A DNA stretch of 64,000 nucleotides, taken from Ignavibacteria bacterium. GTDB lineage: Bacteria > Bacteroidota > Ignavibacteria > Tepidaquicellales > Tepidaquicellaceae. Of the stretch, positions 1 to 64,000 are shown piece by piece (within the stretch, counting starts at the first letter, position 1; the number at the start of each line of letters is the position of its first letter). The stretch covers positions 1-64,000 of the forward strand of contig JAEUSI010000003.1 in assembly GCA_016788375.1 (NCBI GenBank), read 5' to 3'. The translations under genes were made by a program, and so were the position numbers. Below the pieces are notes generated by a model, which did no database searches, had not been told where the DNA came from, and was given only the letters and a program-made list of their open reading frames with translations.

Positions 1-294
1 AAATGAAAAAAGATTGTTTAAATAATTTGAACACTTTTTAAACCAAAAATTCACAAAGCATTTCTATTATCATACAAAAAAGAATTCAAAAACTAGAATA
101 ACACCGCAAATTAACTGATTCCAACAACATTAAAATTAAACTTTCCTCTTTAACAAGAGCAACTTCAAATCACCAAATTCAAAATAATAAATCAGCTTTT
201 TTCAATAACAAGTTTTACTTGTTCTGTTTCATCAGAACCTGTTTTCCGCGATAAATTCCATTTTGAAATTAACGGTAAATATGATTTTATTAAT

Positions 295-1017
295 GTGGGC
301 GCTGTTAATGACAGTAATCAAATTAATGCCAAAAGCGTTCCTGCAGGACTGATCAGACTTCTGAAAGCATATCCGGATTTTCTTGATTCAGCGGACGAAA
401 ATTCCCTTTACTGGAAAGACGGAACTGTGATGATTTATGATGACGGTATTCAGGGCAAATCACATGACGAGATGCTTGATGATCCTGATATTGAAGATAT
501 GATGTCTCAGGAATATGAAAAAGGAAGCGGGTGGAGCAGTCCACCGGAAGAAAATTTTGAACCCGGCAGAATCAGATATGAACCATTTTTCAAAAAAATG
601 TACGGCTCGGATGCAACAGATGTAAGCAGGAATATTGTCAGTATAGAATGGGCTGACGGCAGCGTGATTCAGTTCAGCAGCATTAACGGAGCAGCTGACA
701 GTCTGGCAAAAGCAGCAGAAGAACTCTCCCGGCTTCCTGCGGAATTTCAGAAATATCTTAAAAACATCGGAGGTACTTTTGTCTGGAGGAATATTGCCGG
801 AACTGACCGCCTTAGCAATCATTCATTCGGAACAGCCATTGACATAAATACTAAATATTCGGATTACTGGCAGTGGAACAGGAATATGACTTATTCAAAC
901 CGTATTCCTTTTGAAATTGTGGAAGTTTTCGAAAAATACGGATTTATCTGGGGCGGAAAGTGGTATCATTATGACACAATGCATTTTGAATTCAGACCCG
1001 AGCTTCTTCAAAACTGA
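295..1017 (+). CDS. M15-family D-Ala-D-Ala carboxypeptidase-like peptidase (start uncertain)
   Basis: Predicted zinc peptidase of the M15 (VanY/DacB-like) family, which trims peptidoglycan stem peptides or related D-amino-acid peptides. The C-terminal half carries the family signature: S-N-H-S-F-G-T-A-I-D (about residues 174-183) supplies the zinc ligands His176 and Asp183, and H-Y-D-T-M-H-F-E (225-232) supplies the third ligand His230. The start given is a GTG. The same frame stays open upstream to 154, just after a TAA, and that stretch reads like protein (about 45 codons including F-H-F-E-I-N-G-K-Y) but contains no ATG, GTG or TTG. The true N-terminus is therefore probably upstream, from a rare start, or has been lost by a frameshift. 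No signal peptide is visible from the GTG. The gene converges on the subtilase gene; the two are separated by a strong hairpin. Confidence 0.8.
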   Translation: MGAVNDSNQINAKSVPAGLIRLLKAYPDFLDSADENSLYWKDGTVMIYDDGIQGKSHDEMLDDPDIEDMMSQEYEKGSGWSSPPEENFEPGRIRYEPFFKKMYGSDATDVSRNIVSIEWADGSVIQFSSINGAADSLAKAAEELSRLPAEFQKYLKNIGGTFVWRNIAGTDRLSNHSFGTAIDINTKYSDYWQWNRNMTYSNRIPFEIVEVFEKYGFIWGGKWYHYDTMHFEFRPELLQN

Positions 1018-1024
1018 TATAAAA

Positions 1025-1056
1025 AAGAGAGACTGCATTTTAAGGCAGTCTCTCTT
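1025..1056 (-). terminator. Hairpin between the convergent M15 and S8 peptidase genes
   Basis: A perfect 12-bp stem (1025-1036 paired with 1045-1056) encloses an 8-nt loop. On the minus strand it is followed by a run of six T, which fits a rho-independent terminator for the subtilase transcript. On the plus strand the downstream tract is only moderately T-rich, so it may work less well for the M15 gene. Confidence 0.85.
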
Positions 1057-1086
1057 AATCATTATTTCTGTTTATTCTACCGGCTG

Positions 1087-4020
1087 TTACTTCAGAAGAA
1101 GCATTTTCTTTGTTTCGGTAAAATTGTTTGTTTCAAGTTTGTAGAAATAAGCACCGCTCGGTAAATTCGCCGCATCAAATCGTACTTCATACGTTCCCGC
1201 CTGTACATTTGCATTCAGCAGGATTGAAACTTCTTTTCCGGACATATCATAAATCTTCATACTTGCAAAACCTGCCGAAGGCAATGCAAATTTTATGTTT
1301 GTCGACGGATTAAAAGGATTCGGATAATTCTGCGACAGGCTGTAACTTGAAGGAATTTCCGAATTGTAATTTACAACCGATACAAGCGTGTTGTATTTGG
1401 TTTTTGCAGCGATTGCATTTGCCTTCAGATCATTCAGATTATCACCGGCTATAAGTGCAAAAGCGATTGTGATTTCACCGCCTGCAGGAATTGTATACGG
1501 ACCGCTTCCGAGAACGTTGGCAACATCTCTTCCGGCTGTGACACCTGCCTGAGTTCTGCCGATACCCGACGAGAGCGACTGAAACTTTTCCGTATCGGTA
1601 AACCCGTCATAGATGCCCCAGGGATTACCTGCAATTGTATTGTCGTTATCAATAGCCCAGTAAGAAGGATTATTGGATGAAAGAAGAGACATGCCGGCGT
1701 ATGTTGCGGGATTATTGTCTGTTCTCCAGATATAACCCATCTGATTTACGGCATCCCAGTCTGCTTTATTCAGATCGCCGTTGGCACCGATATCCCAGTC
1801 TCCGAAAAGTCCTGCATAAAAGTTGCTTACGGGACTTGCTGTCGTATTTTTGATTCTGTATTTCATTATAATATAATCTTCATCTGCCGCTGCGGTAAAT
1901 GCATAACTGCTCATGGTGATTTCAATGCCGATCTTTGTCGATCCTGCACCGTCATCATTGTATTTTGCATTACCGTCCTGATTTGAAATAACTCCCGGCT
2001 GCGTAATCTGAAACGGTAAAATGTTTGTAAAGTCTGCATTCTGAACTGCCTGATCACTTCCTCTTACAACATCGGAAACTTTTGTCCCGGATACTGCGCA
2101 GATTAGTCCGCCTTCAAAAAGTATGCTTGCTCCGTTATTGTATTTAAATCCGATTCCCTGTGTGTTTGAGGAATAATTATTATAACCGAAATTTCCCCTG
2201 CCGTTAATTGTAGTTGCAATTTTATTGATATTCATATCAAAGTAACTCGGATTTACAACCACTGAAAAATATTCAAAATCAGTATAGGTTCCGTCAGTAT
2301 ATGTAACTTTGAATTCGACAATTGTATTTACGGCTGCTGCTGCATTTACTTTTACCCTGTAAGGATCAGAATTGTTGTTAGCATTCCCGAGAGTAGCAAT
2401 TGCACCCAGGACTGCATTTCCGTTAAGGATTGTTACTGCGGTTGAAGTTGTGGTAATAACTGCTGAAACATTGGTTGTCGGATCCAGATAATTTACAAAA
2501 GTTCCTGCAATTCTCATTGTATCATTCGGCTGAGGGACGTTGTTGTTGCCGTCTGTAACTGTATAAGCATTAAGCCTGACAGAAGGTGAATTTACCGTCA
2601 GCGCTCTGAACATATTTATTCTTCCTTTACCGAGTCTTCCGGCATATGAAGGATTTATTCCGTCAATATTGTCGCAGGTCACTCTTACTTTTTCACCGAC
2701 CTGAATTGCATTATATGAAGGGAAATGTGACTTTACTATTGCACATGTTCCTGCAGCAATCGGAGAAGCCATTGATGTTCCGTCCCAGGTTGCATATGAA
2801 TTATTCCATAATGTACTGTAAATGCTTGAGCCCGGAGCGCATACATCGATTGTGCTTCCGAAATTTGAAAATGAAGATCTGATGTCAGATGAATTTGTTG
2901 AAGCTACATTCAGTACATATTTGTAACTTGCCGGATAAAATGCGGCGCTTGAGCTGTTATTACCTGCCGCACATACAACAAGCGAATTTTTATTGACTGT
3001 TGCATATGTTATCACATCCTGTTCAAACTGACCGCCGGCTGGTCCACCCCATGAACAGTTGATTACTGCGCATCCGTGATCTGCCGCATATTTAATGCCT
3101 TCATAACCCGTAAGAATATATCCTACTCCTCCGGGACCTCTTGTATCATTGTCAGCAGAGCATTTTACAGGAAGAAGCCGGCACTTGAATCCGGTTCCGG
3201 CAACTCCTGTTCCGTTATTGGTGACAGCAGAAGCATCGCCGGAAACATGCGAACCGTGATCATTGTTCGATCCCATAATCATGGGATTATTGTCGCTCAC
3301 TATAACATTATAATCTGCACCGGCAAGATCCCATCCCCTGAAATTGTCAGTATATCCGTCCGCGTCATCGTCTATTCCGTTAACCGGATCTGCATAATTG
3401 TTTTTAATGTTGGCAGCCAGATCCGGATGATCCCAGTCTGTCCCCGAATCAACAATTCCGATTACAACATTCGTATCACCCTGTTGTAAATCCCAACCCG
3501 CAGGTGCCTGTATTTTATTAATGTAATACTGTGAGCCGATAGACGGATCATTCGGAGTAAAAGAAAAACTCTGTATATATTTCGGCTGAGCATATTCAAC
3601 TTCACCGGTATTATAAATTATATTGACGGCGTCTTCAATACCCGTTTCCGAACCGTATTTTAAAATATATATCAGAGAAAGGTCAGACATCTTTTCGCCT
3701 GACGGCGTAAAATCCTGAACAGGTTTTACCGCGTCTGCAAACATTTTACTTACGCCTGCATTAAGCACTGACAGCGCATTAACAATATTATCATTGTTAA
3801 TTCCCGTCAGTCCGGCATTGTTTCTGTTTCTTTCCTTTAACTTAAAAATTACTGTATTTGGCATATAATCTCTGTCAGTGAGATTTTCAGCCAATTTAAA
3901 ATATGTATTTTTTCCTTTCGGAGAATTTTTTAAGTCATCATGATTTTTAAATGAAAAGAAAATCGCAGAGACTGCAAAGATGAAAAGAAAATAACTGGTA
4001 AATCTGATCTTTTGTTTCAT
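1087..4020 (-). CDS. S8 family subtilisin-like serine protease with T9SS type A sorting domain
   Basis: Secreted endopeptidase. A hydrophobic signal segment lies at about residues 8-24. An inhibitor-like propeptide region (about 50-150) precedes the S8 catalytic domain. The triad is visible as Asp191 in V-D-S-G-T-D, His255 in N-D-H-G-S-H-V-S and Ser416 in D-G-T-S-M-A-S-P, with oxyanion Asn354 in A-A-G-N-N. The middle (about 480-880) is beta-rich and otherwise unassigned. The last 85 residues form a T9SS type A sorting domain with N-Y-P-N-P-F-N-P, so the protein should cross the outer membrane by T9SS and be anchored or released at the surface. It is the last gene of the long minus-strand run and ends before the hairpin at 1025-1056. 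The ATG start directly precedes the signal peptide. Confidence 0.95.
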   Translation of the reverse strand: MKQKIRFTSYFLFIFAVSAIFFSFKNHDDLKNSPKGKNTYFKLAENLTDRDYMPNTVIFKLKERNRNNAGLTGINNDNIVNALSVLNAGVSKMFADAVKPVQDFTPSGEKMSDLSLIYILKYGSETGIEDAVNIIYNTGEVEYAQPKYIQSFSFTPNDPSIGSQYYINKIQAPAGWDLQQGDTNVVIGIVDSGTDWDHPDLAANIKNNYADPVNGIDDDADGYTDNFRGWDLAGADYNVIVSDNNPMIMGSNNDHGSHVSGDASAVTNNGTGVAGTGFKCRLLPVKCSADNDTRGPGGVGYILTGYEGIKYAADHGCAVINCSWGGPAGGQFEQDVITYATVNKNSLVVCAAGNNSSSAAFYPASYKYVLNVASTNSSDIRSSFSNFGSTIDVCAPGSSIYSTLWNNSYATWDGTSMASPIAAGTCAIVKSHFPSYNAIQVGEKVRVTCDNIDGINPSYAGRLGKGRINMFRALTVNSPSVRLNAYTVTDGNNNVPQPNDTMRIAGTFVNYLDPTTNVSAVITTTSTAVTILNGNAVLGAIATLGNANNNSDPYRVKVNAAAAVNTIVEFKVTYTDGTYTDFEYFSVVVNPSYFDMNINKIATTINGRGNFGYNNYSSNTQGIGFKYNNGASILFEGGLICAVSGTKVSDVVRGSDQAVQNADFTNILPFQITQPGVISNQDGNAKYNDDGAGSTKIGIEITMSSYAFTAAADEDYIIMKYRIKNTTASPVSNFYAGLFGDWDIGANGDLNKADWDAVNQMGYIWRTDNNPATYAGMSLLSSNNPSYWAIDNDNTIAGNPWGIYDGFTDTEKFQSLSSGIGRTQAGVTAGRDVANVLGSGPYTIPAGGEITIAFALIAGDNLNDLKANAIAAKTKYNTLVSVVNYNSEIPSSYSLSQNYPNPFNPSTNIKFALPSAGFASMKIYDMSGKEVSILLNANVQAGTYEVRFDAANLPSGAYFYKLETNNFTETKKMLLLK

Positions 4021-4063
4021 TTTTCTTTTTTTGATTATTGAATAATGTTTTTAATTTTATGTG

Positions 4064-4483
4064 TTATGTGTTAAGTTCGCTTTCGGCGAAGAAGAATGCA
4101 ACCTCGGCTTTGCCGTTTTCTTCCGAGTCAGAGCCGTGAACAGCATTTTCTGATTTTGAAGCCGCATAAAGTTTTCTGATTGTGCCTTCGGCTGCCTCTT
4201 CGGGATCAGTAGCACCGATTAGTTCCCTGTAATCTGCAACAGCATTATCCTTTTCGAGAGCAATAACGACTACCGGTCCGGAAGTCATAAACGAACAAAG
4301 CTCACCGTAAAAAGGTCTCTCCTTGTGTATTTCATAAAACTTTCCCGCGGTTTCATTTGAAAGTTTTGTCATTCTCATGCCGAGAATTCTGAAACCGCTG
4401 TCCGAAATTTTCTGAATAATATTACCCTGTAAATTCTTTTTTACTGCATCCGGTTTTATAATGCAGAGTGTTCTCTGAATCAA
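4064..4483 (-). CDS. ndk: Nucleoside-diphosphate kinase
   Basis: Cytoplasmic enzyme that transfers the gamma-phosphate of ATP to NDPs through a phosphohistidine, balancing NTP and dNTP pools. The 139-residue length is normal for the family. Residues 3-13 ([11 protein letters not shown]) are the conserved N-terminus with Lys10, and N-A-V-H-G-S-D-S (113-120) holds the catalytic His116. The start is a TTG: it places the conserved N-terminus immediately after the initiator, and an AGGA (4492-4495 on the complement) lies 8 nt upstream. It lies between the PBP1A and subtilase genes on the same strand. Confidence 0.97.
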
Positions 4484-4541
4484 TTAACTAATCCTTTCTT
4501 TTTATTGGTTTTATATTTTGGAATATTAAGTGTGTTATGAT

Positions 4542-6839
4542 TTAATACCCGACACTTCCTTTCGGAGGTTCCTGTGTTTCAACTGAAGTTTCCGACGGAG
4601 CCGAGTAATGAAAAATACTGCACTTCTTCTGACTCAGTTTTTTTATCAGAAGATCGGTTGTCGAAGGACATGTGCCGTTGCTTTTAAGACCTGAAATCAT
4701 GCATACGCTTGCTTCTTCTACTCCGGGAGGCATAAGAAAATATTCAACCGGAAAATCAAAATCATCGTCTGAATATAAAAGCTGCATAAACTTTCCCCAG
4801 ATTGGAGCTGCCGCTTTTCCTCCCTGACCGTATGCTCCGCCGAATTTAATCCTAGCATCATCAAATCCGAGCCAGACTCCAGCAACAAACTGAGGCGTGT
4901 ATCCGACAAACCAAGCATCGGTGTAATTCTGTGTTGTGCCTGTCTTTCCGGCAGCAGGTCTGTGAAAATACTGCCTGATGCTTACCGCCGTTCCGTAATC
5001 AATAGTTCCTTCCATCATGTCGCTCATTATAAATGCAGCTTCCTCGCTTAATACTTCCTTTGTCTCGGGATGCAGTTCTTCTATGACCGAACCGTTTCTG
5101 TCTTCTATTTTTAATATTGCAATCGGCTCAACCCATATTCCTTCATTTGCAAATGTTCCGAAAGCATTCGTCATCTCAAGAGGTGTTACTTCTCCAGCTC
5201 CGAGCGCAAGCGAAAGTACATTCGGAAGTTCTGAATTTATTCCCATTTTATGAGCAGTCTCAATCACCTGATCCATCGGAGCAAGATCCATTGCTGTTCT
5301 TACGGCTATGACATTTATTGATTTTGCAATCGCATCCCTCATCGAAATGCTTCCGCCGGTTCCGCCGCCTTTCGGTGACCAGACAGTACCTCCTATGTTT
5401 ACCGTTACCGGATCGTTTGAAATCATAAACCCGGGAGAATATCCGTTGTTAATCGCCGTTACATAAACAAAAGGCTTAAACGAAGATCCTGGCTGTCTCT
5501 TTATCTGTGTAACATGGTTCAAACCGTATTTGAAATTTGTATTCGGATTAGCTCCTACCATTGCTTTAATCTCTCCGGTTTTCGGATTCATTACGACAAA
5601 GCCTACCTGTACTGTAGAAGTAAGAGATTTCACGGAATCAATAAACGATTTATCATTCTTCATCTTATCGTAAATCCTGCCCCTGTCCTGCTCTGTCTTT
5701 GCTTTCTTATATGCTTCAGACTGCTTTATGTTTTTGTCAACTGCATCGGCAAGTATATTCCTGTTCGCATTCCAGTTCCAGTAACCGTTAAATGATTTCT
5801 GAAACGGTCCCATTAATGTCTTTACGGCATCTACTGCATGTTTCTGAAATCTCGAATCAAGAGATGTGTAAACCTTCAGCCCGTCCCTGTACAGATCGTA
5901 TCCGTATTTCTCAGCTCTCTTTTCAAGCAGCTGTCTTACGTATTCCGTAAACTGAGGTGCGGGTGAATTGAAGTTTGCATAATCTTTTCTCAGGTTTATT
6001 TTTATAGGATCATTTAAGGCTAGATTATAATTTTCCTTTGAAATGAAATCTTCTTCATACATCTCATTCAGCACAAGGTTTCTTCTTTTAAGTGCTGCAT
6101 CCGGATTGTCGGCTGGATCATAATTCGAAGGAGATTTAAGCGTTCCTACCAGTACTGCACATTCATCAAGAGTCAGTTCTTTGGCGCTTTTGTTGAAATA
6201 TGTCTGAGCAGCTGCTTCCACTCCGTATGCTCCCTTTCCGAAATATACCGTGTTCAGATAATAAGCCAGAATTTCTTCCTTCGTATAAGTTCTTTCAATC
6301 TGAACTGCTGTCATTGCTTCCCTGAGTTTTCTGTTCAGTGAAATTTCGTTTCCGATGTCCTTGTAAAGATTTCTTGCAAGCTGCTGGGTTATGGTAGATG
6401 CGCCTTCCTTTGTAAGGCTTCCGCTTATTATGTTTTTGAAAAATGCCTTGAAAATCCTGTCAATATCTACTCCCCAGTGATCATAAAACTTCTGATCTTC
6501 CGTCGCAACAAGCGCCTGTATCATTTCCCTGGGAATATTGTCAAGCGTTACCTTCGTCCTGTTTTTCAGAAAAAACTTGTCTATAAGCTCTCCGTCTGAT
6601 GAATATATTTTTGTCGCCTCTTCAAGCTTCGGATTCTCAAGCTCTTCAAGCGAAGGAAGACTGCTTGAAAGAAAATAAAGATATCCGCAGCCCGCCGTAA
6701 CAGCTGCAATTACAAAAAACAGAAATGTCCCTATAAGTTTATTCTGTGTCCTGTTTTTCCTGATTTTTTTCTGACGAAAACTTTTGTCCGAAAAATATTT
6801 TTCCAGTTCCTCGTCGTCGTATTTGTTTTTATTGCTCAA
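4542..6839 (-). CDS. Class A penicillin-binding protein (PBP1A family)
   Basis: Bifunctional peptidoglycan synthase acting in the periplasm. A basic cytoplasmic tail is followed by one membrane anchor (about 35-57). The GT51 glycosyltransferase domain has E-D-Q-K-F-Y with catalytic Glu114 and G-A-S-T-I-T-Q-Q-L-A-R-N-L (146-158). The transpeptidase domain has S-S-F-K (catalytic Ser452), S-I-N (507-509) and K-T-G-T (632-635). A roughly 60-residue lysine-rich insert (about 350-405) lies between the two domains. The C-terminus carries a Cys-containing stretch and a Pro-rich tail. The TTG start overlaps the stop of lpxH by 4 nt, so translation is probably coupled. Length (765) is normal for the class. 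Confidence 0.96.
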   Translation of the reverse strand: MSNKNKYDDEELEKYFSDKSFRQKKIRKNRTQNKLIGTFLFFVIAAVTAGCGYLYFLSSSLPSLEELENPKLEEATKIYSSDGELIDKFFLKNRTKVTLDNIPREMIQALVATEDQKFYDHWGVDIDRIFKAFFKNIISGSLTKEGASTITQQLARNLYKDIGNEISLNRKLREAMTAVQIERTYTKEEILAYYLNTVYFGKGAYGVEAAAQTYFNKSAKELTLDECAVLVGTLKSPSNYDPADNPDAALKRRNLVLNEMYEEDFISKENYNLALNDPIKINLRKDYANFNSPAPQFTEYVRQLLEKRAEKYGYDLYRDGLKVYTSLDSRFQKHAVDAVKTLMGPFQKSFNGYWNWNANRNILADAVDKNIKQSEAYKKAKTEQDRGRIYDKMKNDKSFIDSVKSLTSTVQVGFVVMNPKTGEIKAMVGANPNTNFKYGLNHVTQIKRQPGSSFKPFVYVTAINNGYSPGFMISNDPVTVNIGGTVWSPKGGGTGGSISMRDAIAKSINVIAVRTAMDLAPMDQVIETAHKMGINSELPNVLSLALGAGEVTPLEMTNAFGTFANEGIWVEPIAILKIEDRNGSVIEELHPETKEVLSEEAAFIMSDMMEGTIDYGTAVSIRQYFHRPAAGKTGTTQNYTDAWFVGYTPQFVAGVWLGFDDARIKFGGAYGQGGKAAAPIWGKFMQLLYSDDDFDFPVEYFLMPPGVEEASVCMISGLKSNGTCPSTTDLLIKKLSQKKCSIFHYSAPSETSVETQEPPKGSVGY

Positions 6840-7600
6840 ATTTGAACTTTATTCTCCGTTGTTTCTGATTTTAAATCGTAATATGTTTTTAATTCGAATC
6901 TGCCTTCTCTGAAAACTCCGTATGTAAAATAATCTATCCAGTCGCCGAGATTAATGTAATAACCGTTTTCATATGAAGTTATCTGCGGTTTGTGTCTGTG
7001 TCCCATTATCACATAATCAAATCCTTCCATGATTTTCTCAAATGCCCTGTCCTTCATTCCGTCCTGTTCAGAATAATCTTTTTCCTTAGTGTGATGCCTA
7101 GATGTGGCTGACGTTCCTTTTGCAAGATATATCCCGAGGTCGGGATGTATAAACGAATATAATTTCTGACTAATGCTGCTCCGCAGTATCTTTTTTAATA
7201 TTCTGTATCCGAAATCATTGTAAGCAAATCCGTCTCCGTGATGTATAAAAAATTTTTTACCTTCAATCTCTCTTTCTATATGTGTATGGCAGATTTCAAT
7301 ACCGAATTCTTCCTTAAAGAAATTACCTTTCCAGAAATCATGATTACCTGCAATGTAATTTATCTTAATTCCTCTTCCGGTTATCCCGGAAATTGCATTA
7401 AACAGTCTGTAATAACCTCTCGGAACAACCTGTTTGTACTCAATCCAGCAGTCAAACAAGTCACCAACAATGAAAATTTCCTCTGCATCTCCCGCTGCTG
7501 TGTGTAAAAATTCGACTAACTTTCTTTCCTTTAATTTTTCTTTTTCCGCAGATTCCAGTCCAAGGTGAACATCCGAAAAAAAATAGTATGCACCGCTCAT
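6836..7600 (-). CDS. lpxH: UDP-2,3-diacylglucosamine diphosphatase-like metallophosphoesterase (LpxH family)
   Basis: Predicted peripheral inner-membrane enzyme that hydrolyses UDP-2,3-diacylglucosamine to lipid X in lipid A synthesis. Calcineurin-like phosphoesterase motifs are all present: F-S-D-V-H-L-G (Asp10, His12), G-D-L-F-D (Asp47), A-G-N-H-D (Asn86, His87), H-H-G-D-G (about 120-124) and M-G-H-R-H-K-P near the C-terminus. Length (254) matches LpxH and its close homologues. Genes of this subfamily in Bacteroidota-type genomes are usually annotated as LpxH, but a relaxed UDP-sugar diphosphatase cannot be excluded. It overlaps the downstream PBP gene by 4 nt. Confidence 0.85.
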   Translation of the reverse strand: MSGAYYFFSDVHLGLESAEKEKLKERKLVEFLHTAAGDAEEIFIVGDLFDCWIEYKQVVPRGYYRLFNAISGITGRGIKINYIAGNHDFWKGNFFKEEFGIEICHTHIEREIEGKKFFIHHGDGFAYNDFGYRILKKILRSSISQKLYSFIHPDLGIYLAKGTSATSRHHTKEKDYSEQDGMKDRAFEKIMEGFDYVIMGHRHKPQITSYENGYYINLGDWIDYFTYGVFREGRFELKTYYDLKSETTENKVQI

Positions 7601-7628
7601 TAAATTAACTGAATTTGTTGGAACAAAA

Positions 7629-8081
7629 TTATTTAACTTTTACCTTTGCAGAAAAATCCTTGGTTGCAAGCTTGCAGACTCCGTCAGTTGTCGAGCAGTA
7701 TCCGAATTTTACGTTTCCCGTTAAGGTGATCGTCGATCCGCCGGCTGCATTGCCGGGAACTGTGAAATTGTACTTAACTTTTGAATTGCTGATGTAATCT
7801 CCGTCTCCTCCTGTAAAATCCTGCAATCCCTGTCCTTCAATTTCTCCTGTCGTTAATGTTACTACTATTTCGGGATCCTTCGGAATTTTGACTTTCGGGC
7901 CAGTTTTAAAACTGATTGTTAATACTCCTGATTCTCCCGGACTGAATGATTTTTTATTCACCGATGCAGATATTCCCGGGGCATTCTGTGAAAAAACTTT
8001 TTCCGATCCTGTAACTGAAACCAATAAAATTAATATTGATAAAAGCACTGGAAAACCTGCGTTTTTGAATCTGTTTTTCAA
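7629..8081 (-). CDS. Exported protein resembling the DsbD N-terminal (alpha) domain
   Basis: Small exported protein (150 aa). The N-terminus has a basic start and a hydrophobic core (about 10-24), followed by an A-like cleavage region. The rest is a predicted immunoglobulin-like beta-sandwich that ends in G-Y-C-S-T-T-D-G-V-C-K (Cys129 and Cys136), closely resembling the Cys pair of the periplasmic alpha domain of DsbD. No transmembrane DsbD core or thioredoxin domain follows, so this would be a free-standing periplasmic thiol-disulfide partner. The function is inferred from this motif only. The start is a TTG with GGAG 5 nt upstream on the minus strand. It lies 28 nt upstream of lpxH. Confidence 0.65.
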   Translation of the reverse strand: MKNRFKNAGFPVLLSILILLVSVTGSEKVFSQNAPGISASVNKKSFSPGESGVLTISFKTGPKVKIPKDPEIVVTLTTGEIEGQGLQDFTGGDGDYISNSKVKYNFTVPGNAAGGSTITLTGNVKFGYCSTTDGVCKLATKDFSAKVKVK

Positions 8082-8212
8082 TTTTTCTCCTGAATTTTTA
8101 ATGTTAAAATATACTTATTTTGATTTTTTATACAAATACAAAATGTAAAATTTTTACTCCCTTTTTGAAGTTTTACCTGTAAAATGTATTTAATTTCTGT
8201 AAATGTCAGATC

Positions 8213-9058
8213 TTAATACCTTCTTATTATATGCCCGTCTGCATCACCGTTAAGAATTATATTATGCGATTCAATATGTGCATATGCATTGTGATTGTGT
8301 ATGCTTTCAAAATTTTCAGCTTCAACGCTGTACCATGTAATGTTTTTATTCTGTTTAAGTTTCATTACTGCGTTTCTTACCAGGTCTTCTACAAATACAG
8401 GATTATCATATGCTCTTTCCGTTACAAATTTTTCGTCTTCCCTTTTCAGCAGAGAATACAGTTCCGAACTGGCGCTGCTTTCTACAAGCGAAATCAAATC
8501 TTCTATCCAGATTGTATTCCTGAATCTTACTGATACTGTAACTTCACCTCTCTGATTATGCGCTCCGTATTTTGAAATGTTCTTTGAACAGGGACACAGC
8601 GTTGTTACCGGAACCTGCACAGTCATGATAAAATCTTTCTTTCTTTTATAACGGACGGCATGGAACTTCACAACATAATCAAGCAGGGATGGCTTTCCCG
8701 TCACCGGCGCATGTTTTTCCTTGAAATAAGGAAAACTGATTTCAATATGTGACGCAGATGCATGCAGTTTTCTCTGCATTTCAACAAGTATATTATCTAT
8801 TGAATCAACATGAATTTCCCTGTCTTCGCACTGCAGAATTTCTACAAATCTGCTCATATGTGTTCCCTTGAATTCTTTCGGCAGATCTACTGTCATTGAT
8901 ATTGTTGCAATTGTATGCTGTATCTCATTATCCTTATCCTTTACTGCTATCGGATATTTTAAGTTTTTTACCCCGACCCTGTCTATCGGAATCTCTCTGA
9001 TATCAGTCTGATTCTGTGTGTCAGGCAGTTTTTCGATAATTGTAGAATTATTTTTCAC
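8213..9058 (-). CDS. folE2: GTP cyclohydrolase FolE2 (type IB)
   Basis: Converts GTP to 7,8-dihydroneopterin triphosphate, the first step of folate synthesis (and of queuosine synthesis through the same intermediate). The family fingerprint T-T-L-C-P-C-S-K-N-I-S-K-Y-G-A-H-N-Q-R-G (about 152-171) includes metal-site residues Cys155 and His167. The N-terminal D-R-V-G-V-K-N-L-K-Y-P segment is also typical. Length (281) fits. FolE2 is the metal-promiscuous replacement of the zinc enzyme FolE. No zinc-regulator site was recognised upstream. The start is GTG. queA lies about 5 kb away on the same strand, so two queuosine or pterin steps are near each other, though not in one operon. Confidence 0.96.
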   Translation of the reverse strand: MKNNSTIIEKLPDTQNQTDIREIPIDRVGVKNLKYPIAVKDKDNEIQHTIATISMTVDLPKEFKGTHMSRFVEILQCEDREIHVDSIDNILVEMQRKLHASASHIEISFPYFKEKHAPVTGKPSLLDYVVKFHAVRYKRKKDFIMTVQVPVTTLCPCSKNISKYGAHNQRGEVTVSVRFRNTIWIEDLISLVESSASSELYSLLKREDEKFVTERAYDNPVFVEDLVRNAVMKLKQNKNITWYSVEAENFESIHNHNAYAHIESHNIILNGDADGHIIRRY

Positions 9059-9123
9059 TTAAGTGTTTTTTTTTATTTTAAGAAGGGTTTGCTTTTCTGA
9101 AACCTCATTAACTGTTATAAAAT

Positions 9124-9594
9124 TCACGAAGTTACAACTTTTATCAATGGATAATCCGTACAGTCCAGACCTGTAATAAATACTTCCTTATCAGATTTCA
9201 AATACTTATCCCATATAAATAATCTGTCGGTTTCAGGAATTTCATATTCTGCAAATTTATCGGGGTGTATAAAGTAAAAGTCGCCTTCTTCGCATTCCTC
9301 CGGAATTCTTTCGGTTAACTTTCCGTATTCCATAAGAAAAATCATTATATTTCCTGCTCCCGGAAAATTACGTTCACAGATAATTCCTTTCAGCTTCCAG
9401 TCGCTTTCAGTAGAAATAATCGAACACTCCTCATTAGCTTCCCTGACTGCGCAAGCAAGCGGTGTTTCGGCAATTGTCTGATCAAGCTTTCCTCCGGGAG
9501 GTGATAATCTGCCTTTATTCGGCTCCTTCTTCCTCTTCATCAGAAGATATTCATCTTTTCTGTTTTTTATATAAAGCAGTGTCGCTGTTTTCAT
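9124..9594 (-). CDS. NUDIX hydrolase, MutT-like
   Basis: Predicted pyrophosphohydrolase of nucleoside-diphosphate-X substrates, possibly 8-oxo-dGTP. The Nudix box is visible at G-G-K-L-D-Q-T-I-A-E followed by R-E-A-N-E-E-C-S (about 34-58). It has two extra residues between the leading Gly and the Glu compared with the canonical spacing, and a Ser where the box usually has Gly near its end; the metal-binding R-E-x-x-E-E is intact. Length (156) is usual. The gene starts 6 nt after the degenerate amidohydrolase gene ends, so the two are probably co-transcribed. The substrate cannot be read from sequence. Confidence 0.88.
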   Translation of the reverse strand: MKTATLLYIKNRKDEYLLMKRKKEPNKGRLSPPGGKLDQTIAETPLACAVREANEECSIISTESDWKLKGIICERNFPGAGNIMIFLMEYGKLTERIPEECEEGDFYFIHPDKFAEYEIPETDRLFIWDKYLKSDKEVFITGLDCTDYPLIKVVTS

Positions 9595-9600
9595 AATTGT

Positions 9601-11433
9601 TTATTTGCTTTTGTCACTGTCCCCGAATCCGAATTTCAGCTTTGTCTTTTTGAGTATTGATTCCGGCTGAATTTCTGATTCACTATCTTCATTCTTTACA
9701 CTGTCCGAATCTTTCCCGGTGACAGATTCATCCGTAAACCTGATTTTTTCGGCTTTTGAAATTCCGGTTGTCACTTCTTTTTCCGTGTATTCCTGATTGT
9801 CGGTTTTTTCCGTAACGCTTATTTTAATTGCATCACGCTCAGGTTCCTCTTCAATGTGCTGTGATATAGTATCTTCTTCAAGAAAACTGAGTCCTTTGTC
9901 AAGTGAAGTAATTTCATTGATGTTTTCACTGATATCTTCAGCGGGAAATTTCTCCCTGGTCTTTTCAAACTCTTCCTCTTTCGCTCCGAGAATTGTGAAT
10001 TCTCCCTCACCTGTATATTCACCTCCGGTCTCTGTCATATCAACGAAAATTTCCTGTTTGGGAACTTCTGTGATTTCCTGTGTATCAGTATTAAGCATAT
10101 CTACCCTGCCTCTCATCATGTATTTTTCTTTGTATTCAAAATACTTGCCGGCAGAGTATATTTTTCCGGAAATTTCCGCCGATCTTTTCAGGGCTTTGTC
10201 AGTATCAAACAAAATGTTTCTGCCGTCCCTTACAACCGGCTCGCCTTTTATGAAAACATGAGTAATATCCTTTTCGGATAAATTGCTGATAATAAAATCA
10301 CATAAATTCTCGCTGTTTATTTCGGGTATGTTCAGCGAATTTCTGATATCTTTTAAATTCAGGATTATCAAATCCGCCGATTTGTTTCTTTCTATGCTGC
10401 CGGTCAGATTTCCTATTCCGAATACCTGAGCCGGATTTTGTATTGCCGTCTTCATCAGATGTTCATAACTTAAATTGCTTCTCGACAATATTCCGGCAAG
10501 TAATTTCAGTTCCGAAAATATACTGCTTCCCGTGTATCCGGTTCCGAGTATAATATTCATGCCCGATGAAATCAGAGAATCAAAATCAGTTCTCGTCTGT
10601 TGAAAATTCAGATAATCTGAAACCGATATAAGAACTGCCGCTCTTTTTTTCTTTAGAATTTCCGTTTCCGAATTGCTCAGGTGTGTCGGATTCGAAATTA
10701 TTACCGACGGAGAAATCAGTTCCATTTCCGACAATACATTTATCAGCGGCTTTCCGAAAACTTTCTTGATGGAATCAAATGTCTTCTGCGATAATGATGC
10801 TTCTATAAATACTCTGTATCTGTATTCAGATATTGCTTTTTTAATAGAAGTCAGCGAGTAATTGTTTATGTCTTCATCTGTCCTGAATCCTAGTGAAACG
10901 AATTTTTCCTGTCCCGTCAGACCGGTAAGAAGAGTAAAGTCATTTATTGTGATGCTGAAATACTGCTTTATCCAGTCCGGATCCTGAAATTTGCTGTCGA
11001 AAAATTCCTTTTTTAGCGGGAAATTGCTTTCACAGAAAAATATCTCGCCGTTTTCAACTGAACGGGCGAAACTGATTTTCATCATATCGCTTATCAGATC
11101 ATAACTGCTTTCTTCCGAAATAAATCTGTCAATAAGCTTTAAGGAATGCCAGCTGTATAAATTATCGTAATTACACTTCTTGAAAAAATATTTTCCGAAT
11201 GAATAAAATGTAACAAGCCTTGAATTGAAAAAACCGGGCATGACAAGTTTTCCTGTTGCGTCTATAATCTCAGATCCCGGATATTTTAACAGGAATTCCT
11301 TTTCGGTAAATTTATTCTCGTAATCTATAAGAAATATTTTTCCGTTTCTTATAATAACAGTAAAAAATCCGGTCATCCCTTTTCTGTCAAGGGAAAGCAC
11401 AAGTCCGTTTTTTATTATCATAAATCCGTTCAT
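9601..11433 (-). CDS. Amidohydrolase-fold protein (TRZ/ATZ-like) lacking metal ligands, with acidic C-terminal tail
   Basis: The order of elements follows the TRZ/ATZ (chlorohydrolase / SAH-deaminase) branch: an N-terminal composite beta domain (I-I-K-N-G-L-V-L, then D-A-T-G-K-L-V-M-P-G-F at 58-68), a TIM-barrel region, and the closing segment G-S-I-E-R-N-K-S-A-D-L-I-I-L-N-L (344-359) with V-F-I-K-G-E-P-V-V-R-D-G-R (392-404). The catalytic positions are all substituted: the H-x-H after the first strand reads R-L-V (72-74), the barrel His reads Glu210, the A-H-C position reads S-N-P (246-248), and the final G-T-D reads G-T-G (296-298). Residues from about 430 to 610 form a Glu/Asp/Ser/Thr-rich, low-complexity extension. 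It is therefore likely a non-catalytic scaffold or regulator. It sits 4 nt downstream of the glycosylasparaginase gene and 6 nt upstream of the Nudix gene. Confidence 0.8.
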   Translation of the reverse strand: MNGFMIIKNGLVLSLDRKGMTGFFTVIIRNGKIFLIDYENKFTEKEFLLKYPGSEIIDATGKLVMPGFFNSRLVTFYSFGKYFFKKCNYDNLYSWHSLKLIDRFISEESSYDLISDMMKISFARSVENGEIFFCESNFPLKKEFFDSKFQDPDWIKQYFSITINDFTLLTGLTGQEKFVSLGFRTDEDINNYSLTSIKKAISEYRYRVFIEASLSQKTFDSIKKVFGKPLINVLSEMELISPSVIISNPTHLSNSETEILKKKRAAVLISVSDYLNFQQTRTDFDSLISSGMNIILGTGYTGSSIFSELKLLAGILSRSNLSYEHLMKTAIQNPAQVFGIGNLTGSIERNKSADLIILNLKDIRNSLNIPEINSENLCDFIISNLSEKDITHVFIKGEPVVRDGRNILFDTDKALKRSAEISGKIYSAGKYFEYKEKYMMRGRVDMLNTDTQEITEVPKQEIFVDMTETGGEYTGEGEFTILGAKEEEFEKTREKFPAEDISENINEITSLDKGLSFLEEDTISQHIEEEPERDAIKISVTEKTDNQEYTEKEVTTGISKAEKIRFTDESVTGKDSDSVKNEDSESEIQPESILKKTKLKFGFGDSDKSK

Positions 11434-11437
11434 CTGT

Positions 11438-12397
11438 CTATAAATCTTCTATTAAAAATTTTTCGTTAATAAAATAATCGCTGTCATAAAGTCTGTTTCC
11501 GCTCTCATTATATAGCGCATACTGAAATCCCTGCCTTACGCTGTATGCACCGTATTCACCATTTGCGTTCAGAGCTATGAATCCCACCTGATACAGATGA
11601 TCCCTGTTAATGTCCGACAAAAGATTCAGTTTATAAACTCTCTCGCATGCAAGTCTGCAGGCTTCCATCGGTGATTTGCCGTTTCTCATCAGTTCTACAA
11701 TGAGAAAACTTCCGCATGCCCTGATGCATTCTTCGCCTCTTCCTGTTGATGCAGCTCCTCCGATTTCCCCGTCAACATAAAGTCCCGAACCGATTATCGG
11801 ACTGTCCCCCACCCGCCCATGAAGCTTCCATGCCATTCCGCTTGTTGTGCATGATGCGGATATATGCCCGTCTTTATCAATTGCCACCATTCCGATTGTA
11901 TCGTGATTGCCGTCTTCATTAATTTTTTTTAACTTTTCTTTATTCCTGATAAAATCATCCGTGTGTATTTCTTCGGCTTTATCCGAACCTGAAGCTCTCC
12001 ATTCCCGGAATTTTCTTATTGATTCCTCTGTAAGCAGATTCTCCGGTCTGAATCCGTTTTTCAGGGCAAAGTCATATGCACCGTCTGCAGCAAGTATAGT
12101 GTGTTCGGTATCTTCCAGAACAAGCCTGGCAAGGCTTACCGGATTATGAATGTTTTCAACGCAGATTACCGAACCTATCCTTGCTTTCCAGTCCATAATC
12201 GCCGCATCAAGAGTAACCACGCCTCTTTCATCGGGAAGCCCTCCGTATCCGACGCTCAGTACTGACGGATCATCTTCCGCAACTTTCACTCCCTTTTCAG
12301 CAGCATCTAAAGAATTACCGCCTTCAGTTAAAATTTTATATGCCGTTTCATTGGCAGCTAATCCGTGCTTCCATGTAGAAATTACAGCTGGTTTCAT
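11438..12397 (-). CDS. N4-(beta-N-acetylglucosaminyl)-L-asparaginase family Ntn-hydrolase
   Basis: Glycosylasparaginase / isoaspartyl-peptidase type hydrolase that cleaves GlcNAc-Asn or beta-aspartyl bonds. It is made as a precursor that self-cleaves before a nucleophilic Thr. The N-H-D-T-I-G-M motif (164-170) marks cleavage between Asp166 and Thr167. The beta-subunit has G-R-V-G-D-S-P-I-I-G-S-G (about 191-202) and G-A-A-S-T-G-R-G-E (about 211-219), which bind substrate. H-D-T-I-G and the overall order fit glycosylasparaginase better than plant-type isoaspartyl peptidases. No signal peptide is seen, although some family members are exported. It is packed between an esterase gene (29 nt upstream) and the degenerate amidohydrolase gene (4 nt downstream). 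Confidence 0.93.
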   Translation of the reverse strand: MKPAVISTWKHGLAANETAYKILTEGGNSLDAAEKGVKVAEDDPSVLSVGYGGLPDERGVVTLDAAIMDWKARIGSVICVENIHNPVSLARLVLEDTEHTILAADGAYDFALKNGFRPENLLTEESIRKFREWRASGSDKAEEIHTDDFIRNKEKLKKINEDGNHDTIGMVAIDKDGHISASCTTSGMAWKLHGRVGDSPIIGSGLYVDGEIGGAASTGRGEECIRACGSFLIVELMRNGKSPMEACRLACERVYKLNLLSDINRDHLYQVGFIALNANGEYGAYSVRQGFQYALYNESGNRLYDSDYFINEKFLIEDL

Positions 12398-12426
12398 TTT
12401 CCGGTTCTGTTAATAGTTATATGATT

Positions 12427-13464
12427 TTAATTCTGATTTTTTATGTGACGCGAAATTATTTCAAATACCCTGTCGTATCTGTACTGTATATTCATATGAC
12501 CTGCCTTAAACTCTTCATGAATAAATTTAATCTTTTTCTTTCTCAGTTTATCGCAGAATATCCTTGCGCCGGCATGCAGGCTGAATTCATCGTAAATTCC
12601 TGCATCAATGTATATAAGATTCAGCTTCTTCAGATTTTTTTCGTATTTGCCCACAAGTCTGACGGGATCATGCTTCAGCCATTTATCGAATACTTCCCTG
12701 ATCAGCTCTCCGGTATTCAGATCAAAAGGCAGATCAAAGTTATATCCCTTCGCTTTCATTCCCGCAGGATTCGGGGAATAACAGCTTGCCATTCCGATAT
12801 CATTTATTATATTAAAAAAATGTTTCGGCTTCGGCTGATTGTAATTAAGTTCTTTCTTAATAAAATTTGCTACGGCTTTGTGACCTTTTCCGTAGTTTTC
12901 TATGTCTGTAATAAAAGACGGAAATGACGGCTGATAACAGTATTCAAAACTCATATCTCCGGAGGTAGAGCACATAAGCCTGAATATTTCCGGATTTTTC
13001 ATTGCAAGTATAACTGCTCCGTAACCTCCGCTTGATTTTCCGCAAACTGCACGGCTGCTGCCCTGAGGTATTGTCCTGTACTTTGAGTCAATGTACGGGA
13101 CAATTTCCTTAACAAGATAATCTTCGTACCTGCCTGTTGCCGCTGAATTTATAAACTGACTCCCTCCGTATTTCGTTATGCAGTCCGGCATTACCACTAT
13201 CATTTCCTTCATCTTCTTCTCATGAATCAGTCTGTCCAGTCTCTGGTGTATATTCTCCGACAGAAAGCTTACGTTGAGATTCATTATACCCTTGCCGGTA
13301 AAGCCCGACAAAAGATAAACAACCGGAAATCTTCTGTTCCCGTTTTTAAAATAAGACGGAGGAAGGTATACCGGAAATTCTCTTTCTGCAGGATCTCCGA
13401 GAGGATTATTCCGGAGAATTCTGCTTGTGTATGTTTCTGTTATAATTGATCCCGCTGGTTTCAT
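12427..13464 (-). CDS. Alpha/beta-hydrolase, putative esterase (esterase D / PF00756 type)
   Basis: Predicted serine esterase. The N-terminal region has P-V-Y-L-P-P-S-Y (about 31-38) followed by F-P-V-V-Y-L-L-S-G-F, the typical opening strand and oxyanion region of esterase-D-like proteins. The nucleophile elbow is G-K-S-S-G-G (142-147) with Ser144. H-E-E-F-K-A-G-H near the C-terminus gives the likely catalytic His. Length (345) is somewhat long for the family. No signal peptide is evident, so it probably acts in the cytoplasm. The natural substrate (acyl ester, formylthiol or siderophore type) is not deducible. It is the first gene of the packed esterase - glycosylasparaginase - amidohydrolase - Nudix set and lies 38 nt downstream of ispD. 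Confidence 0.85.
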   Translation of the reverse strand: MKPAGSIITETYTSRILRNNPLGDPAEREFPVYLPPSYFKNGNRRFPVVYLLSGFTGKGIMNLNVSFLSENIHQRLDRLIHEKKMKEMIVVMPDCITKYGGSQFINSAATGRYEDYLVKEIVPYIDSKYRTIPQGSSRAVCGKSSGGYGAVILAMKNPEIFRLMCSTSGDMSFEYCYQPSFPSFITDIENYGKGHKAVANFIKKELNYNQPKPKHFFNIINDIGMASCYSPNPAGMKAKGYNFDLPFDLNTGELIREVFDKWLKHDPVRLVGKYEKNLKKLNLIYIDAGIYDEFSLHAGARIFCDKLRKKKIKFIHEEFKAGHMNIQYRYDRVFEIISRHIKNQN

Positions 13465-13502
13465 TTCAGTTTAAAAATGATTTGAAATATTAATCTGAAT
13501 TT

Positions 13503-14162
13503 TCAGTAAATATCTGACTTTGTTGTAATCTTGATATTTCTTCTTTCACCTTCAATAACTTTTACTTTTATTCCTGAATACTCGGCAATTCCTGATTCGT
13601 CTGTAACAGTAATTTTATCCGCCATTGCTTTTTCAAACGCCTTTCTCAGCATTCCGTATCTGAATGCCTGTGGAGTCTGTATTGCCATAATATTGTTTCT
13701 GTCAATGGTTTCTGTTACAAAATTCTTTCCGTTAACTCTTTTTAAAGTCTCCGAAACCGGCAGCCCGGGAATTACACAGTCATTCTCCGCAGCTTCGTTA
13801 ATTAATTCGGTGATTTTCTCCTGACTTATAAATGGTCTTACCGAATCATGTACAAGAATTATATCGTCGTCTTCACATTCAAGACACATAAGTCCCCTGT
13901 AAACCGAATCCTGCCTGAGTTTCCCGCCTTCAATAATTTTTCTGATTTTATAAAAATTATTCTTTCTTATAATTAGTTTTATTCTTTCAAAATATTCTTT
14001 CCTTGCTGCTATCACTATTTCGTCTATTCTTTTTATCTGATGAAATGCACCGGCTGAAAGCGCCAGTATCTCCCTGCCGCCGATTTTCAGAAACTGTTTC
14101 GGTAAACTTCCGCCGAATCTGCTGCCGGTTCCCGAAGCCGGTATTATTACTTTTATTTTCAT
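13503..14162 (-). CDS. ispD: 2-C-methyl-D-erythritol 4-phosphate cytidylyltransferase
   Basis: Third enzyme of the MEP isoprenoid pathway: CTP plus MEP gives CDP-ME. Evidence is the N-terminal M-K-I-K-V-I-I-P-A-S-G-T-G-S-R-F-G with L-P-K-Q-F (CTP site), V-H-D-S-V-R-P-F (central Asp and Arg), and the conserved T-P-Q-A-F-R and T-D-E-S-G-I near the C-terminus. Starting at this ATG gives 219 residues, the usual size. An in-frame ATG at 14243 would add 27 residues unrelated to the family and would fall inside the terminator hairpin of queA, so it is rejected. The presence of ispD implies isoprenoid synthesis by the MEP route. Confidence 0.95.
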   Translation of the reverse strand: MKIKVIIPASGTGSRFGGSLPKQFLKIGGREILALSAGAFHQIKRIDEIVIAARKEYFERIKLIIRKNNFYKIRKIIEGGKLRQDSVYRGLMCLECEDDDIILVHDSVRPFISQEKITELINEAAENDCVIPGLPVSETLKRVNGKNFVTETIDRNNIMAIQTPQAFRYGMLRKAFEKAMADKITVTDESGIAEYSGIKVKVIEGERRNIKITTKSDIY

Positions 14163-14223
14163 CTTGCTGCCGGAAAAATTCAGTTTATATTTAGGGATTT
14201 TACTGTATTCATCAAAATTAAAA

Positions 14224-14251
14224 AAGTCCAAATAATTATTCATTTGGACTT
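14224..14251 (-). terminator. Terminator hairpin downstream of queA
   Basis: A perfect 10-bp stem (14224-14233 paired with 14242-14251) encloses an 8-nt loop. On the minus strand it is followed by T5 and a T-rich tract. It lies 38 nt beyond the queA stop and 62 nt before the ispD start, which separates the two transcription units. Confidence 0.85.
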
Positions 14252-14288
14252 ATTAAGAAAACAGCTTTCTTCTGAAATTACATATCTG

Positions 14289-15329
14289 TTAAATTATCAT
14301 CATTGCATCACCGTAACTGTAAAATCTGTATTTCTCTTTAACAGCTTTCTTATATGCCTTCATGATATAATCTCTTTCTGCCATTGCGCATGCAAGCATC
14401 AGAAGCGTGCTCTGCGGCATGTGGAAATTTGTGATTAACCTGTCAACTATTCTGAGCTTCTGCGGAGGATGTATGAATCTGTCCGTCCATCCCTTTCCCC
14501 ATCTTACCTGTCTGCTGGTAATAACATTCGTTTCAAGCACCCTCGCTACCGATGTACCGACGGCTATTACCTTTTTCCTTTTTGCAATGGATGCATTTAT
14601 AATATCTGCGGATTCTTTCGACATCTCGTAATACTCCGAATCCATTCTGTGTTTCGATAAATCTTCCACTTCCACCAGTCTGAATGTACCTAATCCGATG
14701 TGAAGCGTCAGGTATACAATCTTTACACCCTTGTTTTCAATTTTCTTCAGCAGCTCTTTCGTAAAATGCAGTCCCGCAGTCGGCGCAGCTACCGAACCGA
14801 CGTGAAGCGAGTTGGCATATATCGTCTGATAATCTTCCTTGTCTTTTTCCGTTGAATCTCTTTTTATATAAGGCGGAAGAGGCGTCTTGCCGAGTTTCTC
14901 TATGTATTTTGAAAAATCCCCCTGATAATTGAATCTTACTATCCTTCCTCTTGAAGTTGTATTGTCTATCACTTCGCAAAAAAGATTCTTCGTAAAAAAT
15001 ATTCTGTTTCCGATCCTGACTTTTCTTGCAGGATCCACAACTACATCCCAGATATTTTCTTCTGTAGACAGTTGTCTCAGAAGGAAAACTTCAATCTTTG
15101 CCTTTGTCTTTTCCTTTGTTCCGTAAAGTCTGGCGTTAAAAACTTTTGAATCGTTCAGCACAAGCACATCCCCTGCATCCATATAATCTATTACATCCTT
15201 AAACTTCTTTGATTCCATTTCACCCGTTTCTTTGTTAAGTACGAGAAGTTTGCAGGCGTCTCTCGGTGTTTTCGGAACTTTTGCTATAAGGTTCTTCGGT
15301 ATGGGATATTTAAATTGTGAAAGTTTCAT
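14289..15329 (-). CDS. queA: tRNA preQ1(34) S-adenosylmethionine ribosyltransferase-isomerase
   Basis: Transfers the ribosyl part of SAM to preQ1 at tRNA position 34, forming epoxyqueuosine. Conserved stretches are L-I-A-K-V-P (N-terminus), L-V-L-N-D-S-K-V-F-N-A-R-L-Y-G, P-L-P-P-Y-I-K-R (about 159-166), A-A-P-T-A-G-L-H-F-T (about 190-199), L-H-I-G-L-G-T-F, and F-H-M-P-Q-S-T-L-L-M near the C-terminus. The 346-residue length is normal. It stands alone between two terminators, so it is probably a single-gene unit. No preQ1 riboswitch was recognised in the 50 nt upstream. Confidence 0.97.
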   Translation of the reverse strand: MKLSQFKYPIPKNLIAKVPKTPRDACKLLVLNKETGEMESKKFKDVIDYMDAGDVLVLNDSKVFNARLYGTKEKTKAKIEVFLLRQLSTEENIWDVVVDPARKVRIGNRIFFTKNLFCEVIDNTTSRGRIVRFNYQGDFSKYIEKLGKTPLPPYIKRDSTEKDKEDYQTIYANSLHVGSVAAPTAGLHFTKELLKKIENKGVKIVYLTLHIGLGTFRLVEVEDLSKHRMDSEYYEMSKESADIINASIAKRKKVIAVGTSVARVLETNVITSRQVRWGKGWTDRFIHPPQKLRIVDRLITNFHMPQSTLLMLACAMAERDYIMKAYKKAVKEKYRFYSYGDAMMII

Positions 15330-15382
15330 CTGATATTTTTAAATTGAGTTAAAATGGAATAATGTTTTTATTGAACATAAAA

Positions 15383-15420
15383 AAAACACAATCTGAAAAT
15401 CAGGACTGTGGTTTTTTTTA
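15383..15420 (-). terminator. Bidirectional-type terminator hairpin downstream of enolase
   Basis: A stem of about ten pairs with one bulge and one mismatch (15387-15396 against 15400-15410, three-base loop) is flanked by an A-run on the left and a T-run on the right. In the minus direction the A-run becomes a T-tract, so the structure should end the enolase transcript 20 nt after its stop codon. Confidence 0.8.
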
Positions 15421-15430
15421 TTTGTTAAAT

Positions 15431-16915
<1,485 letters not shown>

Positions 16916-18481
16916 TTATTTCAGCAGTATCATCATTTTTGATTCCGAATAACCCGGTGCTTCAAGCTTACAGTAATATGCTCCGGAGGCATAATCAGAA
17001 GCATCCCATTCAATTTCATATGTACCGGGACTAAGGCTTGCATCCATAATTGTCTCTGCTTCCTTTCCGTTTGTGTCATATATTTTTATCACAACATTGG
17101 AATGTATATCGCTTGTATTTGTAATGTCGAATTTAATAGTGGTTACTGGATTAAACGGATTTGGAAAATTATCATAAAGTCTGTATGAAGAAGGTGTATC
17201 TGTGTTAACCGTTTTGACATTTGTTACAAAGTCTACAATTGCCGTATAAAGGCTTAAACTGGAATTATCAAGTCTCGTCCATATCGGTCTTACTTTTCCG
17301 TTATATGCTGTGATATTTGTATAATCACCGAAAAAAGTTGATGCACTCGGTGTAAAAGGAGTCGAACTTACGGCAAAATTCTGAAATGTTTCACCGCCGT
17401 CGGTCGATTTTGCCATATATACATCTGTCCTGTTGTCAGTATAATTTCTTCTGTCATAAAATACAAAATACAGATAACCCGTTTTCTGATCTATCGTCAT
17501 CCATGTGAAAAACTGCTGCTTTCCGGAAGGATCATCATTAACCCGTTTCGGAATTCCCCATGTTACTCCTCCGTCCGTTGACTTTATCAACCATACGTCT
17601 GTATCTGTTTCGCCGTTTCTCTGATCAGACCAGTTGATATAAACCGTTCCTCTGTATGGTCCGTTAGATAAATCACATGCGGTAACAGGCAGCCCGTTTG
17701 CCCTGTAAATTCCCGGTATTCCAAAGTCCCATCCGCCCGGCTGTGAAGTTACAAATTTATCTTCGTTCATCCATGTAATCCCATGATTCGTCGACTTATT
17801 CATTACTATTCCCAGCGGTCCTGACCACGAAGTATAAATTTCTCCGTTTGGTCCCGTGCAGGGAACCGCTCCTTCGACTGTGTTGTCTTCATCCACACAG
17901 TCTCCGGCTTTTTTGTTAATCCTTAGCGCATTGCTCCATGTGGCACCGGCATCAGTAGATCTTGAAAAAAGAATTATCGAGCTGTCAAGCGGATTGCTGC
18001 TTCCGTATCTGTCAAACTGTGTCCATGTCGAGTATATGTTGTTTGTATAAGGATCCACACAAAGCCATTCTTTATCCTGCTGCTTCGGAGGTACATATGC
18101 CATGTATGAACCGTTGTTCCAGTTTATTCCTCCGTTTGTTGACTTCTGAACTACAATCCTGTCAATAAAATATGATCCCGAAGGATTTGTAAGATGCCCG
18201 TAATAAAAATGCCCCGAAGTGTCAACGGTTATCGCAGGATCACCCCATACACTGTAAGTAGAAGTCAGAGTAGCTTTTGACCAAGAGAATCCTCCGTTGG
18301 TAGAATAAAAATAAAAATTCAGATTCGAACCCGCTGCAAGCTGATTTGTGTTTTTCGGATTGATGCATATCGTCGGTTCGTTTGGCGAACCTGTGTTTGT
18401 TATCATTACATTCTGATACTGGGAATAAAGATTTCCATTTAAAAGTATGATAACCGACATGATTAAAAATAATTTTTTCAT
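16916..18481 (-). CDS. Secreted Asp-box (BNR/sialidase-like) beta-propeller protein with T9SS sorting domain
   Basis: Exported protein of 521 residues from this ATG, which directly precedes a signal peptide (M-K-K-L-F-L-I-M, hydrophobic to about residue 20). An ATG 45 nt upstream would overlap the M61 gene and bury the signal. The body holds at least six Asp boxes of the form S-T-x-x-G-x-T-W, for example S-T-D-A-G-A-T-W and S-T-D-G-G-V-T-W, the turn motif of sialidase-fold propellers. The sialidase arginine triad and the F/Y-R-I-P motif were not recognised, so glycosidase activity is not claimed. The C-terminus is a T9SS type A sorting domain with N-F-P-N-P-F-N-P. Confidence 0.88.
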   Translation of the reverse strand: MKKLFLIMSVIILLNGNLYSQYQNVMITNTGSPNEPTICINPKNTNQLAAGSNLNFYFYSTNGGFSWSKATLTSTYSVWGDPAITVDTSGHFYYGHLTNPSGSYFIDRIVVQKSTNGGINWNNGSYMAYVPPKQQDKEWLCVDPYTNNIYSTWTQFDRYGSSNPLDSSIILFSRSTDAGATWSNALRINKKAGDCVDEDNTVEGAVPCTGPNGEIYTSWSGPLGIVMNKSTNHGITWMNEDKFVTSQPGGWDFGIPGIYRANGLPVTACDLSNGPYRGTVYINWSDQRNGETDTDVWLIKSTDGGVTWGIPKRVNDDPSGKQQFFTWMTIDQKTGYLYFVFYDRRNYTDNRTDVYMAKSTDGGETFQNFAVSSTPFTPSASTFFGDYTNITAYNGKVRPIWTRLDNSSLSLYTAIVDFVTNVKTVNTDTPSSYRLYDNFPNPFNPVTTIKFDITNTSDIHSNVVIKIYDTNGKEAETIMDASLSPGTYEIEWDASDYASGAYYCKLEAPGYSESKMMILLK

Positions 18482-18515
18482 AACTTGTGAATTTGAAAAT
18501 TTGTAATAATTTTTT

Positions 18516-20240
18516 TTATTTGTCATCCAGCCATTTGCTCAAAATCCTCTTCTGATTTTCGTTCATGTTTTCTGTTTCTTTTGTTTTGTATAAAGGTAGC
18601 GGTTTCAGAATTTTTACTTCCTTTTCCTTTACAATACCTTTTCTTCCGTATAGTACTTTAATTATGTCACCTTCTTTACAATCCTTTAAAAGGGTTTTTA
18701 ACAGCTCTTCGTCTGTCCTTACCCCGTTAACGGCTATGATTTCGTCATTGTAGTTCAGTCCTGACTCATATGCCGTTGATCCCGAATAAACTTTTTTTAT
18801 TACAAGTCTTCCGTTTTCGTTTTTAATGTTTGCATCGAGTGAACATGAATATTCTTCCTTTTCGTTTACAACCTTAAGTCCGGCATAATTCAGATATTCA
18901 TTCAGCGGAAGTTCGTCGGTTCCTCTTACATACTTTTCCCAGAAACTTTCCAGATTTCCTCCGTTGACTGTTTCACAGACTTCCTTTACCCGGTCAGAAC
19001 TGTATCCGCGCGATTTGTCTTTTTTGTAATCTTCATAAAGCAATCTGAAAGCATCATCAAGGGATCTTCCGGCATTTGTGTTTTTGATAATTTCCAAATT
19101 CAGCATCATGGCAACAAGTCCGCCTTTTGTATAATATGAAATCTGCGTATTGTTGTAGTTCTCGTCTTTTCTGTAAAATTTTATCCATGTATCAAAGCTT
19201 GATTCTTCCAGTGACTGATGAAACCTGCCTTCGGTCTTCATTATGTCGTTTATTGCAACGTCGAGAAATTCATAGTATTCTTCATTTGTAACAAGACCGC
19301 TCCGTCTTAAAATCAGGTCATCATAAAAATTTGTCCAGCCTTCTGCAACCCACAACTCTTTTGTGTAATTTTCTTTGTCATAATCAAAAGGACCCAGTGC
19401 TTCAGGTCTTACCCGCTTCACATTCCAAAGATGAAAAAATTCATGCGATATAAGCCCCAGAAATTTTCTGTACTTCTTTTCATCGCTGAAGCTCCAAGCC
19501 GGCATCTGTGCAACAAACGAATTTAGATGTTCAAGCCCGCCTCCGCCTTTTTCAACAAGATGAATTATAAAAGTAAAATCCCTGTACGGAATGACATCCC
19601 CGGATAATCTGACCTCTTCCTTTACTATTGCAGAAAAATCATCTGTCAGTTTTTTTTCATCATAATTTCCCCTGCCCGTAAGACTGATAAAATGTTTAAT
19701 CCCGTCTGTTTCAAACTCCAGTATATTCTGATTCCCGGCCTCAACCGGAGAATCTATAAACTCATCATAATTTTCCGCTGAGAAAATATTGTCTGATTCC
19801 TTTTTCAGACCAGTGGAAATTTTCTTCCATTCTTCAGGAAGTCTTACATTCAGTTTGCATTTTAAATTTTCATATCCTTTTACTTTCATAAATATGCCAG
19901 CACCGCTCAGAAATGCATGCTCGCTGTTAATCTCGCTTGTCCTTACGGTTAATTCATTGCAGTAAACTCTGTATTTCAGTGTCAATTCAGACTGTCCGCC
20001 GGATTTTACTCTCCATGTATTCTTGTTTATCTTTTCGCATTCAGCCTGATTTCCGTTAACTGTTTCTGCGTTTACGCCTTCCGCATTCTTTGAAAATTCC
20101 CTTATAAGATACGAACCTGGAGTCCATACAGGCAAAGAAAAAATCAGCTCTTCTTCCTTCAGATCTTTTAGATGAATTTCAACTTCACAGTAATGCGTAT
20201 AAGGTTTGCTGAATGAAACTGTATAATTTATTTCTTTCAA
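18516..20240 (-). CDS. M61 family metallopeptidase (glycyl-aminopeptidase type) with PDZ domain
   Basis: Predicted zinc aminopeptidase. The N-terminal beta domain begins Y-T-V-S-F-S-K-P-Y-T-H-Y-C-E-V-E, typical of M61. The gluzincin site is H-E-F-F-H-L-W-N-V-K-R (His266, Glu267, His270) with the third ligand Glu300 in W-V-A-E-G-W-T-N-F-Y-D-D. A PDZ domain (about 465-545) includes S-G-L-N-Y-N-D-E-I-I-A-V-N-G. No signal peptide is obvious. The start is TTG, the only plausible initiator near the conserved N-terminus; the frame is open for another 15 codons upstream without ATG. A perfect inverted repeat sits immediately upstream of the start. Confidence 0.93.
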   Translation of the reverse strand: MKEINYTVSFSKPYTHYCEVEIHLKDLKEEELIFSLPVWTPGSYLIREFSKNAEGVNAETVNGNQAECEKINKNTWRVKSGGQSELTLKYRVYCNELTVRTSEINSEHAFLSGAGIFMKVKGYENLKCKLNVRLPEEWKKISTGLKKESDNIFSAENYDEFIDSPVEAGNQNILEFETDGIKHFISLTGRGNYDEKKLTDDFSAIVKEEVRLSGDVIPYRDFTFIIHLVEKGGGGLEHLNSFVAQMPAWSFSDEKKYRKFLGLISHEFFHLWNVKRVRPEALGPFDYDKENYTKELWVAEGWTNFYDDLILRRSGLVTNEEYYEFLDVAINDIMKTEGRFHQSLEESSFDTWIKFYRKDENYNNTQISYYTKGGLVAMMLNLEIIKNTNAGRSLDDAFRLLYEDYKKDKSRGYSSDRVKEVCETVNGGNLESFWEKYVRGTDELPLNEYLNYAGLKVVNEKEEYSCSLDANIKNENGRLVIKKVYSGSTAYESGLNYNDEIIAVNGVRTDEELLKTLLKDCKEGDIIKVLYGRKGIVKEKEVKILKPLPLYKTKETENMNENQKRILSKWLDDK

Positions 20241-20616
20241 GACGATACTATTGTTTATACAATAGTATGAAATTACATCTGAACATTAAATTCAATTTTA
20301 AGTATATACTTCCCGAAATTCTTTAAAGTTGTGGATTCTCTTACCGGTCATAAAAATTTAACTGAAATAAATTTTAATTGAGTAACTTATACTGTCAAAT
20401 TGCCGGGTTATTGCTCACTGAATTTTTTTGATTATAAATTAAGGAAGCCGCTTTCTGAATGTTATATTCTTCAGAATGGAAGTAAAAAATCCGGAGTTTG
20501 CTTAATAAGAAAATTATCACCTGTAAAATTTTTATCCGGAATAAAACGGTATTAAGGTAACCGGGATTCTCTCATGTGTTAAATAAGGAATTCTAAATGA
20601 AATACATCGCAGCAGA
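20241..20616. other. Intergenic region between the M61 and EIIA genes
   Basis: About 375 nt without a supportable gene on either strand. Its left edge holds a perfect 9-bp inverted repeat with a 6-nt spacer (listed separately). A weaker hairpin (7-bp stem, TTCTGAA/TTCAGAA) lies near 20451-20480. No T-run following a strong stem was found. The region probably carries the promoter of the M61 gene and the 3' end of the EIIA transcript. Confidence 0.5.
20245..20268. promoter_or_regulatory. Perfect inverted repeat upstream of the M61 peptidase start
   Basis: A 9-bp arm (20245-20253) pairs perfectly with 20260-20268 around a 6-nt spacer. The repeat starts 4 nt before the TTG of the M61 gene on the minus strand, so as RNA it would form a hairpin over the ribosome-binding region. 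It could be an operator or a translational control hairpin. No T-run follows, so it is not a classical terminator. Confidence 0.45.
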
Positions 20617-21087
20617 TCAGAGATCAAGCAAGTTCTGCTCTTCTTCCCTGAATAATTGAAGTACTTCGGAAGGACCGGACGCTTCGGCAAGTTTATCCCT
20701 GAATTCATCCTTGTTCATTAATCTTGATATCTTGCTCAGCAGTTTTATATGAGCATTCAAAAGGCTTTCCTTTCCGACGATTAAGAAAATAAATTTTACA
20801 GGTTCAAGATCTATCGAGTCAAAATCAATCGGGTTCTTAAGTATTGCAAAAGAAGCTACAATGTCTTTTATCATGTCTGTTTTTCCGTGGGGGATTGCAA
20901 ACCCTTTGCCGACACCCGTTGATACAAGGTTTTCCCTGTCAAAAACACATTTTCTGACACTTTCTATATCTGTCATCAGTCCGGAATTTGACGCAAGATC
21001 AATCATTTTATTTATTGCATCATCCTTGTCTTTGCATTCAAGTCCGGTTGAGATTAATTTTTCGTTTAATATTTCGCTTATTTTCAT
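20617..21087 (-). CDS. PTS EIIA domain protein (PtsN / fructose-type IIA)
   Basis: Single EIIA-Ntr/fructose-family domain of 156 residues. G-F-A-I-P-H-G-K (62-69) contains the phosphoacceptor His67, and A-H-I-K-L-L-S-K-I-S (about 111-120) is the conserved second helix. No membrane EIIC, EI or HPr gene lies in the window. Such stand-alone EIIA proteins are usually regulatory (nitrogen PTS type) rather than sugar transporters, so a regulatory role is inferred. It lies 77 nt downstream of the sugar nucleotidyltransferase gene on the same strand. Confidence 0.9.
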   Translation of the reverse strand: MKISEILNEKLISTGLECKDKDDAINKMIDLASNSGLMTDIESVRKCVFDRENLVSTGVGKGFAIPHGKTDMIKDIVASFAILKNPIDFDSIDLEPVKFIFLIVGKESLLNAHIKLLSKISRLMNKDEFRDKLAEASGPSEVLQLFREEEQNLLDL

Positions 21088-21164
21088 TTTAAAACCTGTT
21101 GTTTATTTGGGGATTTTTTAATTCGGAAAATTTAATGAAATAATTTTTCCGTATAATATTTCAG

Positions 21165-23606
21165 TTATTTAAGTCTGACATAACTTTCTGTTTTCTTTTT
21201 AAACTCTTTCATTAGTTTCTCTGATTTTTCTTTCGTATCAGATTCTACGTTCAGATGAACAAGATCCCTGTCTTTGTCAGGAATGCATAATACTGTTGAA
21301 TCCTCATCAACAAATACTTTCACTCCGTCAATCAGTTCCTGTCTGTATTTCATTGTATCTTCCATAAACTTCCGCATAATGCTGCCTTTTTCTTCTTTAG
21401 AACAATTTATGTTTTCCTTTATCATAAAAAGCTTCTGTGTATTCCTGTCAAGAGATTCTATGCTCTGATTGGTTCTTGCAATCAGCTCAAGTATTTTTGC
21501 CACGGAAAACATTCCGTCGGTTGAATAAAGGAATTCCGGAAACAAAAATCCGCCGCGCATTCCGCCTACGAATTTTACTTCCCTGTCGTCACATGCCATC
21601 ATCATCGAATAATGTGTATCCTTAACTCTTACAACTTCAACTCCGAACTCCCCGGCAACTATATCTACTTCGCCTGAAACCTGCACAGGGACTGCAATTT
21701 TCCTGACATCCGGCGTCGCCGTAAGAAACAGCTTAAGCACAAGCACTATAAGCCTGTCGCCGCTTAACGAATGACCTTCCTCAGTTGTCAGCCATATCTT
21801 TTCCCCGCCCGAATCAATCATAAACCCTATGTCATAGTTAAGCGATTTGACCACATATGAAAAATGATCCAGCGAACTCCTGAGCTCAGATTCGGATCTT
21901 GTGATCTTTTCGGAATCCAGATGCGCCGAAAGTGAAACAACTTCACAGTTAAATTCACCTAATATATTCGGAAATATTGTCGAGGTTATTCCGTATGAAT
22001 AATCAAGCACAATTTTGAATTTCTTTTTTCTGATTGCCGCCACATCAAGGCAGTTCAGAAAATGCTTCTTATATTTTTCGTTTGTTCTTTCCTGATATTT
22101 AATTGATCCCACCTTGTCGAAATCAGCCCTTTTATATTCCTCGCTGAAAAATAATCTTTCAATTGATTTCGTTTTGTTGCTCGAAAGATCCCTGCCGTCA
22201 TTGTCAAAAAATATAATATCAGTTGATCTCCTGTCAAAAGGCGATTTCCTGACAAATATACCTCCGGAACCTTCTCCGCTTTTTAATTCCTGACGGAGTA
22301 TCGGAATTGGTATAACCTGAGCATCTATAATGTTTACTCCTGCCGACATGATGCCGCTTGTGATAGAACGCTTTATCATGTTTGAAATATAATCGCTGTC
22401 TCTGGCAATCAGAACTTTCTTTCCCATGCCGATTGATGCTCCGTATACCGAGCCGAGTTTCGATCCGAACTCCGGATTTATCTGCAGATTTGACAATCCG
22501 GTGATTCTGGAATCAGTAAAAAGTTCGCTGAAAAATCTGTCGTCATAAATCAGACTCCGCGTGACTTTCTCGTTGTTTTCAATTTGCTTGTTATCCCATA
22601 TTTTCAAACTCGAACTTATAAAAACATTCTTTCCGATATTGCAGTTGTCACCGATAAATACATAATCATTTATTCTTGTACCCTGACCTATGCTGCAGTC
22701 GCTGCCGACAACATCAAATAAAAGTCTTGAACCTGAACTGACATTTACCCCGTTCCATAACACAGAATTTTTTATGACAGTATCTTTTTCTATAATTACA
22801 TTATCTCCGATTATGCTGTTATCAATTTCTGCTTTCCTGTCAATTTTAGACTTCCTGCTGATGCAGTTGCCGTTTTTATCTGATGCCTTTATATAAGAAA
22901 GTTTTCCTTTAAGCGCATCCATATTTGCTTCAATGTATTCCTCAAGATTACCGACATCTCTCCAGTATCCTTTTGTCTTGCAGCCGAATATCGGAATGTT
23001 CCTTTTTAACAGCTGCGGAAACAGATCTTTTGAAAAATCGTAATTTTCATTTTCTGGAATAAAACCGAAAATTTCCTTTTTGAAAAAATAAATCCCTGTG
23101 TTTATTGTATCGGAAAATATTTCGGAAGATGAGGGTTTCTCCAGAAACCTGACTATTCTGTCGCCTTTGTCGGTCAGAACTATTCCATACTGCAGAGGAT
23201 TTTTCGAACTGTATAATGAAAGCGTGGCAATTGTATTTTTTCTGACATGAAATGATTTTACTTCAGATAAATTAAAATCAGTCAGCACATCACCGCTGAT
23301 CACAATAAAATCACCTTTAATGTATTTCTCCGCAAGCTTTACCGCTCCGGCAGTTCCGAAATCCTGGTCGGGAATAACATACCTGATCTTTACTCCAAAC
23401 CTGCTTCCGTCTCCTAGATATTTCTTAATTAATCCCGGCATGTAAAAAAGGAGAACTACATAATCTTTGATTTTATGAGTTTTCAGCAGATTGATTATGT
23501 GTTCAAGTATCGGTTTGTTGACTATCGGAACCATCGGTTTCGGGATGTTATTCGTCAGAGGCCTGAGCCTCGTTCCGAATCCGCCAGCCATTATTACTGC
23601 CTGCAA
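21165..23606 (-). CDS. Sugar-1-phosphate nucleotidyltransferase fused to a degenerate phosphomannomutase-like domain
   Basis: Three modules are visible. Residues 1-235 are a nucleotidyltransferase (M-A-G-G-F-G-T-R-L-R-P-L-T at 6-18, I-P-K-P-M-V-P, W-R-D-V-G-N near 215). Residues about 255-345 are a left-handed beta-helix with hexapeptide repeats. Residues about 380-813 follow the alpha-D-phosphohexomutase order. In the mutase part the phosphoserine loop T-A-S-H-N-P is replaced by F-V-R-K-S-P-F-D (451-458) and the D-x-D-x-D metal loop by I-D-S-G-G-E-K (597-603), so mutase activity is doubtful. Long fusions of this kind are usually annotated as mannose-1-phosphate guanylyltransferase. Substrate is inferred, probably GDP-mannose or a related nucleotide sugar for surface glycans. 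The TTG start gives the family N-terminus. Confidence 0.88.
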   Translation of the reverse strand: MQAVIMAGGFGTRLRPLTNNIPKPMVPIVNKPILEHIINLLKTHKIKDYVVLLFYMPGLIKKYLGDGSRFGVKIRYVIPDQDFGTAGAVKLAEKYIKGDFIVISGDVLTDFNLSEVKSFHVRKNTIATLSLYSSKNPLQYGIVLTDKGDRIVRFLEKPSSSEIFSDTINTGIYFFKKEIFGFIPENENYDFSKDLFPQLLKRNIPIFGCKTKGYWRDVGNLEEYIEANMDALKGKLSYIKASDKNGNCISRKSKIDRKAEIDNSIIGDNVIIEKDTVIKNSVLWNGVNVSSGSRLLFDVVGSDCSIGQGTRINDYVFIGDNCNIGKNVFISSSLKIWDNKQIENNEKVTRSLIYDDRFFSELFTDSRITGLSNLQINPEFGSKLGSVYGASIGMGKKVLIARDSDYISNMIKRSITSGIMSAGVNIIDAQVIPIPILRQELKSGEGSGGIFVRKSPFDRRSTDIIFFDNDGRDLSSNKTKSIERLFFSEEYKRADFDKVGSIKYQERTNEKYKKHFLNCLDVAAIRKKKFKIVLDYSYGITSTIFPNILGEFNCEVVSLSAHLDSEKITRSESELRSSLDHFSYVVKSLNYDIGFMIDSGGEKIWLTTEEGHSLSGDRLIVLVLKLFLTATPDVRKIAVPVQVSGEVDIVAGEFGVEVVRVKDTHYSMMMACDDREVKFVGGMRGGFLFPEFLYSTDGMFSVAKILELIARTNQSIESLDRNTQKLFMIKENINCSKEEKGSIMRKFMEDTMKYRQELIDGVKVFVDEDSTVLCIPDKDRDLVHLNVESDTKEKSEKLMKEFKKKTESYVRLK

Positions 23607-23652
23607 TTACATTGAGTATATAATTAATGAATAATACCGGTAATTTAATTTT

Positions 23653-24270
23653 TTAATTTGTCTTTTTCTTTTCGAAATCAAAATTTACATCAGGTGCTTT
23701 GTCGCTTCCGGCTGTTGATTTGAAATATTCCTTTTCCTTAAATCCGAAAATCTTTGCCATTATCAAAGCAGGAAAACTTCTTACTTCGGTATTATATGTC
23801 TGAACTGTTTCGTTGAATCTTCTTCTTTCAACGCTGATTCTGTTTTCAGTGCCTTCAAGCTGTGACTGAAGCTGAAGAAAACTTTCATTTGCCTTCAGCT
23901 GGGGATAATTTTCCGAAACTACAAGCAGTCTTGACAATGCGCTGGAAAGCTGATCCTGTGCCTTCTGAAACTGTTCGAACTTCTGCGGATCACTAAGATC
24001 TTCCGCGCTCAGTTTCACCTGACCGACACGGCTTCTTGCATCTGTTACTTCCGTCAAAACGCTTTTTTCGAAATCCGCAGATCCCTGGACTGTCTTCACA
24101 AGGTTTGGTATTAGATCTGCCCTTCTCTGATACTGATTCTCCACCTGTGACCAGGCAGAATTTACATTTTCCTGAAGCGTTACCAGCGTATTATAACCGC
24201 ATCCGTAAAAGTTCGCAGTAAATATAATTAAAACCGTAAAAAGAATTGCTTTTGTAAATTTTGTCTTCAT
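23653..24270 (-). CDS. lemA: LemA family lipoprotein
   Basis: LemA-type coiled-coil protein, 205 residues. The N-terminal signal ends in a probable lipobox (F-Y-G-C, Cys24), so it is likely an inner- or outer-membrane lipoprotein. V-N-S-A-W-S-Q-V-E-N-Q-Y-Q-R-R-A-D-L-I-P (from about residue 36) is the family's most conserved stretch, followed by long amphipathic helices with A-L-S-R-L-L-V-V-S-E-N-Y-P. The molecular function of LemA is not established. In many genomes it neighbours TPM-domain genes, but none is present here; it lies between the nucleotidyltransferase and TMEM175 genes. Confidence 0.94.
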   Translation of the reverse strand: MKTKFTKAILFTVLIIFTANFYGCGYNTLVTLQENVNSAWSQVENQYQRRADLIPNLVKTVQGSADFEKSVLTEVTDARSRVGQVKLSAEDLSDPQKFEQFQKAQDQLSSALSRLLVVSENYPQLKANESFLQLQSQLEGTENRISVERRRFNETVQTYNTEVRSFPALIMAKIFGFKEKEYFKSTAGSDKAPDVNFDFEKKKTN

Positions 24271-24363
24271 TTTATTTTTTTATTTTTCAAAAATAGTGTT
24301 ATGTGTTTTTAAATACAATTCTTAATACTTTAAATCTGCTGCTTAAAATCGTCCTAAAATCTG

Positions 24364-24954
24364 TCACAGTTGATCATCCGTCTTCTCCAGAGTCCTCTCT
24401 ATCCTTTTGTCCGGTATCAGCCATATCAGCGCTACTGTCACATACAAAGCCTCTGAAATCCATGTATTAATGAATGCTGCCGGAATTGAAATCACATAAA
24501 GTACCGGCGATATCTTTCCTTTGATATCATTTCCGACAGCTTTTTTTAACAGCGAATTTTTTCCCTGCTTTTTAATAATCTGATTCTGAAGTATGAAGTA
24601 AGCTATTGCCGCCATCAGAAGCACTACTCCGTATAATGCTACAGGCATCGGTGTAAAATGATTTTCTCCCATCCATCCCGTCGTAAACGGAATTAGTGAA
24701 AGCCAGAAAAGCAGATGCAGATTTGCCCATAACATTCCTCCGCTTACTTCCTTTACTGTATGAAGCATATGATGATGATTGTTCCAGTAAATTCCAAGAT
24801 ATACAAAGCTTAGTATATAACTAAGAAAAACAAACAGCAGCGGTTCGAGCGAACTGAATTCCGAACCGTGTGGTATCTTAAGTTCCAGTACCATGATTGT
24901 AATGATAATGGCAATTACGCCGTCACTGAATGCTTCTAATCTTCCTTTTGTCAA
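24364..24954 (-). CDS. TMEM175-family potassium channel (DUF1211) protein
   Basis: Integral membrane protein of 196 residues with about six hydrophobic segments. The N-terminal R-L-E-A-F-S-D-G-V-I-A-I-I-I-T-I (5-20) carries the R-x-x-x-F-S-D motif of TM1, the hallmark of TMEM175 channels. Y-W-N-N-H-H-H-M-L-H after TM2 is also typical of bacterial members. Bacterial members are known to form potassium-selective leak-like channels as tetramers of one six-helix repeat; conduction here is inferred. The TTG start is forced by a stop one codon upstream. It lies between lemA and the YfhO gene. Confidence 0.92.
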   Translation of the reverse strand: MTKGRLEAFSDGVIAIIITIMVLELKIPHGSEFSSLEPLLFVFLSYILSFVYLGIYWNNHHHMLHTVKEVSGGMLWANLHLLFWLSLIPFTTGWMGENHFTPMPVALYGVVLLMAAIAYFILQNQIIKKQGKNSLLKKAVGNDIKGKISPVLYVISIPAAFINTWISEALYVTVALIWLIPDKRIERTLEKTDDQL

Positions 24955-24979
24955 TTATGTAATTTTAAAATTTAACTGT

Positions 24980-27553
24980 TTATGCTTTACTCCCGGGATT
25001 TTCGGGTAAAGATTTTTTTCTTTCTTTCATATATCCGAAAACACCTGCAAGAAGAATTACTCCTAGCAGTATGTTTGCTCCGGTGCTGACAGATTTTCCG
25101 GTATAATATACTGAAGGTTCGTATCTGAATTCCACTTTGTGTTTTCCCTGCGGCACAACTACAGATCTGAGTATATAGTCTGTTTTATAAAACTCGGTTT
25201 CCTTACCGTCAAGATATGCCTTCCATCCGAAAGGAATATAAATCTCGCTGAATACAAGCAGGTTGTTTCCTGTTGCATTCACTTCATATTCAAGATTGTG
25301 AATATCTGCTTTTACAAGCTTAACTTCAGCAAGCGGACCGGGTTTGTCAATCTTCTGATTTATATCTTTCTCTAAAAACGCCGTCTTTTCAGGATTGAAA
25401 TTCATGTCTCTGATATTGTTGAGTATCGTTATGTCTTTTTCAACTTTATATTCATCCGCAAAAAATGCCTTGGGAATGAAGTTTTTGTTTTCGTATATAA
25501 TTTTTGATCCTTTGTAAACCTGCACGAATGACGTGTCGTCAAGCGGCTTGTCGGAAATTATATATTTCACTCCGCCGAGTGTAAGCAGAAGCGGATTCTC
25601 GCCTTCTGCAACATCCACAGCATCCTGATATACCCTTATCTTCGCGCCGTGATACCCGTTGAATGAATGCAGTCTGTAAAATGCCATCGTGTTGTCTGTT
25701 GTAAGCCTTCCTCCGTTGAATTCCGCAACTCTGTATGTATAAGTATCCGGACTGGTTTTAAGTATCCAGTTTGTATAATCCGTTTCGGCAAATGCGCTCT
25801 TTGTTTCTCCGGGATTGTCCCAGTGAAGAGTCTTGAAATTTACATTCCACAGATCAGCTATTCCAATAAAGATCGTACCTGCAAGAAAAAGCCTGACGGT
25901 TATTTTTTCCGTTACATACATAAACATCAGTCCCGTTACAAGTGCAATAAACAAAGCATGAAGCCTGAGATCGCTGATAACATTTTCATAGGCAATTCCC
26001 GAAATCTGCTTAAGATACTGACTTATCTGCTGTGCATTCGCACCCTGCTGCTTCAGTTTTTCGGAAAGCGGACTGTTTGAAATGGATGATGAATAGGAAT
26101 TTTCGAAACCTATTACCGAAATCAGCAGCATCAGTCCGGCTAATCCGAAAACAACATAACAGAATTTCTTAATCTTTTCTGTTTCGGTTTTACCTTTTAA
26201 AGAATCAGTTATTGATTTAAGCCCGAATCCGGCAAGTATCACAACTGCAATATTCATAAAATGGTGGATCATTACAGGAGCGCGGAAACTGCTGAAGAAC
26301 GGGAAGTAGTAAAAGAATAAATCAAACAGCACGGAAAAATTCCTGCCGAATGAAAGCACAAGAAAAATCAGTGTAATTACCGTGAGCGCCTGTACAGCAG
26401 GGCTTTTCCTGAAATTAAAATAAATCCCAGCAATGCAAAGCAGCAGAGTTATAACGCCGAAATACATGGGATTTGTTGTGAAAGGCATCTGTCCCCAGTA
26501 TAAATTCGTTTTCTGGCCTTTTACCTGTACATCTCCGAATCCGTAATAATACGGAAGCAGAAATGTTATTACTTCTCCCGGACTGAATGACCAGTTGGTC
26601 GCATACTGATAATCCAGCGGCTGATCATTTGTTGTTTTTGTGTCAAGTTTAGCCTCAATGCCCGCTTCCCCTCTGATTGAATATTTATTGTATTCTTTCA
26701 TAGTAAGAAGAACGTCCGCATTCATGGCTACCGCTATCAGCGCAGCGAGAATGAAAAATACACCGGTTTTTATCATTGAAGCAATTTCAGATTTCTTTAT
26801 GACACTGTAAATCAGCAGATACAAAAGATAAATGCCTATCATCAGATATGAATAAAAAATCATCTGTATATGATTTGAATTAAGCTGTATGTGAAGCATC
26901 AGTGCAAGTAAAGTAAAATTCAGCAGGTTTGACGGAGCAAAAACAGGTTTGCTCTTTTCTTTGAATGAATCAATAAGCTTGTCCAGCGCAAGAAGTATGT
27001 AAGGAAAAAATGCAAGTGAAAGTACTTTGGTATTATGTCCGACTACAATTCTCTGTATAAAATCCGTTGCGAATGTCGCTGACAAAGCGCAGTATAATGC
27101 GATCAGTTTATTTTTAAATTTATAGGACGAATAAAGATAAAAACCTATTCCGAATATTGCATAATACAATACTATAGGAAGTACACCGTTCTCGCCTGAA
27201 TTTGTAGTTAAACTATAAACCGAATCCCAGATGTAATAGAAAAAATCATAAACTCTCGGATTGTATCCGACAATCGGAAAGTTGGGCATTCCCATGAAAA
27301 TATTCGGCACCCATAAAGGAAATATTCCTGCTTTCTTTGCATCATCAAGGAATGTCCTGAACGAATCAGATGCAATGATATCGCCTGTCGCAAAGACTTT
27401 TCCGCTGAATACACCGTCTTTGAAAAATATCAGTACCGCAAGTATAATTATTCCGGCGTAAAAATAATTTTCATACTTTGAAAAAACGTCATCCTCAGCG
27501 TGCTTTTTTGATAATGAAGCCGCTGTCTTTGCTGTAGTTTTTGTTTTTGCCAT
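24980..27553 (-). CDS. YfhO family membrane protein (GT-C-like)
   Basis: Large polytopic membrane protein (857 aa). A Lys/Thr/Ala-rich cytoplasmic N-terminus is followed by a first membrane helix (about 31-46), then many helices to about residue 580, an extracytoplasmic beta-rich domain (about 600-815) and one last helix near the C-terminus. The first loop (G-D-I-I-A-S-D and P-L-W-V-P-N-I-F-M-G-M-P, about 57-88) resembles the acidic loop of GT-C glycosyltransferases. Residues F-S-P-G-E (about 325) and the domain order match YfhO, a family linked to glycosylation of lipoteichoic acids or lipids in Firmicutes; in this lineage its acceptor is unknown. It sits at the start of the envelope-glycan gene block. 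Confidence 0.88.
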   Translation of the reverse strand: MAKTKTTAKTAASLSKKHAEDDVFSKYENYFYAGIIILAVLIFFKDGVFSGKVFATGDIIASDSFRTFLDDAKKAGIFPLWVPNIFMGMPNFPIVGYNPRVYDFFYYIWDSVYSLTTNSGENGVLPIVLYYAIFGIGFYLYSSYKFKNKLIALYCALSATFATDFIQRIVVGHNTKVLSLAFFPYILLALDKLIDSFKEKSKPVFAPSNLLNFTLLALMLHIQLNSNHIQMIFYSYLMIGIYLLYLLIYSVIKKSEIASMIKTGVFFILAALIAVAMNADVLLTMKEYNKYSIRGEAGIEAKLDTKTTNDQPLDYQYATNWSFSPGEVITFLLPYYYGFGDVQVKGQKTNLYWGQMPFTTNPMYFGVITLLLCIAGIYFNFRKSPAVQALTVITLIFLVLSFGRNFSVLFDLFFYYFPFFSSFRAPVMIHHFMNIAVVILAGFGLKSITDSLKGKTETEKIKKFCYVVFGLAGLMLLISVIGFENSYSSSISNSPLSEKLKQQGANAQQISQYLKQISGIAYENVISDLRLHALFIALVTGLMFMYVTEKITVRLFLAGTIFIGIADLWNVNFKTLHWDNPGETKSAFAETDYTNWILKTSPDTYTYRVAEFNGGRLTTDNTMAFYRLHSFNGYHGAKIRVYQDAVDVAEGENPLLLTLGGVKYIISDKPLDDTSFVQVYKGSKIIYENKNFIPKAFFADEYKVEKDITILNNIRDMNFNPEKTAFLEKDINQKIDKPGPLAEVKLVKADIHNLEYEVNATGNNLLVFSEIYIPFGWKAYLDGKETEFYKTDYILRSVVVPQGKHKVEFRYEPSVYYTGKSVSTGANILLGVILLAGVFGYMKERKKSLPENPGSKA

Positions 27554-27615
27554 TTTTAAATTGAATTCGGAAAAAAATTTTTATCAAAATAATTTAAAAC
27601 AATTTAACTTTCTAA

Positions 27616-28926
27616 TTACTTTTTAAAGTTTCTGATTATTTCAGACAGTTCTTTTGTCTGATTAATGCGTGAATATTTTTTATATGTGTTGTTTTTCTCA
27701 CCGCTGATTAATAAAGATTCCTTTTGAAAAACAAGTTCTTCGATGAATTCAGATATTTCTTCTCCGGAGTTTCTTCCGAATGTCTTTCCCGCTCCGCATT
27801 CAGCTATGATTTGCGCTGCATCCCCGTCTTCAGGTCCGATGCAAATAACCGGCTTGCGCGCAGCAAGGTATTCAAAAAGCTTTCCCGTAAGTATCCCCTT
27901 GTCGTTTTTAATATCGGGAATAACAAGCAGCAAAGCAGAACTCTGAAGCAGATATCCGACCGATTTGTCGTGTGTTACGGTCGGAATTACTTCGAGAATA
28001 CTTCCGAGTGATATACTTTTAATTTGTTCGGTTACGGAAGATGCAGGATTACCGATGAATCTCAGCCTGAATTTTTTGCCGGGATACTTGTCCTTAACTT
28101 TTTTAAGTGCCGTGAAAAAAACCCCGGGATTATAACTCTCCGCCAGAGTACCTGTATATGTGATTATAAATTCATTTTCCGGACATGCCGCTGCTGATTC
28201 CGGCTCAGGAAAGTCTTCTTCGTCATATCCGTTTGTAATGACAATAATTTTATCCGGATTAACTTTTTCCGATTTCGCAGAAAAAATTTCTTTCAGCGAT
28301 TTTCCCACTGTAATGATCTTATCCGCATTTTCAATAACATCTTTTTCAAATTTTAAATCGGCATTCTTTGCAAAATTCATGTGTCTGAATTCATTGTAGT
28401 AATATATGTCAGTCCACGGATCCCGCAAATCAGCTATCCAGTTTATATTATACTTTTTTTTCAGCCTGAGTCCGGTAAGCTGAACCGAATGAGGCGGACT
28501 TGTTGTAATTACTGTTTTTATATTTTCTCTTTCGATTATTCCGCATGCTTCCCTGAATGCATATTTAATCCAGCCCTTTCTCGCATCAGGTATGAAAAAA
28601 TTTCCCCTTATAAATCTTGAAAATTTCTGGAATCCGGAAGGCTTCGACTCATTTGAAAATCCGGTAGGAATGCTTTTCTTTCCCAGGATCCCGGAATAAA
28701 TTTCATAGGGCTCAAATGTATCAGTTCTTGTAACCGAAGCTTCTGCAGGCACTTCAGCGTTAAATGTTTCGTCAATTACGGGATAACTTGCTTTTTCGGC
28801 TTTTACTGTCAGCACATAAGGCTTTATGCCGAATTCAGGCAGGTATTTTACGAATTTGAGTATTCTCTGAACTCCCGCGCCTCCGCAGGGAGGCCAGTAA
28901 TATGTTATGATTAATATTTTTTCCAA
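27616..28926 (-). CDS. Glycosyltransferase family 4
   Basis: Retaining GT-B glycosyltransferase of 436 residues. The N-terminal Rossmann half starts I-L-I-I-T-Y-Y-W-P-P-C-G-G-A-G-V-Q-R, typical of GT4 acceptor domains. T-S-P-P-H-S-V-Q (about 154-161) and W-I-A-D-L-R-D-P-W (about 178-186) are also characteristic. The donor half has I-I-V-I-T-N-G-Y-D and the C-terminal G-K-L-F-E-Y-L-A-A-R-K-P-V with the E-x7-E-like nucleotide-binding region. Donor and acceptor are unknown. The start is TTG. The neighbours (YfhO, PaiB, methyltransferase, GT4, GT9) indicate a surface polysaccharide or LPS role. Confidence 0.92.
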   Translation of the reverse strand: MEKILIITYYWPPCGGAGVQRILKFVKYLPEFGIKPYVLTVKAEKASYPVIDETFNAEVPAEASVTRTDTFEPYEIYSGILGKKSIPTGFSNESKPSGFQKFSRFIRGNFFIPDARKGWIKYAFREACGIIERENIKTVITTSPPHSVQLTGLRLKKKYNINWIADLRDPWTDIYYYNEFRHMNFAKNADLKFEKDVIENADKIITVGKSLKEIFSAKSEKVNPDKIIVITNGYDEEDFPEPESAAACPENEFIITYTGTLAESYNPGVFFTALKKVKDKYPGKKFRLRFIGNPASSVTEQIKSISLGSILEVIPTVTHDKSVGYLLQSSALLLVIPDIKNDKGILTGKLFEYLAARKPVICIGPEDGDAAQIIAECGAGKTFGRNSGEEISEFIEELVFQKESLLISGEKNNTYKKYSRINQTKELSEIIRNFKK

Positions 28927-28979
28927 ATTAATTTTAATTTCACAATATCCGCCTGCCGGTATGAATAATCAGCTTGAAT

Positions 28980-29597
28980 TTATTTCTGTAAATTTTTTCT
29001 CATCAGCTCTGCAATAATTCTTGCATCTTCCGACCCGGATTTTTCCAGTTCATTTATTACCAGCTTCTGTCTTTCTTCCGGATGATTCTGGGATAGTTTT
29101 TTCTTACCTTCGAGTTTTGTAATTCTGATTTTAAAAGCTGCAATTCCGTTCAACTGTCTGTCGAAATATTTTTTGTCAAGATTTTCCGTTTTATAAGTGC
29201 TGTCATTTCTTTCATAAAATTTTACAAGTTCAGACAGATGCTTTTTTTTCATTTCATAATCTTCCGTAACCTCAATCTCGCCGTAAGCATGAACTGAAAC
29301 ATAATTCCATGTCGGAACAGACTGTCCGGTTTCATACCATGATGATGATATGTAATGATGTGCTCCCGGAAAAATCACAAGCACTTCGCCGCTGATGTTT
29401 TTCCATTGTTCGTTTGCTTTTGATATATGGCAGTATAAAGTCCCGTAAACGGAATCTTTTTTATCTAACAGAACAGGAAGGTGGGTTGCATTGATTTTAT
29501 CTCCGTTTATCGTAACAAGAATTGCGAAACTGTTCGACTCCATGAAACCATGAATCTCGCTATTGTCTTCAATCAGAGTATGCTTCGGAATATACAT
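28980..29597 (-). CDS. FMN-binding PaiB-family protein
   Basis: Flavin-reductase-like split-barrel protein of 205 residues. M-Y-I-P-K-H-T-L at the N-terminus, I-N-A-T-H-L-P-V-L-L (about 35-44), H-I-S-K-A-N-E-Q-W (about 57-65), F-P-G-A-H-H-Y-I-S-S-S-W-Y and V-P-T-W-N-Y-V-S-V-H-A-Y-G are the PaiB signature stretches. PaiB was first described as a negative regulator of sporulation and protease genes in Bacillus; members bind FMN and may be oxidoreductases. No link to the surrounding glycosyltransferases is evident except close spacing: it lies 9 nt downstream of the methyltransferase gene. Confidence 0.92.
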   Translation of the reverse strand: MYIPKHTLIEDNSEIHGFMESNSFAILVTINGDKINATHLPVLLDKKDSVYGTLYCHISKANEQWKNISGEVLVIFPGAHHYISSSWYETGQSVPTWNYVSVHAYGEIEVTEDYEMKKKHLSELVKFYERNDSTYKTENLDKKYFDRQLNGIAAFKIRITKLEGKKKLSQNHPEERQKLVINELEKSGSEDARIIAELMRKNLQK

Positions 29598-29606
29598 ATT
29601 GAAGTG

Positions 29607-30413
29607 TTATTTTTTTTCGGCAACGAGCAGTATGCCTGTTCCCTCTTTGTTATCCGTATGCACATCAAGCCACATGAGTATAAGCACAAACCACAGAGTA
29701 AACAGATAATACAATGGAAGAAGAAGTATGAATATTTTCGATACTCCCGCGATTAAGATCGGATATTTGATGCCGAACCTCCACGATATTGTTCCGTATT
29801 TTCCGTAAGCATAACTGAAGTCCGTAACTTCCAGCCCGGCTTTCTTTATTTTTTCCGTAATCTCTTCCTTCGAATAACCTATTCTCGCATGCTCTTCAAT
29901 AAAGCTTTCATCATCTTCGGAATGAGCATCACTTCCTCCGAGATTTGAAGGAGTATTTACAAGGAGTTTTCCTCCTTTTTTAAGCGCGTTTGAAAAGTTT
30001 TTAAAGACAAGTTCATCTTCATGTATATGCTCCATCACATCAACACAAAGTATAAAATCGAATTTATCCCTGTATTCAATTTTTGTAAGATCGGCTGTTT
30101 CAAACTTTACATTTTCATATCCGCACTTTGAGAAAAAATTCCTGCAGTCTGAAACCTGCTCCTCTTTCACATCAGCCGCAAGTATATCCGATCCGGGAAA
30201 TCTCTTTGCAAGAAAATATGTGTACTGACCGAATCCCATTCCCGCATCGAAAATTTTCATTACCGTTTTCTCCGGATAAAGCTCTCTGACTTTCTTTCTG
30301 ACATGCCATGACCGGAGAAACATAAGGTCAAGCAGAAAGTAAAATATTTTTCTCAGAAATTTACTTCCGGATACTGCATCGCCGAAAACTTTTTTTACCG
30401 GATCATATTTCAT
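29607..30413 (-). CDS. Class I SAM-dependent methyltransferase
   Basis: Rossmann-fold methyltransferase of 268 residues. Motif I is I-F-D-A-G-M-G-F-G-Q-Y (about 54-64), the acidic second strand is I-L-A-A-D-V-K-E-E-Q-V, and the post-II segment is I-L-C-V-D-V-M-E-H-I-H-E-D (about 120-132), as in small-molecule or lipid methyltransferases. Two hydrophobic stretches near the C-terminus (about 215-250, including L-L-L-P-L-Y-Y-L-F) suggest membrane association. Position within the glycosyltransferase cluster suggests methylation of a glycan or lipid-linked intermediate; this is inference. Confidence 0.9.
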   Translation of the reverse strand: MKYDPVKKVFGDAVSGSKFLRKIFYFLLDLMFLRSWHVRKKVRELYPEKTVMKIFDAGMGFGQYTYFLAKRFPGSDILAADVKEEQVSDCRNFFSKCGYENVKFETADLTKIEYRDKFDFILCVDVMEHIHEDELVFKNFSNALKKGGKLLVNTPSNLGGSDAHSEDDESFIEEHARIGYSKEEITEKIKKAGLEVTDFSYAYGKYGTISWRFGIKYPILIAGVSKIFILLLPLYYLFTLWFVLILMWLDVHTDNKEGTGILLVAEKK

Positions 30414-30459
30414 TTGTTTACTCTCTGTTTTTAACTTTACTTTTTTCTGATTATATAAA

Positions 30460-31614
30460 TCAGCTGTTTTCTTTCACCATTGATTCCAAAGTCTCCGTGA
30501 ACTTTTCCCAGGAATACTTTTCCTTTTCTCTCGAAGCATTTTCGGAAAATTTTTCTTCGAGATTATTTTCATAAAACTTAATCACGGCTTCCGATATTTC
30601 CTCCGGAGATTCCGGTTTTATAAGCAATCCGGTTTCATTGTCAGTTACTGCTTCAGACAGACCCCCGACATCAGTCGCTATCACCGGCTTGTCATAAAAA
30701 TATGCAATCTGAATAATCCCGCTTTGTGTTGCATCCGAATAAGGCAGAACAACAGTATCGCATGCCGAAAAAAAGTATTTTACTTTCCCGTCCGGAACAA
30801 AATCAGATATTATTTTTATGTCGTCATCAAGTTTTAAACCGCTGATCTGTTCCCTGTACTTCGTTTCATCTTCATAAAATTCTCCTACAACAAGAAGTTT
30901 CAGACTGACTTTCTTCAGAATTTCAGGCATTGAATCAATAAGATACTTCAGTCCTTTATACTTCCTTATATATCCGAAAAACAAAATCACTTTCTCATTT
31001 CTTAAGTCTATCCCGTATTCTTTATTAATGAATTCCTTCGCTTCTTTTTTCGGAGTTTTTTCACCGAATATATTGTAAACCGGATGCGGTATAAGTTTAA
31101 AAGGTTTTTCCCTGTTGAATTTTTTCAGATCGCTTTCAACGGTTTTTGACATCACAACGAAATAATCCGCCTGTGAAAAAGCCAGTCTTGTAAAAAAACT
31201 GTCGCCGGTTCTCTTTTCGTGCGGAATTACATTATCACAGATAAATAGAACTTTCGGTTTCGAAAACAACTTCGCAACAAATGAAATAGCCGCAAAGCAA
31301 GGAGCAAAGTACGGCAGCCAGAATTTAAAAATAATCAGATCCGGTTTCTCTCCGGATATTTTAATTCCTGTGCTGATCCAGTTAAACGGATTTACTGAGT
31401 CAACCGAAATGATATTTTTATTGTCAGGAATTTTTATTGTCGGCTCGCCCTGCTCATACTGCGTTTTTCCCGGAAAAAGAAATTCCGGATACTGTCTTTT
31501 GAAAGAATACATTATTACATCGTTTCCTGCGGAAAAATATTTGAACAAAAGCGCATTGTACTGTGCAATTCCTCCCCGCATAGGATAAGCTGTTCCGACA
31601 ATAACTATTTTCAT
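30460..31614 (-). CDS. Glycosyltransferase family 4 (second copy type)
   Basis: GT-B glycosyltransferase, 384 residues from this ATG, where the protein begins M-K-I-V-I-V-G-T-A-Y-P-M-R-G-G-I-A-Q-Y. The ATG 45 nt upstream would overlap the GT9 gene and add a non-homologous leader. Conserved features include F-G-Y-I-R-K-Y-K-G-L-K-Y-L in the donor half, V-V-L-P-Y-S-D-A-T-Q-S-G-I-I-Q and A-T-D-V-G-G-L-S-E-A-V, which form the nucleotide-sugar site. Donor and acceptor cannot be read. It starts 10 nt after the GT9 gene ends, so the two are likely co-transcribed. Confidence 0.93.
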   Translation of the reverse strand: MKIVIVGTAYPMRGGIAQYNALLFKYFSAGNDVIMYSFKRQYPEFLFPGKTQYEQGEPTIKIPDNKNIISVDSVNPFNWISTGIKISGEKPDLIIFKFWLPYFAPCFAAISFVAKLFSKPKVLFICDNVIPHEKRTGDSFFTRLAFSQADYFVVMSKTVESDLKKFNREKPFKLIPHPVYNIFGEKTPKKEAKEFINKEYGIDLRNEKVILFFGYIRKYKGLKYLIDSMPEILKKVSLKLLVVGEFYEDETKYREQISGLKLDDDIKIISDFVPDGKVKYFFSACDTVVLPYSDATQSGIIQIAYFYDKPVIATDVGGLSEAVTDNETGLLIKPESPEEISEAVIKFYENNLEEKFSENASREKEKYSWEKFTETLESMVKENS

Positions 31615-31624
31615 TTGCTCAAAA

Positions 31625-32716
31625 TTATGAAAGCTGTCTGATGCAGGCTTTATATACATCTTCCGGCGTCAGAAAGTCCATGCACTTGTAATCCGGATTA
31701 ATGCACTTTGGCCTGAAATAGCATTTGCATTCCTTCTGCGGCTGAACGATCTCGCCGTTGCCGTATAAATCAAACTCATCCGGATTGAAAATATTATTCA
31801 TAAGCACGAGCTTTCTTTGCATTGCAATTGCAATATGCATGCTCATCGTCACCTGTGACACTATCACATCACACCTGCTAACAAGATTAATGAATGTCTT
31901 TAAATCAAAGACACCGAAGTATTCAGCTCCCGTTGATTCTTTCAGAAAAATATTCTTATTGTCTTCTCCCGGACCGCCGAGAAGCAATACTTCATAGTTT
32001 TCGCTTTTCAGTTTTTTTATAAGCTCAATCCAGTATTCATCTCTCCACAGTCTTGAAGTCCATCTCTCGCCGCAGCCCGTATTCAGTCCTATGACTTTTT
32101 TATTGAAATCTATTTCCCAGTTCCTGTCAAAGGATTTATCAGTGTCAAGAAGATACTTTTCATTTCTGAATTCATATCCGCATATCTCAAAAATTTCCTG
32201 CATGTAATTAAGTTTGTTCGCTTTTGAAACCTGATCAAATATTCCGGTAAGATACTTTTTCTCTGCGCTTTTTCCGCATGGATAACATACTCCGTCTTTA
32301 AGTGTATACCCCAGTTTTTTACCTGCGGATATTCTGTCCGTGAGACTTATCGCTTCATAATCCTTGTCAAGATTTATTACAAGATCGAATTTTACTGATT
32401 CAAGAAATGAAACAGAAGGAAGACTGTAGGTGAGAATTTCATCGGCTTTTGGGTTTGTCTGCGACGGTACGAGTTCGGGTGAATTTGTAAGCCAGTATAT
32501 TTTTGATTCGGGAAATTCTTTTTTCAGAGGATGCAAAAGCGGTGTGGTTCTGATAACATCCCCGGCTGCACCGAGTTTAATAATCAGAATCTTCTGTTTT
32601 GTTTTGTCATAATATGAGCAGTCATTACACATTACACCGTAATCCTTGTTCGGTCTGCACGGAATATGACCTCTGAAATGCCTGCAGTCAGTCTTTACAT
32701 CTGATAATTTTAACAT
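31625..32716 (-). CDS. Glycosyltransferase family 9 (heptosyltransferase-like) with terminal Cys clusters
   Basis: GT9 enzyme, the family of ADP-heptose:LPS heptosyltransferases that build the LPS inner core. The GT9 core begins I-L-I-I-K-L-G-A-A-G-D-V-I-R-T-T-P-L-L (from about residue 43). The donor half has I-G-L-N-T-G-C-G-E-R-W and L-L-G-G-P-G-E-D, then the Q-V-T-M-S-M-H-I-A-I-A segment. Unusually, an N-terminal extension holds Cys11, Cys20, Cys30 and Cys33, and the C-terminus holds Cys330, Cys332, Cys338 and Cys345; together these could bind zinc or an Fe-S cluster. The sugar donor is inferred as ADP-heptose-like. It is followed at 10 nt by a GT4 gene. Confidence 0.9.
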   Translation of the reverse strand: MLKLSDVKTDCRHFRGHIPCRPNKDYGVMCNDCSYYDKTKQKILIIKLGAAGDVIRTTPLLHPLKKEFPESKIYWLTNSPELVPSQTNPKADEILTYSLPSVSFLESVKFDLVINLDKDYEAISLTDRISAGKKLGYTLKDGVCYPCGKSAEKKYLTGIFDQVSKANKLNYMQEIFEICGYEFRNEKYLLDTDKSFDRNWEIDFNKKVIGLNTGCGERWTSRLWRDEYWIELIKKLKSENYEVLLLGGPGEDNKNIFLKESTGAEYFGVFDLKTFINLVSRCDVIVSQVTMSMHIAIAMQRKLVLMNNIFNPDEFDLYGNGEIVQPQKECKCYFRPKCINPDYKCMDFLTPEDVYKACIRQLS

Positions 32717-32913
32717 TTTAATAATAGAGTCGTGAAAAAGTGTGAAATTTAATCATTAAATATAAAATTATTAAGTTTTAATTGTAATACATTTCACCGT
32801 TAACCCGGGAGAATCCTGTCTGAATAATAATTATTTTTTGAACCGGGAATAAATTCTTGTTTTGTAACGGCAGGTTAATTCTCAATAAGATATGCTTTTA
32901 AACTGAAATCAGT

Positions 32914-33414
32914 TTACTGTCTCCCGAAGTCATCTTCAATTCTTCTTATGTCATCTTCATCGGACGGATTACCGGGAAATTTATGTATCCAGATTTCTGC
33001 AACGATTCCCCAGTCATCAAGACCTGCGAGCCTGTGCCTTGTTCCAAGTTCCATTTCGACAATATCATTATCATTATATACTGACATTTCCTTCGGCTGT
33101 TCATCCGTCAGACTTGTATAAATTCCTACCGGTCCCTTAACAACTCTCCATAATTCCGAGCGTCTTTCATGAGACTGCCAGGAAAGTTTTTTTCCGGGTT
33201 CGACAATAAGAATTTTCGGACTTACATTCAGTTTCAATACATCATAAGAAAGCTCCACTCCCGAAAAATATATTCTCATAAAATCCTTCAGGCTTCTGTT
33301 GTCAATTTTAAAAAACCCTCCCCACGGTCTTTCGAAATCTTCCCCTGAAATCAGAATATTTTTATTTTCAAGTTCTTTTCTTACGTCTGAAGAAATCTGC
33401 TCTTTTGAAATCAC
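32914..33414 (-). CDS. Cupin-fold phosphomannose isomerase type II-like protein
   Basis: Single cupin domain (166 aa) matching the C-terminal isomerase part of bifunctional mannose-6-phosphate isomerase / GDP-mannose pyrophosphorylases. R-P-W-G-G-F-F-K-I (29-37), K-L-S-W-Q-S-H-E-R-R-S-E-L-W-R-V-V-K-G (about 74-92), and G-T-R-H-R-L with W-G-I-V-A-E-I-W and N-P-S-D-E-D-D-I-R-R are diagnostic. The His and Glu of S-H-E-R-R-S-E-L are the predicted metal ligands. It would supply mannose-6-phosphate or a related hexose phosphate for GDP-sugar synthesis, consistent with the nucleotidyltransferase gene in the same strand block. The start is GTG. Confidence 0.85.
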   Translation of the reverse strand: MISKEQISSDVRKELENKNILISGEDFERPWGGFFKIDNRSLKDFMRIYFSGVELSYDVLKLNVSPKILIVEPGKKLSWQSHERRSELWRVVKGPVGIYTSLTDEQPKEMSVYNDNDIVEMELGTRHRLAGLDDWGIVAEIWIHKFPGNPSDEDDIRRIEDDFGRQ

Positions 33415-33438
33415 TTTTATATTTGTTTATTAACAGGT

Positions 33439-34644
33439 TTAATCAAAACATTTTTTCAGAATCTTTTCCGCTATAGTCTTTCCAATGGAAAAACAGGAAG
33501 TTGCCGCCGGTGACGGAGCATTGCACACATTGATAAAGTTTCCGTTTTCGACGAACATAAAATCGTCGATTAGTTTTCCTCCCGAATCACATGCCTGGGC
33601 TCTTACACCTGAGCCTCCTTTTTCAATATCATCTGATTTAATTGCCGGTATCAGCTTCTGCAGGGAATTAACGAATTCATTTTTTGAAAAAGATCTTCTG
33701 AATTCATAAAATCCCGTCTTCCAGTATTTTGCGGCAACTTTATGAAATCCGGTATAACTCAGAGTATTCAGGGTTTCGCTTAAACTGAAATCGCTTTTAA
33801 CGTAACCTTCCTTTTTAAATGCAAGCACGGCATTCGGTCCGGCTTCTATCATTCCGTCAATCCTTCTTGTAAAATGAACTCCTAAGAACGGAAATTCAGG
33901 ATCAGGCACCGGATAAATAAGATTTTTTACAAGATGCCTGGCGGAATCTTTGAGTTTATAATATTCGCCTCTGAACGGAATAATCCGGAAGTCAGTCTCT
34001 GAACCGGTCATCTGAGCAATTTTATCCGAATAAAGACCTGCGCATCCGATAACGGCTTTTGATGAATATTTATTTTTTCTAGTAGCTATAACAGGTTCTG
34101 TATCTGACGAATTTATTGAGATTACTTCTTCTCCGAATCTGACTTCTGAACCGGCTGATTTTAATTTCTCATAAATTTTTTCCGAAACAGCTTTATAATC
34201 AACAATACCGGTCTGAGGAACATAAATTCCCTGTATTCCCGCGGCTTCCGGTTCGTGTTCTTTTATTTCATCTGCTGAAATAAGTTTTGTACCTGACAGT
34301 CCGTTGGCAATTCCCCTTTCATACAAAGTCTTCAGCGGCGGAATTTCTTTCTCCTGCGTTGCTACAATAATCTTTCCGCAGATATCATAAGGAATATTAT
34401 TTTCATCGCAAAATTCAAGCAGCATATTGTAACCCGTGATGCAATTAACCGCTTTCAGACTTCCGGGTTTGTAATAAATTCCGGAATGAATCACTCCGCT
34501 GTTATGTCCAGTCTGATGAAATGCGACACCGTTTTCCTTTTCAAGAATGCAGATTTTCATCGAAGGGTTGAACTCAAGAAGCTTGTATGCTGTTGCAAGA
34601 CCGATTATTCCCGCTCCGATAACCGTAACGTCGTAATTATCCAA
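33439..34644 (-). CDS. lhgO: L-2-hydroxyglutarate oxidase
   Basis: FAD-dependent oxidoreductase of the DAO family converting L-2-hydroxyglutarate to 2-oxoglutarate, feeding electrons to the membrane quinone pool. The N-terminal V-I-G-A-G-I-I-G-L-A-T-A-Y (8-20) is the FAD-binding GxGxxG. F-H-Q-T-G-H-N-S-G-V-I-H-S-G-I-Y-Y (about 42-58) is the LhgO-specific signature. G-V-R-A-Q-A and C-N-A-P-S-P-A-A-T (C-terminal) are also conserved. Length (401) fits. The TTG start is imposed by the conserved N-terminus. Its link with the cupin gene 24 nt downstream is positional only. Confidence 0.93.
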   Translation of the reverse strand: MDNYDVTVIGAGIIGLATAYKLLEFNPSMKICILEKENGVAFHQTGHNSGVIHSGIYYKPGSLKAVNCITGYNMLLEFCDENNIPYDICGKIIVATQEKEIPPLKTLYERGIANGLSGTKLISADEIKEHEPEAAGIQGIYVPQTGIVDYKAVSEKIYEKLKSAGSEVRFGEEVISINSSDTEPVIATRKNKYSSKAVIGCAGLYSDKIAQMTGSETDFRIIPFRGEYYKLKDSARHLVKNLIYPVPDPEFPFLGVHFTRRIDGMIEAGPNAVLAFKKEGYVKSDFSLSETLNTLSYTGFHKVAAKYWKTGFYEFRRSFSKNEFVNSLQKLIPAIKSDDIEKGGSGVRAQACDSGGKLIDDFMFVENGNFINVCNAPSPAATSCFSIGKTIAEKILKKCFD

Positions 34645-34963
34645 ATAGAAATTTTTTTACAAAATACGAAACCTGATTTTAAAATTATACAGTTGAGATA
34701 ATAAATGTTTGTCAGTTGATTCGAAATGTTTGCAAATTTATACGACTGTAAAGCAGATTCAAAGCCTGAAAATTTTTTTATTGAAACTCATTTCCATTCT
34801 TGTCCTGAATATTTTAAAACTGTAGAAAAATTTTAGATATTTACTTAAAAACGAACTTTGTTAAAATCTCCTGCCCCAGCATCCAAAATTCAATTTTTAT
34901 AAAGCAAATGAATGAGTATTTTACATAACATAAAAATTTTAAACCACAGGAGAAAAATATAAC
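34645..34963. other. Divergent intergenic region between lhgO and the aldehyde dehydrogenase gene
   Basis: About 320 nt, AT-rich, between two outward-facing genes, so it must hold both promoters. No strong inverted repeat, riboswitch or small gene was recognised. A Shine-Dalgarno AGGAG at 34948-34952 belongs to the dehydrogenase gene. Confidence 0.5.
34948..34952 (+). promoter_or_regulatory. Clear Shine-Dalgarno AGGAG before the aldehyde dehydrogenase gene
   Basis: AGGAG lies 11 nt before the ATG at 34964. Most other genes in the window have weak or no such motif, so this gene may be translated at a high rate. Confidence 0.6.
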
Positions 34964-36478
34964 ATGGCGGAAAAATTCAACAATCTCATTAACGGCGTAT
35001 GGAAAGATTCGAAAAGCGGAAAGACTTTTGAAAACCGAAATCCGGCAAAATGGGAAGAGGATCTGATCGGCATATTTCCTTCGTCGGATAAGGATGACGT
35101 ATACGAAGCTGTAGCAGCTGCAAAAGCTGCATTTGAAAAATGGAGGCTTGTTCCCGCACCGAAAAGAGGCGATATTCTTAAACTTGTCGGAGATAAAATG
35201 CATGAAAGAAAAGACGAGATTGCATATGAAATGACGCGAGAAATGGGAAAAGTTTTTGCCGAGACAAAAGGCGATGTGCAGGAAGGAATTGATACAGCTT
35301 ATTATGCTGCTTCGGAAGGAAGGAGACTGTTCGGATTTAATGCTCCGAGCGAACTTCCGAATAAAATGAATTTAAGTTTCAGGGTTCCGATAGGAGTCGG
35401 AGGATTTATTACGCCGTGGAATTTTCCGATGGCGATCCCGACATGGAAAATGTTTCCCGCACTTGTCTGCGGAAATACCTGCGTTTTCAAACCGGCCGAA
35501 CTTACTCCGAAAACCGCAACAATACTTGTTGAAATAATCGACGCTGCAATGAGAGAAGAGCTCGGAAAGGATTATATTCCGGGCGTGATAAATATTGTTC
35601 ACGGAAAAGGAAGAATAGTCGGGGAAGCTATGATTGCGCATACTGATGTTGACCTGATTTCATTTACCGGATCTACTGAAGTCGGAAAAAGAATAAATGA
35701 AGTTGCCGGCGGATCCCTGAAAAGGGTTTCGCTTGAACTCGGAGGAAAGAATGCGCAGATAGTAATGAACGACGCTGATCAGGAACTTGCGCTCGAAGCA
35801 GTTCTCTGGGGAGCGTTTGGCACTACTGGCCAGAGATGCACGGCTACTTCAAGACTTATTCTTCACAAAGATATTTACGATGAATTCATTGCTAAATTAG
35901 TTGCCAGAGTAAATAAACTAAAGCTCGGTTACGGAAATGACAAAGGAGTTGATGTAGGACCTTGTGTCAGCGAATCGCAGCGGGAAACAGTAAACGATTA
36001 TGTTAAAATCGGAAAAGAAGAAGACAAGGCGACACTGGCTGCCGGAGGAGATTATGCAAAAGAAGGCGAACTTTCCAAAGGATGGTTTTACAAGCCGACA
36101 ATATTCACGGATGTAAAACCCGGAATGAGAATAGAGCAGGAAGAAATATTCGGACCGGTGCTTTCGGTAATAAAATGCAATGACCTTACCGATGCGATTA
36201 ATATTTTAAACGGAACTGCTTACGGATTGTCTTCAAGCATTTTTACAAAAAACATAAACGATGCTTTTACTGCGATAAGGGACATTAAAGCAGGAATTAC
36301 ATACATCAACGGCGCGACAATCGGCGCTGAAGCTCATATGCCTTTCGGCGGCGTAAAGCAGACTGGTAACGGTCACCGCGAAGGCGGATGGACTGTTTAT
36401 GATTTTTACACTGAATGGAAAGCAGTATATGTTGATTATTCAGGCAAGCTTCAGAGAGCGCAGATAGATAATTATTAA
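34964..36478 (+). CDS. NAD(P)-dependent aldehyde dehydrogenase
   Basis: ALDH superfamily enzyme oxidising an aldehyde to the acid, 504 residues. Catalytic residues are visible: Asn153 in P-W-N-F-P, Lys176 in F-K-P-A-E, Glu258 in L-E-L-G-G-K-N-A and the nucleophile Cys292 in G-Q-R-C-T-A-T-S-R. F-T-G-S-T-E-V-G is the cofactor-binding helix start, and E-E-I-F-G-P-V-L and P-F-G-G-V-K-Q-T are also conserved. The subfamily resembles ALDH7-like or semialdehyde dehydrogenases, but the substrate is not decidable from sequence. A strong ribosome-binding site precedes the ATG. It is followed 86 nt later by the OB-fold lipoprotein and era. Confidence 0.95.
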   Translation: MAEKFNNLINGVWKDSKSGKTFENRNPAKWEEDLIGIFPSSDKDDVYEAVAAAKAAFEKWRLVPAPKRGDILKLVGDKMHERKDEIAYEMTREMGKVFAETKGDVQEGIDTAYYAASEGRRLFGFNAPSELPNKMNLSFRVPIGVGGFITPWNFPMAIPTWKMFPALVCGNTCVFKPAELTPKTATILVEIIDAAMREELGKDYIPGVINIVHGKGRIVGEAMIAHTDVDLISFTGSTEVGKRINEVAGGSLKRVSLELGGKNAQIVMNDADQELALEAVLWGAFGTTGQRCTATSRLILHKDIYDEFIAKLVARVNKLKLGYGNDKGVDVGPCVSESQRETVNDYVKIGKEEDKATLAAGGDYAKEGELSKGWFYKPTIFTDVKPGMRIEQEEIFGPVLSVIKCNDLTDAINILNGTAYGLSSSIFTKNINDAFTAIRDIKAGITYINGATIGAEAHMPFGGVKQTGNGHREGGWTVYDFYTEWKAVYVDYSGKLQRAQIDNY

Positions 36479-36564
36479 ATGTAATTTTCCGTCTTACACC
36501 GGAAATTATACGGAACCGGACATTTTGTTTTCTTAGATTATTTTTAATTTTATTTTAAATAATC

Positions 36565-37029
36565 ATGAGAACAGTAAAAGTAATTTTTCCGGCTTTTTTA
36601 ATGATGATTTCTGTCAGCTGCAGCAATGATGACAGCGAAACTGAAATTAACATTAAAAAGAATTACAGCGAAATTAAAGAAGATTCCGGTAGAGAAAGTA
36701 CAAATGAAATTTCTTCTTCGGGAGAAAAAACCGGGTTAAAGATTATCAGGCCGGATGAAGTAAAATTTCACACGGGAGACTCGCTTATTGTGAGAGGTTA
36801 TATAGCTGATATATATTTAAGCGAAAAAGTTGCTTATCTGAATTTCGAAAACAGTTTTCCGAAAAATCTTTTTTCCTGCGTTGTTTTTGAAAATAAATTC
36901 CGGGAATTCGGAGACTTGTCTGTTTACAAGAATAAAAGAGCGGAAGTCCGGGGAAAAATCACGACTTATAAAAACAAATCCCAGATTATACTGACTTCAA
37001 AGGATCAAATTAAAATTATTCATGATTAA
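36565..37029 (+). CDS. Lipoprotein with predicted OB-fold domain
   Basis: A short signal peptide ends at I-S-V-S-C (Cys19), a good lipobox. A Ser/Glu/Asn-rich linker (about 20-65) follows. The C-terminal 85 residues (L-I-V-R-G-Y-I-A-D-I-Y, then V-A-Y-L-N-F, N-L-F-S-C-V-V-F and K-N-K-R-A-E-V-R-G-K-I, then I-I-L-T-S-K) have the spacing of OB-fold domains found in extracellular nuclease-associated and nucleic-acid-binding lipoproteins. Binding of nucleic acid is a hypothesis. The gene overlaps the start of era by 8 nt, so they are probably co-transcribed and translationally coupled. Confidence 0.75.
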   Translation: MRTVKVIFPAFLMMISVSCSNDDSETEINIKKNYSEIKEDSGRESTNEISSSGEKTGLKIIRPDEVKFHTGDSLIVRGYIADIYLSEKVAYLNFENSFPKNLFSCVVFENKFREFGDLSVYKNKRAEVRGKITTYKNKSQIILTSKDQIKIIHD

Positions 37030-37909
37030 AAAATCAGGCTTTGCCGCTATATTCGGCAAACCGAATGCTGGAAAATCCACATTGCTGAATCACCTGCTGA
37101 AGTATAATCTCTCTGTCGTCAACAGGAAAGTTCAGACTACAAGAAATAAAATTCTCGGAATATTAACCGAAGAAAATTACCAGATAGTTTTCATTGACAC
37201 GCCGGGCGAGCTTGAACCGAAGTATGAACTTCAGAATTTTATGCTTTCCGAAATAAAGTCTTCACTTGACGAAGCCGATGTTGTCATTCAGATTACTGAT
37301 ATTCTCAATATAAATTTCGAAGAATTAAGGAAAACCGAAGACAGGTTCGGTGAACTGCTGAAAAACAAAAAAAGGATAATTGCGCTTAACAAAATTGATC
37401 TGATTAACAAAGATAAAATTCTCCCCGTTATTGAAAAACTTTCCGGGCTTTACATAAACTCAGACATTATACCTGTTTCAGCGCTTAAGAATGAAAATAC
37501 CGGCGAGCTACTGAATTTAATAGTAAAGTATCTGCCGGAAGGAGACTTTTTTTATGACAAGGATGAACTTACCGACAAGCCGGAAAAGTTTTTTGTAAGC
37601 GAGATTATACGGGAAAAGATACTAAGGTTTTATCACGAGGAAATTCCGTACAGCGTCATGGTTAATATTACGGAGTTTAAGGAAAGAAGCGAAATCCTCA
37701 CTTATATTAATGCGGATATTGTAGTCGAAAGAGAGACTCAGAAAATAATTATTATCGGAAAAAAAGGCGAAGGTCTTAAGCGAATAGGTGAAAAAGCAAG
37801 AATGGACATAGAGAATTTCCTGAATAAAAAAGTTTATCTTGATTTATTCGTCAAAGTAAGAAAAGACTGGCGCAATGATAAAAAGTTTATTAGAGAAAAT
37901 TACGGATAG
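37022..37909 (+). CDS. era: GTPase Era
   Basis: Ras-like GTPase that binds the 3' end of 16S rRNA and assists 30S maturation. G1 is G-K-P-N-A-G-K-S-T (12-20), switch I contains Q-T-T-R-N-K-I-L-G, G3 is I-D-T-P-G, G4 is N-K-I-D and G5 is V-S-A-L. The C-terminal KH domain includes I-I-I-G-K-K-G-E-G-L-K-R-I-G and R-M-D-I-E-N-F-L-N-K-K-V-Y-L-D-L-F-V-K-V. Length (295) is normal. It ends 4 nt before the stop of a convergent gene, with no room for a private terminator. Confidence 0.97.
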   Translation: MIKKSGFAAIFGKPNAGKSTLLNHLLKYNLSVVNRKVQTTRNKILGILTEENYQIVFIDTPGELEPKYELQNFMLSEIKSSLDEADVVIQITDILNINFEELRKTEDRFGELLKNKKRIIALNKIDLINKDKILPVIEKLSGLYINSDIIPVSALKNENTGELLNLIVKYLPEGDFFYDKDELTDKPEKFFVSEIIREKILRFYHEEIPYSVMVNITEFKERSEILTYINADIVVERETQKIIIIGKKGEGLKRIGEKARMDIENFLNKKVYLDLFVKVRKDWRNDKKFIRENYG

Positions 37910-37913
37910 CTTT

Positions 37914-39164
37914 TTAATAATAACCTGTTTTGAAATTCTTTGCCGAAGAATACATTACAGCTTTATAACCCATATCATTTTTGAATATTAACGGCTTTAC
38001 AAATTCGTCTGTAGTAAAATAAGTAGTATATTTCCTTACACTCCAGTTGAATTTTACGCTTCCGGATTTAAATTCTTTTCGCGATAAATATTCCAGATTA
38101 GTTTCTCTTTCGTTTGTAACCACATAAAAATTCATCGGGGGATCATTGCTTCTGAACTGAAGCACATATATGCCGGTGCCTGAACCGGAAGTATAAGAAA
38201 ATCTTGTTCTGCCGTCAACCGCAAGCGAATTATCAGTAGGAGTCATGATTTCAGGCGGCTGTTCGGAATCGATTTTTGTTACCGAACCGGGTGAAACAAA
38301 AGTATAATTGACAAATCCGGAACCGTTTTTCCTGTCTGCATATCCCGTGATTCTGATTTTAAAAGATACCGGTAATTTATCCGGAACCGTAATTTTAAGC
38401 TGAGATTCATTTCCTTCATTTTCATAAAACATAATTCCCGAGCCTTTGTCATAGTTGAATAAATTCGCCGAAAGAGAAAGCCCTTTGGAATCAAAACTGC
38501 TTTCAGGAAAATAAACAGAAACATTTGCCGAAGAAAGCTTTTTGCCGGGTTTTGAAGTAATATTATATTCCTGATTTAAACTGCTTTTGACAACGGAAAT
38601 ATCCGTGAATTTAATTGTCTGAAAACCGGATTTATTTCTTACGATTAACACAAGCTGACCGCTGATTCTGTTCTGAAACATCGGCCAGCTGATTTTTAAA
38701 AAACTTGTACTGTCGCCTTCTGCAACATCTGTTTCATCCGAATATGAAACTTCCTGACTGATAAATTTCAGTATGCCGCTTTTCCCGTCTGTTAATTTCG
38801 GGAAATTTACTTTTGCCCTGACAATATTGAAATAATCTTCAACAGGATCTCCGAAAAACACAATTTCAGGATTTGATATGGATAGATTTTTATAAATGAC
38901 TGCGGTCGAGTTTGTTCTTACAGCTACAGTTAAATCATATGGCGATTCGACATTCATAATATTAAACTTACCCGCAACATCTGTCTGGGTTTCCGAATCC
39001 CTGATAATAACTTTTGCATAGGGAACGGGAAATCCGCGTTCATCAACTACTTTTCCGCTCACAAATGCTGTTCTGTCGCCGGATTTGTCAAATGATAATG
39101 CCTTATCAGCATGTACAGTCAGAAAATACAGAATTATTGTTAAACTTGTAAAAATGAATTTCAT
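37914..39164 (-). CDS. Exported protein with carboxypeptidase-regulatory-like domain, unknown function
   Basis: Protein of 416 residues with a signal peptide (about 1-19). Residues about 34-105 (V-S-G-K-V-V-D-E-R-G-F-P-V-P-Y-A-K-V and T-D-V-A-G-K-F-N-I) form a CarboxypepD_reg-like beta-sandwich, common in surface proteins of this phylum. The remainder is beta-rich with probable further sandwich domains; P-P-E-I-M-T-P-T-D-N-S-L begins a fibronectin-like unit near residue 295. No T9SS sorting motif is at the C-terminus, so it is probably periplasmic or outer-membrane associated. No enzymatic motif was recognised. Confidence 0.7.
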   Translation of the reverse strand: MKFIFTSLTIILYFLTVHADKALSFDKSGDRTAFVSGKVVDERGFPVPYAKVIIRDSETQTDVAGKFNIMNVESPYDLTVAVRTNSTAVIYKNLSISNPEIVFFGDPVEDYFNIVRAKVNFPKLTDGKSGILKFISQEVSYSDETDVAEGDSTSFLKISWPMFQNRISGQLVLIVRNKSGFQTIKFTDISVVKSSLNQEYNITSKPGKKLSSANVSVYFPESSFDSKGLSLSANLFNYDKGSGIMFYENEGNESQLKITVPDKLPVSFKIRITGYADRKNGSGFVNYTFVSPGSVTKIDSEQPPEIMTPTDNSLAVDGRTRFSYTSGSGTGIYVLQFRSNDPPMNFYVVTNERETNLEYLSRKEFKSGSVKFNWSVRKYTTYFTTDEFVKPLIFKNDMGYKAVMYSSAKNFKTGYY

Positions 39165-39270
39165 ATAAAGAAAAAAATAATTGTATGAAATAAAATAATG
39201 TTAAAATTCATTAAAAAAACTGTTGAAAAGCATAAATCCTAACATCTGCCTTTATTTTTAAAACAAATAA

Positions 39271-39283
39271 GACTAATTTAGTC
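39271..39283. promoter_or_regulatory. Palindromic operator candidate upstream of sufB
   Basis: A 13-nt perfect palindrome, GACTAATTTAGTC (six-base arms around a central T), lies 37 nt before the sufB ATG in the divergent region. Its size and A/T centre resemble Rrf2/IscR-class operators that control suf genes in other bacteria, but no regulator gene is in the window. Confidence 0.45.
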
Positions 39284-39320
39284 CAAATTAAAATTCATTA
39301 AAGAAAACACAAGATTTCTA

Positions 39321-40766
39321 ATGGGAAATGAAACTGAAATTCTCGAAAAAGTAACATCCGGAGACTATAAATACGGATTTTATACGGATGTTGAAATGGA
39401 TATTGCGCCGAAAGGGCTGAATGAAGAAATCATTAAAATGATTTCTTTAAAGAAACATGAAAACGAAAAAATGCTTGAATGGAGACTGAAAGCATACAAA
39501 ATCTGGCTGGAAATGAAAGAGCCGAAATGGCCGAATGTTCATTATCCTCCGATTGATTACAATGAAATTATATACTACGCTGCGCCGACACATAAGAAAA
39601 AACTTAACAGCCTTGACGATCTTGATCCGGAAATTAAGAGAACATATGAAAAGCTCGGAATTCCTCTGGAAGAGCAGCTTATACTTGCCGGAGTTGCAGT
39701 AGATGCTGTAATGGACAGTGTATCAGTTGCGACTACTTACAAGGAAAAGCTGGGCGAACTCGGAATAATTTTCTGTTCAATGAGCGAAGCCATTAAAGAT
39801 CATCCGGAACTTGTAAAAAAATATCTCGGCAGTGTCGTTCCGCAGACGGATAATTTTTTTGCAGCACTGAATTCTGCCGTATTTACGGACGGATCGTTCG
39901 TTTACATTCCAAAAGGTGTCAGATGTCCGATGGAACTTTCCACATATTTCAGGATAAACGCCGAAAACACGGGACAGTTTGAAAGAACGCTGATAGTTGC
40001 CGATGTAGGCAGTTATGTCAGTTACCTTGAAGGATGCACAGCTCCGATGAGAGACGAGAATCAGCTTCATGCCGCGGTAGTTGAACTTATTGCGCTTGAA
40101 AATGCGGAGATAAAATATTCTACTGTACAGAACTGGTATCCTGGCGACAAGGACGGCAAAGGCGGAATTTATAACTTTGTAACCAAGAGAGGTATATGTG
40201 CGGGAAATAATTCCAAGATTTCCTGGACACAGGTTGAAACAGGTTCAGCTATTACGTGGAAGTATCCGAGTGTGATACTTAAAGGAGACAATTCAATCGG
40301 TGAATTTTATTCGGTTGCGCTTACGAACAATATGCAGCAGGCAGATACGGGAACAAAGATGATGCACATAGGTAAGAATACAAAAAGCAGAATTGTATCG
40401 AAGGGAATTTCGGCCGGAAAAAGTCAGAACAGTTACAGAGGTCTCGTGCAGGTAAGCAAAAGAGCCGAAAATGCTAGAAACTTTTCTCAGTGTGATTCAC
40501 TTCTGATGGGTGATAAATGCGGTGCGCATACATTCCCTTATTTTGAAATCAAAAACAATTCCGCGCATGTAGAGCATGAAGCCACTACATCAAAGATCGG
40601 TGAAGACATAATGTTTTACTGCAATCAGAGAGGTATTTCGGAAGAGGACGCAGTTGCTCTGATAGTGAACGGATATGCGAAGGAAGTTCTGAATCAGCTT
40701 CCGATGGAATTTGCCGTAGAGGCGCAGAAGCTGCTTGCAATTTCACTTGAGGGAAGCGTGGGGTAG
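39321..40766 (+). CDS. sufB: Fe-S cluster assembly scaffold protein SufB
   Basis: Core scaffold of the SufBCD Fe-S assembly complex in the cytoplasm. Length (481) is normal. Conserved stretches include [47 protein letters not shown], the S-Y-R-G-L-V-Q region, [11 protein letters not shown], and [13 protein letters not shown] near the C-terminus, which holds the acceptor Cys and His positions. The protein ends normally, 5 nt before the left inverted repeat of the inserted element. It is the first gene of the suf operon, preceded by a palindrome. Confidence 0.98.
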
Positions 40767-40771
40767 CTTTC

Positions 40772-40796
40772 ACCACAAAGACACCAAGGCACAAAG
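40772..40796 (+). repeat. Left inverted repeat (25 bp) of the GxxExxY element
   Basis: It begins ACCACAAAG and ends GCACAAAG. It matches the reverse complement of 41240-41264 at 22 of 25 positions. Inside, three tandem octamers of the form CACNAAGR occupy 40774-40797. It starts 5 nt after the sufB stop codon. Confidence 0.9.
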
Positions 40797-40815
40797 AAAA
40801 ACAATATTAATTCAT

Positions 40816-41211
40816 ATGAATAATTTTAAGGAACTATCAAATGATGAAGAAAGGATTGGGAAAGAGATTGTTGATTGTGCTTATAAAGTTCATTCTAACT
40901 TAGGTCCGGGATTGCTTGAGAAAATTTATGAAACGTGTTTCTGCCATGAACTCAAAAAGAAGAGTTTAAAGTTTTATTCACAAGTTAGTATTCCTATCAG
41001 ATATGATGGTTTGATTTTCGATGAAGGTTTTAGAATTGATGTTTTGATTGAAGACAAAGTAATTTGTGAATTGAAAGCGGTAAAAGAAATCAATCCTGTT
41101 TATGAAGCACAGGTATTGACCTATTTGAAATTTACAAATAAAAGACTTGGGTTTTTAATCAATTTTAATGTTCCTTTGATCAAAAACGGAATTAAAAGAA
41201 TCATTTTATAA
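40816..41211 (+). CDS. GxxExxY family protein (PD-(D/E)XK nuclease-like)
   Basis: Small protein of 131 residues. The family name motif is G-L-L-E-K-I-Y (32-38). A PD-(D/E)XK-type core follows: R-I-D-V-L-I (Asp75), C-E-L-K (Glu85, Lys87) and E-A-Q-V-L-T-Y-L-K with Gln99. The full set of nuclease-like positions is intact. No function is established for the family. The ATG chosen gives the usual family N-terminus; an upstream start would overlap sufB and read through the inverted repeat. The gene lies in the same direction as suf and is probably carried on its transcript. Confidence 0.9.
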   Translation: MNNFKELSNDEERIGKEIVDCAYKVHSNLGPGLLEKIYETCFCHELKKKSLKFYSQVSIPIRYDGLIFDEGFRIDVLIEDKVICELKAVKEINPVYEAQVLTYLKFTNKRLGFLINFNVPLIKNGIKRIIL

Positions 41212-41239
41212 ATTAATTACTGAGGACGGATATACAAAA

Positions 41240-41264
41240 CTTTGTGTCTTCGTGCCTTTGTGGT
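41240..41264 (-). repeat. Right inverted repeat (25 bp) of the GxxExxY element
   Basis: It reads CTTTGTGTC to CTTTGTGGT on the plus strand, the inverse of 40772-40796 with three mismatches. It ends 16 nt before the sufC ATG. Three tandem octamers of the CACNAAGR type are seen on the complement. Confidence 0.9.
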
Positions 41265-41280
41265 AAAAATTGAAATAATT

Positions 41281-42054
41281 ATGTTAACAATAAAAAACTT
41301 AAAAGCAAAAATAGCAACAGAAGAAGGCGAAAAGGAAATTCTTAAGGGAATTGATCTGAAAGTAAACGCCGGTGAAATACATGCAATCATGGGACCTAAC
41401 GGTTCGGGTAAAAGCACGCTGGCTTCCGTGCTGACAGGCAGGGAAGGCTATGAAGTTACCGAAGGCGAAGTAATATTTGAAAAAAAGAATCTTCTTGATG
41501 AATCTCCCGAAGACAGGGCGAGACTCGGAATATTTCTTGCATTTCAGTATCCGGTTGAAATTCCCGGCGTATCAAACACTAACTTCCTTAAAACCGCAAT
41601 CAATGAAATCAGAAAGTCAAAAGGCGAAGAACCGATGAGTTCGGTTGATTTCCTTAAACTTATAAAGGAAAAAGCAAAGCTTGTCGGACTCGATCCTCAG
41701 ATGATAAGTCGTTATGTCAACGTAGGATTTTCCGGCGGTGAAAAAAAGCGGAATGAAATTTTTCAGCTTGCAATGCTGAATCCGAAGCTGTCGATTCTTG
41801 ACGAAACGGATTCCGGGCTTGATATAGACGCGCTCAGAACCGTCGCAGACGGAGTGAACAAGCTCAGGACAAAAGACAATGCATTTATTGTAATAACTCA
41901 TTATCAGAGACTCCTTGATTACATTGTTCCGGATTTTGTACACGTAATGTACGACGGTAAAATCGTGAAGTCGGGTGACAAGGATCTTGCGCTTCATCTT
42001 GAAGAACACGGCTATGACTGGATTACAAATGATAAAAACGCAGTCACCGTTTAA
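41281..42054 (+). CDS. sufC: Fe-S cluster assembly ATPase SufC
   Basis: ABC-type ATPase subunit of SufBCD; cytoplasmic, not a transporter. Walker A is G-P-N-G-S-G-K-S-T (38-46), the signature is F-S-G-G-E-K-K-R-N-E (about 150-159) and Walker B is L-S-I-L-D-E-T-D-S-G-L-D, with the S-G-L-D-I-D of SufC. The ATG used gives 257 residues and the standard N-terminus; starts 39 nt upstream fall within the right inverted repeat. The GxxExxY element separates it from sufB. It lies 22 nt upstream of sufD. Confidence 0.98.
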   Translation: MLTIKNLKAKIATEEGEKEILKGIDLKVNAGEIHAIMGPNGSGKSTLASVLTGREGYEVTEGEVIFEKKNLLDESPEDRARLGIFLAFQYPVEIPGVSNTNFLKTAINEIRKSKGEEPMSSVDFLKLIKEKAKLVGLDPQMISRYVNVGFSGGEKKRNEIFQLAMLNPKLSILDETDSGLDIDALRTVADGVNKLRTKDNAFIVITHYQRLLDYIVPDFVHVMYDGKIVKSGDKDLALHLEEHGYDWITNDKNAVTV

Positions 42055-42076
42055 ACTTAACCTTTAACATTTTAAA

Positions 42077-43417
42077 ATGAATAACGAAGAAACAGAAAAA
42101 ACTGATTTAAAAGCAAAACTTCTTAATAATTTCAGGGATTTTGAAAAGAATCTTAACGGAGATGCAGCCGGCATTATTCACGAAAAAAGAAAGGACGCGA
42201 TAAAATATTTTGAGACGCTCGGTTTTCCCGTAAAAAAACTTGAAGAATGGAAATACACAAACCTTACTCCTGCTCTCAAACATACGTTCAAAAATCCTTT
42301 GGAAGAATATACTTCAGCGCTGTCAGAAAACGACATTAAGGATTTTCTGATTAAAAAAGAAAATGTAAACCTTCTTGTTTTTGTAAACGGGCAGTTTGAA
42401 AGAAAGCTTTCGAAGATATGCAGCAAAAACGACAATGTTTTTATAGGAAGTTTTTCGGACGGGATGAAAACACACCGTGATATTATCGAAAGTCATTTTT
42501 CAAAATACGTAAACTATACAAACAGCGGGCTTACTGCTCTCAACACTGCATTTGCAGGAGAAGGATGCTTTGTTTATGCAGGAAAAGGAGAACAGATAAG
42601 CGAGCCGGTTCACATTCTCTGCATTTCGGATGCGCGGGAGGAAGTTTACTTTTCACAGTTGAGAAATTTAATTGTTGCCGAAGACAATTCTTCGGTAAAC
42701 ATAGCAGAAGATTATTATACAATCGGAGATAAACACAGCTTTACAAACACTGTTACGGAAATATTCTGCGAAAAAAATTCGGGAGTAGAGCATTACAAAA
42801 TTCAGAATGAGGGACCGAATGCATATTACACCGGCACTACTCAGGTACATCAGGAAAAAGACAGCAGATATTCCGATACGACAATTTCATGGGGAGGCGC
42901 GATAATAAGGAACGATCTTAATTCAGTATTCGAGGGTACGAATACTGAATGTCATTTTTACGGATTGTATTTGTTATCGGGAAAGCAGCATGTTGACAAT
43001 CACACATTCGCCGATCATAAGTCCCCGAATTGTTACAGCAACGAGCTTTATAAGGGAATACTTGATGATAATTCAACCGGAGTCTTTAACGGTAAGATAA
43101 TGGTTCGTCCTGATGCTCAGAAGACAAACGCTTATCAGTCAAATAACAACATACTTATCTCAGATGATTCGACAATTTATTCAAAACCTCAGCTTGAGAT
43201 ATTTGCCGATGACGTAAAATGCAGTCACGGCGCGACTTCGGGACAGCTGAATGAAGATGAAATGTTTTATCTGCAGTCAAGAGGAATAGGCAGGGAAAAT
43301 GCTAGAACACTTTTGCTTTACGCTTATGCGAGCGATGTAATTGATTCGATAAAGTTTGGTGAACTGAAAGAGATGATTGAAATTAAATTGGAAAAGAAGC
43401 TGAAGAAGGGAGACTAG
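42077..43417 (+). CDS. sufD: Fe-S cluster assembly protein SufD
   Basis: Paralogue of SufB and third subunit of the complex; it pairs with SufB to build the cluster. The 446-residue protein has the E-E-W-K-Y-T-N-L segment in the N-terminal helical domain (about 55-62), S-W-G-G-A-I-I-R-N-D-L-N, N-H-T-F-A-D-H (about 311-317), G-I-L-D-D-N-S-T-G-V-F-N-G-K-I-M-V, and K-C-S-H-G-A-T-S-G-Q-L with the conserved His. It ends the suf cluster in this window; no sufS, sufE or sufU follows, and the next gene encodes T9SS cargo. Confidence 0.97.
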   Translation: MNNEETEKTDLKAKLLNNFRDFEKNLNGDAAGIIHEKRKDAIKYFETLGFPVKKLEEWKYTNLTPALKHTFKNPLEEYTSALSENDIKDFLIKKENVNLLVFVNGQFERKLSKICSKNDNVFIGSFSDGMKTHRDIIESHFSKYVNYTNSGLTALNTAFAGEGCFVYAGKGEQISEPVHILCISDAREEVYFSQLRNLIVAEDNSSVNIAEDYYTIGDKHSFTNTVTEIFCEKNSGVEHYKIQNEGPNAYYTGTTQVHQEKDSRYSDTTISWGGAIIRNDLNSVFEGTNTECHFYGLYLLSGKQHVDNHTFADHKSPNCYSNELYKGILDDNSTGVFNGKIMVRPDAQKTNAYQSNNNILISDDSTIYSKPQLEIFADDVKCSHGATSGQLNEDEMFYLQSRGIGRENARTLLLYAYASDVIDSIKFGELKEMIEIKLEKKLKKGD

Positions 43418-43456
43418 TTTTTCATAAACATGAAATGTTAACAATAAATCAATTGT

Positions 43457-45031
43457 ATGAAAACAGATATTACATTTATTATTTTATCCCTTCTTTTAAC
43501 TTTAAATTTAAAAGCTCAAGTAACTCAACAATGGGTCGCAAACTATAACGGACCGGGAAATTCAGGTGATTTCGCAGAATCGATTGTATCAGACGGCTCA
43601 GGTAATGTTTATGTGACAGGTGAAAGTTACAGATTACCCTCTACTGACTATGCTACTATAAAATATAATTCCGCAGGTATTCAGCAATGGGTGGCAATAT
43701 ATACCGGACCGGGTATTGGAAGTAATGTTCCAGTAGCAATTGTTGCTGACGGTTCAGGCAATGTATATGTAACAGGATACAGTTATGGCGGTGAAACAGG
43801 AATTGATTATGCTACAATAAAATACAATTCATCAGGTGATTCAGTCTGGGTGAAAAGATATAACGGAACAGGAAATTCAAGTGACTATACTTCTTCGATT
43901 GCATTAGACAGTTCCGGCAATGTATATGTAACAGGGACTAGCATAGGCAACGGTACAAACTTTGATTATGTAACCATAAAATACAATTCAGTTGGAGTAC
44001 AGCAATGGGTTGCAAGATATAACGGACCCGGAAATTCAGGTGATTATGCCAATTCAATTGCAGCAGATGACGCAGGCAATGTTTATGTAACAGGAAGCTG
44101 CAGAGATAATACAGGTTTACTTGACTATGCTACAGTAAAATACAATTCAGAAGGAGTACAGCAATGGGTCTCGGTATATACCGGTCCGATAAACTCAGAT
44201 GAAAAAGCAGAGTCGATTTCAGTAGATAACGCAGGCAATGTTTGTATAACAGGTTCCAGTGAAGGTACCGGCATTTCTTATTATGCTACAATAAAATACA
44301 ATTCAGAAGGAGTACAGCAATGGGTTGCAAGATATGAAAATGGAGCTGCTAATTCGATTGCATTGGACGGAGCAGGCAATGTTTATGTGACAGGATTCAG
44401 CAATGGCATTGGAACATCAAATGATTATGCAACAATAAAATACAATCCTTCTGGAATACAGCAATGGGTAACAAGATATAACGGACCGGGAAATTCAGAT
44501 GACAGGGTTAAATCACTTGCACTGGATGGTTCAGGTAATGTTTATGTAACAGGATCGAGTGATGGCTACGCAACAATAAAATATAATTCAGATGGAATTC
44601 AGCAATGGGTTGCAAGAGATGACAATGGAGCTGCTAATTCGATTGCATTAGACGGAGCAGGTAATGTTTATGTGACAGGCAGCGGGACAGGTATTGGCGG
44701 TACTGACTATAAGACAATTAAATATTCACAATCGGTAGGCATCAGTCAAATATCTTCGGGAGTTCCTGAGATATTCTTTTTATCACAAAACTATCCGAAC
44801 CCATTCAATCCCACAACCAGCATAGAATTTTCTTTACCTGAAAATTCATTTGTAAAGTTAAAAGTTATTGATATAACAGGGAAAGAAGTTTCAAATTTGG
44901 TAAATGAAAATTTTTCTGCAGGAACATTTCGATATGAATTTAACGGAAAAAATCTTCCAAGCGGAGTTTATTATTATAAACTGGAAACCGGAAACTTTTC
45001 CCAAACAAAAAAAATGCTCTTAATAAAATAA
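43457..45031 (+). CDS. Secreted SBBP-repeat beta-propeller protein with T9SS sorting domain
   Basis: Exported protein, 524 residues, with a signal peptide ending near L-K-A-Q (about 21). It contains eight SBBP-type repeats, each with S-G-N-V-Y-V-T-G, then D-Y-A-T-I-K-Y-N-S and Q-Q-W-V-A-R-Y-N-G. The fifth reads N-V-C-I-T-G. Two repeats share long near-identical DNA (near 44335 and 44625), a sign of recent internal duplication. The C-terminus is a T9SS type A sorting domain (N-Y-P-N-P-F-N-P). No catalytic motif was seen; it is likely a surface binding or structural propeller. It starts 39 nt after sufD and begins a run of four cargo genes. Confidence 0.93.
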   Translation: MKTDITFIILSLLLTLNLKAQVTQQWVANYNGPGNSGDFAESIVSDGSGNVYVTGESYRLPSTDYATIKYNSAGIQQWVAIYTGPGIGSNVPVAIVADGSGNVYVTGYSYGGETGIDYATIKYNSSGDSVWVKRYNGTGNSSDYTSSIALDSSGNVYVTGTSIGNGTNFDYVTIKYNSVGVQQWVARYNGPGNSGDYANSIAADDAGNVYVTGSCRDNTGLLDYATVKYNSEGVQQWVSVYTGPINSDEKAESISVDNAGNVCITGSSEGTGISYYATIKYNSEGVQQWVARYENGAANSIALDGAGNVYVTGFSNGIGTSNDYATIKYNPSGIQQWVTRYNGPGNSDDRVKSLALDGSGNVYVTGSSDGYATIKYNSDGIQQWVARDDNGAANSIALDGAGNVYVTGSGTGIGGTDYKTIKYSQSVGISQISSGVPEIFFLSQNYPNPFNPTTSIEFSLPENSFVKLKVIDITGKEVSNLVNENFSAGTFRYEFNGKNLPSGVYYYKLETGNFSQTKKMLLIK

Positions 45032-45067
45032 TTTTGGAAACTTTAGAATTGCATAAAGATATTGTAA

Positions 45068-45125
45068 GCCCCTGTTAGTGTTTAGCGAGTTCTGCGTTCT
45101 GTCAGAACGAGCGTCACCTACAGGC
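45068..45125. repeat. Structured GC-rich intergenic element (REP-like)
   Basis: A 58-bp element in otherwise AT-rich spacer between two cargo genes. Its ends are complementary (CCTGT near 45071 with ACAGG at 45120-45124, then GTG with CAC after two mismatches). The centre has a GTTCTG/CAGAAC hairpin with an 8-nt loop. No second copy was found in the window; a dispersed palindromic repeat or a structured RNA is possible. Confidence 0.45.
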
Positions 45126-45217
45126 ATATTCTTATTATCATAAAATATATAATGGTTTTGATTTTCAATGTGATTATATTTCTGCAAAACTAATTGATAA
45201 AATTAAATAATAAACGA

Positions 45218-46678
45218 GTGAAAACGCTTTTAAAAATATTCTTATTTCTTATTATTGTATCAAATATCTCAACTATACTTTCTCAACCTATCAATTGGCA
45301 AAAACTATATAACGGCCCAAATCGTGGAGCTGATTTAGGTTATGGTGTTTGTCAAACCAATGATAAGAATTTTGTTTTAGTTGGTTCTACGAGAACCCCT
45401 ATGTTTACAATGTACGTTTTAAAAATAGATCAATATGGCGATACGTTATGGACAAAAATTATCAGCTCGAGTTCCCTAGTTAGTGATATTTATACAGTTG
45501 CGCCAGCAAAGGATGGGGGATGTGTATTTTCAGGATATTCGGATAGTGCATTCTCCATAAAGTTAGATAATTTTGGCAATATCATTTGGAACAAAAAATA
45601 TCAAAGGAGAAATGTGCAATGTTACAAGATAATCGAAACGCTCGATAGTGGATTTATTGGCTGTGGAAGAATTATTGGGGAGGGTGGTTATATATTTAAA
45701 ATAAATAAAAATGGAGATTTTGAATTTGACAAATTATTTCCTGATGAATACTTAGCATTTAAATCAATTGACATTGCTCATAATTCCGGATATATAGTTT
45801 GCGGAACAATATACAATACCCCTGTATTAGATACAGCAAAAGCCTATGTTTTAAGAATTAATAAAACTGGTGACGTTATTTGGGAAAAGAGATATTATGA
45901 ACTTTTAGGTTTAAGTGGAAAGGTTATAAAAAACACTGGTTCAGGATATATTTTATGCGGGGGAGCATCGATATACTTTAATCCAAAACCAACAGAAACA
46001 TTGGCTACTAAGTATTTTATGAAACTGGATACTTCAGGGAATCAGATTTATTTTAAAGAATTTAAAACAGTAGAGACTCAATACCTTGGAGATTTTCAAA
46101 CAATTAACAAAAACCAATTTTTATTTATTGGCGGTATTGATTCCACGCAAACAACGATTATAACAACTAATGGACTTTTAACTATAACGGATAGCTTAGG
46201 AAACATTATTAATGAAAGAACTTATCAAAGTACAAGATATATTGAACTTGAATCAGGTATAGTAACGGGCAATAATGAAATAATTGCAGTTGGAACTTGG
46301 GGTGTAGGACCTTCATTCAATCATGATGATATTTATGCTATCAAAACTGACAGTAATTTGTTTGCGAACCCTGTTGTTCGTATAATAAATCAAAATAGTG
46401 TCCTTCCAAATGAGTTTGTACTTTTTCAGAATTATCCAAACCCATTCAACCCAAGAACAATTATTAGTTACAATTTACCTAATGGGCTTAATGGAATTGT
46501 CACATTAAAAATATTCAATATACTTGGTAAAGAAATCATAACTCTGGTAAATGAAAAGCAAAATGTAGGAAATCATTCAATTGAATTTCATGGTGATAAT
46601 CTGCCAAGTGGAATTTATTTTTACAAGATACAATCCGGAATATATTCAGATATTAAGAAAATGGTTTTACTAAGGTGA
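45218..46678 (+). CDS. Secreted beta-propeller-like protein with T9SS sorting domain
   Basis: Exported protein of about 486 residues. A GTG at this position directly precedes a signal peptide (K-T-L-L-K-I-F-L-F-L-I-I); a TTG 24 nt upstream is the alternative. The body has five or more repeats that pair G-F-x-x-x-G or G-Y-I-x-C-G with a K-I-D/N-x-x-G-D-x-x-W strand, a propeller-like pattern shared with the gene at 50230. The C-terminus is a T9SS type A sorting domain. The base composition is noticeably more AT-rich than in the housekeeping genes. No catalytic motif was found. Confidence 0.88.
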   Translation: MKTLLKIFLFLIIVSNISTILSQPINWQKLYNGPNRGADLGYGVCQTNDKNFVLVGSTRTPMFTMYVLKIDQYGDTLWTKIISSSSLVSDIYTVAPAKDGGCVFSGYSDSAFSIKLDNFGNIIWNKKYQRRNVQCYKIIETLDSGFIGCGRIIGEGGYIFKINKNGDFEFDKLFPDEYLAFKSIDIAHNSGYIVCGTIYNTPVLDTAKAYVLRINKTGDVIWEKRYYELLGLSGKVIKNTGSGYILCGGASIYFNPKPTETLATKYFMKLDTSGNQIYFKEFKTVETQYLGDFQTINKNQFLFIGGIDSTQTTIITTNGLLTITDSLGNIINERTYQSTRYIELESGIVTGNNEIIAVGTWGVGPSFNHDDIYAIKTDSNLFANPVVRIINQNSVLPNEFVLFQNYPNPFNPRTIISYNLPNGLNGIVTLKIFNILGKEIITLVNEKQNVGNHSIEFHGDNLPSGIYFYKIQSGIYSDIKKMVLLR

Positions 46679-46759
46679 TGATCATAATAATGTGAAACAT
46701 TGATGAAATATTTACTTTCCTTAAATTATTATTTTTGAATTCAAAACAATAAATTTGTT

Positions 46760-49700
46760 ATGAAAACAATTATAGTTATACTAGTTACATTTCTTTTGAT
46801 TAGAAATATTTTCTCTTATGATACAAATACTCCCGAAATTTATTTGGTAAATTATTCTTCTAATACATATGCAAAATTTCAGTTTTATCCCATCAGTGCT
46901 GTTTTTAATGGCAATCTTAATTATGATTTACGAGCAGCCAATCCAGAGGAAGGGCCTTGGTATTATCATTATATTGCCGGTGTAAATACTCAATATCTTG
47001 AATTTACTATTGGTACAAATAGTGCAGCATATGGATTAGGTCATGATGGAATACCTCCCAGTAGTGGATATTTAGCAACCCTGGGATATGGTAAATATAA
47101 AGTAATTGTTTCCTGGGGATCGTCTCCTGTAGTATCTGATACATGTACAATAGAATTTGACTATTTATATGGATTGGCTGAGGGATTCGTTGGAGATGTA
47201 ACAATTGGATTTAGAGACGATAGCAGTGATCCAAGAATAGTGTTCCAGTGGTCAGGAGGAGATGAAAGAAATTTAAGAGATGTCGGCAGGAAAATTGAAT
47301 CCTGGAATCAATATGAAATTGGAGTTAGAGAAAAGAGTTATGGTGATTTCGTATATGATGAATCACATGATAATGACTTTACAGTTTTTCCTCAGGACTC
47401 AAGGAGAGATCCTGAATCTGATGAAATGTCTTCTTTTACGGATAATCGAAGTGGAATACTTACTCAAAACCTAACCATAAACAAAAATGTATATACACCT
47501 GATAATGTTTGGCCATTAGAACTTTATGATTTCCCCACAATTGTTTCTGTTAGTCCCGGGGCATTTCTAAAACTAGATACTGGTAAAATTTTGGATTTCA
47601 CTGAAGTAATTTCAAGCGATCCAAATGCTCACTTTGAAATGAATGTGGAAGATAACGGAAGATTAATTTTATATGCAGGATCAAAAATTTTAATCAGAAA
47701 TAAAAATCATCTTATATTAAAACATGATAGCAGACTTTATCTTGGAAATAATTCTGAAATCAGAATCAAGCCGGGTGGATTGTTTTGTAATGAAGGAGCT
47801 TTGATCAGAGGAAATGGTCGGATTGTATATGAAGGTTCATTAATTCATCATATTATGTGTGCTTCATTAGCAGATTATGTGGTGAGCGACAGTGCTAAAA
47901 TTATTCTCGACTCTAATGCAGTTCTGGAAATTCCCGACAGCTCGACAATCAGTTTTTATGGAAACAGAACCGGATTAGTTATGCATCCGAACTCTGTAAT
48001 TAAATTCGGAGTCAATTCTAAATTATTATTCGACAGCTCTGCAACTCTAATTGCAAAAGGAGCGACATTCACATCCTTAGATACTTCCAAATCATGGGAA
48101 GGCGTAGTATTGCAAAACTCCGGTGAAGACTCCGTCATAAACTGTACATTCAGCAATGCAAAGACTTCTCTGGCATTGATAAATACTCCCGGTCATACTT
48201 TTTATTCTCGAATCATTAAGGGTAATATTTTTAATGTTCCATCCGTCGGTGTTGAAAATAACGGAATTTACGGAGAAAATAATTTCAGAATTACAATTCA
48301 GGATAATGTTTTTAATATGCCTGCTAATCCGTCAAATCGTATTTTCGGTGTTTATCTGAAGAATAACAATACAACAGGTGTTGAGTCGCTTCCTGACGAG
48401 AATGAAGGACCTGCAATTCCATTCAGTATGTTTCTGATAAATAATATTTTTAATAACGGCACCGCTTCAACTCTGCTTCTGAACTATACTTCTTCTTATC
48501 TGCCGTTTTATGTGAGGGGAAATACTTTTAATTCTGCAGGCTCTGTAGGAATTATAGGAAGGAATATTACAGGATCAATCAAAGACAATGTTTTTTCAAA
48601 CAGCGGCTCAATTATTCCGATAGGAATACACTTAATAACGAGTTCGCCTGATTTTTATAATAATGCAATAAATTCGGAAAATGTATCTCTACATACGATC
48701 GGAAGTTCATTCCCGAATCTTGCGCCATCGGTTTCCGGCAGCAGTCTCTCATGGCATGGCGGAAAGAATTTACTTTCAAGCCTTCAGTCGGATAATATAC
48801 AATTAGTAAATGCAGCGAATGTTTATACAAATCTCGGAGAGAACAGATTTACAGTATCGGATACTGCAGAAAACAGATATCATATTTACGGATGGGTTGA
48901 TACAACTGAACAGATGTACTTCGGAAGGAATAACTGCTGGCTGCCAAACAGCAATCCAAGAATTAATCTGAGACGGATTTATACCGCAGAGCCGATTCCG
49001 GCAGAAACAGGATTAACGGATATTGACTGTGACAGAGAAATCAGCGCGAATGATTTAATTACAGAATATCTCGGAATCGGTGTTTATGACACAATAAAGC
49101 AAAGTCCGGATACAACAGGAAGTGAACTTACGGAAGAAGAACTTCTATACAATCAGGGACAGAATTACATTTCTGCAGGAATGCTGATCGAAGGCATTTC
49201 AGCTTTAAAGAATCTGATTGACGACTACATTTACTTCGAAGACCTGCCTGCATCGGTATATGATCTTTACAGTTGTTATGAATATCTCGACACGACAGAA
49301 GAGCAAAGTTACAGAAACACGCTTTACGGAAATCTGAAGCTTTATCTTGACAACAGGATTAATTCGGAAGAAGGCTATGACGGAGAATTTATTTCAAATG
49401 CATACAATATAACTCTGATGTGTGATGCGAATATGCTGAATTATGATGATGCGGCGAACGGATACGAATTCATCTCGCTTTTTCATCCCGATCCTGATAT
49501 AAGACTTAATGCATCGTGGGATTATGCGGAGATAGAAGCGCTGATGGGTGGAGGATACGGAGGCGGAGAGAAAGATTTGGGAATTGGAATTTCGGATTTG
49601 GAATTGACTAAATTGAAAGAAATAAATGAAATGAATAGAATTAATGAAATTATCAACAATGATCCAGTGATGATGAAGGTGAAGGAAGTTTATGATAAGA

Positions 49701-50233
49701 CAATAAAAGAAAGTTCAGAAAGAAATGAACGATCAGGAAAACAAATAAATGATAATTTTAATAACGAAGAAAATTATGTTATATCAGAACAAAGTATAAT
49801 AGAGAGAGAGTCTGATAAATTCAAAAACGAGAAAGCAAGAAGAAACATATTTGAATTAAAGAATCTGAACAGACAGGAATTGGAAAAAAGAAGAGTTGAA
49901 GATATGCTACTGAGTGCACAGGATGCTAGAAGCGCAGAATTTGATAATTATGAGACAGCAAGCATTCCAAGTGATTTCAAACTTAATCAGAATTATCCGA
50001 ATCCGTTCAACCCTGTTACGAATGTGGAATTTGGAATTTCGAAATCGGGATTTGTTACTTTGAAAGTTTATAATGTACTCGGGAAAGAAGCAGCAACACT
50101 TGTCAATGAGATTCTATCTCCGGGAAAGTATACAGTAATATTCAACGGAAGCAGTCTTGCTAGTGGCGTGTATTTCTATACGATGAAAGTAAATAATTTG
50201 TCTAAAACAAAAAAGATGGTAATAATAAGATGA
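46760..50233 (+). CDS. Large secreted beta-helix protein with T9SS sorting domain
   Basis: Exported protein of 1157 residues. Signal peptide about 1-19. The first about 230 residues are an unassigned domain. Residues about 260-760 show right-handed parallel beta-helix features (many short N/G/S-rich strands, K-D-N-V-F-S-N and I-I-K-G-N-I-F-N type turns). A helical region with repeats follows (about 790-930), then a strongly charged Glu/Lys/Asn-rich linker (about 945-1060) and the T9SS type A sorting domain. The first third is clearly more AT-rich than the rest, suggesting a mosaic origin. The next gene overlaps its stop by 4 nt (ATGA). No polysaccharide-lyase active site was recognised. Confidence 0.88.
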   Translation: MKTIIVILVTFLLIRNIFSYDTNTPEIYLVNYSSNTYAKFQFYPISAVFNGNLNYDLRAANPEEGPWYYHYIAGVNTQYLEFTIGTNSAAYGLGHDGIPPSSGYLATLGYGKYKVIVSWGSSPVVSDTCTIEFDYLYGLAEGFVGDVTIGFRDDSSDPRIVFQWSGGDERNLRDVGRKIESWNQYEIGVREKSYGDFVYDESHDNDFTVFPQDSRRDPESDEMSSFTDNRSGILTQNLTINKNVYTPDNVWPLELYDFPTIVSVSPGAFLKLDTGKILDFTEVISSDPNAHFEMNVEDNGRLILYAGSKILIRNKNHLILKHDSRLYLGNNSEIRIKPGGLFCNEGALIRGNGRIVYEGSLIHHIMCASLADYVVSDSAKIILDSNAVLEIPDSSTISFYGNRTGLVMHPNSVIKFGVNSKLLFDSSATLIAKGATFTSLDTSKSWEGVVLQNSGEDSVINCTFSNAKTSLALINTPGHTFYSRIIKGNIFNVPSVGVENNGIYGENNFRITIQDNVFNMPANPSNRIFGVYLKNNNTTGVESLPDENEGPAIPFSMFLINNIFNNGTASTLLLNYTSSYLPFYVRGNTFNSAGSVGIIGRNITGSIKDNVFSNSGSIIPIGIHLITSSPDFYNNAINSENVSLHTIGSSFPNLAPSVSGSSLSWHGGKNLLSSLQSDNIQLVNAANVYTNLGENRFTVSDTAENRYHIYGWVDTTEQMYFGRNNCWLPNSNPRINLRRIYTAEPIPAETGLTDIDCDREISANDLITEYLGIGVYDTIKQSPDTTGSELTEEELLYNQGQNYISAGMLIEGISALKNLIDDYIYFEDLPASVYDLYSCYEYLDTTEEQSYRNTLYGNLKLYLDNRINSEEGYDGEFISNAYNITLMCDANMLNYDDAANGYEFISLFHPDPDIRLNASWDYAEIEALMGGGYGGGEKDLGIGISDLELTKLKEINEMNRINEIINNDPVMMKVKEVYDKTIKESSERNERSGKQINDNFNNEENYVISEQSIIERESDKFKNEKARRNIFELKNLNRQELEKRRVEDMLLSAQDARSAEFDNYETASIPSDFKLNQNYPNPFNPVTNVEFGISKSGFVTLKVYNVLGKEAATLVNEILSPGKYTVIFNGSSLASGVYFYTMKVNNLSKTKKMVIIR

Positions 50234-51609
50234 ACTCGAAAATTTTAATTAAGATAATATCAATTCTTTTGTATGCGTTTTATAATTTTTCGGATGCCGG
50301 TTCTCAGTCGACCTTTACATGGGAAAAGTTGTACGGTTATCCTTACAGTGATGACGGAGCATATGATATATGTTTGTCCGGCGACGGGAATTATTTTGTT
50401 ACAGGCGCTGCAGGAGATTATTTATACATTTTGAAACTGAAACAAAACGGAGATACCATTTGGACAAGGAAATATGATATAGATGGTTACGGATTAGGTG
50501 TTGTCAAAACCGACGATTGCGGTTGCGCAGTTACAGCAGGAGGATATATTATCAAATTTGATTGTAACGGCAATGAATTATGGAGAACATCTGTCGGAGG
50601 TAAATTATTTGATTTACAGAAAGTTTCCGACGGCGGATTTATTGCAGCAGGTTACAGAGTTTTTGACGGATTGTTTGTGAAAGTTGATTCTGCAGGTAAT
50701 TTGATATGGAGTAAAGAATATACAGTTTCTCATTTGATGGGATTTTCTTCCTGTATTGAAGCTATTGACGGAGGTTATATTGCCGCCGGTGCTGTAAGGA
50801 ATCCCAGTCCGACAATGATAGAACTCCTGAAGGTTGACGGCAAAGGTGAAACAATTTGGGAACGAAGATTTAGTATTGTAAACTCGACAGATAATGGATT
50901 AAGTACTATAAAAATTTCAGGGAATAATTATATTATATTCGGAGCAGCAACTTCGATATTTTTCGGAAAAGTTAATTTGGAGGGCAACCTATTATCCTCT
51001 CATTTACTTCCTGATCAAGGTCTGGAGTCTTCTAATGCCGCAAATATTATAAATGAAAATAAATTTGTCTTTACTTCGCAGATTTTCTCTCAGGATCAAA
51101 CTGAAATGTTTGTCAATAATATGATTACGGATTCTTCCGGTAATATATTGTTCAGCAAAAAATTCAGTACAATGGGATACATGTCATTTGAAACAATTCT
51201 GCCTTTAAGCAATAATGATATTCTTTTTGGAGGAATATTCAAACAGATTTCCGGAAGTAACAATGATGAAGTTTATATTATCAGAACGGACAGTAGCTTG
51301 TATTCACATCCGTTGTCAATAAATACTGACAACTATATAATACCGAAAGAATACAAACTTTATCAGAATTACCCGAATCCGTTCAACCCTGTTACGAGTA
51401 TCGAATTTGGAATTTCGAAATCGGGATTTGTTACTTTGAAAGTGTATGATATACTAGGGAAAGAAGTTGTGACACTTGTCAATGAGAATCTTTCTCCGGG
51501 GACTTATACAGTAAAATTCAACGGAAGTAATCTGGCAAGCGGCGCATACTTCTACAGAATGGAATCGGGAGAGTTCAAAGACATAAAGCGAATGGTGCTG
51601 ATAAAATAA
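50230..51609 (+). CDS. Secreted beta-propeller-like protein with T9SS sorting domain
   Basis: Exported protein, 459 residues, with signal peptide (about 4-24). Repeats such as G-D-G-N-Y-F-V-T-G, S-D-G-G-F-I-A-A-G and I-D-G-G-Y-I-A-A-G are each followed by a K-x-D/N-x-x-G-x-x-x-W strand, the same design as the protein at 45218. The C-terminus is a T9SS type A sorting domain whose DNA is almost the same as in the preceding gene (51362-51486 against 49986-50110). The ATG overlaps the previous stop codon, so the two are translationally coupled. Confidence 0.9.
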   Translation: MNSKILIKIISILLYAFYNFSDAGSQSTFTWEKLYGYPYSDDGAYDICLSGDGNYFVTGAAGDYLYILKLKQNGDTIWTRKYDIDGYGLGVVKTDDCGCAVTAGGYIIKFDCNGNELWRTSVGGKLFDLQKVSDGGFIAAGYRVFDGLFVKVDSAGNLIWSKEYTVSHLMGFSSCIEAIDGGYIAAGAVRNPSPTMIELLKVDGKGETIWERRFSIVNSTDNGLSTIKISGNNYIIFGAATSIFFGKVNLEGNLLSSHLLPDQGLESSNAANIINENKFVFTSQIFSQDQTEMFVNNMITDSSGNILFSKKFSTMGYMSFETILPLSNNDILFGGIFKQISGSNNDEVYIIRTDSSLYSHPLSINTDNYIIPKEYKLYQNYPNPFNPVTSIEFGISKSGFVTLKVYDILGKEVVTLVNENLSPGTYTVKFNGSNLASGAYFYRMESGEFKDIKRMVLIK

Positions 51610-51914
51610 GGACAAGTGTCCCGGTAGTAAATAAACATAATTAATTTTATTCTTAATGTTTGTAAATAAGCTGAATCGTAGTACTGTCTTACTTACGGTT
51701 CAGGAGATTCTGAAGAAGAAGGGAAAGAATCATTCGTAACATTGTTTCTGCTTTTATTCCCGAATATGTTTACCTTGTAAAATAAAAAAATAATAATAAA
51801 ATCATCTCATATTAATCCCTCCTGTTACTTATTTTTAAATTGTATATCTCCGCAGTCAGTAATATTTTTTATATAACAGATTACGAAACTGAATTATTTG
51901 AATGACATTTGCAA
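51610..51914. other. Intergenic region after the cargo gene cluster
   Basis: About 305 nt between same-strand genes. It holds only short open stretches (a 31-codon one ends near 51780) without a start or family resemblance. No strong terminator hairpin was found. The part before 51915 is AT-rich and probably contains the promoter of the flavoprotein gene. Confidence 0.4.
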
Positions 51915-53084
51915 ATGATTAAAGCGGATGCAGTAATAATCGGAGCCGGAGCAGCCGGACTGATGTGCGCGATTGAAGCAGGCAAAAGAGGCAGAAGTGT
52001 TCTCCTTCTCGAACATTGTGAAAAACCGGGAAAGAAAATATTAATTTCAGGCGGCGGAAGATGTAATTTTACCAATAAGAATGTCAGTCCCGAAAACTTT
52101 ATCTCTCATAATCCTCACTTCTGTAAATCAGCATTATCAGGATACACTCCGGATGATTTTATCTCTTTGATAGAAAAATACAACATCAAATATCACGAAA
52201 AAAAATCTGGTCAGCTTTTCTGTGATGACAGTTCCCGGCTGGTAGTTTCTATGCTGGAAAACGAATGCAAAAATTCAGGAGTCCGGATTATTGTAAATTG
52301 TAAAGTTAAGAATATTATCAGAAATGATTTTTTTGAAATTGATACGGAATCTGAAAGTATTCAGACCGGGTCGCTTGTCATTGCAACAGGCGGAATTTCT
52401 ATTCCTAAAATGGGTGCTACGGATTTTGGTTACAATATCGCCCGGCAATTCAATATCGGTTTGAGGGAAATACATCCCGGTCTTGTGCCATTGACTTTTT
52501 CCGGAGAAGAGAGAAAAATGTTTTCGGAAATCAGCGGGGTCTCTGTTGATGCGGAAGTAAGCTGCAAAAGTATCAGTTTCAGAGAAAACATTTTGTTTAC
52601 TCACAAAGGTCTGAGCGGTCCGGCTATTCTTCAGATTTCTTCATACATTAATAAAGGAGAATCTATTTCAGTTAATCTTTTACCGGAAACTGATTTTTAT
52701 GAAATCCTTAAGAATAATTCGGACCGTAAAACTCAACTTTCAAATTTTCTGTCTGTTTATCTTCCGAAAAGATTTGCTCAGGCATTTATGAATAAGTATT
52801 CTTCCTCCGGACCTCTGATAACTTTTCCGGATAAGGAGCTTAAACTTATTTCAGACAAGCTTCATAACTGGAAATTAACTCCTTCCGGTACTGAAGGATT
52901 TGATAAAGCTGAAGTTACTGTCGGAGGAGTTGATACGGACGAACTTTCTTCAAAAACCATGGAATCTAAAAAAGTTAAAGGTCTGTATTTTATCGGTGAA
53001 GTTACGGATGTTACCGGCTGGCTCGGCGGATATAATTTTCAGTGGGCTTGGTCATCGGGATTTGCAGCAGGAAAATATGTATGA
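51915..53084 (+). CDS. HI0933-family FAD-dependent oxidoreductase (aminoacetone oxidase-like)
   Basis: Flavoprotein of 389 residues. The N-terminal A-V-I-I-G-A-G-A-A-G-L-M-C-A (FAD motif) is followed by K-K-I-L-I-S-G-G-G-R-C-N-F-T-N, the hallmark of the HI0933/YhiN family. The C-terminus closes with A-E-V-T-V-G-G-V, Y-F-I-G-E-V-T-D-V-T-G-W-L-G-G-Y-N-F-Q-W-A-W-S-S-G, also family specific. The substrate is not established; BaiN-type or aminoacetone oxidase activities are reported for relatives. The ATG is used; a TTG 6 nt upstream is the alternative. Confidence 0.95.
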   Translation: MIKADAVIIGAGAAGLMCAIEAGKRGRSVLLLEHCEKPGKKILISGGGRCNFTNKNVSPENFISHNPHFCKSALSGYTPDDFISLIEKYNIKYHEKKSGQLFCDDSSRLVVSMLENECKNSGVRIIVNCKVKNIIRNDFFEIDTESESIQTGSLVIATGGISIPKMGATDFGYNIARQFNIGLREIHPGLVPLTFSGEERKMFSEISGVSVDAEVSCKSISFRENILFTHKGLSGPAILQISSYINKGESISVNLLPETDFYEILKNNSDRKTQLSNFLSVYLPKRFAQAFMNKYSSSGPLITFPDKELKLISDKLHNWKLTPSGTEGFDKAEVTVGGVDTDELSSKTMESKKVKGLYFIGEVTDVTGWLGGYNFQWAWSSGFAAGKYV

Positions 53085-53116
53085 AATCTGTATCAGGGAT
53101 CCGGAATAAAATAATA

Positions 53117-53593
53117 TCAGAGCGCAACATTTTTTATTTCTGTATTCCTGTCTTTTATATTCCAGTAAACATTTTCATTCTGCAGAACTTCTTTAATATT
53201 ACCGGTATGCTTCAGCAGACCTTCCCTGTCATTGTTTTTCAGCAATTCAACTGTATATCCGAAAAGCGAAAAATCATTTGCACATGAATTATTATCCTGC
53301 CTCATTCCGACATGACATCTGCTGCAATCAAAATTCACCAGACTGCATAATGGCACACACAAAAGTAATTCATCAAATCCGTCCGGCCAGTCAAGCGCAA
53401 GCCAGGCATCTTCCGAACGTCCTCTGTAAAAAATCTCCAGCAAAAATTCCCAGCCTTCATCATTTTTTATTATTTCTTCAAAAGCACTGACCTGCTCTTC
53501 GGTCAATCTGCGTGCTGAAGCTGAATCCTTTTCCGATGATTTCCATTTTTCCGATATTTCATTATAGGCAGGCAGCCGGGAAAGTATTTCCAT
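53117..53593 (-). CDS. Cysteine-containing conserved-looking protein of unknown function
   Basis: A 158-residue protein with no recognised family. The N-terminal half is helical and charged. The centre holds five cysteines (79, 83, 90, 93 and 104) with F-D-C-S-R-C-H-V-G-M (89-98), a CxxCH that looks like a heme c site. There is no signal peptide, so haem attachment is unlikely; a metal site is more plausible. It has good codon periodicity, an ATG start and lies 41 nt downstream of trhO, so co-expression is likely. Confidence 0.65.
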   Translation of the reverse strand: MEILSRLPAYNEISEKWKSSEKDSASARRLTEEQVSAFEEIIKNDEGWEFLLEIFYRGRSEDAWLALDWPDGFDELLLCVPLCSLVNFDCSRCHVGMRQDNNSCANDFSLFGYTVELLKNNDREGLLKHTGNIKEVLQNENVYWNIKDRNTEIKNVAL

Positions 53594-53634
53594 TTTGCAG
53601 GTATGTGTGATTTATAAAAAATATTTGCTGTTAA

Positions 53635-54570
53635 TCATGCTGATGCCGGAACCATCTTACCGTATTTCGGAATTCTGTATTCATGATCTTCGGCTTCTTC
53701 GCATTCCTTTGAGCAGGATCTTTTATGCTTAACTTCGCATTCTTCGCAGCAGATGAACTGAAAATGGCAGCTTAAATGTGCGCAGTTTACATATCTGTCA
53801 TGCGGCTTCCCGCAGTGATAGCATTTACCGACAAGTTTATATCCTTCCGCAAAATTTACATCTACGGAAATTCTTTCGTCAAAAACATAACACTTTCCTT
53901 CAAACATACTTCCTCTTGTTTCCGGATCTTTGGAATAATTAATAATTCCTCCTTTAAGATGATTTACATCTCTTAGACCTTCTTTAATCAGCAGTCCCGT
54001 AAACTTTTCACAGCGGATACCCCCTGTACAGTATGCAAGTATTTTTTTGTCTTTGAATTTATCCTTGTTCTTTCTGACCCAGTCCGGAAATTCCTTGAAG
54101 TTCCTCACATCAGGTCTTACCGCATTCTTAAAATGACCCAGATCATATTCATAATCATTGCGTGCATCAATGATAACAGCGTTCTTTTCATTCATCGCCC
54201 GGAGAAATTCAGCCGGCTCAAGGTATTTTCCAGTAATCACATTCGGATCTATGTCTTCCTCAAGATTAAGCGTTACGATTTCCTTCTTAGGTCTTACATA
54301 TAACTTTTTAAATACATGCTCATCAGCTTCATCAGTCTTGAAATCCATATCCTGAAACCGTCTGTCCATTCTCATTGCATAAATATAAGCGTCAGTCTGA
54401 TCCGCCGTTCCGGATAATGTTCCGTTAATCCCCTCTTCTGCAATCAATATTCTTCCTTTTACGCCGAGAGAAGCGCAGAACTTCAGATGCAGTTTTGCAT
54501 AATTTTCGTGATCTTCTATTCTGACATATTTATAATAAAGGAGTACTCTGTATACCGGTTTATTTTTCAT
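53635..54570 (-). CDS. trhO: tRNA uridine(34) hydroxylase TrhO (YceA family)
   Basis: Rhodanese-related enzyme that makes 5-hydroxyuridine at tRNA position 34 using oxygen. The N-terminal domain has A-E-E-G-I-N-G-T-L-S-G-T (44-55). The rhodanese domain has V-I-I-D-A-R-N-D-Y-E (132-141) and catalytic Cys181 in A-Y-C-T-G-G-I-R-C-E-K. F-D-E-R-I-S-V follows. A C-terminal Cys-rich segment (C-Y-H-C-G-K, then C-A-H-L-S-C and C-C-E-E-C) is typical of the family and may bind zinc. Length (311) is normal. It runs opposite to the neighbouring flavoprotein and T9SS genes. Confidence 0.95.
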   Translation of the reverse strand: MKNKPVYRVLLYYKYVRIEDHENYAKLHLKFCASLGVKGRILIAEEGINGTLSGTADQTDAYIYAMRMDRRFQDMDFKTDEADEHVFKKLYVRPKKEIVTLNLEEDIDPNVITGKYLEPAEFLRAMNEKNAVIIDARNDYEYDLGHFKNAVRPDVRNFKEFPDWVRKNKDKFKDKKILAYCTGGIRCEKFTGLLIKEGLRDVNHLKGGIINYSKDPETRGSMFEGKCYVFDERISVDVNFAEGYKLVGKCYHCGKPHDRYVNCAHLSCHFQFICCEECEVKHKRSCSKECEEAEDHEYRIPKYGKMVPASA

Positions 54571-54818
54571 AAAACAATTTACCCATATTCTGTGTCCGTT
54601 TCAATTTCAAAATGGATATTTTATAAGTGCCGCTTGCAAATCAAGTCATTCGGAATATCAGCGAATTGCTGATAATGTTACGTTTGTTTGTTGATAAATA
54701 TATATTTTATGAATAACTTGCATCGTCAGATCAAAATTAAATTTCAAACTGAGTTTCATAACCGCGGACTTTAATTTGGATTAACTAAAATTTATTTATT
54801 AACCTAAAAAAATCTCAC

Positions 54819-57269
54819 ATGAAAAAACTTCTTCTCGTTTTTAACCTGTTACTGATTTTAACACTTAATCTTAATGCACAGGATAAAAACTCAGTTTCAC
54901 AGATAAATTCGGTTTTACCCGCACCGTTAAATCTGAATCAGAATATAACACCGGGTAATAACAGCATCACAAGTTATAACAGCAGATTCTTTGCAAATAC
55001 TGTTGCAGCGACGAGTCAGACGGTTAAGTCGTATCTCAATACACCCGGAACTCTGACAAACATCGGAAGCTCTCTGGCAACAAATCTTTTCGGTGGCGCT
55101 TACGTTGACGCAACAGGTATCTGGTACGGCGCGGAATATCTTGCAGCCGGTTCGGCAAACCTTGTAAAGGTTGATACTACTACAGGCGCAAGGACAGCAG
55201 TCGGTTCGATGGCAGGACTTAATGCAGGTCATACGATTACTGGTATTGCTTATGACAAGACTACAAGCACAATGTTTGCTTTAAGTACAAACGGTACAGT
55301 CGGAACTCTTTATACATGTAATTTATCTACAGGAGCTTTGACTCAAATCGGAAACACCACAGGTTCTACTCTGCCGATTGATCTTGCTATCAATAATGCA
55401 GGAGTTATTTACAGTGCCGATATCGGAACTGACGTGTTAATGACACTCAATAAAACTACAGGTGCCGCGACAACAATCGGACCTCTGAATCAGAATCTGA
55501 ATTTTGCTCAGGGTATGGCATTTGACTTGTCAACAGATTCATTGTTCTTTGCAGCTTATCTTTCAGCCGGAACAAGCGGTATTTATACTTGTAATCTTGC
55601 TACAGGTAACCTTACTTTAGTCGGTAATTTCCCGGCTGCTGCAGAAGTTGATGCTTTTGTAATTCCGGGAGGAGTTGCAAGACAGTTAAATGCATTCAAT
55701 TTACTTACACCTGCAGCAGGCGCAAGAGTTGTTACGGTTGCCGGTTCGACCACACCTGTAACGATAACATGGGATACTTCAGCAGCGGGTGCTACCTACA
55801 AATGGATTTTCGGAAATCCCGTGGTTCCGCCGAGAAGACTGACTATTCCTTCAAGCTCAAACAGCATAAACACAACTTTAGGAGCTCTTGATGCAGTGCT
55901 CGCGGCAAACGGATTTACTAATAATGGTTCGGCTACAGACTCTGCAGTCGGACAATGGAATGTTTATGCATATAAAGGACCGGGAGCTCCGGGACCGGAC
56001 TCACTTGCTTCTGCAAACGGACCGAGAGCAATTACTCTTAGAAGACAGCAGGTTTCTCTGACACCATTTGCGCTTGTTTCACCGGCGACAGGTACCAGGA
56101 TTGTAACTTCTCCGGTTGATCCGAGTCCTGTAAACATTGTCTGGAATAAATCGGGTTCAGGCGGTTCCACATACAGATGGCTTTATAAAACAGGAGCTAC
56201 ATATACTGATCCTGCTACACTCAGACTGCTTTCTAATAACAGCGGACTCGATACGGTTCTGACACTCAGAAATTCACAGATAGACTCAACCCTTGCAGGA
56301 CTTGGTGTTGCTGCAGGTGATTCAATTACAGGACAATGGAGAGTCAGGGCATATTCATCTTCTGATTCACTGAATTCAACAGCTCCGGACAGAACAATTA
56401 CTTTCAGAAGAGTCGGTCTGCTACCTTTAAATCAGGATTTCAGCAATACAGCATTCCCGCCTCCTTTCTGGGGACTTGATGCAGGCGGCGGTACACAATA
56501 CTGGACAAGAAATACCGTCAGCGGTTATCAGATCGGTACGGGTTCAGCTAAGTATGATTACTGGACAGCTCTTACGACAACACCGCTTCAGACTTTAACA
56601 AGCAATCAGTTTCCGCCGGTTTCAGCTCCGTCAAATTATCTGAGATTTAATTATACACATGCTTTCTATCTTTCCGGTACAACACTCGCTCCGGATTCAT
56701 GTATAATTGAAACTTCAGCCGATAACGGCGCTACATGGGTCAGATTAATCGGACTCGGTGCTTCACAGACACTATCATCGGGAACGAATTCTTCCCCGAT
56801 TATGACTACTGTCGGCGGTCCTGTTTCAGGCGCATTCACTCCGAGCGCTGCAAATCAATGGGCAACCAAGGTTTTTGCAATGCCGGTTGGAACAAACAAA
56901 GTAAGATTTATCGCAAAGAGCGGTTACGGAAATAATCTCTATATTGACGACATTACTTCAGGTCTTATTACCGGTGTTAATTCTTCACCTATTACACTTA
57001 CTCCTGAAAGATATGAACTCGCACAGAATTATCCTAATCCGTTCAATCCTGTTACAAAGATTAATTTCTCGATTCCAAAACAGTCTATCGTAAGTCTTAA
57101 AGTATATGATATGCTCGGAAGAGAAGTTATGCAATTAGTTAACGAAGTTAAAAACCCCGGTGTTTACAGCATTGATTTCAATGCTCTGAATCTATCGAGC
57201 GGTGCATACTTCTATAAAATTGAAGCAGGTGAGTTCAGCGATATCAAGAGAATGATGCTTATCAAGTAA
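54819..57269 (+). CDS. Secreted multi-domain protein with T9SS sorting domain (propeller, SusE-like and choice-of-anchor modules)
   Basis: Exported protein of 816 residues. Signal peptide about 1-20 (L-N-L-N-A-Q). Residues about 75-285 form a DUF4394/propeller-like region with repeats of T-G-A-x-T-x-I-G. Two tandem sandwich modules follow (about 290-410 and 415-530), each opening F-x-L-x-x-P-A-x-G-x-R and ending R-x-I-T-x-R-R, resembling SusE/SusF-type domains. Residues about 535-715 resemble a choice-of-anchor J / MAM-like jelly roll (Q-D-F-S-N-T-A-F-P-P at its start, Y-I-D-D-I at its end). The T9SS type A domain follows. It is followed by a terminator. Carbohydrate binding is a hypothesis. 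Confidence 0.9.
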   Translation: MKKLLLVFNLLLILTLNLNAQDKNSVSQINSVLPAPLNLNQNITPGNNSITSYNSRFFANTVAATSQTVKSYLNTPGTLTNIGSSLATNLFGGAYVDATGIWYGAEYLAAGSANLVKVDTTTGARTAVGSMAGLNAGHTITGIAYDKTTSTMFALSTNGTVGTLYTCNLSTGALTQIGNTTGSTLPIDLAINNAGVIYSADIGTDVLMTLNKTTGAATTIGPLNQNLNFAQGMAFDLSTDSLFFAAYLSAGTSGIYTCNLATGNLTLVGNFPAAAEVDAFVIPGGVARQLNAFNLLTPAAGARVVTVAGSTTPVTITWDTSAAGATYKWIFGNPVVPPRRLTIPSSSNSINTTLGALDAVLAANGFTNNGSATDSAVGQWNVYAYKGPGAPGPDSLASANGPRAITLRRQQVSLTPFALVSPATGTRIVTSPVDPSPVNIVWNKSGSGGSTYRWLYKTGATYTDPATLRLLSNNSGLDTVLTLRNSQIDSTLAGLGVAAGDSITGQWRVRAYSSSDSLNSTAPDRTITFRRVGLLPLNQDFSNTAFPPPFWGLDAGGGTQYWTRNTVSGYQIGTGSAKYDYWTALTTTPLQTLTSNQFPPVSAPSNYLRFNYTHAFYLSGTTLAPDSCIIETSADNGATWVRLIGLGASQTLSSGTNSSPIMTTVGGPVSGAFTPSAANQWATKVFAMPVGTNKVRFIAKSGYGNNLYIDDITSGLITGVNSSPITLTPERYELAQNYPNPFNPVTKINFSIPKQSIVSLKVYDMLGREVMQLVNEVKNPGVYSIDFNALNLSSGAYFYKIEAGEFSDIKRMMLIK

Positions 57270-57315
57270 TTCGTTTTTTCAATCGGAGTTTTTCTTATCC
57301 GATGAATTTTTTACA

Positions 57316-57348
57316 AACCCGGTATTTTAATAGTACCGGGTTTTTTTT
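57316..57348 (+). terminator. Rho-independent terminator after the multi-domain T9SS cargo gene
   Basis: A 9-bp stem (57316-57324 pairing with 57334-57342) is followed by a run of eight T. It lies 46 nt after the stop codon at 57269. Confidence 0.93.
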
Positions 57349-57461
57349 ATAATTTTGTTTATTGTTTAAATCAGAATCATTAATTTTATTCAAATTTAAT
57401 TGTACTGTAACATCTCTTTCGGAAAATTTCTTCCGGAACTAGGAATTAATCATTTAACATA

Positions 57462-59003
57462 TTGCCGGATTTTTACAGAAATAAAAATTTAAGATATTCG
57501 CTGATTGCTTTTTTATCACTGCTTCCGGTTTTGCTGCATTTATACACAAATTTATTTGCGGGTTACGGTTACTTCAGAGATGAACTGTATTATCTCGCCT
57601 GTGCCGGCAGACCTGATTCGGGATATGTTGATCACCCTCCGCTGTCTGTTCTGATGCTTTATCTTTTAAGAATGATAACAGGAGATTCGTTGTTTGCTCT
57701 GAGGCTTATCCCCGCCTTATGTTCGGGGCTTACAGTTTTTACCGCATCAGTGCTTACTCTCAGACTCGGAGGAAAAACATTTGCAGTGATTTTAACGTCC
57801 TTTGCCGTGATGTTTACTCCGGTTTTTCTTGCGATGAATTCTTACTATTCAATGAACAGTATTGATATTTTATTATGGACAATTGCATTTTATGTTATTG
57901 TTCTGACAGTTTCTGAAAATAAAATTATTTACTGGTTAGTTCTGGGAGTTGTATTCGGAGCGGGACTTCTAAATAAAATAAGCTTTGTTTGGCTTGAAAC
58001 CGGCTTCTTTACCGGGCTTCTGATTTCGGGAAAAAAGAAAGAGTTTCTTACCGTCAGACCTTATCTTACAGCTTTGATTTCAATAATAATTTTTTCTCCG
58101 TTTATAATCTGGAATGTTTTCAATGACTTTGCTCATATTGAATTTATTCAGAATGCAACTTCACAGAAATATTCACATATTACGGTTCTTGATTTTTTAA
58201 GCGGACAGCTTATGATGATGAATCCTGTTTCTCTTATCATAGCATTTACGGGAATATACTACCTGCTTTTTCATGCTGAAGGCAGGAAGTTCAGCATTCT
58301 TTGCATTATATTTCTGGTGACTTTACTTATTCTGATAATTAACGGTCACAGCAAAGCTGAATATCTTGCGCCTGCTTACACTGCGCTCTTTTCTGCAGGA
58401 AGCGTGTTTACGGAAAAGAAAACAATTGTCCGTAACAGATGGATTCGGTATGCGCTGCTAATTCCTCTTTTCATTACAGGAATATTAACTGTTCCTCTGG
58501 CAATACCGCTGCTTCCCGTTGAATCATACCTGAGTTATTCGGACAACATAGGAATGAAACCTACCACATCCGAAGATAAAGAACTCTCTGGTCTTCCGCA
58601 GTTCTTTGCAGATATGCACGGCTGGGAGAAGATGGCTGAAAATGTTTCGTCGGTTTATATGACTTTACAGAGGGATGAACGGCTGCGAACTGTTGTTTAC
58701 GGCAGAAATTACGGGGAAGCTGCTGCCATGGAATTTTACAGAAAGAAATATCCTATCCCCAGAACAGTTTCTTCACACAATTCATACTGGTTATGGGGTT
58801 TTCCGGATATTCAGGATCCTGTTGTTATAGTTATTGGCGGAGATAAAAATGAACTGCTGAAAACTTTTGATTCGGTTGAAGTTGCGATGGTACACAGCGC
58901 AGAATATTCAATGCCTTATGAAAATAACATACCGGTTTTTATTGCAAGGAGTTTTAAAACTCCCGCTGCTGAAGTCTGGAAGAATGCTAAGAATTATGAA
59001 TAA
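57462..59003 (+). CDS. Glycosyltransferase family 39 (ArnT/PMT-like) membrane protein
   Basis: Polytopic GT-C glycosyltransferase of 513 residues that would use a polyprenyl-phosphate sugar on the periplasmic side. The first loop has F-R-D-E-L-Y-Y-L-A-C-A-G (catalytic acidic residue region, about 38-49) and Y-V-D-H-P-P-L-S-V-L (about 55-64), both typical of GT39/PF13231. About ten hydrophobic helices precede a soluble C-terminal domain (about 365-510). The start is TTG; a stop lies five codons upstream and there is no ATG until well into the protein. The acceptor (lipid A, protein or glycan) is unknown. Confidence 0.9.
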   Translation: MPDFYRNKNLRYSLIAFLSLLPVLLHLYTNLFAGYGYFRDELYYLACAGRPDSGYVDHPPLSVLMLYLLRMITGDSLFALRLIPALCSGLTVFTASVLTLRLGGKTFAVILTSFAVMFTPVFLAMNSYYSMNSIDILLWTIAFYVIVLTVSENKIIYWLVLGVVFGAGLLNKISFVWLETGFFTGLLISGKKKEFLTVRPYLTALISIIIFSPFIIWNVFNDFAHIEFIQNATSQKYSHITVLDFLSGQLMMMNPVSLIIAFTGIYYLLFHAEGRKFSILCIIFLVTLLILIINGHSKAEYLAPAYTALFSAGSVFTEKKTIVRNRWIRYALLIPLFITGILTVPLAIPLLPVESYLSYSDNIGMKPTTSEDKELSGLPQFFADMHGWEKMAENVSSVYMTLQRDERLRTVVYGRNYGEAAAMEFYRKKYPIPRTVSSHNSYWLWGFPDIQDPVVIVIGGDKNELLKTFDSVEVAMVHSAEYSMPYENNIPVFIARSFKTPAAEVWKNAKNYE

Positions 59004-59018
59004 GATTTCCTTAATTAA

Positions 59019-59036
59019 ATCCGGTTTTGCCCGGAT
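59019..59036 (-). terminator. Weak hairpin between convergent GT39 and pepF genes
   Basis: A perfect 6-bp GC-containing stem (59019-59024 with 59031-59036) with a 6-nt loop, followed on the minus strand by a T-rich stretch. It may terminate the pepF transcript. Confidence 0.4.
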
Positions 59037-59083
59037 ACCTGAAATTTTTCACAGTGTTTTCGCCGGAACAGTTTTAATGCATA

Positions 59084-60790
59084 CTAAGCAATGTCATATT
59101 CTTTGTTGACGCTTTCTATCCATTCTTCGGCATAATTCACAATAGATTCTACGGTTTCTTTTTCAAAAGGCGATCCGAGATTTGCAGATTTTACAAGTTC
59201 CAGAAACGGCTTGCTTCCGCCTGATTTGCAAAGATTCAGATAATCCTTCCATGCAATATCCCTGTCATGATTGCTTTTTCTCCAGAACTGCAGAGCGCAG
59301 ATTTCAGCCAGGCAGTAATCTATATAATAAAAAGGCATTTTAAAAATGTGACTCTGCATAAACCAGTATCCTCCTCTGTTAAGGAATTCATTGTCTCCGT
59401 AATCCAGATAAGGTTTATATTTAATTTCAATTTCACGCCATTTGTTCTTTCTGTCAGCCGGCGTTGCGTCTGGATTTGAATATACAAAATGCTGGAATTC
59501 ATCAACCGATACACCGTACGGGATAAAGAACAGCGATTTGTTCAGATGCGAGAATAAAAACTTATCCGTATCTTCTTCAAAAAACAAATTCATCCACGGC
59601 CACGTGATAAATTCCATTGCCATGGAATGAATCTCTGCAGCTTCTGATGTCGGCGCAATATATTCGGGAATTTCAAATCCCCTGCTCTGATATTTCTGAA
59701 ATGCATGACCTGCTTCATGTGTGAGAACTTTTATATCATGATCAGTTCCGTTCATGTTGGCAAATATAAAAGGACTTTTATATTTCTTTAAATAAGTACA
59801 GTAACCGCCTGCAGATTTTCCTTTCCTGTTGTATAAGTCCATCAGCTCATAATCAATCATAAAATCAAAGAACTCTTCCGTTTCCGGTGAAAGTTTTTCA
59901 TACATAATTTTAGCTTTTTCAACAATCCATTCGGGCGGACCTTTCGGCACCGGATTACCGTTTTTGAAATTATAACCGGCATCATAATAATACAGATGAT
60001 CAAGTCCGAGTCTGTGTTTTTTGATTTCTGAAAGTGTCTCAGTCAGGGGCACTATAACTTCTTTTACAGTGTTTCTGAAGCCTTCGATTTCCCTGTAAGT
60101 ATATCCTGTTCTTCTCATTCTGTCATAACCGAGCTGAACAAAATTTTCGTATCCGAGTTTTTTTGCAATCAGAGTTCTGGTCTTTACAAGCTCATCATAA
60201 ATATAATCCAGTTCGCTTTCATGTTCCCTGAAAAAATCAAACTTCGCTTCAAATGCTCTCTTTCTTAATTCCCGGTTTTCAGATTCAAGGAAAGGATCAA
60301 GTCCGGCAATGTTTCTTTCCTCGCCTTCAAAATTTATTTTTGCGGATGCTATAAGCTTTACATATCTTGTAACAAGCTGGTTTTCCTTTTTCAGATCGTC
60401 TATAATATCTTCGCTGAATGTTTTCAATGAGACTTCTGCAGATGCAAAAAGCTGTTTCCCGCATAATTCTTCAAGACCGGTTCTGAATTCAGATTCCGTC
60501 AGAAGCTGATAAAGTTTTTTGACAAGACGCATATACAGCGGACCCGTATTGTCAAAATATTCATGCTCGGCGCTGTAAAACTCATCTTCCGTATTGACTG
60601 TATATCTTATGTGAGCAATATTGATCATAGTCTCATATTCAGCCCGGAATGTGTTAATCTCTTTCAGAATTTCAAACTGATCTGATGCGCTTCGGGCAGA
60701 AATGAATTTTTCCGCAAGTTCATTAAACTTTTTCTCTGTTTCCTTAATGTCAGGTCTTATATAATTTATATCCTTGAATTTTATGTTCAA
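59084..60790 (-). CDS. pepF: M3 family oligoendopeptidase F-like metallopeptidase
   Basis: Cytoplasmic zinc oligopeptidase of 568 residues. The gluzincin site H-E-A-G-H (358-362) in V-L-T-H-E-A-G-H-A-F-Q and the third ligand in S-E-A-A-E-I-H-S-M (Glu386 region) are intact. N-terminal helical region R-A-E-Y-E-T-M-I-N-I-A-H-I-R-Y-T and C-terminal Y-I-D-Y-C-L-A-E-I-C-A-L-Q-F-W are typical of M3B (PepF) peptidases. It degrades short peptides. The TTG start is used; no nearby ATG is in frame. It follows the ferredoxin-like gene by 50 nt, in the direction of transcription. Confidence 0.93.
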   Translation of the reverse strand: MNIKFKDINYIRPDIKETEKKFNELAEKFISARSASDQFEILKEINTFRAEYETMINIAHIRYTVNTEDEFYSAEHEYFDNTGPLYMRLVKKLYQLLTESEFRTGLEELCGKQLFASAEVSLKTFSEDIIDDLKKENQLVTRYVKLIASAKINFEGEERNIAGLDPFLESENRELRKRAFEAKFDFFREHESELDYIYDELVKTRTLIAKKLGYENFVQLGYDRMRRTGYTYREIEGFRNTVKEVIVPLTETLSEIKKHRLGLDHLYYYDAGYNFKNGNPVPKGPPEWIVEKAKIMYEKLSPETEEFFDFMIDYELMDLYNRKGKSAGGYCTYLKKYKSPFIFANMNGTDHDIKVLTHEAGHAFQKYQSRGFEIPEYIAPTSEAAEIHSMAMEFITWPWMNLFFEEDTDKFLFSHLNKSLFFIPYGVSVDEFQHFVYSNPDATPADRKNKWREIEIKYKPYLDYGDNEFLNRGGYWFMQSHIFKMPFYYIDYCLAEICALQFWRKSNHDRDIAWKDYLNLCKSGGSKPFLELVKSANLGSPFEKETVESIVNYAEEWIESVNKEYDIA

Positions 60791-60840
60791 TGCCTGTTTT
60801 CCTTTCAGTATTTAATTTTGAGAGATGTTTTTAAAGATAT

Positions 60841-61215
60841 TCAATTGTCCGGATTTATTTTCAGAATAAATTCTTCAACCGGTTTTCCGGAAATGAGATG
60901 CTCATTTATAATTCTTTCCAGCACAGCCGGAGCACAGGAATGATACCATATCCCTTCAGGATAAACCACTGCAACTGGACCTTTCATGCAGATTCTCAAG
61001 CAGTTTGCCTTCGTTCTGTATATTCCACCATCCCCGGTCAGATTTAGTTCATCAAGTCTTCTTTTCAGATATTCCCAAGATTCCATACCTTTTTCCTTTT
61101 CGCAGCATTTCGGTTTCGTCTGATCACAGCAAAGAAAAATATGCCTCTTTATTTTATCAATCTTTAATTCTTCAAGTTTCTCTCTTAACTTCACTTCCGA
61201 AATTTTCTCGGTCAT
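60841..61215 (-). CDS. Thioredoxin-like 2Fe-2S ferredoxin domain protein
   Basis: A 124-residue protein of the (2Fe-2S) ferredoxin thioredoxin-like fold. [12 protein letters not shown] (27-38) and [11 protein letters not shown] (70-80) hold the four ligands (Cys29 or 30, Cys37 or 38, Cys72, Cys76); [13 protein letters not shown] is the usual following segment. Related domains shuttle electrons or stabilise hydrogenase or NADH dehydrogenase modules. No redox partner is close by. It lies 33 nt after typA in the direction of transcription. Confidence 0.88.
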
Positions 61216-61248
61216 AATTTTACTTTCGTTTTTAATTTGAATTTCATT

Positions 61249-63099
61249 TTATGCATTTACTGTCTGCTGAAATGCCTTTCCCCTTAAAGTATGCCTTGTC
61301 TGGGAAGATAATATCGCCTTTCTGAGTCTGATGCTTTTTGGAGTAACTTCCACTAACTCATCATCCTTTATGAAATCAATTGCTCTTTCAAGTGTCATCG
61401 GTACCACTGGAGTTAAAATCATGCTTTCATCCTTACCTGAAGCTCTCATGTTTGAGAGTTTTTTCCCCTTTGTCGGATTTACGTCAAGGTCATTGTCCCT
61501 GTTGTGTTCTCCGACAATCATTCCCTCATATACCGGATCATTCGGAACGGTAAACAAAGTTCCTCTCGGTTCAAGATTGTATAACGAGTATGATAATGCA
61601 GTGCCGTTTCTGTCCGAAACAAGCGAACCTGTCAGTCTTGTAGGAAAGTCACCTCTGTATTCCTCATATCCCTGAAGATAAGAATTCATAATTCCCGTTC
61701 CTCTTGTATCGGTGAGAAATTCATTCCTGTATCCGATAAGCGATCTCGACGGAACCGTAAATTCAACTCTCACCCTTCCCGTGCCGTGATTTACAAGATT
61801 TATCATTCTTCCTTTTCTTTTGGAAAGTTTTTCAGAAACAATCCCTACAAAACTTTCATCGCAGTCAATGAATAAATGTTCAATCGGCTCAAGCGTCTTA
61901 CCGTCTTTTTTCTTAAAAATAACCTGCGGTCTGCCTACGCTTAATTCGAATCCTTCCCTGCGCATCGTTTCTATTAGTATTACCATCTGAAATTCTCCCC
62001 TGCCTTTAACCACAAAACTCTCGCCGTCAGCTGAATCTTCAACTTTAAGAGCTACATTACTCAGCGTTTCCTTATGAAGCCTTTCCCTGATTTTATTTGA
62101 CTGAACAATCTTACCTTCTCTTCCCGACAAAGGTGATGTGTTTATAAAAAACAACATAGATATTGTCGGCTCGTCAACAGCTATTCTTTTCAAAGCTTTC
62201 GGATTTTCCCTGTTGCATATTGTGTCTCCAATGTGAACATCTTCTATTCCCGCCAGAATGGCTATGTCGCCTGCCATTACAGTATTTGCATCCCTGAAAT
62301 TGAGACCTTCATAAACCTGAAGTTTGGAAATTTTCAGAGGCAGTGCTTTTCCGTCTTCATTTATACATACAAGCTCATCCTTTTCCGTAATCATTCCGTT
62401 TGAAATTTTTCCGATTGCAAGTCTTCCCACATAATCCGAATAGTCAAGATCAGCCACTAGAAGCTGTAACGGTTCTTCAGGATCATAGGACGGAGCAGGA
62501 ATTTCCTGAACAATAGTATCAAACAGAACTTTAAGACTTTCACCTTTCTTTTCTTCAAGTGTTTTCTGAGCTATGCCTTCCCTTCCGACAGCAAACAACA
62601 CCGGAAATTCGATCTGCTCTTCGTCAGCATCAAGATCTATGAAAAGATCGTAAACTTCATTCAGGACTTCCTTAGCGCGTGCATCTTTTCTGTCTATTTT
62701 ATTTATTACTACAATAATTTTAAGTTTTGCTTCCAGAGCTTTTTTTAATACAAATCGTGTCTGCGGCAGCGGTCCTTCAGATGCATCGACAAGAAGAATA
62801 ACTCCGTTTACCATCATCAGTGCGCGCTCCACTTCTCCTCCGAAATCAGCGTGTCCTGGAGTGTCAAGAATATTGATTTTTACATCACCCCATTTTACCG
62901 AACAGTTTTTTGCGGCGATAGTTATGCCTCTTTCTCTTTCAAGATCCATATTATCCATAACGCGTTCGGCGATTTCCTGATTTTCACGGAACATACCGCT
63001 TTGCCTGAACATATGGTCAACAAGCGTTGTCTTTCCGTGATCAACGTGGGCAATAATTGCAATATTTCTTAGCTTTTCATTAAATGATACTTTTTTCAT
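61249..63099 (-). CDS. typA: Translational GTPase TypA/BipA
   Basis: Ribosome-binding GTPase of the EF-G type acting in 50S biogenesis and stress adaptation. G1 is A-H-V-D-H-G-K-T-T (17-25), G2 region [11 protein letters not shown]3 [13 protein letters not shown]4 N-K-I-D. EF-G-type domains II, III and V follow, with the TypA-specific [17 protein letters not shown] and [15 protein letters not shown] near the C-terminus. Length (616) is normal. It appears to lead a typA - ferredoxin - pepF unit. Its start faces the tRNA-Arg region. Confidence 0.98.
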
Positions 63100-63328
63100 T
63101 AAGTTAATTTTATTTCAGAATAAAAATGACATATCTTGGGAATAGTCAAATCAGGTGAGTTTTAAAAAACAGAACTGCAAAATAATGTTAATTCATTTGT
63201 ATTACAAGGTAAGGATTTATGATTTTATATGAAAAATCAGGAATTGCATTAATAAATGTAATTTCGCTGGATATTAACGCTGAAAAAGTCCTATATCTTT
63301 TGTATTTTAGTAAAATTAAAGTAAAAAT

Positions 63329-63402
63329 GCCCTTGTAGCTCAGGTGGATAGAGCAACAGTTTCCTAAACTGTGTGCCGGATGTTCGAGTCATCCCAAGGG
63401 CA
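63329..63402 (+). tRNA. tRNA-Arg (anticodon CCU)
   Basis: A 74-nt cloverleaf. Acceptor GCCCTTG (63329-63335) pairs with CAAGGGC (63395-63401), followed by discriminator A. The anticodon stem is ACAGT/ACTGT around loop TTCCTAA, giving CCT (reads AGG). The T arm is GGATG-TTCGAGT-CATCC. The CCA end is not encoded. Confidence 0.96.
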
Positions 63403-63407
63403 CACAG

Positions 63408-63440
63408 AACAGATGAAATATGATTACTTTCACCTGTTTT
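63408..63440 (+). terminator. Terminator-like hairpin after tRNA-Arg
   Basis: An eleven-position stem with one mismatch (63408-63418 with 63428-63438) and a 9-nt loop, followed by a short T/A-rich stretch. It starts 6 nt after the tRNA. Confidence 0.65.
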
Positions 63441-63491
63441 ATATAAATTAATGAAATTCCGGAATCTTACTTAAAATTATATTTCGGTAAT

Positions 63492-64000
63492 ATGAACACA
63501 GGGAAAAAAGTAGCTCTCGTAACCGGAGGCGCAAGAAGATTAGGCAGAGATATATCAATAGCGCTTGCAGAGTCCGGTTTTGACATAATTCTGAATTATA
63601 ACGAAAGCAGTAAATCTGATCTTGAAGAAACAATTTCAGTATTAAATGAAAAAGGTGCCGGCGTTTCTGCCGTAAAATGCGATGTGTCTAAAGTAAGTGA
63701 AATCAGAAGCATGTTTAAATCCGTTTTTCAGAAGTATAAAAAATTAAACGTGCTTGTAAATAATGCCGCTGTTTTCAGGCATACTGACTTTCTGGAAACA
63801 TCCGAAAAAATTTACGATAAATTTCTTAATACAAATCTGAAAAGCGTGTTTTTCTGCAGTCAGGAAGCTGCTAAGATTATGCTTAACAGCGATGAAAACA
63901 TTAACAGAATTATTAATATAGCTTCGCTTGGAGGCATTGAAAACTGGACAGGTTATATTCCTTATTCAGTTTCTAAAACAGGCGTGATTAAACTGACCGG
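63492..64000 (+). CDS. Short-chain dehydrogenase/reductase (partial, runs off the window end)
   Basis: The N-terminal 169 or so residues of an SDR enzyme. A-L-V-T-G-G-A-R-R-L-G (8-18) is the cofactor-binding TGxxxxG motif, with R-R-L-G suggesting pteridine-reductase or FabG-like NADP binding. C-D-V-S-K-V, V-N-N-A-A-V-F (NNA motif), I-A-S-L-G-G (catalytic Ser) and Y-S-V-S-K (catalytic Tyr and Lys) follow in order. The ATG start lies 89 nt after tRNA-Arg. The C-terminus lies outside the window, so the substrate class cannot be refined. Confidence 0.92.
   Translation, partial: MNTGKKVALVTGGARRLGRDISIALAESGFDIILNYNESSKSDLEETISVLNEKGAGVSAVKCDVSKVSEIRSMFKSVFQKYKKLNVLVNNAAVFRHTDFLETSEKIYDKFLNTNLKSVFFCSQEAAKIMLNSDENINRIINIASLGGIENWTGYIPYSVSKTGVIKLT

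Follow-up and report, generated by a model that had tools for sequence, protein, structure and literature searches.

The sufB-sufC element

We have identified a gene for a 131-residue GxxExxY protein enclosed by inverted arrays of octamers in the gap between sufB and sufC. The features of the locus, numbered in the window (the whole 64-kb stretch of DNA that was analysed), are as follows.

39321..40766, plus strand: sufB, the upstream neighbour; intact, with its stop 5 nt ahead of the left arm
40772..40796, plus strand: left arm, ACCACAAAG ACACCAAG GCACAAAG; three inward-reading CACNAAGR octamers
40816..41211 including the stop (40816-41208 without it), plus strand: GxxExxY gene, 131 aa; predicted PD-(D/E)XK fold of the Cas4/RecB/lambda-exonuclease branch, active-site residues intact
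41240..41264, minus strand: right arm, inverted; ACCACAAAG GCACGAAG ACACAAAG as read on the minus strand, again CACNAAGR octamers
41281..42054, plus strand: sufC, the downstream neighbour; intact, with its ATG 16 nt past the right arm

As inverted repeats, the two 25-bp arms are identical at 22 of 25 positions, a score that 4,872 random placements elsewhere in the window never reach. The array pattern CACNAAGRCACNAAGRCACNAAG, searched with 3 mismatches allowed, gave two matches in the 64 kb against 0.01 expected; these are the two arms, and the pattern is absent elsewhere in the window. The sequence-only reading of this DNA had described a GxxExxY gene inside 25-bp inverted octamer repeats, in a unit that fits the gap without harm to either suf gene, and both descriptions are borne out. 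It had also seen neither a transposase nor a target duplication, and this too stands. GxxExxY is the sole gene between the arms, where no transposase of the kind that would mark a classical DNA transposon was found, and the single Y1 transposase gene of the genome has no octamers inside 1.5 kb. A target duplication was sought at three junctions; the pairs of occupied and empty sites are too diverged to fix the ends, and none was definable. Nor did the junctions at map and bioF-bioD reveal a transposition event or a precise empty site.

The GxxExxY protein is a predicted nuclease

We know of no established function for the GxxExxY family. The protein in the window belongs to it by both profile searches: TIGR04256 matched with an E-value of 1.4e-43 (148 bits; curated cut-off 35), and PF13366 (PDDEXK_3) with 3.8e-42 (143.8 bits; curated cut-off 22). 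Residues E35, D75, E85, K87, Q99 and Y103 are unchanged throughout an alignment of 30 GxxExxY homologues; the PD-(D/E)XK-like residues D75, E85 and K87, previously read as intact, are thus invariant. A residue set of E, D, ExK and QxxxY is known from RecB- and Cas4-type nucleases. The AlphaFold2 model of the window protein has a mean pLDDT of 94.7. Among PDB structures, Foldseek placed it closest to Cas4 SSO0001, lambda exonuclease and LHK-Exo; the E-values are weak (4.9e-3 at best), but the probabilities are 0.87-0.99. Sequence searches returned no homologue with a solved structure. PHROGs gave only a weak CRISPR-associated match, and a defence-system label was rejected because the protein matches no defence family in PADLOC. 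From the conserved residues and the structural model we infer that GxxExxY is a PD-(D/E)XK nuclease of the RecB/Cas4-like branch, with predicted nuclease activity.

Inverted arms are a general feature of GxxExxY loci

The GxxExxY gene is carried by 101 of 198 sampled Bacteroidota genomes, and the family is present in many phyla. A GTDB-wide set of 80 loci from at least 15 phyla was assembled from proteins with the LG(P/N)G(L/F)LE motif, many of the records being metagenome bins, and the 180-nt flanks were scored against a within-locus null. A flanking inverted repeat exceeded the 99th percentile of this null at 65 of the 80 loci and the 95th at 69; among the Bacteroidota loci the corresponding counts were 27 and 28 of 32. 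The arms consist of C[AG]C-N-[AG]AG arrays, in which the start-to-start spacing of units is mostly 8-10 nt. The sites face inward on both sides, with 722 RAG-type sites in the sense and 166 in the antisense orientation in the flanks of 151 loci.

Gene pairs that host the unit beyond suf include map, bio, fab, radA and others, and plasmid records supplied examples at fabD-fabG and at radA-FAD protein. At the 44 GTDB-wide loci that have at least two recognisable units in each arm, the first site lies a median of 14.5 nt past the same-strand upstream stop, and the last site a median of 13 nt ahead of the same-strand downstream start. Both neighbours run in the direction of the GxxExxY gene at 46 loci and both against it at 4. 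Ordinary genes also tend toward co-orientation with their neighbours; the bias is consistent with read-through expression of GxxExxY.

A further copy, in G193 (L224), has CATNTAAG-type arms and lies in an apparent suf cluster, where by eye it adjoins a DUF59/SufT-like gene and a sufE-like gene.

Just 7 GxxExxY relatives turned up in 2.9 million viral contigs, for which reason phage was rejected as a vehicle; most of the seven are bracketed by inverted arms of short units. Two of these contigs (L312 and L313) carry the gene between 56-nt inverted arms that match almost perfectly and consist of ACTTAAAATT-type units, and their neighbouring ORFs look by eye like those of a gut Bacteroidales mobile element, not a phage.

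Protein clade matches site type

A second protein clade, with the motif LG[YKFN]G[FHQ].E, has C[AG]C-N-[AG]AT arrays. When the RAG/RAT label is mapped onto a tree of 149 proteins, near-copies included, it requires 5 changes, against a mean of 19 when shuffled, and none of 500 shuffles was as low; the RAG and RAT clades are separated by supported branches. Once near-copies are removed, the protein tree also groups members of the RAG set by dialect, CAC/CGC and AAG/GAG (17 changes versus ~28). The two other GxxExxY genes of the genome from which the window comes (L032 and L033) fall in the second clade and lack RAG octamers; repeats made of other short units occupy their flanks.

Phylum labels change 33 times over the 69 rows and 15 phyla of the protein tree. 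This distribution of the sequences indicates repeated horizontal transfer between phyla, to which binning errors may contribute.

Occupied, empty and decayed gaps

The sufB-sufC element is also present in G001, of the same genus, and in family members of other genera (G002, G017 and G022); in G022, CTC replaces CAC in both arms. In many other family members the gap is empty and 33-67 nt long, and G013, a congener of G022, retains the right arm alone. An empty site in close relatives, which the sequence-only reading had named as the comparison to make, is therefore seen, together with a one-arm remnant, and it is not the case that relatives all carry the gene without repeats. In a sister family (L064-L066) the sufB-sufC gap holds an unrelated 150-aa ORF without octamers, of DinB type by eye.

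Turnover was followed more closely between map, the methionine aminopeptidase gene, and a methyltransferase gene in one densely sampled genus. Depending on the species, this gap is empty at 22-30 nt, is 2 nt long, or is occupied by a type I element or by a type II element bearing the type II motif; gene-less remnants occur in L282 and L292. At bioF-bioD, type II elements are found, as are hairpins without a gene and single arms. In two species with a map-methyltransferase gap of 1.9 kb (L260 and L266), a left octamer arm is followed by genes for an ATPase and a small protein where relatives have GxxExxY; these two genes resemble HEC-02/PD-T4-4 defence genes.

The arms as recognition sites or as a stem

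Two arms of the same element score higher against each other than against arms from other elements of that motif (medians of 18.25 and 9.0). The R positions agree at 89% and 97% inside elements, as opposed to 71% and 82% between elements, and the N position agrees at 62% within and 60% between elements. Among orthologous type I copies at one locus, in species pairs at a near-saturated synonymous divergence (pS) of ~0.57, the C.C..AG core differs by 1.2%, while R differs by 22%, N by 37% and the spacers by 23%. Because N is not tied to its partner base and the core is fixed, these comparisons of sequence favour putative recognition of the arms over hairpin pairing as what keeps them. Given the inverted orientation of the arms, it would be simpler to suppose that double-stranded DNA is what is recognised.

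The same data bear on an RNA-level explanation, in which the arms of the transcript fold into a stem that RNase III or the GxxExxY protein cuts, so that the insertion is spliced out or insulated and thereby tolerated. The architecture does resemble that of the 23S rRNA intervening sequence (IVS) (PMC4990558), the arms of the suf element pair in a predicted RNA fold, and the gene is mostly sense to its neighbours. Against this stand the N positions, which do not match from one arm to the other and vary freely around a fixed unit core, and the fold of the whole suf element, which is unexceptional (z = -1.35); on these grounds constraint as an RNA stem was rejected. Rfam returned no match for the suf element, and a known RNA was likewise rejected. 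We regard the RNA-level explanation as very unlikely.

Gene-less arrays and the genome-level link

The repeats occur both paired around GxxExxY genes and as hairpins without a gene. A search of the window's own genome for the repeat with and without GxxExxY, also proposed in the sequence-only reading, found about ten gene-less octamer hairpins (among them L001, L003, L005, L006, L011, L012 and L014). Several sit within a longer MITE-like repeat, with outer ends like GAGAGTGTCTNAA...TTGAGACACTCTC.

Of the 101 Bacteroidota genomes that have the gene, 49 contain triple-site arrays, as do 3 of the 97 that lack it (Fisher p = 1.5e-14), a test that is partly trivial in that the gene's own arms are counted and the genomes are related. 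Two array pairs whose arms lie 400-600 nt apart (L295 and L296) were fetched blind to the gene, and both enclose GxxExxY.

These hairpins raise the question of whether GxxExxY is a passenger, caught between two MITE- or REPIN-like octamer hairpins that another enzyme moves in trans. The gene-less hairpins of the genome, several of them in a longer repeat, would fit such an origin, as would genomes richer in arrays than in genes, such as G079 with 99 array hits and 4 GxxExxY genes. A chance enclosure is harder to reconcile with the pairing of the same family and the same motif in at least 15 phyla, with a second clade that has a different motif, with the greater likeness of arms within an element, and with the partly trivial excess of arrays in genomes that have the gene. 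The sole Y1 transposase of the genome also lies away from the octamers. We consider a passenger origin improbable.

Selection and inheritance

The GxxExxY gene is under strong purifying selection, with a median dN/dS of 0.08 at suf and of 0.06 for both type I and type II at map. At the map locus, pS is 0.57 for GxxExxY and 0.52 and 0.56 for the flanking genes; this equal synonymous divergence points to vertical inheritance once the element has been inserted. In the nearest pair at suf, pN is lower for GxxExxY (0.058) than for sufC (0.075). Between G002 and G017 (L041 and L043), the whole suf gap is 92% identical and the flanks are 85-88% identical, which suggests that the element alone was exchanged more recently than its flanks.

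Nothing speaks more strongly against seeing the unit as merely selfish than this constraint, which would be unusual for a purely selfish gene unless the gene keeps re-homing or is useful. The proposal in the sequence-only reading of a minimal selfish element in intergenic gaps thus holds in part. The unit of nuclease plus repeats fits, in that the pairing is general, empty junctions exist and the core is conserved as sequence. The word "selfish" is called into question by a gene that is strongly constrained and inherited with its neighbours at fixed loci, and the unit may instead be host-useful or self-regulating.

In the latter case, the arrays would be operators for GxxExxY, the nuclease would be useful to the host, for example in defence or repair, and movement would be occasional and passive. 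Purifying selection and vertical inheritance at fixed loci are what such a module predicts, and the site core is conserved regardless of pairing. The two species that keep a left arm at the map junction beside an HEC-02/PD-T4-4-like two-gene system also speak for it. An operator, however, need not flank its gene as a pair of inverted copies with equally spaced units, array hairpins stand without a gene in many places, and GxxExxY itself has no PADLOC family. Moreover, the same gap has been lost and refilled repeatedly, at map and at bioF-bioD. A host module appears to us rather unlikely as the main explanation.

A proposed compact mobile element

The reading that we prefer, and hold at somewhat better than even confidence from the sequence comparisons, is that of a compact mobile element with two components: a gene for a small Cas4/RecB-like nuclease, and a pair of inverted arrays of the putative site of that nuclease. 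It is favoured because of the linkage of gene and arrays, the conserved core, the match of protein clade to site, the turnover of gaps, the spread across phyla and the predicted fold. In such an element the nuclease, most likely as an oligomer, would recognise the short site in both arrays. The unit has no obvious promoter or second gene and lies in a gap between genes, mostly in the direction of its neighbours, so that its expression would probably be by read-through. Bound to the arrays, the nuclease would cut the DNA there, close by or at the target, and the unit would reach a new gap through repair or recombination by the host. An inserted copy may then be passed on over long periods, its gene and sites unharmed, before it erodes to a hairpin that lacks the gene, to a single arm or to nothing; the vacated gap could be refilled by another element.

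More broadly, we see about an even chance that GxxExxY genes represent a new class of minimal, transposase-free mobile elements across much of bacterial diversity. Members would combine a Cas4-fold nuclease with inverted octamers that are its putative own sites (C[AG]C-N-[AG]AG or C[AG]C-N-[AG]AT by clade), fill gaps, be expressed by read-through and leave gene-less hairpins. If the protein binds and cuts CRCNRAG arrays and each clade prefers its own word, much of the population of CTTTGTG/CTCTGTG-type hairpins in bacterial intergenic DNA would be explained, and a transposase-free kind of element would be added beside IVS and REP systems. Its association with a defined DNA word also gives the GxxExxY family a first testable role.

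Comparison with known systems

The protein shares with Cas4, RecB and lambda exonuclease the predicted fold and the conserved E, D, ExK and QxxxY residues, and differs in being a minimal domain of ~115 residues. Cas4 has iron-sulphur-cluster cysteines, whereas the alignment of 30 GxxExxY homologues has no invariant cysteines. Unlike Cas4 and lambda exonuclease, the window protein has no CRISPR or recombination partner among the adjoining genes.

Homing endonuclease genes, including PD-(D/E)XK types, are likewise small nuclease genes with patchy presence and with occupied, empty and decayed states at one orthologous site. The GxxExxY unit differs in having no intron or intein, in carrying its own putative sites in inverted arrays and in using many unrelated insertion sites, known here from presence and absence and from remnants.

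Like REP/REPIN-RAYT systems and MITEs, the octamer hairpins are short, imperfect intergenic palindromes with many gene-less copies. REP/REPIN-RAYT systems are linked to a Y1 transposase, whereas the GxxExxY repeats have no linked Y1 gene and hold a PD-(D/E)XK gene inside the repeat pair; a REP/RAYT origin was rejected on the position of the genome's lone Y1 gene.

The Coxiella 23S rRNA IVS encodes S23p and has terminal inverted repeats, with tandem heptamers in its 5' arm (PMC4990558). Like the GxxExxY unit, 23S rRNA IVSs are small elements of ~0.4-0.5 kb in which terminal inverted repeats flank a single small ORF with no established function. The IVS lies in rRNA and encodes S23p, a four-helix IVP, whereas the unit described here lies between sufB and sufC and encodes a predicted nuclease fold; the near-perfect stem of the IVS also contrasts with GxxExxY arms that differ in their units and are conserved as unit sequence. 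Genes of the four-helix IVP/S23 family (PF05635) that lie outside rRNA (L034-L036 and L098-L127) have inverted arrays of 7-10-nt units, unlike the GxxExxY octamers, and 24 of 33 such loci exceed the 95th percentile of the within-locus null (16 of 33 the 99th). The four-helix family may share an architectural group with GxxExxY units.

In the open-access literature searched, no paper that names GxxExxY gives an account of these repeats, and searches for the repeat sequences and for IVS-type elements brought up no description of the unit. The unit may be of a new kind, since no known kind passed its defining tests and no description turned up in open-access papers. By the features tested, it is outside the IVS, REP/RAYT, transposon and known defence families, and the IVS is its architectural precedent.
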